Positions 1-36,527 of a stretch of DNA of 36,527 nt are shown piece by piece. Position 1 is the first letter of the stretch; every line of letters begins with the position of its first letter. This DNA is from Gemmatimonadota bacterium (GTDB lineage Bacteria; Gemmatimonadota; Gemmatimonadetes; Longimicrobiales; Gaopeijiaceae). The notes below the pieces were generated by a model. That model was not told where the DNA came from. It was given only the letters and a program-made list of their open reading frames with translations, and made no database searches. The stretch is from positions 1 through 36,527 of the forward strand of contig QJYK01000169.1 of assembly GCA_003248075.1 (NCBI GenBank), in the 5' to 3' direction. Position numbers and translations under genes: made by a program.

Positions 1-51
1 AGCAGCCGACTCATAATCGGTAGGTCCCAGGTTCGAGCCCTGGCGGGCCCA
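1..51 (+). tRNA. tRNA-Met (CAT anticodon), 3' part only
   Basis: The window opens inside a tRNA. The anticodon stem (5-9 with 17-21) closes a 7-base loop at 10-16 with anticodon CAT at 12-14. A perfect T arm follows: stem 27-31 with 39-43 around the loop TTCGAGC at 32-38. The 3' acceptor strand is 44-50 and the discriminator base is A51. No CCA is encoded, so it must be added after transcription. The GACTCATAATC arm resembles elongator tRNA-Met. A tRNA-Ile2 with lysidine-modified CAT cannot be excluded because the D arm and 5' acceptor strand lie outside the window. Confidence 0.9.
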
Positions 52-74
52 CTCTCCTGCGGACGAAGCACTCG

Positions 75-107
75 ACGGTCTCCCGGGACGGCCCGGGAGG
101 CCGTTTT
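75..107 (+). terminator. Rho-independent terminator behind the tRNA
   Basis: A 13-bp stem pairs 75-87 with 92-104, with one G-U wobble (T79 with G100) and a 4-base loop ACGG. It runs into a short T run at 104-107. The stem is very GC-rich and lies 24 bases after the tRNA 3' end, so it most likely ends the tRNA transcript and insulates the kinase gene. Confidence 0.75.
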
Positions 108-235
108 GGTTGCGGATGCTGCGGAAGATATTGCCGAGAAGTCGAGAGCCCCGCGCTGGCCCTCGGGCTTCTGTGCGACCTGACGGATCCGCCCTAGGTT
201 GGTGGACCGCTGCCCAGGCTAGCAGGACCCTGCCC

Positions 236-2899
236 ATGTCCGATGATCCCATCCGCCGCCTGAACTCCGCCTTGGAGGGCCGCTACCGCATCGAGCGCGA
301 GCTCGGCCAGGGCGGGATGGCGACGGTGTACCTCGCCGGGGACCTGAAGCACGAGCGAAAGGTCGCGCTCAAGGTGCTGAAGCCCGAGCTGGCCGCGATG
401 GTCGGGGCGGGGCGCTTCCTCGCCGAGATCCGCACCACGGCGAACCTCCGCCACCCCCACATCCTGCCGCTCTTCGACTCGGGGGAGGCGGACGGATTCG
501 TTTGGTACGCCATGCCATGGGTCGAGGGCGAGAGCCTGCGGGACCGGATCGACCGCGAGCGGCAGCTACCCATCGACGAGGCGGTCGCGATCGCGACCCG
601 CGTTGCGGGAGCCCTGCAGGCGGCCCACGACGCGGGCGTCGTCCACCGCGACATCAAGCCGGCGAACATCCTGATCGAGAAGGGTCAGCCGGTCGTGGCC
701 GACTTCGGGATCGCGCTCGCCGTGCAGGAGGCCGGGGGCGGGCGCCTCACCGAGACGGGACTCTCGATGGGTACGCCCTACTACATGAGCCCCGAGCAGG
801 CCACCGCGGACCGCGACCCAGACGCCCGTTCGGACCTCTACTCGCTCGGATGCGTGCTCTACGAGATGCTGACGGGTGAGCCGCCCCATACGGGCGCCAC
901 CGCGCAGGCGATTCTCGGCCGCATCCTGACGGGGGAGCCGCGGCCACCCACCGAGGTCCGGAAGGCGGTTCCCCCGAACGTCGAGGCGGCGCTCCTGCAG
1001 GCGCTGGAGAAGCTACCGGCGGATCGGTTCGGGTCGGCGCAGGCGTTCGCGGATGCGCTGGCCGACCCGAGCTATCGACGCAGGACCACCGGCATCCGGC
1101 CGGGGCGCCTGGGCATGGGGAGCCGGTTCGGTCCGCGGGACGGAGTGACCCTCGCCGTGGTTGCGATCGCGCTCCTCGGGTTCGGGTGGGCGATCGGCCG
1201 CAGCGGCCCCGAGGCCGGGACCGCGGTGACGCCCACCGTGACCTACGCGCTCGTGCCACCCCAACCGATCGACGCCTCCGCGACGGCCCTCGCGAGCGAC
1301 GGCTCGGTCGCGTACGTGCCCTTCACGGCACCTTCGCGCGAGAGTTCGGTGCTGATCAAGCGCTCCGACCACGCGGGGTTCCGTCTTCTTCTCGGTACGG
1401 TCGGCGCCGAGGACACGGACTTTTCGCCGGATGCGGAACAGTTGGTCTTCAGTCGCCGCGACGGTGTGTTCATCGTCGATGCGGACGGGGGGAGCGAGCC
1501 GGTGCGGCTCCCGGACGTGCCGTTCGTCGAGGGACTGCTGTGGTGGAGCCCCGACTCGATCCTCGCGATCCGGTCCGAGGCCGCCACCGGCGCGGAGGGC
1601 GTTCCGACGATTCTCCTTCTGATCGACCCGAACCGGCGACGGATCGACACGCTCTCCACCTCCACCGTGCGGCTCAGGGATCTCGCCGGCCCCACCCGAG
1701 AGCCCGGCGAGTGGTACGTGACCAGTGACGAGGGGTTCGGCCGGGTGGATCTCCGCACCGGCCGGGTCGAGACGCTCGTGCCCGGCCTCGCCGCCGCTCA
1801 GGAGATCGCGCCGGGACTCCTCCTCTACCGGGTCGGTCGGTTACTCCGGGGGTCTCGCTGGGACGAGTCACGCGGCCTCGTGGGGGAAGATCTTCTGGTC
1901 GCGGACCGGGTCGAGGCCTTCGACGTCGGCCCCGGGGGCGATCTCCTTCTGGTGCGGTGGGTCGAGTCCGAGGGCCCGGACGGAACGGAAACGGAGTACC
2001 CGTGGTTTCCGGTCGTGTGGATGGGGGAGGACGGCAGCGTCGAGCGCATCCCGATCCCGCTCGTGACGCACGCGGATCCCGAGGTGTCTCCCGACGGTCG
2101 GCGCCTCGCCTACGTGTCGGCCGACCGGGTCCACGTGTTCGACATGGATCTCGGTGACGATGTGGACGTGACCGGAGACCTGACGCCTGTACCCGATGGC
2201 ACGCACAATCCCGTGTGGTCACCCGACGGGTCGCAAATCGCATTCCACGTCGTCGAGGACGAGGACGCGTCGATCGTCGTCGTGGCGGCGGACGGGTCCG
2301 GGCTCATCGGCCGGGTAGAGAGGCGCGCGCTTGTTTGGGAGTGGCTCGACGACCGAACGCTGCTCGTGGGCGCGGGCGACGGAGATCTCTTCACCCAGGA
2401 CCTCTCCGAGCCGGATGCCGAGTGGGTCCCGGTCCTGGCTGCGCCCGGGTGGGTCGAGCAGTCGGCGAGCGTTTCGCCGGACGGCCGCTGGCTCGCCTAC
2501 ATCTCAGATGAAGACGGAGACTTTCGGGCGTACGTCCGCAGCTGGCCGGAGCTGAGGAGCTACAAGGTGATGGTATCCGGGTCAGAGCCCGTCGGGGGCA
2601 GGCTCGACGCGAGCGACCCGATCTGGTCGTCCGACTCGCGGACGCTGTACTTCGTGCAGGCGGATGAGATCCGTTCGGTGACCTTCTCGACGTCGGCCGG
2701 GGCGCTCGTGCCGGGATCTGTGACAACCGGACTCGTGAACCTGGAGCCCGGAGATCAGGTGTGGGGTCTGGACGAGTCGACGCGCCGCTTCCTCGTGTTC
2801 CGGGCTGGTCAACGGGTAGAATTCCCCAAAAGCGAAGTCGAGGTAGTAACGGGCTGGCGGCGCACGGTGGTGGAGGCGCTGAGCGGATCGGGAAGGTGA
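236..2899 (+). CDS. Membrane Ser/Thr protein kinase with extracytoplasmic PD40/TolB-like propeller
   Basis: A predicted signalling kinase of 887 aa with a cytoplasmic Hanks-type kinase domain, one membrane helix and a beta-propeller sensor outside the membrane. The Gly-rich loop is at residues 24-31, the ATP lysine is K46, the catalytic loop HRD has D139, and the Mg-binding DFG has D156, followed by GTPYYMSPEQ. All catalytic residues are present, so it should be active. A hydrophobic helix lies near 303-322. The rest carries repeated SPDG-type blades (for example VSPDGRRLAY, WSPDGSQIAF, VSPDGRWLAY), typical of WD40-like/TolB propellers. The reading frame is open upstream from a TTG at 110, but ATG 236 is chosen because kinase homologues of this type begin MSDDPIRRLN and the upstream codons look non-coding. 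No strong Shine-Dalgarno is visible. The propeller ligand is unknown. Confidence 0.93.
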   Translation: MSDDPIRRLNSALEGRYRIERELGQGGMATVYLAGDLKHERKVALKVLKPELAAMVGAGRFLAEIRTTANLRHPHILPLFDSGEADGFVWYAMPWVEGESLRDRIDRERQLPIDEAVAIATRVAGALQAAHDAGVVHRDIKPANILIEKGQPVVADFGIALAVQEAGGGRLTETGLSMGTPYYMSPEQATADRDPDARSDLYSLGCVLYEMLTGEPPHTGATAQAILGRILTGEPRPPTEVRKAVPPNVEAALLQALEKLPADRFGSAQAFADALADPSYRRRTTGIRPGRLGMGSRFGPRDGVTLAVVAIALLGFGWAIGRSGPEAGTAVTPTVTYALVPPQPIDASATALASDGSVAYVPFTAPSRESSVLIKRSDHAGFRLLLGTVGAEDTDFSPDAEQLVFSRRDGVFIVDADGGSEPVRLPDVPFVEGLLWWSPDSILAIRSEAATGAEGVPTILLLIDPNRRRIDTLSTSTVRLRDLAGPTREPGEWYVTSDEGFGRVDLRTGRVETLVPGLAAAQEIAPGLLLYRVGRLLRGSRWDESRGLVGEDLLVADRVEAFDVGPGGDLLLVRWVESEGPDGTETEYPWFPVVWMGEDGSVERIPIPLVTHADPEVSPDGRRLAYVSADRVHVFDMDLGDDVDVTGDLTPVPDGTHNPVWSPDGSQIAFHVVEDEDASIVVVAADGSGLIGRVERRALVWEWLDDRTLLVGAGDGDLFTQDLSEPDAEWVPVLAAPGWVEQSASVSPDGRWLAYISDEDGDFRAYVRSWPELRSYKVMVSGSEPVGGRLDASDPIWSSDSRTLYFVQADEIRSVTFSTSAGALVPGSVTTGLVNLEPGDQVWGLDESTRRFLVFRAGQRVEFPKSEVEVVTGWRRTVVEALSGSGR

Positions 2900-2932
2900 C
2901 CGGATGACGGGTGCCTTGGAGTGAAGGCGGGG

Positions 2933-2975
2933 CCTACGTAGCGAGAGTGCGTCCCCTACGTCACGTTACGTAGGG
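2933..2975. promoter_or_regulatory. Hairpin/operator-like repeats CCTACGT
   Basis: CCTACGTA occurs at 2933-2940, CCCTACGT at 2954-2961 and its exact inverse ACGTAGGG at 2968-2975. The last two form a perfect 8-bp dyad around 6 bases. The cluster lies between the kinase stop and the start of the 3035 gene. It could be an operator or a weak terminator; there is no T run. Confidence 0.35.
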
Positions 2976-3034
2976 CGACGCCGGCCGTCGTCGCGCATGT
3001 TCATACGAACCTCCACTCCTGAAGGCGCGGTGAC

Positions 3035-3628
3035 ATGCGTACGCCCATCCTGCTGACGCTCCTGGCCTTCTCCGCGATCACACCGAGGCGTGGGGACGCA
3101 CGGCAGGTGGCCGTCGGTGACTCGATCGGCGTCAGGCCGACCAAGACCGTGTTGCCGGAGCGCAGCCCGAGTTCCAAATGGGTGGAGCGGCCCTGGACCA
3201 CGGCTACGGTCATCCGGGTCACCCCAGACACGCTGTGGTACCGGACCGACGATGGGCTGGCACAAATGGCCGTGACGGACGCCGAGATCCGGCGACCGAC
3301 CGGGCGGGACCATCGCGGGCGCGGTGCGGTCCTGGGTGCGCTGTCCGGTGCGGCGATCGTTGGCCTCGTGGCCAACCTGAGCTTCGAGCCCGAGTACCAG
3401 CTGGGTTCGATCGGGGACGCCTTCGTGTGCGCCATGAACAACTGTGAGGTGCCCCAATCCAACTCGCGAAGTGGCGAAACCTGGGCGGGCGCGGTCTTGG
3501 GTGCCTCGTTGGGGGGCATCATCGGCTACCAGATCGGGAAGCGCGCCGGCCGCTGGGAATCGGTGGACCTGGTTCCGAGTGTGAAATCGGAGGGCGTGGT
3601 CTCGATGAACCTGCGCGTGACGTTCTGA
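3035..3628 (+). CDS. Secreted or envelope glycine-rich hypothetical protein
   Basis: A 197-aa protein that I cannot assign to a named family. It has an N-terminal hydrophobic segment (residues 3-14) that looks like a signal peptide. A beta-rich stretch follows, with a phrase common in envelope proteins of this type (VTPDTLWYR). Two Gly/Ala-rich hydrophobic stretches (GAVLGALSGAAIVGLVA and GAVLGASLGGIIGYQIG) resemble glycine-zipper membrane segments. Between them is a short loop with two cysteines (CAMNNC) that could form a disulfide outside the cytoplasm. A GAAGG-like ribosome site lies 9-13 bases before ATG 3035. Glycine-zipper pairs suggest a role in or on the outer membrane, but this is inference only. 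Confidence 0.75.
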   Translation: MRTPILLTLLAFSAITPRRGDARQVAVGDSIGVRPTKTVLPERSPSSKWVERPWTTATVIRVTPDTLWYRTDDGLAQMAVTDAEIRRPTGRDHRGRGAVLGALSGAAIVGLVANLSFEPEYQLGSIGDAFVCAMNNCEVPQSNSRSGETWAGAVLGASLGGIIGYQIGKRAGRWESVDLVPSVKSEGVVSMNLRVTF

Positions 3629-3650
3629 GCCCATCTCACCAGGTGGTGGG

Positions 3651-3706
3651 ACTCGGGTCAGCGTCGGAGCCGCGCCCCTGTGCACGGTCCCGGACGGGAC
3701 CCGAGT
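3651..3706. terminator. Possible bidirectional terminator between convergent genes
   Basis: A 9-bp perfect inverted repeat (ACTCGGGTC at 3651-3659, GACCCGAGT at 3698-3706) encloses, and competes with, a tighter hairpin GGTCCC/GGGACC at 3686-3691 and 3696-3701 around a 4-base loop. It lies in the 97-bp gap where the 3035 gene and the minus-strand regulator converge. No T run is present on either strand, so termination is inferred from position and structure only. Confidence 0.4.
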
Positions 3707-3725
3707 GCGTCCGGAACCGTCCGCC

Positions 3726-4865
3726 TCACGCCTCGGCGAGATCCTCCAGGAGCATCATGACGTGGTCGGGGTGCCCCTTGGCGCTGCGCACGAGTCCTGT
3801 CCGCGTGCGCGCCCAGATGATCTCCTCGTCGGCCGCCACGAACCTTCGGTGGGCCTCCGCCAGCTCCGCCATCCCCGTCGCGACCCGCCGCAGCTCCTGG
3901 GTGACGGCGGCCCGGTCCGAGGGGTCGGCCAGGTCGTGTAGCGGTCGCTCCTTCAGCTGGTCGAGGTCGTAGCCGAAGGCGCGCAGGAAGGCGGGGTTCG
4001 CGTCCAGAACGTGACCGTCGAGGTCCAGGAGCACGATCGCCAGCCCGGAACCGTTGAAGATCCAGGAGAAGCGGGCCGCGCGCCCGTGCAGGTCCCGGGC
4101 CTCGTGCTCTTCCGAGACGTCCTCGACGGCTCCTTCGATATAGAGGGGCGTGCCATCGTAGTCCCGGTGCGCTCTCGCCGCATTTCGCACGCGCACGATC
4201 TGGCCGTCCGGGCGCGCCAGCCTGCTCTCGAATCCACGCACCACTCCGAACTGCTCGAGCTGACTGAGGAAGCTCTGCCGGTGGGTGTGGTTGACGAACA
4301 TGTTGCGAGCGTACACGAACTCCAGAGAATCCCGATCCGGGCGGCCGAGGAGCTGCCAGAGCGCGGGATTCGCGTCCAGCAGCTCGCCCTCGATACTGAT
4401 CCGATAGAGGCCGATGGGGAGGTGGTCGAACATCGAGCGGTGACGCGCCTCGCTTTCGCGCAGCGCCGCCTGAGCGCGACTGCGTTCGATCGCGTACCGG
4501 ATCGCTCGCTCCACGATGTCCGGATCCAGCTTGGTCTTGTCGAGGTAGTCCGAGACACCCGCCTCCATCGCAGCCAGGTCCACGTCGTAGTGTCCCTTGC
4601 CCGTCACGAGGATCATCGGCGCAAGGTTCCGGTTCTCCCGCGCCTCGCGAACGAGCTCGATGCCCGAGTCGTTCCCGAGCAGATAGTCGATCAGGTAGAT
4701 GTCATGCGCGTCTCGGGCGATCTCGGCGCGGCCTTCGGAGCTGGAGCGAACGTGGTCGAGGTCGAATCGGGTGGAGGGGATCTGGTCGAGCAGCGAGCGC
4801 AGCAACAGGAACGCGGACTCGTCGTCGTCGATGAGCAGGACCCGGATGAGTGGGTCTTGGGTCAT
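3726..4865 (-). CDS. Response regulator with receiver and two PAS domains (REC-PAS-PAS)
   Basis: A 379-aa cytoplasmic signalling protein. The receiver domain (about 7-125) has the acidic triad D13-D15, phosphoacceptor D60, T88 and K110. A helical linker (about 118-140) leads to PAS1 (about 140-250) and PAS2 (about 262-378), both with the typical DANPA and GYD/GRPD phrases. There is no histidine kinase, GGDEF, EAL or DNA-binding domain, so output must go through a partner protein. ATG 4865 begins right at the receiver fold, with GAGG 5-8 bases upstream. The open frame continues far upstream but shows no homology there. It lies 77 bp downstream of the release-factor-like gene on the same strand and may be cotranscribed. 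No cognate kinase gene is adjacent. Confidence 0.88.
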   Translation of the reverse strand: MTQDPLIRVLLIDDDESAFLLLRSLLDQIPSTRFDLDHVRSSSEGRAEIARDAHDIYLIDYLLGNDSGIELVREARENRNLAPMILVTGKGHYDVDLAAMEAGVSDYLDKTKLDPDIVERAIRYAIERSRAQAALRESEARHRSMFDHLPIGLYRISIEGELLDANPALWQLLGRPDRDSLEFVYARNMFVNHTHRQSFLSQLEQFGVVRGFESRLARPDGQIVRVRNAARAHRDYDGTPLYIEGAVEDVSEEHEARDLHGRAARFSWIFNGSGLAIVLLDLDGHVLDANPAFLRAFGYDLDQLKERPLHDLADPSDRAAVTQELRRVATGMAELAEAHRRFVAADEEIIWARTRTGLVRSAKGHPDHVMMLLEDLAEA

Positions 4866-4942
4866 TGGGCCTCGCGTGGGAAGGCTTCGTGCCGGCTCGC
4901 TACTGTAGGCTCCGAGCGGTTGCGGGGAAAGAAGCCGGCGCG

Positions 4943-5344
4943 CTAGGGATCGTGGTCGGGCTCGGGCGGCTTCCGCCGCTTCTTGGTCTCCGCGCGCCTG
5001 CGCTTGGCCTCGCGCCGCTTCCGCCGTTCGCGTGCGGGAACGCGCGTGGCTCGTCGGGGGCGTCTGCGTCGGTTCCGTTCCTCGAGGCGGCGCCGCAGAC
5101 GGGCCAGGGCGATGCGCTTGTTCCGTAGCTGGGAGCGCTCCTCGCGAGCCGTCACGCGTAATCCGGTCGGCAGGTGCACCAAGCGCACTCCGGTCTCGGC
5201 GGTGTTCTGGTGTTGTCCGCCAGGACCGCCTGCCCGGAACGTCTCGACGCGGCACTGGGCCAGAAGCTCGTCGTCCGAGTCCGGGATCTCGAACCGCTCC
5301 GGGGTCGTGTCCCCCGTGGCGTCCGCGGAGCGGTCTTCTGACAT
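4943..5344 (-). CDS. Release-factor-like protein with GGQ motif (ArfB/MTRFR type)
   Basis: A 133-aa protein containing only the peptidyl-tRNA hydrolysing domain of class I release factors. GPGGQHQNTAETGVRL has GGQ at residues 42-44, followed by the usual TGLRV strand and SQLRNK helix. It has no stop-codon-recognition domain. Residues 82-126 are an extremely Arg/Lys-rich tail, as in ribosome-rescue factors whose tails bind rRNA. By family knowledge it should release nascent chains from stalled ribosomes or separated large subunits. The sequence around GGQ is closer to the 'peptide chain release factor-like' group related to mitochondrial C12orf65/MTRFR than to E. coli ArfB. The start is ATG 5344; the frame is open upstream but non-homologous. 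Confidence 0.82.
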   Translation of the reverse strand: MSEDRSADATGDTTPERFEIPDSDDELLAQCRVETFRAGGPGGQHQNTAETGVRLVHLPTGLRVTAREERSQLRNKRIALARLRRRLEERNRRRRPRRATRVPARERRKRREAKRRRAETKKRRKPPEPDHDP

Positions 5345-5365
5345 GTTGCAGCGGCCTCCCCGGCC

Positions 5366-5414
5366 ATGGCACAACGAGACGCTTCGGGGTACACTTGGTC
5401 GCGCCTGCAGGCGC
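5366..5414 (+). promoter_or_regulatory. Candidate promoter and 14-bp palindrome before the AI-2E permease
   Basis: In the 127-bp divergent gap, ATGGCA (5366-5371) and TACACT (5390-5395) match -35 and -10 consensus at 4 of 6 positions each, with an 18-bp spacer. A perfect 14-bp palindrome GCGCCTGCAGGCGC lies at 5401-5414, about where transcription would begin. It could be an operator or an early-transcript hairpin. Consensus matches this weak are easily found by chance in GC-rich DNA. Confidence 0.3.
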
Positions 5415-5471
5415 GCACCGCGTCGAGGCCTTCGGAGGGGGCGTCGACGCCGACTCCCACACGATCGCGCG

Positions 5472-6569
5472 ATGCTCTTCGACCGGACTGAACAGAATCC
5501 TGGCGCCAGGCTCCTGTTCAACCTGGCTTGTCTGGTCGTGGTGGTCTACGGCCTCAAGTTCGCGGCTCCGATCCTGCTCCCATCGTCGCTGGCGCTGTTC
5601 CTCACCATCCTGTCGCTGCCCGTCCTCATCTTCCTGCGCCATCGCAAGGTGCCGCCCTGGCTGTCGATCGGGATCACGGTGGTTCTCGTCATGGCGGTCT
5701 TCGGGCTGGTGATCCTGCTGGCCAGCCAATCCGTGTCGGAGCTGCAGGATCGGCTTCCGCGGTACGCGGCGAGCTTCCAGGACCTGCAGGCGACCTGGAT
5801 CGCGGCGCTGGAGTCGCGCTTCAACGTCCCGCTCGGCAACTACATCGCCACGGATGTGGTCAATCCCCAGGCGGTGGTCAATTACCTGGGCAGCGTCGTC
5901 GGCCGCGTGGCCCAGTTCGTCTCCACCACCTTCGTCGTCCTCTTGATCCTCACCTTCATGCTGAGTGAGGCCATGGTCTTCCCCGAGAAGGTCCGCTACC
6001 TGCGAGGGGGGCAGAAGGGTGACGAGCGACGCATCGCGAGCGTGGTGGGCGAGATTCAGACGTATCTCGGCATCAAGACCGTGATCTCCCTCGCGACGGG
6101 GCTCCTGCTGGGCTCCTGGTGCTACGCGATGGAGCTGGACTTCCCGGTGGCGCTGGGCCTGGTGGCCTTCGTGCTGAACTACGTACCGACGGTCGGCTCG
6201 ATCATCGCTGCGGTGCCGGCGCTCTTCTTCTCGGTGATCCTGCACGGAACGGTGGGCCACGCCCTCCTGGTCATGTCCGGCTACTTTGTCGTCAACACCG
6301 TCTTCGGGAACATCCTGGAGCCGAGCCTGATGGGGAGACGCCTGGGGCTCTCGACTTTGGTGGTGATCCTGTCGCTGCTCTTCTGGGGCTGGACCTGGGG
6401 CCCGGTGGGCGCGCTCCTGTCGGTGCCCCTCACCGTCGTGGTGAAGATCTGGCTCGAGCACACCCATGATCTCAGGTGGCTCGCGGTCTTGCTCGACAAA
6501 GCCCCGCCGGCTCCGCGCCCGCCCGAGGCTGCTGGAGCACCCCTGGCCGAGCCCGAGCTGGGCGCCTGA
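5472..6569 (+). CDS. AI-2E family transporter (PerM/TqsA-like permease)
   Basis: A 365-aa inner-membrane protein of normal family length with about eight transmembrane segments. Helices near the N-terminus (about 14-60 and 70-90) are followed by a soluble amphipathic region with LPRYAASFQDLQ. The C-terminal half has the signature NYVPTVGSIIAAVP and then GNILEPSLMGRRLGLSTLVV and GPVGALLSVPLT, which are diagnostic of the family. Members include autoinducer-2 exporters and Na+/H+ antiporters, so the substrate cannot be read from sequence. ATG 5472 is taken because the family fold starts there. No good Shine-Dalgarno sits directly upstream, the nearest purine run being about 30 bases away, so the start is moderately uncertain. 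It is divergent from the release-factor-like gene and followed 22 bp later by the 169-aa gene. Confidence 0.9.
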   Translation: MLFDRTEQNPGARLLFNLACLVVVVYGLKFAAPILLPSSLALFLTILSLPVLIFLRHRKVPPWLSIGITVVLVMAVFGLVILLASQSVSELQDRLPRYAASFQDLQATWIAALESRFNVPLGNYIATDVVNPQAVVNYLGSVVGRVAQFVSTTFVVLLILTFMLSEAMVFPEKVRYLRGGQKGDERRIASVVGEIQTYLGIKTVISLATGLLLGSWCYAMELDFPVALGLVAFVLNYVPTVGSIIAAVPALFFSVILHGTVGHALLVMSGYFVVNTVFGNILEPSLMGRRLGLSTLVVILSLLFWGWTWGPVGALLSVPLTVVVKIWLEHTHDLRWLAVLLDKAPPAPRPPEAAGAPLAEPELGA

Positions 6570-6591
6570 AGGTCATCCACCGAGGAGCCAC

Positions 6592-7101
6592 ATGCCCCGA
6601 GTCCCGTTCGATACGCTGCCCGAGCCCTCGCGGATCTGGGTCTTCCCCGCCAGCCGGGAGCTCACGGCGTCCGAGACGTCGCGCCTCTTGTCGGAGGTGG
6701 ACACCTTTCTCGACGGCTGGGCCGCACACGGCGCGCCGCTCCGTTCGGCGCGGGATTTCCGGCACGGGTACTTCCTGGTGGTGGGGGTCGACGAAGACGC
6801 AGAGGCGCCGTCCGGCTGTTCGATCGACGCCCTCGTGAGGAGCCTGCGGACATTGGGCCGCGAGATGGGAGTGACACTCGTGGAGCACGACCCCGTCTGG
6901 TATCGGGAAGGCGATGCCGTCCGGGTGGTGTCGCGCGGAGACATGCGCGTCATGGCGCGCGAGGGCATTCTCGATGCAGCGACCCCCGTCTACGACACTT
7001 CCCTGACGCGGCTCTCCGATCTCAGGTCGCGCGGGCTGGAGCGGCCGGCACATGAAACCTGGCACGGAAGGGCGTTCTTCGGAGTTCCTTCCGGCCGCTG
7101 A
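6592..7101 (+). CDS. Conserved 169-aa protein with SGCSID motif (function unknown)
   Basis: A soluble protein related to a conserved group, often labelled 'ABC transporter ATPase' in Bacteroidetes genomes although it has no Walker motifs. It starts with the typical IWVFPASRELT and has FLDGWAAHGAPL, then a strand YFLVVGVDED and the invariant-looking SGCSID at residues 74-79, followed by a helix. The lone cysteine in SGCSID suggests an active-site or metal role, but none is established. The start ATG 6592 is preceded by a clear GAGGAG site. The gene is probably cotranscribed with the AI-2E permease, 22 bp upstream, and it ends 10 bp before the convergent hydrolase gene. Confidence 0.85.
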   Translation: MPRVPFDTLPEPSRIWVFPASRELTASETSRLLSEVDTFLDGWAAHGAPLRSARDFRHGYFLVVGVDEDAEAPSGCSIDALVRSLRTLGREMGVTLVEHDPVWYREGDAVRVVSRGDMRVMAREGILDAATPVYDTSLTRLSDLRSRGLERPAHETWHGRAFFGVPSGR

Positions 7102-7111
7102 TCCGGGTCGC

Positions 7112-8128
7112 TCACCCTGCGGCGCCGGTCGTGGCGCCCAGCTCCCGAGCCAGGAATCGCGCGCCCTCCCGCTCTCCCCAGAAGGCCGGACGCACCGGGG
7201 TGCCTTCCAGGAATCCCACGTGCCCGCCGCGGGCCGAGATGCACACCGAGAAGGTCGGATTCGCGCGCAGCGCGCGTTCAGGAAGCGCCTCATGCGGAAG
7301 GAAGGGGTCGTCGCGGCTCTGCAGGACCAGCGTGGGCACGCCGACGCGGTCGAGAAAGGCGGCGCTACTGCATTCCCGGTAGTATTCTGCCGCATCGCCG
7401 AAGCCGTGCAGCGGCGCCGTGGCGACGTCGTCGAAGGACCAGAGCGTGCGGCAGCCGAGGGCTGCGTCCACGTCCACCAGCGAGGACAGCTTGTGCCGCT
7501 TCGCCCGCATCTTCCGCTTGAGCGAGCGCAGGAAGTACCCGGTGTAGAGGCGGCCCATGGGTGTGCTTTCGAGGAGCGCCGATCCGGCCGCCAGGTCGAA
7601 GGGCACCGACATGACCACGGCGGCGTCGAGCACCGCCTGGCCCCCGTCCGTGCGTTCGCCCATGAGCTTCAGGAGCGCGTTGCCGCCGAGGGAGAAGCCC
7701 CACGCCCCGAAGGCGCACCCCGGGAAGCGGGATCGCAACCGCTCGAGCGCGAGGCCTGCGTCGCCGGTCTCTCCCGAATGGTAGAAGCGGGGAAGGAGGT
7801 TCATCTCCCCGGAGCAGCCCCGGAAGTTCATGGCCACGGGCCGGACACCGGCCCGCAGGAGCTCGCTGCACGCCGACTGGACGTAGCGTCTCCGCGATGA
7901 GCCCTCCAGTCCGTGCAGGATGAGCACCACGGGGGCCCCCGGCGCGGCGCCGACGGCGAGGTCCACGTCCAGGAAGTCGCCGTCGGGGAGCGTCCAGCGC
8001 TCCCGGGCCATGGGAGGTGCGGACGACGGCCTGAGCACCCTCGCCCAAAGGGTCTGCCCGTGGGGACCCGAGGCCCAGCGGGCAGGGCGAAACGGACAGG
8101 GCTGCATGGGTCGGGCGGCCTGCGTCAT
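7112..8128 (-). CDS. YheT-family alpha/beta hydrolase
   Basis: A 338-aa cytoplasmic serine hydrolase of the YheT/ABHD1-3 type. The start resembles YheT (GPHGQTLWARVL, then LPDGDFLDVD). An LHGLEGSS oxyanion loop is at about 71-78 and FRGCSGEMN at 102-110. The nucleophile elbow GFSLGGN has S146, the acid lies in SRDDPF (D273 or D274) and the base in GGHVGF is H303, so the triad is complete. The family acts on esters, and human relatives are phospholipases or lipases; the substrate here is unknown. ATG 8128 is used; ATG 8107 is an alternative and the open frame extends to 8230. No strong ribosome site helps choose. It converges on the 169-aa gene with 10 bp between stops. Confidence 0.9.
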   Translation of the reverse strand: MTQAARPMQPCPFRPARWASGPHGQTLWARVLRPSSAPPMARERWTLPDGDFLDVDLAVGAAPGAPVVLILHGLEGSSRRRYVQSACSELLRAGVRPVAMNFRGCSGEMNLLPRFYHSGETGDAGLALERLRSRFPGCAFGAWGFSLGGNALLKLMGERTDGGQAVLDAAVVMSVPFDLAAGSALLESTPMGRLYTGYFLRSLKRKMRAKRHKLSSLVDVDAALGCRTLWSFDDVATAPLHGFGDAAEYYRECSSAAFLDRVGVPTLVLQSRDDPFLPHEALPERALRANPTFSVCISARGGHVGFLEGTPVRPAFWGEREGARFLARELGATTGAAG

Positions 8129-8450
8129 CGTCGTGGGCGGGGGAGGGCAGGGTACGCGGCGCTTGCCGGGCGCGGACTGGCTCCCAAGGTAACCGGAGGG
8201 TGTCCGCCTCCGACACGGGGCTGTGTCCAACGGCCACGGACCTCGCCACGAGAACGCGTGCGGTCACGACCCCCAACCACCAGCGAGATAATCGTTTACG
8301 AACGACGTGAGTCCGTGGCATGGACCTTTCTATCGAGCGGCGGTTGGGGGGCCGCTCAGGGAGGGTTCGATCGGCGGTTCGCATGAAACGGCGCCTTCCG
8401 CCCGGCCGTAGGGTCGGGAACACCGAACGAGACTCGGGAGGATGATGACG
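8129..8450. other. Gene-free divergent region with candidate regulatory dyads
   Basis: This 322-bp stretch separates the minus-strand hydrolase from the plus-strand repeat-protein gene. I see no convincing ORF or RNA gene in it. It holds a long imperfect inverted repeat (8270-8281 with 8339-8350), a local AT-richer patch with GATAAT at 8287-8292, and a dyad TCGTT-TACG-AACGA at 8292-8305. A GGGAGG ribosome site is at 8436-8441. It probably carries promoters for one or both flanking genes. Confidence 0.5.
8270..8350. repeat. Inverted repeat flanking an AT-rich dyad
   Basis: CCCCCAACCACC at 8270-8281 is matched at 11 of 12 positions by the inverse of GGCGGTTGGGGG at 8339-8350, with a 57-bp spacer. 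The spacer contains the perfect small dyad at 8292-8305 and the -10-like GATAAT. The arrangement could be paired operator sites that loop, or a structured leader. Confidence 0.4.
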
Positions 8451-9701
8451 ATGGGTTCGATCGTGTGGGCGGTTCTGGTGGCGGCGTCGGTCTCTTCGGG
8501 ACGCCAGCAGGAGATCGGAGGCGACCGGCTCTACGGCCGCGTGGTCACGGCGGGAGGCGCGGTCTACGAGGGGTTCCTTCGCTGGGACCGGAACGAGGGG
8601 AGCTGGGCCGATCTGCTCAACGGTAGCAAGCAGATGCCCTGGGAGAACGAGCGCGATGCCGAGCGACTCGACCCGGACCGTGACCGTCGTGACCGAGGTG
8701 GCGGGATCAGCATCTTCGGCCTTCGAATCTCGTGGTCCGAGGAGGACCAGGCGTATCCGTCGGCGGCCACCTCCGGAATCCGCTTCGGTCACCTTCAACG
8801 GCTCGAGGTGATCTCCGGGGACCGGGCGCGGCTGTTGCTCAAGTCCGGCCAGGAGCTGGAGCTGGAAGGCGGTTCCACCGATCTTGGGGACGAACTGCGC
8901 GGGCTGGTCGTGGACGACCCGGAGCGAGGGGAGGTCGAGCTGCGCTGGCGTGACCTGGACGTGATCGACTTCATGGAAGCTCCCGCGCAGGCGGTGCCTT
9001 CGTCTCCGAGGCTGTACGGAACGCTCACCGCTCGGGGCGGACTGCAGTTCACGGGATTCGTGTCGTGGGACGTCGACGAGATCCTGGGGTCCGACATCCT
9101 CGATGGTGAGGAGAGGGGCAGGGACCGGAAGATCCGTTTCGACCGCATCGCCGCCATCGAGCGGGCCGGCCCCTCCGCCGCCATCGTCGTGCTGCAGAAC
9201 GGCGAAGAGGTCGAGCTCCGTGGGTCCAACGACGTGAACCGGTCCAACCGGGGCGTCTCGATCTCCGACCCCGCGCTGGGGCAGGTCCAGGTGGGATGGG
9301 ACGATCTGGAGTCGGTCGTGTTCGAGCCGCCGCCCGCCGATGCGGCCCCCTACCGCGCGTTCGACGGGGGCAGGCGCCTGTACGGTACCGTGGAGACCGA
9401 GGACGGCGCGCTGCTGAGCGGCACGCTCCGGTGGGACAACGACGAGGAATACAGCTGGGAGATCCTCGACGGTCGCGACCACGACGTGGACTTCGACATC
9501 GAGCTGGGCCACGTTGCCTCGATCCGGAACCTGGGCTCCTGGGGCGCGGAGGTCACGCTCCTGGACGGCCGGACCTTCGAGCTGAACGGGTCCAACGACG
9601 TGGACGATCGCAACAAGGGTGTCTTCGTGACCACGGAGGACGGCGAGACCCTGTTTGTCGCCTGGCGCGACTTCCGGGAGGTCACGTTCGAACGCCGCTG
9701 A
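8451..9701 (+). CDS. Secreted protein made of three homologous repeats (unknown function)
   Basis: A protein of about 416 aa that I do not recognise. A signal-like N-terminus (MGSIVWAVLVAASVSSG) precedes three tandem copies of one module. Each opens with RLYG, continues with a G.L.WD (or G.V.WD) strand, then an ILDG-type segment, a hydrophobic strand, an acidic L.L.GSNDV-type loop and a closing GV.....W.D...V.FE. Copies 2 and 3 share GSNDV and N(R/K)GV; copy 1 has GGSTDL and an insertion of about 40 residues. The mature protein looks all-beta and acidic, so it is probably periplasmic or surface-exposed. ATG codons lie at 8442, 8445 and 8451. The GGGAGG site at 8436-8441 is best spaced (9 bases) for 8451. 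Its TGA overlaps the next ATG by one base, so it is coupled to the beta-barrel gene. Confidence 0.82.
   Translation: MGSIVWAVLVAASVSSGRQQEIGGDRLYGRVVTAGGAVYEGFLRWDRNEGSWADLLNGSKQMPWENERDAERLDPDRDRRDRGGGISIFGLRISWSEEDQAYPSAATSGIRFGHLQRLEVISGDRARLLLKSGQELELEGGSTDLGDELRGLVVDDPERGEVELRWRDLDVIDFMEAPAQAVPSSPRLYGTLTARGGLQFTGFVSWDVDEILGSDILDGEERGRDRKIRFDRIAAIERAGPSAAIVVLQNGEEVELRGSNDVNRSNRGVSISDPALGQVQVGWDDLESVVFEPPPADAAPYRAFDGGRRLYGTVETEDGALLSGTLRWDNDEEYSWEILDGRDHDVDFDIELGHVASIRNLGSWGAEVTLLDGRTFELNGSNDVDDRNKGVFVTTEDGETLFVAWRDFREVTFERR
8526..9008 (+). repeat. Protein repeat copy 1 (RLYG module, with insertion)
   Basis: The first copy begins RLYGRVV and ends near the VIDFME segment. It is 161 codons to the start of copy 2. 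The excess over copies 2 and 3 is mainly a charged insert rich in Asp and Arg before GIRFGHLQRLEV. Confidence 0.7.
9009..9374 (+). repeat. Protein repeat copy 2 (RLYG module)
   Basis: The second copy begins RLYGTLT and spans 122 codons. It has FTGFVSWD, ILDGEE, IRFDRIAAIER, a GSNDVNRSNRGV loop and a closing VGWDDLESVVFE strand, which align one for one with copy 3. Confidence 0.75.
9375..9698 (+). repeat. Protein repeat copy 3 (RLYG module)
   Basis: The third copy begins RLYGTVE, spans 108 codons and ends the protein. It has LSGTLRWD, ILDGRD, IELGHVASIRN, GSNDVDDRNKGV and VAWRDFREVTFE, parallel to copy 2. Confidence 0.75.
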
Positions 9702-11959
9702 TGCCGCCGCTCGTCCGCGGGCCGGGGCTCGTCGCACGAACTGCGCTCGTCCTGCTGGTAGCGGTCACGGGATCGCCGAGCAGGTGCGGCGCCCAGGAGG
9801 GTCCCTACCGGGACGCGGCCGCGCGGGCGCTGCACGAGGCGGCCCTCGCCGCTCGAGAGCGTCGCAGCGATTCGGTCGTCCGCTATACGGCGCTCGTCCG
9901 CCAACGCATCGGCGCCGCGCTACGCATGCCGCTCAAAGACCGGACGCTGTTCCGTAGCGAGGCGGCGTACCGCGTCTTCTGGAGTCGGTCGGGGCAGACG
10001 CTGGTGCAGGTGCTGGCGCTCCGCGAGCAGACGCCCCTCGGCGTGAGCAGGGGACAGACCCACCAGGGACTCTTCGACCAAGCCTTCGATCCCGGGAACG
10101 ACCGGCTCCTGTTCGGGTTCGTGGATCCGGACGAGGACATGGGTCGCCCCGGGGAGGACGACTTCTGGTTCGAGCATCCTCTGATGCCGGAGTACCGGGA
10201 CTCCTATCGCTTCGCCACGGGGGACACGCTCGTCCTCACCCTGCCCGACGGGCGCCGGCTGGAGGCGGTCGAGCTTCAGGTGGTACCGGTCGTCGCCGAC
10301 GTCCATCGCATGTCCGGATCCCTGTGGATCGTACCGGAGTCGGGTGCGTTGGTGCGTGCCGCCTATCGGCTCTCCGAGACCTTCGACGCGTTCCGCGACA
10401 TCGCCGACTTGCGGATGGAGGAGGACCGGGACCTCAAGTTCATGCCCGGCCTGCTCAAGCCCTGGACCTTCGACCTTTCGCTCATCGCGGTCGACTACGC
10501 TCTGTGGGACTTCGACGTGTGGCTGCCGCGCTCCATGCGCGCCGAAGGGGTGGCGACGGCGGGCATCCTCAAGGCGCCCGCGGCCGTGGATCTCTCCTAC
10601 GAGATCGAGGACGTCGTCACCGAGGCCGACCTGGCCGCGGGCGCGGACGACGGGGGCACCGTCGCGGACGTCCGCTTCCAGACCCTGGCGGAGGCGATGA
10701 CATACCTGGAGCGGGTCGCAGGTGAGCAGGACGTTCCCTACGTGGTCGAGCAAGGCTGGACCGAGAGGCGAAACGGGCGAGGTCGCCGGATCGTGCGCTA
10801 TCTCGTCCCCGAGGATCCGGCGGTGCTCGCGACCAGCCCCGACCTTCCCCCGCCGGTGTGGCAGGACGGTCCCGGCTTCGCCTCCCGCGAGGAGATCGAC
10901 GAGCTGTTCGGAGGTCTTGCGGACCTCCCTGCGCCGCCGCTCGCCGGGATGCCGACGACCTTCCGTTGGGGGCTCCAACGCCCCGACCTGGTTCGGTACA
11001 ACCGCGTCGAAGCCCTGTCCGTCGGCGCCCGGGGTCAGGTGCGGCCGAACTCGCCCCTGGGTCCGCTGTCCCTGACGCTCACGGCGCGTCTCGGGACGGC
11101 CGACCGCGTGCCCAACGTGCGCCTGGATGTCACGCGGGAGGGGTTGAGGCGGCGCTTCACGTGGAGCGTGTTCCACGAGCTCGCCGCCGTCCAGGAGGAG
11201 CGGAGGGCGCTCGGCCTCGGCAACTCGATCACCGCGGCGCTCTTCGGCCGCGACGATGGCGACTACTTCCGTCGCTCCGGGGCGTGGCTCGAGTGGAGCC
11301 CTCCTTCCGCCGATCGCACGTGGTTCCGTGTGCGGGCGCTGGCGGAGCATCACCGACCCGTGGACGCGGGGACGGGATTCGCCCTCTGGCACGTGGCCGA
11401 CGATGCCTGGGCGTTCCGGCCGAACCTCGAGGCGGAGAAAGGGTGGGAGCTCGGCGGACTCGTGACCCTGTCGCCGTACTGGGGCGGAGATCCGCGGTCG
11501 GCCCAGGGCGGGGTCGAGCTGTCCGCGCGCGCCTCGGGCGGTGACTTCGAGTACGCCAGCGCTTCGCTTGAGTCACGCCTGGCCATTCCGCTTCCCGCGG
11601 ACCTGCGCGTCGCACTGGAGGGGGGGGCGGGGATGAGCTGGGGAAGCCCGCCGCCACAGAGGCTCTGGCTCATGGGAGGTGCGGGCACGCTACGCGGCTA
11701 CGGGCCACGTGCGATGGAGGGAGAGACCTACTGGAGGGCGCGGGGAGAGCTCGCGCGCCAGCACGCGTTCGGCGCCGTGTCCCTCTTCGGCGACCTGGCT
11801 TGGGCGGGCGCGAGGGACGACATCCGCCTCGACGGGGCGCTGGCGGCGGCCGGTCTGGGCCTGTCGCTCGTGGACGGGCTGATCCGGCTCGACGCTGCCT
11901 GGGCGCTGCGGGTGCAGAGGGGCTTCCGACTCGAGGCGTATCTGGACGGCATCCTCTGA
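9701..11959 (+). CDS. Outer-membrane beta-barrel protein (DUF5686/Omp85-like)
   Basis: A 752-aa exported protein with an N-terminal hydrophobic signal (residues 9-24). Residues of about 30-420 form a periplasmic region with mixed strands. From about 430 the sequence becomes alternating amphipathic strands typical of a barrel (YNRVEALSVGARGQV, PLGPLSLTLTARLG, SLESRLAIPLP), ending LEAYLDGIL. The phrase LMGGAGTLRGYGP resembles the L6 loop (V/L)RG(F/Y) of the Omp85/BamA/surface-antigen group, and YNRVE resembles the DUF5686 barrel start. It may be an outer-membrane assembly or secretion barrel, but the substrate is unknown. ATG 9701 overlaps the stop of the repeat-protein gene (TGATG), implying translational coupling and a shared role. 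The longer upstream frame overlaps that gene and is rejected. Confidence 0.8.
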   Translation: MPPLVRGPGLVARTALVLLVAVTGSPSRCGAQEGPYRDAAARALHEAALAARERRSDSVVRYTALVRQRIGAALRMPLKDRTLFRSEAAYRVFWSRSGQTLVQVLALREQTPLGVSRGQTHQGLFDQAFDPGNDRLLFGFVDPDEDMGRPGEDDFWFEHPLMPEYRDSYRFATGDTLVLTLPDGRRLEAVELQVVPVVADVHRMSGSLWIVPESGALVRAAYRLSETFDAFRDIADLRMEEDRDLKFMPGLLKPWTFDLSLIAVDYALWDFDVWLPRSMRAEGVATAGILKAPAAVDLSYEIEDVVTEADLAAGADDGGTVADVRFQTLAEAMTYLERVAGEQDVPYVVEQGWTERRNGRGRRIVRYLVPEDPAVLATSPDLPPPVWQDGPGFASREEIDELFGGLADLPAPPLAGMPTTFRWGLQRPDLVRYNRVEALSVGARGQVRPNSPLGPLSLTLTARLGTADRVPNVRLDVTREGLRRRFTWSVFHELAAVQEERRALGLGNSITAALFGRDDGDYFRRSGAWLEWSPPSADRTWFRVRALAEHHRPVDAGTGFALWHVADDAWAFRPNLEAEKGWELGGLVTLSPYWGGDPRSAQGGVELSARASGGDFEYASASLESRLAIPLPADLRVALEGGAGMSWGSPPPQRLWLMGGAGTLRGYGPRAMEGETYWRARGELARQHAFGAVSLFGDLAWAGARDDIRLDGALAAAGLGLSLVDGLIRLDAAWALRVQRGFRLEAYLDGIL

Positions 11960-12023
11960 GCCCCACACAATAGGTTGCCTCTCGGCACGGCCCGGGCCGC
12001 GCCACGATCCGTGCACCCGTCGG

Positions 12024-14600
12024 ATGCCCATGTCTTCGCGATTCGTGTCACCCCTCCGCGCGCTTCCGCTCGCTCTGCTGCTGGCGTCCTGCGAGCCCAA
12101 CCCGGCGCCGCCCCCCGGTCCGGGGGTGTCCTGGGAACTCGCGCAGGATCGGGCCGCCACGCTCTCGGAGGTTCGCTACCGCGTCGAGCTGACCATCCCC
12201 GAGGCTTCCTCCGCTCCGATCGAGGGCCACACCGTTCTGCTCTTCGAGCGGTCGGATCCGGAGAACCGGGACCTGGTCATCGATTTCCTCGACCCCGGAG
12301 CGCGGGTGAGCGCGGTGCAGGTGAACCGCGCGGACGCGGCGTGGAGCCCGTCCGACGACCACATCGTGGTCCCCGCGTCGGCGCTCGTCGACGGGCTCAA
12401 CGAGGTGCGGCTCGACTACCGCGCCGGCGACGAGGCACTCAACCGGAACGAAGACTTCCTCTATACGCTCTTCGTCCCGGACCGGGCGCACTTCAGTCTT
12501 CCCGTCCTGGATCAGCCCAACCTCAAGGCCACGGTCGAATGGACCCTCACCGTTCCGGCCACGTGGAAGGCGGTAGCGAACGGACCGGTGGCCGAAGAGA
12601 TCCAGAGGAACGGCACGAGGACGCTGCGCTTCGCCGCTTCGCGGCCGATTCCGACGTACCTCTTCGCCTTCGCGGCCGGCCGGTTCCAGGAGGACTACGA
12701 GATGGTGGACGGTCGGGCGATCCGGATGTTCCACCGGGAGACCGATACGGCGAAGGTGGCCCGCAACCGGGACGCGATCTTCGAGCTTCACGGTCGGGCG
12801 CTGGCGTGGCTCGAGGACTACACCGGCATCCCCTATCCATTCCAGAAGTTCGACTTCGTGCTGATTCCCTCCTTCCAGTACGGGGGCATGGAGCACCCCG
12901 GAGGCATCCTCTACAACGCGTCCGGACTCATGCTGGACGAGAGTCCGACGCAGGCGCGGATCCTGGGGCGGGCCAGCGTGATTGCGCACGAGACGGCGCA
13001 CATGTGGTTCGGGGATCTCGTCACCATGAACTGGTTCGACGACGTGTGGACCAAGGAAGTGTTCGCGAACTTCATGGCGGCCAAGATCGTGCACCCGTCC
13101 TTTCCCGAGGTGGATCACGAGCTGCGGTTCCTGACCGCCCACCATCCCGCGGCGTACGGGGTGGACCGTACCTCGGGCGCCAACGCCATCCGGCAGCCGC
13201 TGGAGAACCTGCGCGAGGCCGGCACGCTGTACGGCGCGATCATCTATCAGAAGGCGCCGATCGTGATGCGGCAACTGGAGGCCCGGGTGGGCGAGGGGGA
13301 GTTCCGTGACGGCCTTCGCGAGTACCTGACGACGCATTCCTACGGAAACGCCACCTGGCCCGACCTGGTGACGCTGTTGGACCGTCGCTCGCCAGACGAC
13401 CTCTCCGCGTGGAGCCACGTCTGGGTCGAGGAGCCGGGACGTCCGACGGTGCGCGTGCGGCGGGACGGGGACGACGTCGTGTTGACCCAGGAAGACCCAC
13501 AGGGCCGGGGGCGCGTCTGGCCGCAGACCCTGCACGTGCTCCTGGCCTACGGGGCACGGGATACGCTGGTGACCGTGGAGCTGGGCGCGGCACCGGTCCG
13601 GATCGAGGGTGCGGCCTCGGGGGGACTCCGCTTCGCGCTCCCCAACGGCTCAGGGCTCGAATACGGCCTCTTCCTGCCGGACGACGCGAGCCTCGAGTCG
13701 CTGGAGCGCGACGCGCACGGCCTGGCCTCGCCACTGGCCCGGGGCGCCGCCTGGGTGACGCTCTGGGACCAGGTCCTCGAAGGGAGGCTCGCACCGGACG
13801 AGTTCCTGACCCGTGCCCTGGATGCGCTGCCGGAAGAGGACGAAGAGCTGAACCTCGCCACGCTCCTGGGCTATGTGTCGCGCACCTTCTGGGACCTGCT
13901 GTCCGAAGAGGTGCGCACGAGCCGTGCACCGGAGGTGGAGGGGGTGCTCTGGGCGGGTGTGACCTCGACCCGACCCCCCACCGCCCGCGCCGCATTCTTC
14001 GGGACCTACCGCTCCATCGCGATCAGCAGCGAAGGAACGGCCCGGCTGCGTCGCCTGTGGGCCGGCGAGGAGGCGGTCCGGGCGCTGCCCCTCTCCGAGA
14101 CGGATCGGACCGGCCTCGCACAGGGGCTCGCCCTGCGGGAGGTTCAGGGATGGAGTGGCATCCTCGACGAAGAGGAACGCCGGATCACGAACCCCGACCG
14201 GCTCGCCCGCTTCCGTTTCGTCCGTCCGTCCCTCGACGCGGATCCCGCAGTGCGTCGCTCCTTCTTCGAATCGCTCGCCGATCCCGCGCGTCGGGAGCGG
14301 GAGCCCTGGGTGCTGGATGGCCTCGACAACCTCCATCATCCACTTCGGGCGCGCGCCTCGCTGCCGTTGGTCCGCCCGGCCCTCGAGATGATCGAGGAGA
14401 TCCAGCGCACGGGAGACATCTTCTTTCCGGGGCGGTGGCTGGACGCGACGCTGGGCGGCCACAGCGAGCCCGAGGCGGCCGAGACCGTGCGGCGCTTCCT
14501 GGACGAGCGCCCGGATCTGCCGCCGCGCCTTCGCGGAAAGGTGCTGCAGTCCGCCGACGGGGTCTGGCGCGCGGCTCGCATCGTCCATGGCTGGCGGTAG
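12024..14600 (+). CDS. M1-family zinc aminopeptidase, lipoprotein
   Basis: An 858-aa aminopeptidase N-type metallopeptidase that trims N-terminal residues from peptides. The N-terminus is a lipoprotein signal with lipobox LASC at C23, so the enzyme is membrane-anchored outside the cytoplasm. After the N-terminal beta domain comes the exopeptidase motif GGMEHPGG (E290; the usual GAMEN Asn is His here). The zinc motif HETAH has H322, E323 and H326, with E345 as third ligand 18 residues later in WTKE. The C-terminal half is the helical ERAP1-like domain. ATG 12024 and ATG 12030 are both possible, with no clear ribosome site. Its end overlaps the next gene by 14 bp. Confidence 0.93.
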   Translation: MPMSSRFVSPLRALPLALLLASCEPNPAPPPGPGVSWELAQDRAATLSEVRYRVELTIPEASSAPIEGHTVLLFERSDPENRDLVIDFLDPGARVSAVQVNRADAAWSPSDDHIVVPASALVDGLNEVRLDYRAGDEALNRNEDFLYTLFVPDRAHFSLPVLDQPNLKATVEWTLTVPATWKAVANGPVAEEIQRNGTRTLRFAASRPIPTYLFAFAAGRFQEDYEMVDGRAIRMFHRETDTAKVARNRDAIFELHGRALAWLEDYTGIPYPFQKFDFVLIPSFQYGGMEHPGGILYNASGLMLDESPTQARILGRASVIAHETAHMWFGDLVTMNWFDDVWTKEVFANFMAAKIVHPSFPEVDHELRFLTAHHPAAYGVDRTSGANAIRQPLENLREAGTLYGAIIYQKAPIVMRQLEARVGEGEFRDGLREYLTTHSYGNATWPDLVTLLDRRSPDDLSAWSHVWVEEPGRPTVRVRRDGDDVVLTQEDPQGRGRVWPQTLHVLLAYGARDTLVTVELGAAPVRIEGAASGGLRFALPNGSGLEYGLFLPDDASLESLERDAHGLASPLARGAAWVTLWDQVLEGRLAPDEFLTRALDALPEEDEELNLATLLGYVSRTFWDLLSEEVRTSRAPEVEGVLWAGVTSTRPPTARAAFFGTYRSIAISSEGTARLRRLWAGEEAVRALPLSETDRTGLAQGLALREVQGWSGILDEEERRITNPDRLARFRFVRPSLDADPAVRRSFFESLADPARREREPWVLDGLDNLHHPLRARASLPLVRPALEMIEEIQRTGDIFFPGRWLDATLGGHSEPEAAETVRRFLDERPDLPPRLRGKVLQSADGVWRAARIVHGWR

Positions 14601-16668
14601 AACGCCGGCCTGGGCGCTCGCGCTGGCGCTGTGCGCGCCGGCGGGCTGCCAGACGCCGGGACGCGGCGGACCCCCCGCCGACCCGCCCGTCCTCCGGGGC
14701 CGCGACGGCCTGCTCGCCGACACGGCGCTGCAAGCCGTGGTCGAGCGTCAGGTCGAGCGCGACGCACCGGCGTTGTTGGCCCGCCTCGGAGACTCGCGCG
14801 TGCCCGTCCGGGCCCGGGCCGCCCTCGCCCTCGGCTCCCTTCAGAGCACGGAGGCGGTCCCGGCGCTGGTAAGGGCCCTTTCCGACCCGAGCGCGTCGGT
14901 GCGCCGGGACGCCGCGTTCGCGCTCGGCCAGGCCGGGGTGGGAAGTGCGGCCCGTGCGCTGGAGACCGCGCTTTCGAGCGAGGAGGACCGCGCCGTTCGT
15001 GCAGAGATCTTCGAGGCGCTGGGCAAGCTCGGGGTCCCGGAGAGCCTGGACGCCCTGATGGCGGCGCGGGTCCATCCCGCGGAGGAATCGATACGGGCTC
15101 TGGCGCTTTCCAGGCTCGGCGCCGTGGGAGGCGTCACCTCGCGCGAGTCGGTCGAGGAGCTCGTCGCCCTGCTGGACGCGGCCGACCCGCGGACGCGTGA
15201 GCGTGCGGCGTACTTCTTCGGTCGTGCGCAGTCACCGGCGCCGTGGGCGTCCGCTGCCGAGCAACTTCGTGAGGCCCTGCGTCGCCGCGGTGGGGACGAC
15301 CCCGCGGCCATGTACCTCGCCCAGGGCCTCGGCCGGCTCGGAGACGATCGGGACGCGGACCTCCTCCTCGACTGGGCGGAGCACGCAGAGGATTGGCGGA
15401 CCCGTGCGAACGCGACGGTCGCCGTGGGCGGTCTTCCCAGGCTGGACCCGCGATCCGTGGACCGACTCATCGAACGGCTCGACGATCCATCGGATCACGT
15501 GGCCATCGCTGCCGCCCAGGCGCTGGCGGGCCATCAGCGACCGGAGGACGCCGTGCGCACGATCGCCGCGTGGGTCGGTGCCCGAGGTGACCGTTGGCAG
15601 GTCTCGGAGCCCCTGGTCGGGCTGCTCGCCGCCGCGGGGCACCACGAGGCCGTGCTGGCATGGGTGGACGCGCGCGATCCCGTCGAGCCCTGGGCCTACG
15701 CCGCCGCCCTGCGCGCGCTCGCGGCGCTTCCCGGTCGAGAGGCGTTCGAGCGACTCACGGACGCGGCTTCCTCGCCGTCGGACCGGACGGCGGACGACGC
15801 GATCCGGGCGTTGGGCAGCCGATGGAGACGCGAGCGCGGGGATCCGCTGCTGAAAGACGACTACGTCCGCGCCTTCTCCCTCGCGCTGAGGCGGGGCGAG
15901 CCGCGGTCCGCGGCCATCCCGGCCGGCGTCCTGGCGGATTCCGTTCTGGGGGATGCGGGCTTGGACGCGCTGGAGGGCGCATATGCCACCTGGCGCGCTC
16001 CGGACGACGTGGAGCGCATGCGTACGGTGTTGCGTGTCCTGGGGCGGAGCGGCAACCCGCGCGTCGAGCGTATCCTGCTCGCGGTCGACGATCCCGAGCT
16101 CCTGGACGCGGCGTCCCGGGCGATTTCCGAGCTCCGCGGTGAGGAGCCCGATCCGACGTCGGCGACGGACGAGCCGTCGACGCTGCTGGCGAGCGAGGCA
16201 CGTCTGGACTGGGGCTATTTGTCCGGTCTCGGAGAAACGCCCCGACTGGTGCTCGACACGGACCGGGGCCGTGTCGTCGTACGCCTGGACCCCGAGGGAG
16301 CCCCGCAGACCGTCCAGACGATCGCCCGATTCGCGGAGCAGGGACGCTACGACGACGTGGCGTTCCATCGCGTCGTCACGAACTTCGTCATCCAGGGGGG
16401 AGACTTTTCCCGGGGCGACGGCTCGGGGGGCCCGGGCTTCTCGATCCGAAGCGAGCTGAGCGAGACGCCCTACCTGCGCGGGACGATCGGCATGGCCTCT
16501 GCGGGCAAGGACACCGAGGGCTCGCAGTTCTTCATCACGCATTCGATGCAGCCCCACCTCGATGGCGGGTATACGCCGTTCGGTTGGGTGGTCGAGGGCA
16601 TCGACGTCGTGGACAGAATCCTGGTAGGCGACCGCATCCTGCGCGCGCAGATCCAACGTGGACACTGA
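14587..16668 (+). CDS. HEAT-repeat/cyclophilin fusion lipoprotein (peptidyl-prolyl isomerase)
   Basis: A 693-aa lipoprotein with lipobox PAGC at C21. Residues of about 45-540 are helical HEAT-like repeats (for example VRARAALALGSL and VRRDAAFALGQA), a scaffold usually used to bind proteins. Residues of about 550-690 are a cyclophilin domain with FHR (R595), Q603 in IQGGDF and QFFITHS (F649), matching CypA R55, Q63 and F113, so isomerase activity is likely. Tyr replaces the CypA H126 position, as in many bacterial forms. Its ATG lies 14 bp inside the end of the M1 peptidase gene, and the next gene starts 11 bp before its stop. That suggests a coupled periplasmic module in which proline isomerisation and peptide trimming act together (inference). 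Confidence 0.9.
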   Translation: MAGGRTPAWALALALCAPAGCQTPGRGGPPADPPVLRGRDGLLADTALQAVVERQVERDAPALLARLGDSRVPVRARAALALGSLQSTEAVPALVRALSDPSASVRRDAAFALGQAGVGSAARALETALSSEEDRAVRAEIFEALGKLGVPESLDALMAARVHPAEESIRALALSRLGAVGGVTSRESVEELVALLDAADPRTRERAAYFFGRAQSPAPWASAAEQLREALRRRGGDDPAAMYLAQGLGRLGDDRDADLLLDWAEHAEDWRTRANATVAVGGLPRLDPRSVDRLIERLDDPSDHVAIAAAQALAGHQRPEDAVRTIAAWVGARGDRWQVSEPLVGLLAAAGHHEAVLAWVDARDPVEPWAYAAALRALAALPGREAFERLTDAASSPSDRTADDAIRALGSRWRRERGDPLLKDDYVRAFSLALRRGEPRSAAIPAGVLADSVLGDAGLDALEGAYATWRAPDDVERMRTVLRVLGRSGNPRVERILLAVDDPELLDAASRAISELRGEEPDPTSATDEPSTLLASEARLDWGYLSGLGETPRLVLDTDRGRVVVRLDPEGAPQTVQTIARFAEQGRYDDVAFHRVVTNFVIQGGDFSRGDGSGGPGFSIRSELSETPYLRGTIGMASAGKDTEGSQFFITHSMQPHLDGGYTPFGWVVEGIDVVDRILVGDRILRAQIQRGH

Positions 16669-17566
16669 GGGACCCCGCATCCCGTGGCCTGGGATCGCGG
16701 CGCCGCTCACCGCGTTCCCTCCGGGCCTACAGGCGATGGCAGTCTCGGCGCTCTTCTTCTCGGCGATGGCGGCGCTCGCGAAGCTCGCCGGCAAGGGCGT
16801 GCCCCTCTTCGAGATCGTGCTGGCGAGGTCGTTGGTCGTGGGCGTGCTGTCGGGCGCCTCCTTGATCCGCTCCGGCACCCCCCTATGGGGGCGGGAACCG
16901 GGTCTGCTCGTGCTCCGCGGCTTCCTGGGGTTCGCCGCGCTGACGTGCTTCTACTACGCGGTCATCGCGCTGCCGCTGGCCGACGCCACCGTGATCCATT
17001 TCACCAACCCCGTGTTCACCGCCCTCATGGCGGCGGCCCTGCTGCGGGAGCGCATCGGGCTGATCGAGTCCCTTCTGGTGGCCGCCAGCCTCGGCGGGGT
17101 CCTCCTCGTCGCACGACCCGGTTGGCTGGTCGGGGAATCCAGCGGACTGGACCCGGTGGCAGTCGGGGTCGGGCTGGCCGGGGCGATCCTGGCCGCGAGC
17201 GCCTACGTGGCGGTGAGGAGGCTCCGTCAGGAGCCCCCGATGCTCATCGTGTTCTGGTTCGCCCTCGTGTGTACCGTGCTCTCCCTTCCGCTGGTGCTCC
17301 GTGATCCCGTGCTCCCCGGTCCCGGGGCGTCTCTCGTCCTCCTGGGGGTGGGGGTGGCCACGCACCTCGGGCAGTGGTTCGTCACCTGGGGCTTCCGCCT
17401 CGAGCGGGCGGGTCGCGCCTCGGCGGTCGGCTACCTCCAGATCGTCTTCGCCGCGGTGTGGGGGTGGGTGCTCTTCCGCGAGACCCCAGACCTGTGGACG
17501 TGGATCGGGGCCGGTGTGATCGTGGCGAGCACCCTGCTGCTCGTGCGCGTGCACCCGGTGCGCTAG
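16658..17566 (+). CDS. DMT-superfamily (EamA) permease
   Basis: A 302-aa inner-membrane transporter with about ten helices arranged as two EamA repeats. The first repeat has LARSLVVGVLSG, FYYAVIALPLADATVIHFTN and PVFTALMAAALLRERIG. The second has WGFRLERAGRASAVGYLQIVFAAVWGWVLFRE. Family members export amino acids, nucleobases or other metabolites; the substrate is not readable here. The GTG start at 16658 overlaps the cyclophilin gene by 11 bp. An internal ATG at 16736, just before the first helix, is an alternative that would drop a 26-residue Pro-rich leader. Family length fits either. Confidence 0.88.
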   Translation: MDTEGPRIPWPGIAAPLTAFPPGLQAMAVSALFFSAMAALAKLAGKGVPLFEIVLARSLVVGVLSGASLIRSGTPLWGREPGLLVLRGFLGFAALTCFYYAVIALPLADATVIHFTNPVFTALMAAALLRERIGLIESLLVAASLGGVLLVARPGWLVGESSGLDPVAVGVGLAGAILAASAYVAVRRLRQEPPMLIVFWFALVCTVLSLPLVLRDPVLPGPGASLVLLGVGVATHLGQWFVTWGFRLERAGRASAVGYLQIVFAAVWGWVLFRETPDLWTWIGAGVIVASTLLLVRVHPVR

Positions 17567-17653
17567 CGCCGGGAGCCCCGGCTCCGAACCCTGGATGACC
17601 GGGGCGCCGGACGATATCGTGGCGCACGCCCCTGCTTCCGAGGAAGGTGCCCC

Positions 17654-18892
17654 ATGACGCATCGCTTCGTTTTCCTGCTCGCGCTGGCCGCTGCGGTCGC
17701 CTCTCCGGTGTCGGGCCAGGAGCTCGTGCTCGTGAACGCGAAGGTGGTGGACGTCGACGCGGGCTCCGTGCGGCCCGAGGCCACGGTGACTGTGCGCGAC
17801 GGGCACATCGTGTCGATCGAGGCAGGGAGCGGGCCGGCGCTGGCCGGGGCCACGGTGATCGACCTTCGGGGGATGTACCTCGCCCCGGGACTGATCGACG
17901 CGCACGTCCACGTCGGCTCGACCGAGCAGGCGCGGCGCGCCCTCGAGTCCGGCGTGACCACGGTGCGGAGCGCCGGCGTCTCCCACTATGTGGACGTGGG
18001 GATGCGCGAGCTGCAGAGACGCGGCGCCCTGGACCTCCCCGAAATGCGGGCCACCGGATACCACGTGCGGCCCGACCCGGCGCCGGGGCTCTTCCTCGAT
18101 CATCCGGACCTCGCCCCGTTCATGGCGGGGGGCATCCGTGGACCGGAGGCGATCCGTGCGATGGCCGAAGCGATGCTGAACCGTGGCGTCGACTTCCTCA
18201 AGGTGAATGCCACCGAACGGGCGGGGGTGCCGACCACGGACCCGCGCAAGCAGCTGTATTCGGAGGCCGAGCTCAGGGTGCTGGTCGAGACGGGGGCGGC
18301 CAGGGGGATCGGCGTCATGGCCCACGCCCACGGGGACGCGGGAGCCCGGGCCGCCGTGGCGGCCGGGGTACGGAGCATCGAGCACGGAACGTACCTGAGT
18401 CCCCGGACGCTGGCGATGATGGCGGAGCGAGGCACGTTCCTGGTGCCGACCATCGCGATCGTGCGGGATCTGACCATTCCCGGAGGCGACTACGACAACG
18501 CGCTCCTGGCGATCCGCGGAAGGCACATGCTGCCCCGAGTCCGCGAGATGGCACGGAACGCCCATCAGGCAGGCGTTCGGATCGTCGCGGCCACCGACAC
18601 GGGGTACGGGCCCGAGAGCACGACCACGCTGGCCCACGAGCTCATCGAGCTCGTGGACGTCGGGCTGTCGCCCGCCGAGGCGCTCCGCGCCGCCACCACG
18701 ACGGCCGCGGAGCTGCTCGGCGTCGAGGACCACACGGGCCGCATACGGCCCGGTCTGGATGCCGATCTGATCGTGCTCGAGCGCGATCCCCTCGCGGCGA
18801 TCGACGCCGTCCAGGACGTCCTCATGGTGATCTCCGACGGCCGCGTGGTCGTACGTCGGGGAGATTGGCCTGAGGACCGCCCGGTCTCCTGA
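17654..18892 (+). CDS. Secreted metal-dependent amidohydrolase (prolidase-like)
   Basis: A 412-aa amidohydrolase-superfamily enzyme with a signal peptide (residues 1-21, ending SGQ). The binuclear metal site is complete: H84 and H86 in DAHVHVG, K183 in FLKVN (the carboxylated lysine), H224/H226 in HAHG, H244 in EHGT and D315 in ATDTG. Sequence style matches the group of Xaa-Pro dipeptidases and imidazolonepropionase-like proteins common in this lineage. Periplasmic cleavage of prolyl dipeptides or cyclic amides is plausible but not proven. A GGAAGG site precedes ATG 17654. It stands alone between the DMT permease (87 bp upstream) and the tetR control region. Confidence 0.88.
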   Translation: MTHRFVFLLALAAAVASPVSGQELVLVNAKVVDVDAGSVRPEATVTVRDGHIVSIEAGSGPALAGATVIDLRGMYLAPGLIDAHVHVGSTEQARRALESGVTTVRSAGVSHYVDVGMRELQRRGALDLPEMRATGYHVRPDPAPGLFLDHPDLAPFMAGGIRGPEAIRAMAEAMLNRGVDFLKVNATERAGVPTTDPRKQLYSEAELRVLVETGAARGIGVMAHAHGDAGARAAVAAGVRSIEHGTYLSPRTLAMMAERGTFLVPTIAIVRDLTIPGGDYDNALLAIRGRHMLPRVREMARNAHQAGVRIVAATDTGYGPESTTTLAHELIELVDVGLSPAEALRAATTTAAELLGVEDHTGRIRPGLDADLIVLERDPLAAIDAVQDVLMVISDGRVVVRRGDWPEDRPVS

Positions 18893-18895
18893 GGC

Positions 18896-18921
18896 GCCTC
18901 GGATGGCTGCCTCGCCGAGGC
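18896..18921 (+). terminator. Hairpin after the amidohydrolase gene
   Basis: GCCTCGG at 18896-18902 pairs exactly with CCGAGGC at 18915-18921 around a 12-base loop, starting 4 bases after the stop codon. A second small GC hairpin follows, then CATTT. There is no real T run, so this is a weak terminator candidate. Confidence 0.4.
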
Positions 18922-19009
18922 CGACCCGAGCCCCCGGGCGGGCCCTCATTTCCGTCACCCCGCACGCCGAGGTTCCGACCGCCGAACCGGAAAGCACCGT
19001 TTGGAACTA

Positions 19010-19072
19010 AACACTGTTACGCCTCGTAGGGGCGCTGGGATTGACCTGATCATGGGTTCTGTTTACAGTGTT
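19010..19072. promoter_or_regulatory. tetR promoter with paired operator half-sites
   Basis: TTGACC at 19041-19046 and TACAGT at 19064-19069 form a sigma-70-type promoter with a 17-bp spacer. AACACTGT at 19010-19017 and its exact inverse ACAGTGTT at 19065-19072 are 47 bp apart; the second overlaps the -10 box. This fits autorepression by the TetR protein encoded immediately downstream, with the first site perhaps looping or an independent operator. Transcription would begin near 19076, only one or two bases before ATG 19078. Confidence 0.55.
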
Positions 19073-19077
19073 CACCC

Positions 19078-19719
19078 ATGTCTGACCAACGCGACAAGAT
19101 CCTGTCCTGTGCCTGCGAGCTGTACCTGACCGACGGGCTCGACGGCTTCTCCATGCGGAAGCTGGCGAGGCAGGTCGGGGTCACAGCCCCGGCGCTGTAC
19201 CGGCACTACGAGAGCCGTGAGCACGTGCTCACGGACCTGGTGAGGGAGGCGTACCGCGCGTTCAGCGCGGTGCTCTACCGAGCCCTGGAGGGGCGCACAC
19301 CCGTCGACCGCTTTCGGCGCGCCGGTGAGGGTTATCTCGACTTCGCGTTGGGCGAGGAGCGCTGGTACAGCCTTCTGTTCATCCCTGCCGAGCAGATGGG
19401 GATGGCCGAGCTCCCGGCCGACGTGGAGGCGATGGGGTGTGCCATCCATCAGTTCTGGGTCGATCGGGTTCGCGAGTGCATGGACGCGGGCTGCTTCAAG
19501 GCGGGGGACCCGGTCCAGGTGTCGCTCACCATGTGGGCCCACGCGCACGGGCTGATCTCGCTCTACCTGGGAGGCCACTTCCGCATGGACGCGGAGGCCT
19601 TCCGCGTGTTGTTCGAAGAGTCCAGCCTCCGCATGAGCATGGGGCTGGCCACCGATGAGTTCGCTGAAGGGTTGACCGGTCGGGGATCGGCGATCGAGCC
19701 CGCCGGCGTAACGTCATAG
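19078..19719 (+). CDS. TetR/AcrR-family repressor (WHG-type C-terminal domain)
   Basis: A 213-aa one-component regulator. The helix-turn-helix (about 5-50) reads ILSCACELYLTDGLDGFSM, then RKLARQVGVTAPALYRHYESRE, a classic TetR N-terminus. The C-terminal ligand domain has the WHG signature (MWAHAHGLISLYLGGHF). An in-frame stop at 19042-19044 and no earlier start make ATG 19078 the only start. There is no Shine-Dalgarno, and the predicted promoter would give a leaderless message. It is followed 19 bp later by tolC, adaptor and RND genes, so it most likely represses the whole efflux operon including itself and is released by a pump substrate. This is context inference. Confidence 0.93.
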   Translation: MSDQRDKILSCACELYLTDGLDGFSMRKLARQVGVTAPALYRHYESREHVLTDLVREAYRAFSAVLYRALEGRTPVDRFRRAGEGYLDFALGEERWYSLLFIPAEQMGMAELPADVEAMGCAIHQFWVDRVRECMDAGCFKAGDPVQVSLTMWAHAHGLISLYLGGHFRMDAEAFRVLFEESSLRMSMGLATDEFAEGLTGRGSAIEPAGVTS

Positions 19720-19738
19720 ACGACGAGGGGGAGACGGG

Positions 19739-21247
19739 ATGAGGTACCAGGCAACCGGGGCCGGCTCGCGCCCCCGTGGCATGCGGGAGGCGTCGACGAC
19801 CGTCGCACTCTTCCTCGTCGCGCTGGCTGCGCCAGGGGCGCGGGGCGCCTCCGCCCAGGAGGCCGCCGTGGGTCCGCTCACTCTGGACGCTGCCGTGCGG
19901 ACCGCACTCGAGCGCAACCGGGACGTGGAGGCTGCGCGATTCGCGCTGGAGGAGGCGGAGGAGCGGGTTTCCGAGGCGTGGAGCAGCGTGTACCCGTCGC
20001 TCGACTTCGATGCCAGCTACACGCGGAACGTGTCGCCGACCGTGAACTTCCTCCCTGCCCAGATCTTCGATCCCACCGCGGGCCCGGACGACTACATCGG
20101 GGTCCAGTTCGGGGCCGACAACCAGTGGCTTTCGACGATCTCGCTCGAGCAGCCGATCTTCTCGGCCGCGGCCTTCATCGGCGTGGGTGCCGCAGGGCGC
20201 TACCGTAGTCTCCAGGTCGAAACCGTCCGCGGGCTCACGCAGGCGGTGGTGACCCGCGTGCGGGTGGCGTATTACCAGCTCCTCCTCCAGCAGGAACAGC
20301 TGCGGCTCATCGGCAACTCGGTTCGCCGGGTGCGTGAATCGTTGAAGGAGACCCGTGCGCTGAACCGTGCGGGCCTGTCCTCCGACTACGACGTGCTGCG
20401 TCTCGAGGTCGAGCTCGCGAACCTGGAGCCCAACCTGCTCCGCGCCGAGAATGCCGTGCGGCAGGCGCAGCGGCAGATGCGGTTGGAGCTGGACCTGCCC
20501 GACGGGGAGACGGTCGAGGTGCGGGGGGCGCTGGCCTCCATGGATCTGGACGACCTGTCGGCGAACACCGACGAGAACCGCGGCGTGCTCGCGTTCACCG
20601 GATTCCGGGACACCGGGACCGCCGACGAGGCCTTGAGGGTGGCGCAGGAGAGCCGCTCCGACTTGCGCCAGCTCGAGCTGACCGAGTCGCTCCGACGAAC
20701 CGAGATGCGTCTGGAGCAGGTGGAGTATCTGCCTCGCGTGACCTTCTTCGGCAACTACGTGATCGCCGCGCAGGACAACGGGTCTCCAAACTTCTTCGCG
20801 CGTGGGGACGGACAGCGTGCCTATTCGCGGAACATCGGTGTGCGCGTAAGCGTGCCGATCTTCCAGGGCTTCCGCCGTGACGCCCGCATCGACCAGAAGC
20901 GGGCGGCGCTGCGACAGGCAGAGACCCGGACGCGCCTCGCCGTCGACCAGGCACGTCTCCAGGTGGAGAACCTGGTGGAGGAGGTGAACGAGGCGTTGCT
21001 GAGGGCACGAGCCCAACGGCTGGCGGTCAGCCAGGCGCAGAGGGGCTTCGAGATCGCGAGCGCCCAGTACCGCGAGGGCTTGGGCAGCCAGCTCGAGCTC
21101 ACGGATTCCGAGGTGGCGCTGCGACAGAGCGAGTTCAACTACGCGCAGGCCGTATACGACTACCTGGTCGCCGGGGCGCGACTCGACGAGGCGACAGGCC
21201 GCGTGCCGGCGGTCGACCTCGACGGACGTGCCACGGACGGCCTTTGA
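19739..21247 (+). CDS. TolC-family outer-membrane efflux protein
   Basis: A 502-aa outer-membrane channel of the tripartite pump. The signal segment (about 20-40, ending SAQ) is followed by two structural repeats of long coiled-coil helices, each with the TolC phrasing: LTLDAAVRTALERN.DVEAAR, then VTRVRVAYYQLLLQQEQL; and later EQVEYLPRVTFFGNY with VSVPIFQGFRRDARI. Length is normal for the family. ATG 19739 is preceded by a GAGGGGGA site. An in-frame ATG at residue 15 could be the true start if the signal peptide is shorter. Confidence 0.92.
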   Translation: MRYQATGAGSRPRGMREASTTVALFLVALAAPGARGASAQEAAVGPLTLDAAVRTALERNRDVEAARFALEEAEERVSEAWSSVYPSLDFDASYTRNVSPTVNFLPAQIFDPTAGPDDYIGVQFGADNQWLSTISLEQPIFSAAAFIGVGAAGRYRSLQVETVRGLTQAVVTRVRVAYYQLLLQQEQLRLIGNSVRRVRESLKETRALNRAGLSSDYDVLRLEVELANLEPNLLRAENAVRQAQRQMRLELDLPDGETVEVRGALASMDLDDLSANTDENRGVLAFTGFRDTGTADEALRVAQESRSDLRQLELTESLRRTEMRLEQVEYLPRVTFFGNYVIAAQDNGSPNFFARGDGQRAYSRNIGVRVSVPIFQGFRRDARIDQKRAALRQAETRTRLAVDQARLQVENLVEEVNEALLRARAQRLAVSQAQRGFEIASAQYREGLGSQLELTDSEVALRQSEFNYAQAVYDYLVAGARLDEATGRVPAVDLDGRATDGL

Positions 21248-21266
21248 GCACGATAGATCGAAGACC

Positions 21267-22340
21267 ATGGAGACGATGATGAACGGACGCTGGATGCGGG
21301 GTGCGGGGCTGGTGGCTGCGGCCGCGCTGGTGGCGGGGTGCGGAAGCGCCGAGGCCGATGACGCGAGCGGAGAGACGTTCGTTCGCGTCATCAACGTGGA
21401 GGTGGCGGAGGTGGCTCCCCAGCCGTTCACGGAGGACATCAGGCTCACCGCGGTGGCCACCGCCAATCGCGACGTCATGATCGCGGCGGAGGAGAGCGGC
21501 GAGATTCGCGAGATCCTGGCCGAGAAGGGACAGCGCGTTCAGGAGGGGCAGGACATCGCTCGGATCGACGATGCCGTCCTTTCTGCGCAGGTGGAGCAGG
21601 CCAGCGCCCAGGCGGAGCTCGCGCAGCAGACGTGGGAGCGCAGACGACGCCTGTGGGAGGAGGAGAAGGTCGGCTCGGAGATCGCCTACCTCGAGGCGAA
21701 GTTCGCCGCGCGTCAGACTGCCGCGAACCTGCGTGCCCTGGAGGAGCGCCTGGAGAGAACTACGATCCGCGCGCCCTTTTCCGGCGTCTTGGACCAGCGG
21801 CTGATCGAGATCGGGTCGATGGTCGGTCCGGGCCAGGAGGTCGCCCGGCTCGTGGATCTGGATCCCGTGAAGATCCTCGGAGGGGTTCCCGAGCGCTACG
21901 CCGCGGACGTTCGAGTCGGCGCCCAGGCGGAGATCGTTTTCGACGTGCTGCCCGGGAGAGTGATGACGGGCAGGATCTCCTACGTCGGGGCCACCGTGAA
22001 TCCGCAGAACCGGACCTTCCCTGTGGAGGTAGTGATCCCGAACATCGACGGCGTGATCAAGCCCCAGATGGTGGCCAACGTGTCGTTGGCACGCCGTGAG
22101 CTCGCCGAGGCGTTGGTGGTTCCACAGGATGCCCTCGTCCGCGTGGAGGACGGGTACGTGGTCTTCGTGGTGACCGATCGTGGGCAGGGCGAGGTCGCGG
22201 AGGTCCGTTCGGTCCAGCTCGGGCCCAGCCGTCGGAATCAGGTGGTGGTGGAGGGGGGCGTGGAGCCCGGCGATCGCCTGATCGTCGTCGGCCAGAAGTC
22301 GGTGGCCGACGGGGACCGGGTGAGCGTGGTGAACCGGTGA
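21267..22340 (+). CDS. RND efflux periplasmic adaptor (membrane fusion lipoprotein)
   Basis: A 357-aa adaptor linking the RND pump to TolC. The lipobox LVAGC (C25) makes it an inner-membrane-anchored periplasmic lipoprotein. Domain order is typical: a barrel-sandwich half (AEESGEIREILAEKGQRVQEGQDIARID), an alpha-hairpin coiled coil (about residues 98-155), the second lipoyl half (TTIRAPFSGVLDQRLIEIGSMVG), the beta-barrel and the membrane-proximal domain (LVVPQDALVRVEDGYVVFVV). ATG 21267 is 19 bases after the tolC stop. ATG 21276 and 21279 are close alternatives. The upstream extension to 21228 would overlap tolC and is not used. Confidence 0.92.
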   Translation: METMMNGRWMRGAGLVAAAALVAGCGSAEADDASGETFVRVINVEVAEVAPQPFTEDIRLTAVATANRDVMIAAEESGEIREILAEKGQRVQEGQDIARIDDAVLSAQVEQASAQAELAQQTWERRRRLWEEEKVGSEIAYLEAKFAARQTAANLRALEERLERTTIRAPFSGVLDQRLIEIGSMVGPGQEVARLVDLDPVKILGGVPERYAADVRVGAQAEIVFDVLPGRVMTGRISYVGATVNPQNRTFPVEVVIPNIDGVIKPQMVANVSLARRELAEALVVPQDALVRVEDGYVVFVVTDRGQGEVAEVRSVQLGPSRRNQVVVEGGVEPGDRLIVVGQKSVADGDRVSVVNR

Positions 22341-22374
22341 CGACCCGCCGGGTCGCGAGCGGAGAGCAGGGACG

Positions 22375-25300
22375 ATGAGCCAGACGAACGACGGTCGCTC
22401 CACCGGAGACGGACGCAGGGACTTCCGCTTCCTGGAGCGCTTCAAGGAATTCGGGGCGACGAGCTTCGCGGTCGAGCACAGGACCAGCATGCTCGTCATG
22501 CTCGCGATCATCGCGATCATGGGGGCTCTCGCCTACCGGTCGACGCCGAAGGAATCCTTCCCGGAGATCGCGATCCCCATCGTAGCGGTGAACACGATCT
22601 ATGCAGGCGTGTCTCCGGCGGATGTGGAAAGCCAGGTCACCCGGGTGCTCGAGGACGAGCTTTCGACGATCTCGGAGCTCGACGAGCTGACGTCGACGTC
22701 GGTGGAGGGCTACTCGAGCATCGCGGTCCAGTTCACGACCTCGGTGAACCTGGAGGACGCCCTGCAGAAGGTGCGCGAGAAGGTGGATCTCGCGAAGGCC
22801 AAGCTCCCGGACGACGCGGAAGAGCCATCGATCGTGGAGTTCAATTTCTCCGAGGTTCCGATCATGCAGGTGAACCTCTCGGGCGAATACGGCCTGGTCC
22901 GGCTGAAGGAGCTCGGAGAGGACCTGCAGGACCGCATCGAGCAAATTCCCTCGGTGCTGCGCGCCGACCTGCGCGGGGGCCTCGAGCGCGAGGTCAAGGT
23001 CGACGTGGACCTGGCCAAGCTGCAGTTCTACGGATTGGGCCTCGACGACGTGGTCGACGCCGTCCGCAACGAGAACGTCAACATCCCGGGTGGTGCCATC
23101 GACGTCGGCGACACCAAGTACCTGGTGCGCGTCGACGGCGAGTTCGAGGACCCGTCGATCATCGAGGATCTGGTGGTCACGGCCAAGGCGGGTCGTCCCA
23201 TCTACGTACGCGACGTCGCGACCGTCGACTTCGGCTTCGCGGAGCGCGCGTCGTATGCGCGCATGAATGGGAATGCGGTGGTCACGCTGGACGTGGTGAA
23301 GAGATCCGGCCGCAACATCATCGAGACGTCGCAGGCTGTCCGCCGCGTCATCGCCGAGATGGAGCCGTCCTTCCCGCCCACGACGGCGGTGAGCGTGACG
23401 GGTGACATGTCGGAGGACATCGAGATGATGGTCTCGAGCCTCGAGAACAACATCCTCTCGGGCCTCATCCTCATCGTGGCCATCCTGCTCTTCTTCCTGG
23501 GCGCGGCCAACTCGATGTTCGTCGGGATCTCGATCCCTGCTTCGATGTTCCTCAGCTTCATGATCCTGAAGCTCACGGGGGCGTCGATGAACATGGTCGT
23601 GCTGTTCAGCCTCATCCTCGCGTTGGGGATGTTGGTGGACAACGCGATCGTCGTGGTGGAGAACATCTACCGGTACCTGGAGGAGGGATGGGACCGCACC
23701 CTGGCCGCCAAGAAGGCGACCGGGGAGGTCGCGGTGCCGGTGATCGCTGCGACGGCGACCACGTTGGCCGCATTTGCGCCGCTGATGTTCTGGCCGGGTC
23801 AGATCGGCGAGTTCATGAAATTCCTCCCCATGACGCTCATCATCACGCTGTCGAGCTCCCTCTTCGTGGCGCTCGTGATCGTGCCGACGCTGTGCGCGAT
23901 GTTCATGAAGCTGGATGGCACACCGTCCCGGCCGGTGCGTCCCGCCATGCGCACGCTGATCCTCGCCCTCGGCGCGCTGGTGTTCCTCGTCATCGCGGCG
24001 CGCAACGTCTTGTCGGCTGTTCTCCTGACCGTGACGTTCGCCGGGCTGTGGACCCTGCACCGGCACGTCCTTGCTGGCGCGGCCCGTGGTTTCCAGGAGC
24101 GCGTGCTCCCGGGCATCGTGGACGTGTACGAGAGGGGTCTCCGGTGGGCGCTCGACCATCGCCTCGTGATGCTCGGGGGCACGGGGCTGGCCTTCGTCGT
24201 GACCGTGGCCGCGTTCGGAGCGTTCAACTCCGGGGTCGAGTTCTTTCCCGAGAACATGCCACCGAAGCAGATCACGGTGGATGTGGAAGCTCCCGTGGGC
24301 ACTCGGGTTGCGTTCACCGATTCGGTCGTCCGTCGCATCGAGGGCGAGCTGCCCTCGGTGGAGGGACGTGAGGACTGGGAATCGGTCGTGAGCACGGTCG
24401 GGACCGCGGGCAGCGCCAACTTCATGGACCAGGGTCCGTCCGGTCCGGAGATGGGCCGCGTCACGATCAGCCTGGTCGACTTCCAGGACCGGTCCCGGGA
24501 CGCGTTCCTGACGCTCTCCGAGATGCAGGAGCGCGTCGGTGCGGACATCGCGGGTGTGACCATCACCGTGGACAAGCCCGCGGAAGGGGCTCCCCAGGGG
24601 AAGCCCGTCAACCTCGAGATCATCGGAGAGGATCCGACCCGGCTGCAGGCGCTCTCCGAGGAGGTGCTGGACCTCCTGGAGAACGCTCCGGTGTACCGCC
24701 GGTTGGTCGGCCTCGAGAGCAACCTGAACGAGGCGCGGCCGGAGCTGTCGGTCCACGTGGACCGTGAGAAGGCGGCGCTGTACGACCTGAACACGTCGAA
24801 GGTCGGTGGGGCCATTCGCGGAGCCATCAACGGCATCGAGGCCGCCAAGTACCGCACGGGCAATGACGAGTACGACATCGTGGTGCGACTCGCCGAGCCG
24901 TACCGGCAGGAATTGGAGGGCCTTCGGGAACTGACCGTGATGGCCGAGGGGGGGATCCAGGTCCCCCTCGTGTCCGTGGCCGACTGGTCCGTCCAGGAGG
25001 GCTTCGGCTCGATCCGAAGGAAGGACCAGGTCCGTATGGCCACGATCACGTCGGACGTGGCGGCGGGCAACAACTCCAATGCGGTCCTGCGGGAGGTGCA
25101 GGAGACCCTGCGACCCTTCGAGGAAAGCCTGCCCGCAGGTTACTCGATGCGGTATACCGGCCAATCGCAGGACCAGGCCGAGGCGCAGTCCTTCCTGATC
25201 GGTGCGTTCCTGACTGCGCTCATGCTGATCGCGTTCATCCTGATCAGCCAGTTCAATTCGGTGGTGAAGCCGTTCATCATCCTGACGTCGGTGCTCATGT

Positions 25301-25935
25301 CAACGATCGGTGTGCTCCTGGGACTGATGATCTTCCGCATGCCGTTCGGGATCATCATGACCGGGGTGGGCATCATCTCCCTGGCGGGGATCGTGGTGAA
25401 CAACGCGATCATCCTCATCGACTACATCGACATCCTCCGGGAGCGTGACGGGATGAACCGTCGCGAGGCGCTCGTGCAGGGGGGGCGGACGCGCTTCCGG
25501 CCCGTGGTGCTCACGGCCACGACCACGGCACTCGGGCTGGTGCCCCTGGCCATCGGTCTGAACTTCGACTTCTTCGGTCTGTACCGCTCGCTCTCACCCG
25601 ATCTTTTCTGGGGTGGCGAGCAGGCGGCGTGGTGGGGACCGATGGCAGTGGCCGTCATCGTGGGGATCCTGTTCGCCACCTTCCTCACGCTGGTGCTCGT
25701 GCCCGTCATGTACTCGCTGGTGGACGACGTCGGCAAGTTCTTCCGGACCCACTTCGGACGCCTGGACGAGGAGGCGGCTGAGACGCCGGCCCCGCTGGGA
25801 CCTTCCGAGCTCGGCGAGGGTGAATTCGTGGTGGACCCGCTCCCCGAACCCGAGGTCGTCGGCGCGCGTCGGGCCCGGGAAGGGTTGCGACGGGGGACTC
25901 CGCGGGGACTCGTGCCCCGACCCGAGACGAGCTGA
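22375..25935 (+). CDS. RND-family efflux permease (HAE-type, long form)
   Basis: A 1186-aa inner-membrane proton-driven pump subunit of the AcrB superfamily, longer than the usual 1,030-1,050 aa. TM1 is followed by a porter domain with AIPIVAVNTIYAGVSPADVE. The TM4 motif GMLVDNAIVVVEN has D422 and N423, so the second of the two AcrB aspartates (D407/D408) is Asn, a known variant. After TM6 an insertion at about 526-566 contains two extra hydrophobic stretches before TM7. Another family-specific insert occurs near the C-terminus (GLNFDFFGLYRSL), giving a tail after the last helix that ends acidic then Arg-rich. The gene is third of the operon, 34 bp after the adaptor. Confidence 0.93.
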   Translation: MSQTNDGRSTGDGRRDFRFLERFKEFGATSFAVEHRTSMLVMLAIIAIMGALAYRSTPKESFPEIAIPIVAVNTIYAGVSPADVESQVTRVLEDELSTISELDELTSTSVEGYSSIAVQFTTSVNLEDALQKVREKVDLAKAKLPDDAEEPSIVEFNFSEVPIMQVNLSGEYGLVRLKELGEDLQDRIEQIPSVLRADLRGGLEREVKVDVDLAKLQFYGLGLDDVVDAVRNENVNIPGGAIDVGDTKYLVRVDGEFEDPSIIEDLVVTAKAGRPIYVRDVATVDFGFAERASYARMNGNAVVTLDVVKRSGRNIIETSQAVRRVIAEMEPSFPPTTAVSVTGDMSEDIEMMVSSLENNILSGLILIVAILLFFLGAANSMFVGISIPASMFLSFMILKLTGASMNMVVLFSLILALGMLVDNAIVVVENIYRYLEEGWDRTLAAKKATGEVAVPVIAATATTLAAFAPLMFWPGQIGEFMKFLPMTLIITLSSSLFVALVIVPTLCAMFMKLDGTPSRPVRPAMRTLILALGALVFLVIAARNVLSAVLLTVTFAGLWTLHRHVLAGAARGFQERVLPGIVDVYERGLRWALDHRLVMLGGTGLAFVVTVAAFGAFNSGVEFFPENMPPKQITVDVEAPVGTRVAFTDSVVRRIEGELPSVEGREDWESVVSTVGTAGSANFMDQGPSGPEMGRVTISLVDFQDRSRDAFLTLSEMQERVGADIAGVTITVDKPAEGAPQGKPVNLEIIGEDPTRLQALSEEVLDLLENAPVYRRLVGLESNLNEARPELSVHVDREKAALYDLNTSKVGGAIRGAINGIEAAKYRTGNDEYDIVVRLAEPYRQELEGLRELTVMAEGGIQVPLVSVADWSVQEGFGSIRRKDQVRMATITSDVAAGNNSNAVLREVQETLRPFEESLPAGYSMRYTGQSQDQAEAQSFLIGAFLTALMLIAFILISQFNSVVKPFIILTSVLMSTIGVLLGLMIFRMPFGIIMTGVGIISLAGIVVNNAIILIDYIDILRERDGMNRREALVQGGRTRFRPVVLTATTTALGLVPLAIGLNFDFFGLYRSLSPDLFWGGEQAAWWGPMAVAVIVGILFATFLTLVLVPVMYSLVDDVGKFFRTHFGRLDEEAAETPAPLGPSELGEGEFVVDPLPEPEVVGARRAREGLRRGTPRGLVPRPETS

Positions 25936-25946
25936 GGGGGAGGAGG

Positions 25947-26000
25947 ATGTCGGCCCACGGGGTGACCGACCGGGGTGACGACACGCACGCCGGGCCGTGA
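25947..26000 (+). CDS. Short ORF (17 codons) overlapping the downstream membrane-protein start
   Basis: An ATG at 25947, directly preceded by a GGGGGAGGAGG purine run (25936-25946), opens a 17-codon frame ending TGA at 25998-26000. That TGA overlaps the GTG (25997-25999) of the next gene as GTGA. The peptide is hydrophilic and has no recognised motif. Two readings are possible: a leader ORF that feeds ribosomes to the downstream gene by termination-reinitiation, or a chance ORF on a ribosome site used by some other start. The ribosome site is stronger than any at the downstream GTG. Confidence 0.4.
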   Translation: MSAHGVTDRGDDTHAGP

Positions 26001-26404
26001 CCCGAACGAGCCTCTACTATCTGGCCACGCCGCTCTTCGCGGCCCTGGACTTCGGATGGGACCTTCCCGTGCGCGTCGCGGGGTTGAGCGTTTCCTGGCA
26101 GCGCGTAGCCTACTATGGCGTTCTCGTGCTGCTGGGTGTTCTCTGCCGGGCCCGGCCGACGGCGGGCCCGTGGGTCGGGATGGCCGAGAGCTCGGTCAAC
26201 CTGTTTCTCCTGCTGTTGAGCATCCTGCTTCCCATCTGGTCGATGCCGGAGGCCGTGCTGGCCGGGGAGACACCGGAGCCGCTGATGGGAGGCGTGGCGC
26301 TGGCCAACGCCGTGCTGGCGGGGTTCGTCCTCGTGGCGAGCTTCCAGAGGAGCCGGATGGCCGCGGAGCGGGGCCTGCGTCGAGGGTCACGCGGCGCGCT
26401 GTAA
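25997..26404 (+). CDS. Small hydrophobic membrane protein behind the RND pump
   Basis: A 135-aa protein of unknown family with about four predicted membrane segments: LYYLATPLFAALDF, then YYGVLVLLGVLC, then SVNLFLLLLSILLPIW, then GGVALANAVLAGFVLVASF. It ends in a short Arg-rich cytoplasmic-type tail. It starts at GTG 25997, 61 bp after the pump stop, on the same strand. It is probably part of the efflux transcript and could be a pump accessory protein, which is context inference only. Confidence 0.65.
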   Translation: MTRTSLYYLATPLFAALDFGWDLPVRVAGLSVSWQRVAYYGVLVLLGVLCRARPTAGPWVGMAESSVNLFLLLLSILLPIWSMPEAVLAGETPEPLMGGVALANAVLAGFVLVASFQRSRMAAERGLRRGSRGAL

Positions 26405-26467
26405 CAAGGTCGTGACGAACGTGTGAAGAGGCTTGCCGCGACTCCGCCAGTGTGGAACCGTTGAGTC

Positions 26468-26845
26468 GTGACGTTCGACGTTGCGGCCCACAGGAGGCGC
26501 TCCTTGAGAGACCTCGCCAGGCAGGCAAGCGCCGAGCCGCTTCGGGCTCCCGGAGAAGACGACCTCTTGGAGGCTGCGCGCCGCGGGGACGGCGAGGCGC
26601 GCGAGCGTCTGATCCGTCCCCGCCTCCGCGTCGTCATCGACGAGGCGGTTGCCCACCGGGAGGTGGCACGCCTGACTGAGCGCGGGTACCGGCAACGCCG
26701 GCCGCCACCCTCGAGCGACCCCTCGCGCCGCCGCCCTGGAGCGCACACTTTTCGTGCGATCGGGGAAGCGAGCCACACGATTCCAGGGGGCGCGTGGGGG
26801 AGCCAGGGGGCGTACACCGCGGGCCGGTTCCGGCGCACGTCGTAG
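26468..26845 (+). CDS. Truncated sigma-70-like protein (regions 1.2-2.1 only)
   Basis: A 125-aa ORF whose residues of about 12-64 align by eye with sigma-70 regions 1.2 and 2.1: DLARQASAEPLRAPGEDDLL, AARRGDGEARERLI, then RLRVVIDEAVAHRE, compared with the well-known L...AEE..L...RI..GD..A...LI..NLRLVVSIA pattern. A DPSR motif at 84-87 is where region 2.2-2.3 would be, but -10 recognition and regions 3 and 4 are absent, and the C-terminus is low-complexity. It could be a pseudogene remnant, a core-polymerase-binding decoy, or a small regulator. The start GTG 26468 has no clear ribosome site. Its end overlaps the start of the 26794 gene by 52 bp, which lowers confidence in one of the two boundaries. 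Confidence 0.45.
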   Translation: MTFDVAAHRRRSLRDLARQASAEPLRAPGEDDLLEAARRGDGEARERLIRPRLRVVIDEAVAHREVARLTERGYRQRRPPPSSDPSRRRPGAHTFRAIGEASHTIPGGAWGSQGAYTAGRFRRTS

Positions 26846-27300
26846 GTCCGGCGGTCCAGAACCTGGCCGCGGCTCGGCTCGCCCGGGGGTTCGTTCCCCT
26901 CGCGGTCCTCTTTCTCTCCGGCGTCGCCCTGACCGTCACGTCTTCCGGTGTCGCCCCGCGAGGACTGGCGCTGACGTTGGGTGCCCCAGCGGCGGGCGCT
27001 GCGACGCTCGCCTACGGCCTGCGCGCGGTCCAGCGGGCCTTCGGGCGGCCGCCCCGCCCATGGATGTCCGTGGCGGCGCTGGCCGGCGTGGTCCCACCCG
27101 CCTTCGCGGTCTGGGTGATGGGGTGGCTGGGCCTGCGCGGACTGACCGCCTGGGGGCACCCTGGACCGATGGTGATGGGTCTGGCCTGGACCTGGCTGGG
27201 CGCCTGGGTGCTGACGAGTTGGCTCCGCGTACACGAGCTCGATCGGCTGGCCACGGCGATGGGTCCGATGGGTGGTACCGACGCGGAGGGAGCCACGTGA
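26794..27300 (+). CDS. Polytopic membrane protein of unknown function
   Basis: A 168-aa protein with a polar Pro/Gly-rich N-terminus of about 30 residues and then about four membrane segments: FVPLAVLFLSGVALTV, LALTLGAPAAGAATLAYGL, then MSVAALAGVVPPAFAVWVM and MVMGLAWTWLGAWVLTSWL. No family is recognised. GTG 26794 follows an AGGGGG run but overlaps the sigma-like ORF. It is the first in a chain of four genes; its TGA overlaps the next GTG (GTGA at 27297-27300), so it is translated with the hydrolase lipoprotein. Confidence 0.6.
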   Translation: MGEPGGVHRGPVPAHVVGPAVQNLAAARLARGFVPLAVLFLSGVALTVTSSGVAPRGLALTLGAPAAGAATLAYGLRAVQRAFGRPPRPWMSVAALAGVVPPAFAVWVMGWLGLRGLTAWGHPGPMVMGLAWTWLGAWVLTSWLRVHELDRLATAMGPMGGTDAEGAT

Positions 27301-28250
27301 GGACGGGAAGGCGCGGCCCGCCCGGTCGGTGGAGCGGGCTCGCCGCCGTGTCGACGGTGTTGTTGGCGTCGTGCACCGGGCCCGCGGAGCCCTTGATGTC
27401 GGGCGTACTGCAGCGCGGGGACGGAGTGTCCATCGCCTGGGTTTCCGTGGGGCGCGGCACACCCATGATCGTCGTGCACGGAGGTCCGGGGATGGACCAT
27501 CGTTACCTCAGGCCCGGCCTCGACACCCTGGGGGCCGCGCACCGTCTCGTCTACTACGACCAGCGGGGCACCGGGGGCTCCGAAGCCCCCCTGGACACGG
27601 CCTCGATCAACCTCGACGCGTTCGTGGGTGATATCGAGGCGCTACGCGCCGAACAGGGCGCCGAGCGCGTGCTCGTGCTGGGGCATTCCTACGGAACGAT
27701 GGTGGCGCTGGGGTACGCCCTGGCCCACCCCGACCGTGTGCGGGGGCTCGTGCTCCTCGACCCCGTCGAGCCCGGCTCGCGGTTCGCGGCCGAGACCGGC
27801 CGCAGGTTCGCCGCCGCGCGAACCGACGCCGATGTCCAGGCCCTCCGGGATCTCGTGGACAGCCCGGCCTTCGAGGCCCGCGAGCCCCAAGCGGTGGAGC
27901 GCATGTACCGGATCGCGTACCGAGCCACCGTGCCGGACCCGTCCGTGCTCGACGACCTCGATCTCGCGATGGAGCCGAGGACGGCTCGGAACGGGTCGGA
28001 GGTCACGGCCCTGCTCGGCGGCTCGCTTCAGGGCGCCGACTGGTGGGACGAGCTCGGCTCGCTCCGGGTTCCCACGCTGGTCGTACACGGGCGCGCCGAG
28101 CCGACGCCGGTGGCGATGTCCGAGGCCCTCGCAGCTGCCCTGCCGGAAGGAAGGCTCGTAGTCCTGGAAACGGGTCACTTCCCCTACGTCGAGGCGCCCG
28201 GCGCCCTCTACGAGGCGGTAGCCCGGTTCACGAGCGGAATCGACCCGTGA
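27297..28250 (+). CDS. Alpha/beta hydrolase lipoprotein (S33 prolyl aminopeptidase-like)
   Basis: A 317-aa exported serine hydrolase. It has the lipobox LASC (C26), the oxyanion motif VHGGPGMDH typical of proline iminopeptidases (about 60-68), YYDQRGTGGS, nucleophile elbow GHSYGT with S131 and base H294 in ETGHFPY. The catalytic acid position, normally Asp in HG..DP, reads HGRAEP with E268, a conservative swap. The likely role is hydrolysis of N-terminal proline peptides or small esters on the membrane surface. GTG 27297 has a GGAGGG site at 27285-27290 and overlaps the upstream stop by 4 bp. Its own TGA overlaps the following GTG by 4 bp. Confidence 0.85.
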   Translation: MRTGRRGPPGRWSGLAAVSTVLLASCTGPAEPLMSGVLQRGDGVSIAWVSVGRGTPMIVVHGGPGMDHRYLRPGLDTLGAAHRLVYYDQRGTGGSEAPLDTASINLDAFVGDIEALRAEQGAERVLVLGHSYGTMVALGYALAHPDRVRGLVLLDPVEPGSRFAAETGRRFAAARTDADVQALRDLVDSPAFEAREPQAVERMYRIAYRATVPDPSVLDDLDLAMEPRTARNGSEVTALLGGSLQGADWWDELGSLRVPTLVVHGRAEPTPVAMSEALAAALPEGRLVVLETGHFPYVEAPGALYEAVARFTSGIDP

Positions 28251-28486
28251 GCGCCCGCGCGTCCGGGAAAGCCCTTCGGTTGGTCAAGGCGCTTGCGGCC
28301 TATGGACTCGCGGCGACAGCGCTCTGGCTCGCTGCGGAGCCTCTCCGTCGCGCCTTCCTCCTACCCGACCTCTTCACGCTGGTGGCGCGCGGCTTCGTGG
28401 TCCTCGTTCTCCCGGTCGTGATCGCGGTGGCGTGGCGCTACCCGGAGGTCGGTCGGAGGGTGCCGGCTTCGCCGGAGTCGGAATGA
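28247..28486 (+). CDS. Two-helix membrane peptide (propeller-protein anchor-like)
   Basis: A 79-aa protein with two hydrophobic helices (about 13-27 and 40-64) separated by a short LRRAFLLPD turn and ending WRYPEVGRRV. The pattern resembles the membrane-anchor module at the start of TPR/TolB-like and cyclase-like proteins of this lineage (VLVYL.GAFAVLQ..D......LPD...), but here it stands alone. It may serve as a partner for the flanking membrane proteins. GTG 28247 overlaps the hydrolase stop, and its TGA overlaps ATG 28483, both by 4 bp, which supports it being a real gene. Confidence 0.7.
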   Translation: MSARASGKALRLVKALAAYGLAATALWLAAEPLRRAFLLPDLFTLVARGFVVLVLPVVIAVAWRYPEVGRRVPASPESE

Positions 28487-31400
28487 TCGACCTCGAGCCG
28501 CGGACGTACCCCGGGCATCGGAGGCACGTCTTGATCTACCTCGCCTTCACCCTGTCGGGGGTCGCGGGGCTCGTCTACGAGGTCGTGTGGAGCCGCTATC
28601 TCGCGATCTTCGTCGGGCACGGTGCCTACGCGCAGGTGCTCGTCCTGGCCGTGTATCTCGGTGGAATGGCGGTGGGGGCCATGGCCGTGAGCGGGGTGTC
28701 CCGTCGCCTGAGACGGCCCCTGATCGGTTACGCGGGCGCCGAGGCGACGCTCGGCGTGCTCGCCCTGGTGTTCCACCTGGTCTTCCTTCTGGCGACGCGC
28801 TTCGCCTATGACACCGTGTTTCCCGCCCTGGGTAGCGCTTCCCTTTCCGGTGCCGCGCGCTGGGGACTCGCGGGCCTCCTGGTCCTTCCCTCCGCGGTGG
28901 TGCTGGGAACGACCTTTCCCCTCATGGCGGCCGGCCTGGTCCGGCGCGACCCGGGCCGGCCCGGCCGAGCCGTCGCCAACGCGTACCTGGCCAATACCGT
29001 GGGCGGGGCCGCCGGGGTGCTTGTCGCCGGCTTCGGGCTCATCCCTTCCATCGGACTGCCCGGCACGGTCCTGGTCGCCGGCGCGCTGAATGCCGCGGCC
29101 GCGATGCTCGTCGTGGTCGCGGAGCGGGGCGCTCCGGCGCTGGAAGCGGCTCCCGTGGTGGGCCCGCGCGGCGCCTCGGACCCACCGGAGGTGGAAGGCG
29201 GAGCGCGTGGGAGGGGCGGACTCTGGCCGCTCCTGCTGGGGGTGTCGTTCGGCACGGCGCTCGCTTCGTTCGCCTACGAGATCGGCTGGATCCGCCTGCT
29301 CGCGATGGCGCTCGGGAGCGCCTCACACTCCTTCGATCTGATGCTGTCGGCGTTCATCCTCGGGCTGGCCATCGGGGCCCGGTTGGTTCGCGGTCCGTCG
29401 GACCGCGCCCAGGATCCGGTGCGGGTTCTCGGGTGGGTCCAATGGGCGATGGGCGCGGCCGCTTTGGCCACGCTGCCCTTCTACGCGTCCGCCTTCGAGG
29501 CGGTGGGAAGGCTGGTCACGGTTCTCGAGCAGCGCGATGGAGGGTATGCGCTGTTCAATCTCGCCCGTTACGGCGTGGCGCTGGCGATGATGCTGCCGGC
29601 CACGATCCTGGCTGGCGCCACCCTCCCGCTCATCACGGCGGCCCTGCTCCGGGCCGGCGTCGGCGAGCGCTCCATCGGGCGGGTCTACGGGTACAACACC
29701 CTCGGCTCGGTTTCCGGCGCCTTCCTGGCCGGTCTGGTGGCTCTCCCCATCCTCGGGCTCAAGGGGCTCCTGGTGGCCGGAGCCCTGGTCGACATGGCGC
29801 TGGGCGTCATGCTGCTGGGGTTGGGCGGATCGCGCGCCGGGCGGCGTCCTGTCCTGGGACTGTGGATGGCCGCGGCCACGGCCTCCGTCGCGATGGTCGT
29901 CGGACGTCTCGTCGTGCTGGACCCGTTGGTGCTCGCGAGCGGCGTGTACCGATATGGCCGTCTGCCCACCGAGGGTAGCCGACGGATCCTGTACTATCGG
30001 GACGGCCGCACCGCCTCGGTCTCCGTGCACCTCCAGACCCAAGAGGGCTTGGTGGTGCTGGCGACGAACGGCAAGCCGGACGCCTCCCTGGACTCGCGGT
30101 GGTTCAACCCGAGGAGGGACACCGTCCCGCCGACACCGATTCCCGAGTCACAGGACGCCCCCGTGCAGGTGCTCGGCCCCCTGGTGGGTCTCGCCCACCA
30201 CCCGAGCGCGCGGACCGCGGTGAACATCGGCCACGGGTCGGGAATGTCGGGCCACGCCCTGCTTTCGAGCCCGGCCCTGGAACGCATGGTCACGGTCGAG
30301 ATCGAACCGGCCATGGTCGAGGGCTCGTTGAGCTTCATGCCCGCGAACCGGCGCGTGTTCGAAGACCCGAGGGCGACCTTCGTCTTCGACGACGCCAAGT
30401 CCTTCCTCGCGTACGGCAATGAGCGCTTCGACCTGATCTTCTCCGAGCCGAGCAACCCCTGGGTGACCGGGGTGAGCGCGCTCTTCACGGTGGAGTTCTA
30501 TCAGCGGATCACGCGCTATATGGCGCCCGGCGGCGTCTTCTCCCAGTGGATCCACCTGTACGAGATCGACGACGACCTCGTGCTCTCGGTCGTGCAGGCA
30601 CTCGACTCCGTGTTCCCGTCCTACAAGGCCTACCATCTGGGGGACAACGACATCGTGTTCGTAGCCTCGGCGGACCGCCTTCTCCCCGAGGCGGACTGGA
30701 CGATCCTGGACTGGCCGGGAGTCCGCGAAATGCTCGTCGACGTCCCTCCGGTGCGTCGACAGCACATGGAGTCGTTGGAGGTCCTGGACGAGGCGCTGTT
30801 GCGGCCCGTCCTGGACGACCGCGGCGTCCGCCCGAACTCCGATTATCACCCGATCCTGGAGTCGGGGGCGGAACGCGCGAGGTTCGAAGACCGCTGGGCG
30901 GAGGGCTTCTACAGCTTCGGCGCCAACCGGATCGACCTGCGGCGCACGCTCGCGCGAACGCGGATGGAGCCGCCGGACACGTTCGAAGCGGTTCCGGCCC
31001 GCGGCCTGGCTCCTGCCGTGCAGCGCGGCCAGTCGACCTGGCTCCACGAGGCGCTCGAGCGGGGCGGCGCGGTGGCGCCGCCGGGGTTCCCCGAATGGGG
31101 GACCGCGCTGGTCGACCTCCAGGACTTCCTCGACGACATGCGACCCGGGCGACCGCCCGTGAGCTGGCTGACGTGGTCGCAGCGATTCGATCGGGTGGAG
31201 CGGGACCTCCATTTCGGTACCTCGGGGTGGATCGACACCACACTCTACGCCGCCACGAGCCGCTTCCTCGACGCGACCGATGCGCCCCCTGAAGCCAGGG
31301 CCAGCGTCGCTCTGCTGCACGGGATCGGCTCGTGGACGTTCGACGAGGCGGCATCGGCCGCGGACGTTCTCGTGCCCGCGCAGGAGGGCGGAGTCACCTG

Positions 31401-31608
31401 GGTCCGGAGCACCGTGCTGCTCGACGCGGCCGTGCTCGCGTACCTGGAGACTGGACGGGCACGCGAGGCGCGCGCCGCGTTCGACCGGCTCGCGCCTTTA
31501 TCGGGGCGCCGACCGTGGAACGTGCGGAACCGCTTGCTGGACGCGCTGGTGCGCGCTGCCGAGGTTGCGGCTCAGGCGGCCTCCGGGGACAACGGCCTCC
31601 CGCAATAA
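28483..31608 (+). CDS. Fused MFS-type membrane domain / spermidine-synthase-like protein
   Basis: A 1041-aa protein. Residues of about 12-490 form some 13 membrane helices in two halves that begin with the same signature (SGVAGLVYEVVWSRYLAIF and LASFAYEIGWIRLLAMALG). Residues of about 500-770 are a SpeE-like Rossmann domain with SAM motif GHGSGMSG at 583-590 and acid E in TVEIEP. The spermidine-synthase catalytic Asp is replaced: the site reads SEPSNPW with E655, as in this fused family, so true spermidine synthesis is doubtful. Residues of about 790-1041 form an extra helical domain with no clear family. ATG 28483 overlaps the upstream stop (ATGA). The 3' end overlaps the convergent channel gene by 37 bp. 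Confidence 0.88.
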   Translation: MIDLEPRTYPGHRRHVLIYLAFTLSGVAGLVYEVVWSRYLAIFVGHGAYAQVLVLAVYLGGMAVGAMAVSGVSRRLRRPLIGYAGAEATLGVLALVFHLVFLLATRFAYDTVFPALGSASLSGAARWGLAGLLVLPSAVVLGTTFPLMAAGLVRRDPGRPGRAVANAYLANTVGGAAGVLVAGFGLIPSIGLPGTVLVAGALNAAAAMLVVVAERGAPALEAAPVVGPRGASDPPEVEGGARGRGGLWPLLLGVSFGTALASFAYEIGWIRLLAMALGSASHSFDLMLSAFILGLAIGARLVRGPSDRAQDPVRVLGWVQWAMGAAALATLPFYASAFEAVGRLVTVLEQRDGGYALFNLARYGVALAMMLPATILAGATLPLITAALLRAGVGERSIGRVYGYNTLGSVSGAFLAGLVALPILGLKGLLVAGALVDMALGVMLLGLGGSRAGRRPVLGLWMAAATASVAMVVGRLVVLDPLVLASGVYRYGRLPTEGSRRILYYRDGRTASVSVHLQTQEGLVVLATNGKPDASLDSRWFNPRRDTVPPTPIPESQDAPVQVLGPLVGLAHHPSARTAVNIGHGSGMSGHALLSSPALERMVTVEIEPAMVEGSLSFMPANRRVFEDPRATFVFDDAKSFLAYGNERFDLIFSEPSNPWVTGVSALFTVEFYQRITRYMAPGGVFSQWIHLYEIDDDLVLSVVQALDSVFPSYKAYHLGDNDIVFVASADRLLPEADWTILDWPGVREMLVDVPPVRRQHMESLEVLDEALLRPVLDDRGVRPNSDYHPILESGAERARFEDRWAEGFYSFGANRIDLRRTLARTRMEPPDTFEAVPARGLAPAVQRGQSTWLHEALERGGAVAPPGFPEWGTALVDLQDFLDDMRPGRPPVSWLTWSQRFDRVERDLHFGTSGWIDTTLYAATSRFLDATDAPPEARASVALLHGIGSWTFDEAASAADVLVPAQEGGVTWVRSTVLLDAAVLAYLETGRAREARAAFDRLAPLSGRRPWNVRNRLLDALVRAAEVAAQAASGDNGLPQ

Positions 31609-32414
31609 CGACAGTAGGACGAGCGAGCGTCGGACTCGCGGTGGCCGCACGCCGCGCACCGGAGCCCGGGCGAGGACGCACCCGCGTGCCGGCCGAGCTC
31701 GACGGTCACGATCCCGGTCGGGACCGCGATGATCCCGTACCCCATGATCATGACGAGCGCCGCCAGGATCTGCCCAGCTGGCGTCCGTGGCGCGATGTCT
31801 CCGTACCCCACCGTTGTGAGCGTGACGATGCTCCAGTACATCCCCCTCGGGATGCTCGTGAAACCCGACTCGGGGCCCTCGACGAGGTACATCAGGGCTC
31901 CCACCACCACGACGATGCTCACGACCGAGATGAGGAAGACCGTGATCTTGTAGCGGCTGGCGCGCAGCGCCGCCGCGAGGATGCGTGCCTCTCCGACGTA
32001 GTGTGCCAGCTTCAGCACCCGGAACACACGCACCACGCGGAGCACGCGGATCACCACCAGCACCTGGCCGCCGGGGGCTATGAGGCTCAGGTAGGTCGGG
32101 ATCACCGCGAAAAGGTCGATGAGCCCGAGAAAGCTGCGGGCGTACGCGCCGGCCCGGTCCACCGACCAGAGGCGTGCCGCGTATTCGGCGGTGAACAACA
32201 GCGTGAACGCCCATTCCAGGATCCGGAGCTGCGGGCCGTACGCGGAGCGGACCGGGGCGACCGACTCGGCCATGACCACCGCGACACTCGCCAGGATCGC
32301 GCCGATCAGGAGGACGTCGAAGATCTTTCCCGCGCGCGTGTCATGCTCGAAGATGATTTCGTAGGTACGGTTCCGAAGCGTGCCTGGAAGGCCTCCTGAA
32401 CGAAGAGGTGCCAT
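31572..32414 (-). CDS. Voltage-gated-type potassium channel with C-terminal zinc ribbon
   Basis: A 280-aa six-helix ion channel. S4 has arginines at every third place (R123, R126, R129, R132, then K135). S2/S3 counter-charges E77 and D100 are present, as is the selectivity filter TVGYGD at 201-206, so it should conduct K+ and sense voltage. S6 is followed by a short linker and a four-cysteine zinc-ribbon: C253/C256 in CAACGH and C268/C271 in CRYCG. This ribbon is unusual for KvAP-like channels. ATG 32414 is chosen at the family start (RNRTYEIIFEHDTRAGK). The last 37 bp, which encode the ribbon end, overlap the 3' end of the convergent MFS/SpeE gene. It is divergent from the GNAT gene, 84 bp away. 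Confidence 0.9.
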   Translation of the reverse strand: MAPLRSGGLPGTLRNRTYEIIFEHDTRAGKIFDVLLIGAILASVAVVMAESVAPVRSAYGPQLRILEWAFTLLFTAEYAARLWSVDRAGAYARSFLGLIDLFAVIPTYLSLIAPGGQVLVVIRVLRVVRVFRVLKLAHYVGEARILAAALRASRYKITVFLISVVSIVVVVGALMYLVEGPESGFTSIPRGMYWSIVTLTTVGYGDIAPRTPAGQILAALVMIMGYGIIAVPTGIVTVELGRHAGASSPGLRCAACGHRESDARSSYCRYCGRPLSPEAA

Positions 32415-32498
32415 GCTCCCCTGCCCATGGGATCGTGTCCGTCGTCCCCGAAGCCTACGGGAATGCGGCGCGGCCACGCCAGCGGAAGCCCGCGCCCG

Positions 32499-32999
32499 GT
32501 GAAGGAGCGAATCCGACCCATGACGGGCGCCGACTGGCCGGAGGTGGCCCGCATCTACCGCGAGGGGATCGAGAGCGGGAACGCGACGTTCGAGACCGCG
32601 GTCCCCGAAAGGGAGGGTTGGGAGGCGGCGCGCATGGCGTGCTGTCGACTCGTGGTCGAGAGCGCCGACGGTGTGGTCGGTTTCGCCGCGCTGAGCCCCG
32701 TGTCTTCGCGGCCGGTGTATGCCGGGGTCGCCGAGGTGATGGTCTACGTGAGCACGTCGACGCGGGGCAGGGGGCTCGGACGGGGGTTGCTGGATGCCCT
32801 GGTGAGCGCATCCGAGGAGGCGGGGATCTGGACCCTGCAGGCCAGCATCTTCCCCGAGAACCCGGCTTCGCTGGCCATCCACCGCGGGGCCGGCTTCCGT
32901 CTGGTGGGGAAGCGTGAGCGCATCGCCCGCTTCCAGGACGGCAGGTGGCGCGACGTCCTGCTGCTGGAGCGTCGGAGCCGGTCGGCGGGCACCCACTGA
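32499..32999 (+). CDS. GNAT acetyltransferase, phosphinothricin acetyltransferase-like
   Basis: A 166-aa N-acetyltransferase of the PAT/Bar/methionine-sulfoximine group. It starts IRPMTGADWPEVARIYREGI, has the NATFET phrase diagnostic of this subgroup, then FAALSPVSSRPVYAGVAE, then the acetyl-CoA motif RGRGLGRGLL and a PENPASLAIHRGAGF tail. It should acetylate small amino compounds such as methionine sulfoximine or phosphinothricin analogues; the physiological substrate is unknown. GTG 32499 gives the canonical family N-terminus. ATG 32463 would add 12 poorly conserved residues, and the frame is open further upstream. It ends 83 bp before the convergent M55 gene. Confidence 0.87.
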   Translation: MKERIRPMTGADWPEVARIYREGIESGNATFETAVPEREGWEAARMACCRLVVESADGVVGFAALSPVSSRPVYAGVAEVMVYVSTSTRGRGLGRGLLDALVSASEEAGIWTLQASIFPENPASLAIHRGAGFRLVGKRERIARFQDGRWRDVLLLERRSRSAGTH

Positions 33000-33082
33000 G
33001 GAGTGCGCGTCGGGGCCGGACGCGGAGGGTCGCCGACCGGACGCTGGCCGGCCGGATGTCGCCGGCAGGTGTGAGGGCCTCC

Positions 33083-33976
33083 CTAAGGCGTCAGGTCCAC
33101 CCGATAACTCGTGGCGAACTCGATGAATGCCGAGATCTCGCTCATGTCCCGCCCGCGGTAGCGGATGGTGTGGGAGTCCACGCGCTCCACCCCGGGGAGG
33201 TACGAGAGCAGCTCCGCCGGCATGTAGTTCTTGAACGAGAGGTCGAGTGCGAGCGGCCCCTGCAGACGGTAGGGACGGAAGTCCCCGAGGCGACCGAGCG
33301 CGGCCCGTACCCTCTCGCCGATGAGCCGATAAGAGGCTTCGGGCAGCAGGGTTCGCGCCGAGTGGAAGCCGTAGCTCCATTTGGTCACCGCCGTCTCGAT
33401 GTCGCCGAGCAGCGCCGTGGCCTCCTCACCGATCGCATCGTCGCCCGAGAGCATCACCACGGGTACTCCGAAATCGCCAGCGATGGCTGCGCTGACGCCG
33501 GCCTCGGGCATATCCACCCCGTTGATGCGCAACGCGGTCAGGTTGGCGCTCGACATCGTGTGTGCCCTCACTCCTCTCGGGTTGGCCGTGCTCGCGTGAT
33601 ACCCGATGAGGAGGACCGCATCGAACGTGTCGTCGATGCCCTGCATCATCATCAGCGGGCGGGGCCAGGAGCGCACCAGCTGGATGTCCTGCGGGAGGAG
33701 ATCCAGCAGGAGATTCTCGCCGTTGCCGTGGCTGTCGCTCACGAGGATTTCTGTGGCGCCCGCCGCCCGCGCGGCCTCGATCGCCGCGAGCACCTCCCGC
33801 GTCATCACCTCGCGGAAGCGCTGATACTCGAATCCGGAAGGCCCCAGCTGGTCGCTGGTGACCGTGCCGGCGACGCCCTCCATGTCCGCCGAGATGTAGA
33901 CCTTGAGGGCCTCCTGGGCACTCGACGCCGCAGCCGACGAGAGGACGAGGCCGATGGTGAGCGCGAGGATTCTCAT
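33083..33976 (-). CDS. Secreted M55 D-aminopeptidase (DppA-like)
   Basis: A 297-aa exported zinc peptidase with a signal peptide (residues 1-21, ending SAQ). Metal ligands match B. subtilis DppA in order and spacing: D31 and E33 in ISADMEG, H83 in SDSHG, H127 in IGYHA, and E158 in MPEAG, plus the active-site H139 in AHTMS. The fold is complete, so it should release N-terminal D-amino acids such as D-Ala from peptides, consistent with recycling of peptidoglycan stem peptides. Classic DppA is cytosolic, so export is notable. The ATG overlaps the stop of the upstream nitronate-monooxygenase-like gene by 4 bp (ATGA on the minus strand); it is last in its operon. Confidence 0.9.
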   Translation of the reverse strand: MRILALTIGLVLSSAAASSAQEALKVYISADMEGVAGTVTSDQLGPSGFEYQRFREVMTREVLAAIEAARAAGATEILVSDSHGNGENLLLDLLPQDIQLVRSWPRPLMMMQGIDDTFDAVLLIGYHASTANPRGVRAHTMSSANLTALRINGVDMPEAGVSAAIAGDFGVPVVMLSGDDAIGEEATALLGDIETAVTKWSYGFHSARTLLPEASYRLIGERVRAALGRLGDFRPYRLQGPLALDLSFKNYMPAELLSYLPGVERVDSHTIRYRGRDMSEISAFIEFATSYRVDLTP

Positions 33977-35001
33977 GGGGGAAGCTCCGCTTGCGGGCGA
34001 TCACGGGTGGACGGTGCGCGGTCCGGGTCGACGGCGTCTCCGCACCGACGAACGATTTCTCCGGCGGGGAGGACTTCGCGGATATGCTCGACCGAGCGAC
34101 CCGCCTGCCAATACTCGGCCGGACCGGCCGCACGGAGCGAGGCCTTCTTGAGGTGGCGCACGGACCTGGCCCAGTAGAAGGTGCGCATCAGCTTCTTCCG
34201 TTGCCTTCCGCGCAGCATCCATCGAGCCAGGGGCCCGGCCTTGAGGCCGATCCGGTCCACGTACGGCGTGCGAATGACCGCGAGGGGCACACCGCTCAGC
34301 CGCTCGGTGAGGACGATGTCGCTCTCGCGGGCGTCGAGGATCGCGCGCTTGTACGCGTCGCTCGCGCGGCACTCCGGGGTGGCGATGAACCAGGTGCCCA
34401 TCTGCACCCCTGCGTACCCGAGGGCCAGCGCATCCGCGAACTCGCCCGGGCTCCCCACTCCTCCGGCGCACACCACCGGCAGGCCGAGGTCGCCGACCTG
34501 GTCGAGGAGCTCGGCCGGTCCCAGCGCGCCCGCGTGTCCGCCCGCGCGGCGATTCACGCCGATCAGCCCGTGCACCCCCGAGTCGAGTGCCTTGAGCGCC
34601 CACTTGCGCTCGGTCACGTCGTGGTACACCACGCCACCCACTGCCTCGGCTCGGTCGACGACCCAGCGTGGCTTCCCCAGCGACGTCACGAAGAAGCGGA
34701 TCCCCTCTTCGAGGGCGATGTCGATCCACCGCTCCATGCGTGCGTGGTAGACCCGGGACGACGACTCGATGAGCGCATTCATGCCGACCGGCTTCGAAGT
34801 GAGCGCCCGGATGCGGCGCAGCCCCTCACGGAAATCGTACCCGTGGACGTACGTGAGCGAGACCGGCTGGACGATGCCGATCCCACCGGCCTCGGAGACC
34901 GCGGCAACCAGCTCGGGGTTCGAGCAAGGGTACATGGCGCCGCAGATCAGGGGCACGGCGATGTCGGCGTCCCGCATCAGCGGCGTGGGGGACAGGCTCA
35001 C
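33973..35001 (-). CDS. Nitronate monooxygenase/2-nitropropane dioxygenase-family flavoprotein
   Basis: A 342-aa FMN-binding TIM-barrel protein. It starts VPLICGAMYPCSNPELVAAV with SEAGGIG, and has the catalytic His loop RRAGGHAG (H156) and the FMN-phosphate region CAGGVGSPGEFADALALG with GVQMGTWFIATPE. This is the class also containing FabK-like enoyl reductases, but the short FabK markers are not obvious. By family it oxidises nitronates to carbonyl compounds and nitrite. Start GTG 35001 overlaps the thioesterase-like stop (GTGA), and its end overlaps the M55 start by 4 bp, so the three proteins are made together. The longer upstream frame is a shadow of the preceding gene. Confidence 0.87.
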   Translation of the reverse strand: MSLSPTPLMRDADIAVPLICGAMYPCSNPELVAAVSEAGGIGIVQPVSLTYVHGYDFREGLRRIRALTSKPVGMNALIESSSRVYHARMERWIDIALEEGIRFFVTSLGKPRWVVDRAEAVGGVVYHDVTERKWALKALDSGVHGLIGVNRRAGGHAGALGPAELLDQVGDLGLPVVCAGGVGSPGEFADALALGYAGVQMGTWFIATPECRASDAYKRAILDARESDIVLTERLSGVPLAVIRTPYVDRIGLKAGPLARWMLRGRQRKKLMRTFYWARSVRHLKKASLRAAGPAEYWQAGRSVEHIREVLPAGEIVRRCGDAVDPDRAPSTRDRPQAELPP

Positions 35002-35489
35002 GGCTTCGGCGCCCTCGGGTCGCTCCCCAGGAGCCAGGTCGCGGTGACGTCCGCGACCGAATCGCCCGCCTCGTCGAGGATCGCCGCGCTCACCCGGTGC
35101 TCGACGCGCTCGCCGTCCGACGGTGGAAGCCGGGTCGCGCACCGGCAGGTGAGCACGCCTCGGGCCTTCTTGTGAAACGCGATGTGGAGCGAGGTCACGA
35201 TTCCGCGCGAGCCCGGGGGCAGGGCGCTGATCACGGCGAGCCCGGTGGCGAGCTCGCCCAGATTGGCGAGCGCCACCGCGTGCACGGAGCCCAGGTGGTT
35301 CCGCAGCCTCCTCCGTTCCCGGATGCGCACCTCGGCCCGGCCGGCGCCGAACTCCGTGACCATAGCGCCCACGGTGCCGGAGTACGGGACGATGACGCCG
35401 AGGGCGCGGCTGAAGATCCACCGTCCCCCGGGGAGGGGCGACAAGCGGGCCCAGAGCGACAAGAGACGCGAGGTCGGAGACCGGGTCAC
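34998..35489 (-). CDS. DUF4442 hotdog-fold thioesterase-like protein
   Basis: A 163-aa protein of the DUF4442 family, a hotdog-fold acyl-CoA thioesterase relative. The signature NHLGSVHAVALANLGELATG (about 64-83) forms the central helix of the fold, followed by IVTSLHIAFHKKARG and a strand VADVTATWLLGSDP. It likely cleaves or binds acyl thioesters. The GTG start at 35489 is the first in-frame start and has no visible ribosome site. It heads the three-gene minus-strand operon; a 90-bp gap separates it from the divergent 35580 gene. Confidence 0.82.
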   Translation of the reverse strand: MTRSPTSRLLSLWARLSPLPGGRWIFSRALGVIVPYSGTVGAMVTEFGAGRAEVRIRERRRLRNHLGSVHAVALANLGELATGLAVISALPPGSRGIVTSLHIAFHKKARGVLTCRCATRLPPSDGERVEHRVSAAILDEAGDSVADVTATWLLGSDPRAPKP

Positions 35490-35538
35490 GGGTCCGTGGG
35501 CTCGAGGGGACGGAGGGGCTATCTTCGGTCACGTCGCC

Positions 35539-35556
35539 GGCGGGTGCAATCCCGCC
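35539..35556 (+). promoter_or_regulatory. GGCGGG/CCCGCC hairpin before the 35580 gene
   Basis: A perfect 6-bp stem (35539-35544 with 35551-35556) closes the loop TGCAAT, 24 bases upstream of ATG 35580. It would sit in the 5' leader of the 98-aa gene if transcription starts upstream of it. Its sequence is reminiscent of one arm of a cobalamin riboswitch, but the leader is far too short for one. Confidence 0.25.
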
Positions 35557-35579
35557 ACGCACGACTGGGGGGACGGGGC

Positions 35580-35876
35580 ATGCAGGGCTTCATCAACGAG
35601 CTGGTGGGCGCGCTGGTGTGGCTCGTGGCCAACGGCGTATATGTGGATGCGCGCCGAAAGGGCGCGCGGGGTGCGCACCGCTTCTTCGCCTTCTGGATGG
35701 GAATGCCGCTGACCTGGGTGTGGTTCTTCACCGTCGGCGAGGGGAGCGAGCCGCGGATCGCCCCACCCCCCGACGACGAGGAGGCGCTCCTCGAGGAGGT
35801 TCGTCGCGACCGGAGTCGACGTCTCGCGCGGGGCCAGACGGAGTTCCCCGAGGGCACGAAACAGGAGGAGGCGTGA
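35580..35876 (+). CDS. Small membrane protein (98 aa, unknown)
   Basis: A short protein with two hydrophobic segments (about residues 5-21 and 34-53) and a charged, Glu/Arg-rich C-terminus. No family is recognised. ATG 35580 follows a G-rich run (GGGGGGACGGGGC) that could serve as a ribosome site. Its TGA overlaps the GTG of the next gene (GTGA at 35873-35876), so it belongs to an operon with the NTF2-like protein and the MATE pump. Confidence 0.65.
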   Translation: MQGFINELVGALVWLVANGVYVDARRKGARGAHRFFAFWMGMPLTWVWFFTVGEGSEPRIAPPPDDEEALLEEVRRDRSRRLARGQTEFPEGTKQEEA

Positions 35877-36322
35877 GGAAGATCTGGCTGCTGGTGACGT
35901 TCCTGACCTTCGCGATCCCCGCGGGGGCGCAGGAGGCGGACGGTCCCCGGATCGTGGTCGAGGAGCTGTTCCGTGCGATGAAAGAGGGCGAAGCCGACCG
36001 GATGGCCGGCCTGCTCCACCCCGAAGCTCGGCTCGTGACGACCTCGGCGGGACCGGACGGGCCCCGGACATCCGTGGTGCCGGTCACGCGCTGGCTCGAG
36101 AGCGTGCGCGCCTCTCAGCGTGAGCTGGACGAGCGGATCCACGGGGTGCAGGTCCATGTCGACCAGGGACTGGCGTCGGTGTGGGCCTTGTACGACCTCT
36201 TCGTCGACGGCGAGCTCTCGCACTGCGGGGTGGACGCGTTCCACCTGGTGCGCACCCAGGAGGGCTGGCGGATCCTCGAGATCGTGGACACACGTCGGAC
36301 GGAGGGCTGCGCCGGTTCGTGA
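35873..36322 (+). CDS. Secreted NTF2-like (SnoaL/DUF4440-type) protein
   Basis: A 149-aa exported protein. A signal peptide (about 1-19, ending GAQ) is followed by a single NTF2-like fold: helix VVEELFRAMKEGEADRMAGL, HPEARLVTT, then a long helix RELDERIHGVQVHVD and strands ASVWALYDLFVDG and FHLVRTQEGWRILEIVDT. Such domains bind small ligands or act as dimeric catalysts, and no specific substrate is visible. A GGAGGAG site lies just before GTG 35873. Its stop overlaps the MATE start by 4 bp. Confidence 0.8.
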   Translation: MRKIWLLVTFLTFAIPAGAQEADGPRIVVEELFRAMKEGEADRMAGLLHPEARLVTTSAGPDGPRTSVVPVTRWLESVRASQRELDERIHGVQVHVDQGLASVWALYDLFVDGELSHCGVDAFHLVRTQEGWRILEIVDTRRTEGCAGS

Positions 36323-36527
36323 CGGCCCACCGACCACCGGCTCCGGGCTCTCTCGCGAGCTTCGGGCCGACGGCGGGCGATCTGCGGGAGCTGGTCCGGT
36401 TGGCGGTGCCGGTCGCAGTCGTGCAGCTCGCGATGATGTCGATGGGGACCGTCGACACGATCATGGTCGGCCGTGTCTCCGCAGCGGATCTCGCCGCCGT
36501 CGCCCTGGGGAACCTCTACTTCTTCGG
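36319..36527 (+). CDS. MATE-family efflux pump (5' part, runs off the window)
   Basis: Sixty-nine N-terminal residues are visible. After a Pro-rich leader, the sequence DLRELVRLAVPVAVVQLAMM is followed by SMGTVDTIMVGRVSAADLAA and ALGNLYFF, which is the first helix pair of NorM/DinF-type multidrug and toxin extrusion pumps (V(D/N)T.M(V/A)G). GTG 36319 overlaps the upstream stop (GTGA). It is predicted to export cationic drugs or metabolites with Na+ or H+ coupling. Confidence 0.88.
   Translation, partial: MTAHRPPAPGSLASFGPTAGDLRELVRLAVPVAVVQLAMMSMGTVDTIMVGRVSAADLAAVALGNLYFF

Follow-up and report, generated by a model that had tools for sequence, protein, structure and literature searches.

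An exported three-module repeat protein encoded in overlap with a predicted Omp85-like barrel in Gemmatimonadota: an apparently facultative pair

The locus

The window, a stretch of 36,527 nucleotides (Gemmatimonadota bacterium, contig QJYK01000169.1), carries a gene for an exported repeat protein whose stop codon overlaps the start codon of a gene for a predicted outer-membrane barrel. The features are as follows, with residues of the repeat protein counted from position 8442.

7112..8173, minus strand: YheT-like (PRK10985) hydrolase, divergent, a conserved upstream neighbour
8436..8441, plus strand: Shine-Dalgarno-like GGGAGG, nine bases upstream of the ATG at 8451; putative role
8451..9701, plus strand: three-module exported repeat protein; ATG 8451 is the start taken in an earlier note on this DNA, with an alternative start at 8442
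8451..8521, plus strand: N-terminal signal-peptide-like stretch, judged by eye and from an AlphaFold2 model
8526..8981, plus strand: module 1, with an insertion (residues 29-180)
8634..8762, plus strand: insertion within module 1 (about residues 65-107)
9009..9332, plus strand: module 2 (residues 190-297)
9375..9692, plus strand: module 3 (residues 312-417)
9699..9703, plus strand: TGATG, the repeat-gene stop TGA (9699-9701) and the barrel ATG (9701-9703) with one base in common
9701..11959, plus strand: predicted Omp85-superfamily barrel protein of 752 amino acids, whose long N-terminal region gives no match to POTRA
11690..11701, plus strand: LRGY, barrel residues 664-667
11786..11794, plus strand: F-x-D, barrel residues 696-698
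12024..14600, plus strand: M1-family aminopeptidase with a lipoprotein-like start (LLASC)
14587..16668, plus strand: HEAT-repeat and cyclophilin protein with a lipoprotein-like start (PAGC)

The overlap of the two genes, which the earlier note had described, is a recurrent feature of the pair, as an in-frame barrel start either overlaps the repeat-gene stop or lies at most 12 nt before it at 26 of 30 homologous junctions. The stop codon stands in an ATGA or GTGA context in 22 of the 30 paired genes, versus 3 of 16 unpaired Gemmatimonadota copies (Fisher p 6e-4) and 2 of 16 copies from other phyla (Fisher p 1e-4); rows ending before profile position 395 were dropped from this sample, and five or six of its paired rows come from a single genus and are nearly identical. 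This arrangement suggests that translation of the repeat and barrel genes is coupled. Operon genes often overlap, and such an overlap is no proof of contact between the products.

The repeat protein and its predicted fold

The open reading frame of the repeat protein extends from 8442 to 9701 on the plus strand (419 codons) and encodes three homologous all-beta modules of about 107 residues each behind the signal-peptide-like stretch, which forms a helix at residues 2-19 in the AlphaFold2 model and has no lipobox cysteine. The protein is presumably periplasmic. Pairwise alignments of the modules scored 158, 98 and 176, against maxima of 59, 56 and 51 in 500 shuffles each, and profile-profile comparison of module with module gave probabilities of 99.3-99.9%. 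AlphaFold2 modelled the whole protein with a pLDDT of 86.4 and the module with 93.5, and placed ten strands in an identical order in all three modules. The proposal of the earlier note that the protein consists of three copies of one all-beta module thus holds in alignment, in profile comparison and in the predicted structures, where the likeness of the repeats had been put up for checking. The motif RLYG at residues 29, 190 and 312 reproduces the previously noted lengths of 161, 122 and 108 codons. Module 1 owes its extra length to its insertion, of which residues 84-103 have a pLDDT below 50 and which is missing from anchored paralogues such as L051.

The protein had been described as unassignable and it fits no Pfam or NCBIfam family: Pfam gave nothing above 13.8 bits for the window's repeat protein, NCBIfam gave no match, and neither the whole-protein profile nor the module profile matched the PDB at E values up to 10. 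The three families most often matched were considered as identities and rejected, namely YcxB (13 of 19 relatives, best 7e-4), TIGR02603 (10 of 19, best 5e-4) and ExtJ (9 of 19, best 8e-5), all weak matches of the kind that fit small beta-barrel look-alikes. A literature search on outer-membrane repeat proteins of Zixibacteria and Gemmatimonadota found no reports.

In the structure search with the module, solved ImpE proteins ranked first. The ImpE domain of HsiE1, the best fold match for module 2, superposed on 96-97 residues at 2.5-2.8 A (Z 7.4-7.9), and VPA1032 gave Z 6.1, with the next unrelated row at Z 4.3; all of these ImpE matches (Z 6.1-7.9) lie under Z 8, where a match may reflect a common arrangement. 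The entire module superposes on the ImpE domain of TagJ/HsiE1 and VPA1032 (PDB 4uqx, 4uqy, 4uqz and 1zbp), whereas Sm/LSm barrels and small exported SH3-like lipoproteins (e.g. 2k57, 3bdu and 2ra2), which are single small domains, align only in part, over about 50 residues at Z of about 3-4, and rank below ImpE. Rows for beta-propellers in the whole-protein Foldseek search had a TM of about 0.1 and were judged meaningless. Homology to ImpE found no support: profile-profile comparison with four ImpE proteins was at chance level; the ImpE profile (PF07024) matched none of 19 repeat proteins at E values up to 1 and matched nothing in the window's genome. The predicted module therefore best resembles the C-terminal fold of TagJ/HsiE1 in fold only, and kinship in sequence was not detected. 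The architectures also differ. HsiE1, a protein of type VI secretion, combines an N-terminal TPR part with a single ImpE domain, whereas the repeat protein is exported, has no TPR and consists of the signal-peptide-like start and three modules. According to passages of a published account of HsiE1 (PMC4239648), it holds an extended HsiB1 peptide in a groove that starts between the ImpE barrel and the two helices preceding it.

The barrel

The earlier note had called the second gene product a DUF5686/Omp85-like barrel, and the Omp85 part of that name is the better founded. The Omp85 profile (PF01103) scored 18.7 bits on the window's barrel, under the Pfam cut-off of 24, but relatives L112 (26.6 bits) and L113 (30.7 bits) pass this cut-off, and matches at E values up to 10 were obtained for 17 of the 26 relatives (best 3.1e-7). 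Sequence searches matched the C-terminal region to Omp85 and ShlB profiles and to TamA structures. LRG[YF] is kept in 24 of the 26 aligned barrel relatives and F-x-D in 25; we take the former to be the Omp85 loop-6 signature, RG[FY], and the latter to be the second Omp85 signature. (These 26 barrels make up the alignment, which excludes those of L060, L065, L126 and L127.) The DUF5686 profile (PF18939) did not match the window's barrel at E values up to 10. Its likeness to the family consists of partial profile matches in 10 of 26 relatives, and among those with printed bit scores the best, 34.2 bits, is below the cut-off of 39.2. A literature search under the name DUF5686 found nothing.

The product of this gene is thus, as judged from sequence, an Omp85-like barrel. 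It resembles TamA and FhaC/ShlB in the sequence matches of its C-terminal region and differs from them in having a long N-terminal region of another kind: POTRA was absent from the 12 families that the 26 barrels matched at E values up to 10. A POTRA domain is found in most Omp85 members, though not in all. The ShlB/FhaC profile gave weak matches in 8 of the 26 barrels, with L113 at 23.8 against a cut-off of 22.7 and the window's barrel unmatched.

Distribution of the two genes

Among 395 Gemmatimonadota genomes, barrel relatives were found in at least 320 and the repeat protein in 62, scoring the best four repeat candidates and the best two barrel candidates per genome. The repeat gene lies directly before a barrel gene in at least 54 of 93 places and in at least 51 of the 62 genomes; the 54 is a lower bound on pairing, and the 93 places and 320 genomes are lower bounds on presence. 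This count takes one place per gene, drops N-terminal split pieces and uses coordinates copied by hand. The junction is preserved across genera although the other flanking genes differ, and repeat-barrel-repeat-barrel tandems occur in three genomes (G326, G114 and G399). In the tree, all 30 paired rows fall in one family, and anchored copies and those of other phyla form separate clades. The tree excluded rows of fewer than 300 profile positions as well as L043 and L081, which have internal stop codons; its 'anchor' label follows a crude string rule, so that L092 and L068, anchored by eye, are counted as unpaired. The alignment of repeat proteins excludes L043, and L017 runs off its own contig.

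Each partner also occurs alone. In a genome of the same genus (G001) the conserved locus and the barrel are present and the repeat gene is cleanly absent, and the barrel therefore does not need the repeat protein; no remnants of a repeat gene were found in five lone-barrel loci at E values up to 10. Conversely, the repeat family is found in 90 of 132 Zixibacteria genomes, in Calditrichota, in Acidobacteria and in other Gemmatimonadota, and no full-length barrel match was found in 18 non-Gemmatimonadota genomes checked, Zixibacteria among them. The Zixibacteria gene is neighboured by genes for a lytic-transglycosylase/LysM protein, SppA, HU and a sorted secreted protein. Some Gemmatimonadota paralogues have a membrane-anchor-like N-terminal helix, and for these anchored copies a common neighbour was sought and not found. 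The expectation that the pair would be conserved in relatives is thus borne out for one Gemmatimonadota family, where the pairing is tight, but since each protein is also found alone the coupling is not obligate, contrary to the earlier note, and the two look like a facultative pair.

A possible role for the repeat protein

The reading that we favour, although somewhat hesitantly, is that a soluble periplasmic repeat protein which already had an independent role was taken on, within a single Gemmatimonadota family, as an accessory to an Omp85-type barrel, translated together with it yet dispensable. The barrel and its accessory would be made from a single mRNA by coupled translation; the signal peptide would export the repeat protein, and its three tandem ImpE-like beta modules would then fold. 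The family, with an envelope role independent of any barrel, would predate the pairing, in which a copy came to stand before the barrel gene and the stoichiometry of the two products was held tight. Within the pair, the repeat protein probably either docks on the barrel at the latter's long periplasmic N-terminal region or holds extended segments of the barrel's clients, much as HsiE1 uses its ImpE domain to hold an extended peptide. Both the contact with the barrel and the holding of peptides are suggestions. Counting against this reading are the barrel without a repeat gene in G001, the ImpE match in fold only, and the divergence of the paired copies, whose mean identity is 41% versus 58% among copies of other phyla. 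The repeat copy of G005 is very divergent and the G005 barrel stays near 50%, and the correlation of repeat and barrel distances (r 0.32) was no better than with unrelated neighbours, a comparison of 12 loci that is uninformative.

It is also conceivable, if somewhat doubtful, that the two genes share nothing except their expression, with the repeat protein performing an envelope role of its own (e.g. wall-binding or structural), the barrel being a separate machine, and the overlap reflecting ordinary operon packing. That each partner is common alone, that the Zixibacteria gene adjoins quite other genes, and that the two proteins show no excess co-divergence are all in keeping with this. It fits less well with a junction preserved among differing flanks and with the duplication of the pair as a unit in three genomes.

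The earlier note had proposed a passenger, a plug or a surface partner, and nothing found favours any of these over a soluble periplasmic accessory. Movement of the repeat protein to or through the outer membrane by the barrel, as in two-partner secretion (TPS), could be read from the adjacency and co-translation of an exported protein with an Omp85-superfamily barrel and from the weak ShlB/FhaC matches, with L113 over the Pfam cut-off, but we consider it improbable: the TPS domain is unmatched in 19 of 19 repeat proteins (E values up to 1) and POTRA in 26 of 26 barrels, each family is common where the other is not found, and some paralogues have the membrane-anchor-like helix. A role for the repeat protein as a periplasmic plug or gate of the barrel pore is very improbable, for only stoichiometric co-translation speaks for it, the three rod-like tandem modules give no sign of a plug fold, and the barrel manages without the protein in G001 and most of the phylum.

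If the accessory reading is true, Omp85-type barrels outside the Proteobacteria would be served by a soluble beta-rod protein that resembles neither TamB nor BamB nor a TPS passenger, a respect in which the window's barrel would differ from the TamA and FhaC systems. As a wider and unlikely speculation, the repeat proteins may be the first of a new class of periplasmic partners for barrels of the Omp85 type, in which ImpE-like beta modules form rods for holding extended polypeptide; these would act alone in Zixibacteria, be tethered by an N-terminal helix in some Gemmatimonadota, and in others be translated together with a barrel dedicated to them. On the accessory reading, a family present in most of the Zixibacteria genomes searched would also acquire a role in the outer envelope that can be put to the test. 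Regardless of which reading is correct, a conserved envelope family that is missing from Pfam and NCBIfam can now be named and given a predicted fold.

Junction of the repeat gene and the barrel gene

The two genes are laid out as follows:

8442-9701, + strand, open reading frame of the repeat gene, 419 codons
Nine bases before ATG 8451, GGGAGG
TGA stop of the repeat gene, its last base common to ATG 9701 of the barrel gene
9701-11959, + strand, barrel protein, 752 residues

ATG 8451, preceded by the GGGAGG, is the likelier start of the repeat gene, as the earlier note had it, and the overlap of stop and start that the note described is real, at one shared base. Of 30 paired junctions, 26 have an in-frame barrel start that either overlaps the stop codon's end or comes no more than 12 bases ahead of it. 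Among the 30 paired genes, which include five or six near-copies from one genus, 22 have their stop in the context ATGA or GTGA, versus 3 of 16 unpaired Gemmatimonadota genes (p 6e-4) and 2 of 16 genes from other phyla (p 1e-4).

Modules and fold of the repeat protein

The N-terminus of the repeat protein is hydrophobic and of export type, with no lipobox cysteine, and RLYG opens each of three stretches (residues 29, 190 and 312). That these are diverged copies of one module was borne out by pairwise alignment scores of 158, 98 and 176 (500 shuffles apiece reached at most 59, 56 and 51) and by profile comparison (99.3-99.9% probability). The likeness extends to predicted structure, as an AlphaFold2 model of the whole protein built with 19 sequences (mean pLDDT 86.4, pTM 0.82) has the same ten strands in all three modules; an insertion in module 1 is poorly predicted. 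Residues invariant between modules 2 and 3, including W25, D26, D28, E29, N79, D80, N85 and W102, make up two acidic or polar loop motifs. L070 7665-8960 (G055) is a divergent copy with a lipoprotein-like start (VGAGCGGSD) unlike the others. There are also short proteins about one module in size, of 194 residues (L031 1258-1839) and about 114 residues (G295:C133:918-1181).

Module 2, modelled from modules 2 and 3 of 19 proteins (37 rows; pLDDT 93.5), has as its top two solved fold relatives the ImpE-family structures HsiE1 (Z 7.4-7.9 over 96-97 residues, 2.5-2.8 A) and VPA1032 (Z 6.1), with the next unrelated row at 4.3; Sm-like barrels fall below these, at Z near 3-4 over about 50 residues. 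ImpE is also top for residues 188-297 in the whole-protein comparison. No sequence kinship with ImpE was found by family profile search or profile comparison, and we treat the modelled likeness as one of fold only, which at Z below 8 may be a common arrangement.

The barrel protein

The earlier label of DUF5686/Omp85-like barrel stands in its second half. The window barrel scores 18.7 bits against Pfam Omp85, short of the 24-bit cut-off; among 26 relatives, 17 match Omp85 (best 3.1e-7), 10 match DUF5686 (best 1.3e-8) and 8 match ShlB. Two of ten rescanned relatives (L112, L113) clearly pass the Omp85 cut-off, and the curated cut-off of DUF5686 was reached neither by the window barrel nor by the relatives scored in bits. 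The relatives share the superfamily signatures LRG[YF] (24/26) and F-x-D (25/26), and the barrel profile reaches TamA structures (E 1.4e-3), but a family profile search of the 26 matched no POTRA family. From its sequence, the protein may safely be called an Omp85-superfamily barrel with another N-terminal region.

Distribution of the two genes

In the window's phylum the repeat protein is present in 62 of 395 genomes and barrel relatives in at least 320. A barrel lies directly downstream on the same strand at 54 or more of at least 93 repeat-gene places, in 51 genomes, both counts being lower bounds with the best four repeat-protein and the best two barrel candidates per genome scored. All 30 paired tree rows fall within the window's family, and three genomes (G326, G114, G399) carry the pair twice in tandem. 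Co-occurrence holds in part, the pair being kept across one family while each partner is also found alone.

The same-genus genome G001 has the conserved order minus the repeat gene only: AI-2E transporter, 6466 protein, YheT-like hydrolase, barrel, M1 aminopeptidase, HEAT-cyclophilin, EamA. No repeat-gene remnants were found there in a search of five lone-barrel loci at E up to 10. In this same-genus genome (L109, about 6129) the sequence flanking the barrel start (ACGATGGG.TCG) is similar to that flanking the window's repeat-gene start (8448-8459), as though that start had been fused to the barrel by a deletion. The product of the window's HEAT-cyclophilin gene (14587-16668) combines HEAT repeats and a cyclophilin-type isomerase in one protein and begins like a lipoprotein. 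The gene follows that of the M1 aminopeptidase, itself lipoprotein-like, and downstream of the barrel both are kept in G001 as well as in several genera.

The window's own genome holds a second repeat protein (L051) with an anchor-like N-terminal helix and no adjoining barrel. Such anchored copies form one clade (100/99), and comparison of their gene neighbourhoods found no shared neighbour. Ahead of the membrane helix, five of them (L057, L058, L061, L063, L066) have a short N-terminal tail with an ED-K/R-N-like motif (EDAKNL, for example), suggesting that a cytoplasmic tail is conserved.

The repeat protein is present in 90 of 132 Zixibacteria genomes, as a single match in 86 of the 90, and its neighbourhood is conserved: upstream lie a LysM/transglycosylase protein, S49 peptidase, HU and a protein with a type-IX-like sorting tail, and downstream on the opposite strand TPR, PurE and PurD genes. 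Among 19 genomes with repeat-gene loci, a long barrel match was found only in the one from Gemmatimonadota; 12, none of them Gemmatimonadota, have short matches at the C-terminus, none above 51 bits, as would be expected of generic Omp85 proteins, and 6 have no barrel match of any length. Stop codons break the repeat genes L081 (G159) and L043 (a Zixibacteria assembly), through either decay or assembly errors.

Possible role of the pair

The distribution of both genes indicates a separate role for the repeat protein and a barrel that can do without it, and the obligate barrel-and-passenger pair proposed earlier is not supported. The overlap persists, the pair stays together amid differing neighbours and it is duplicated in tandem, all of which points to selection for joint production in one family. 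Independent occurrence and co-selection are best fitted, tentatively, by a repeat protein that would be a soluble periplasmic accessory, made together with the barrel in this one Gemmatimonadota family. The two proteins may touch physically; HsiE1 holds HsiB1 as an extended peptide (PMC4239648), and the repeat modules might hold an extended peptide likewise. Counting against an accessory, co-divergence of the two proteins shows no excess (r 0.32, 12 loci) and paired repeat copies diverge faster than those of other phyla (mean identity 41% versus 58%), although relaxed constraint may equally account for the latter. That the proteins share just their expression comes next as a somewhat less probable reading. 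The pair of repeat protein and barrel is real, conserved and without a name.
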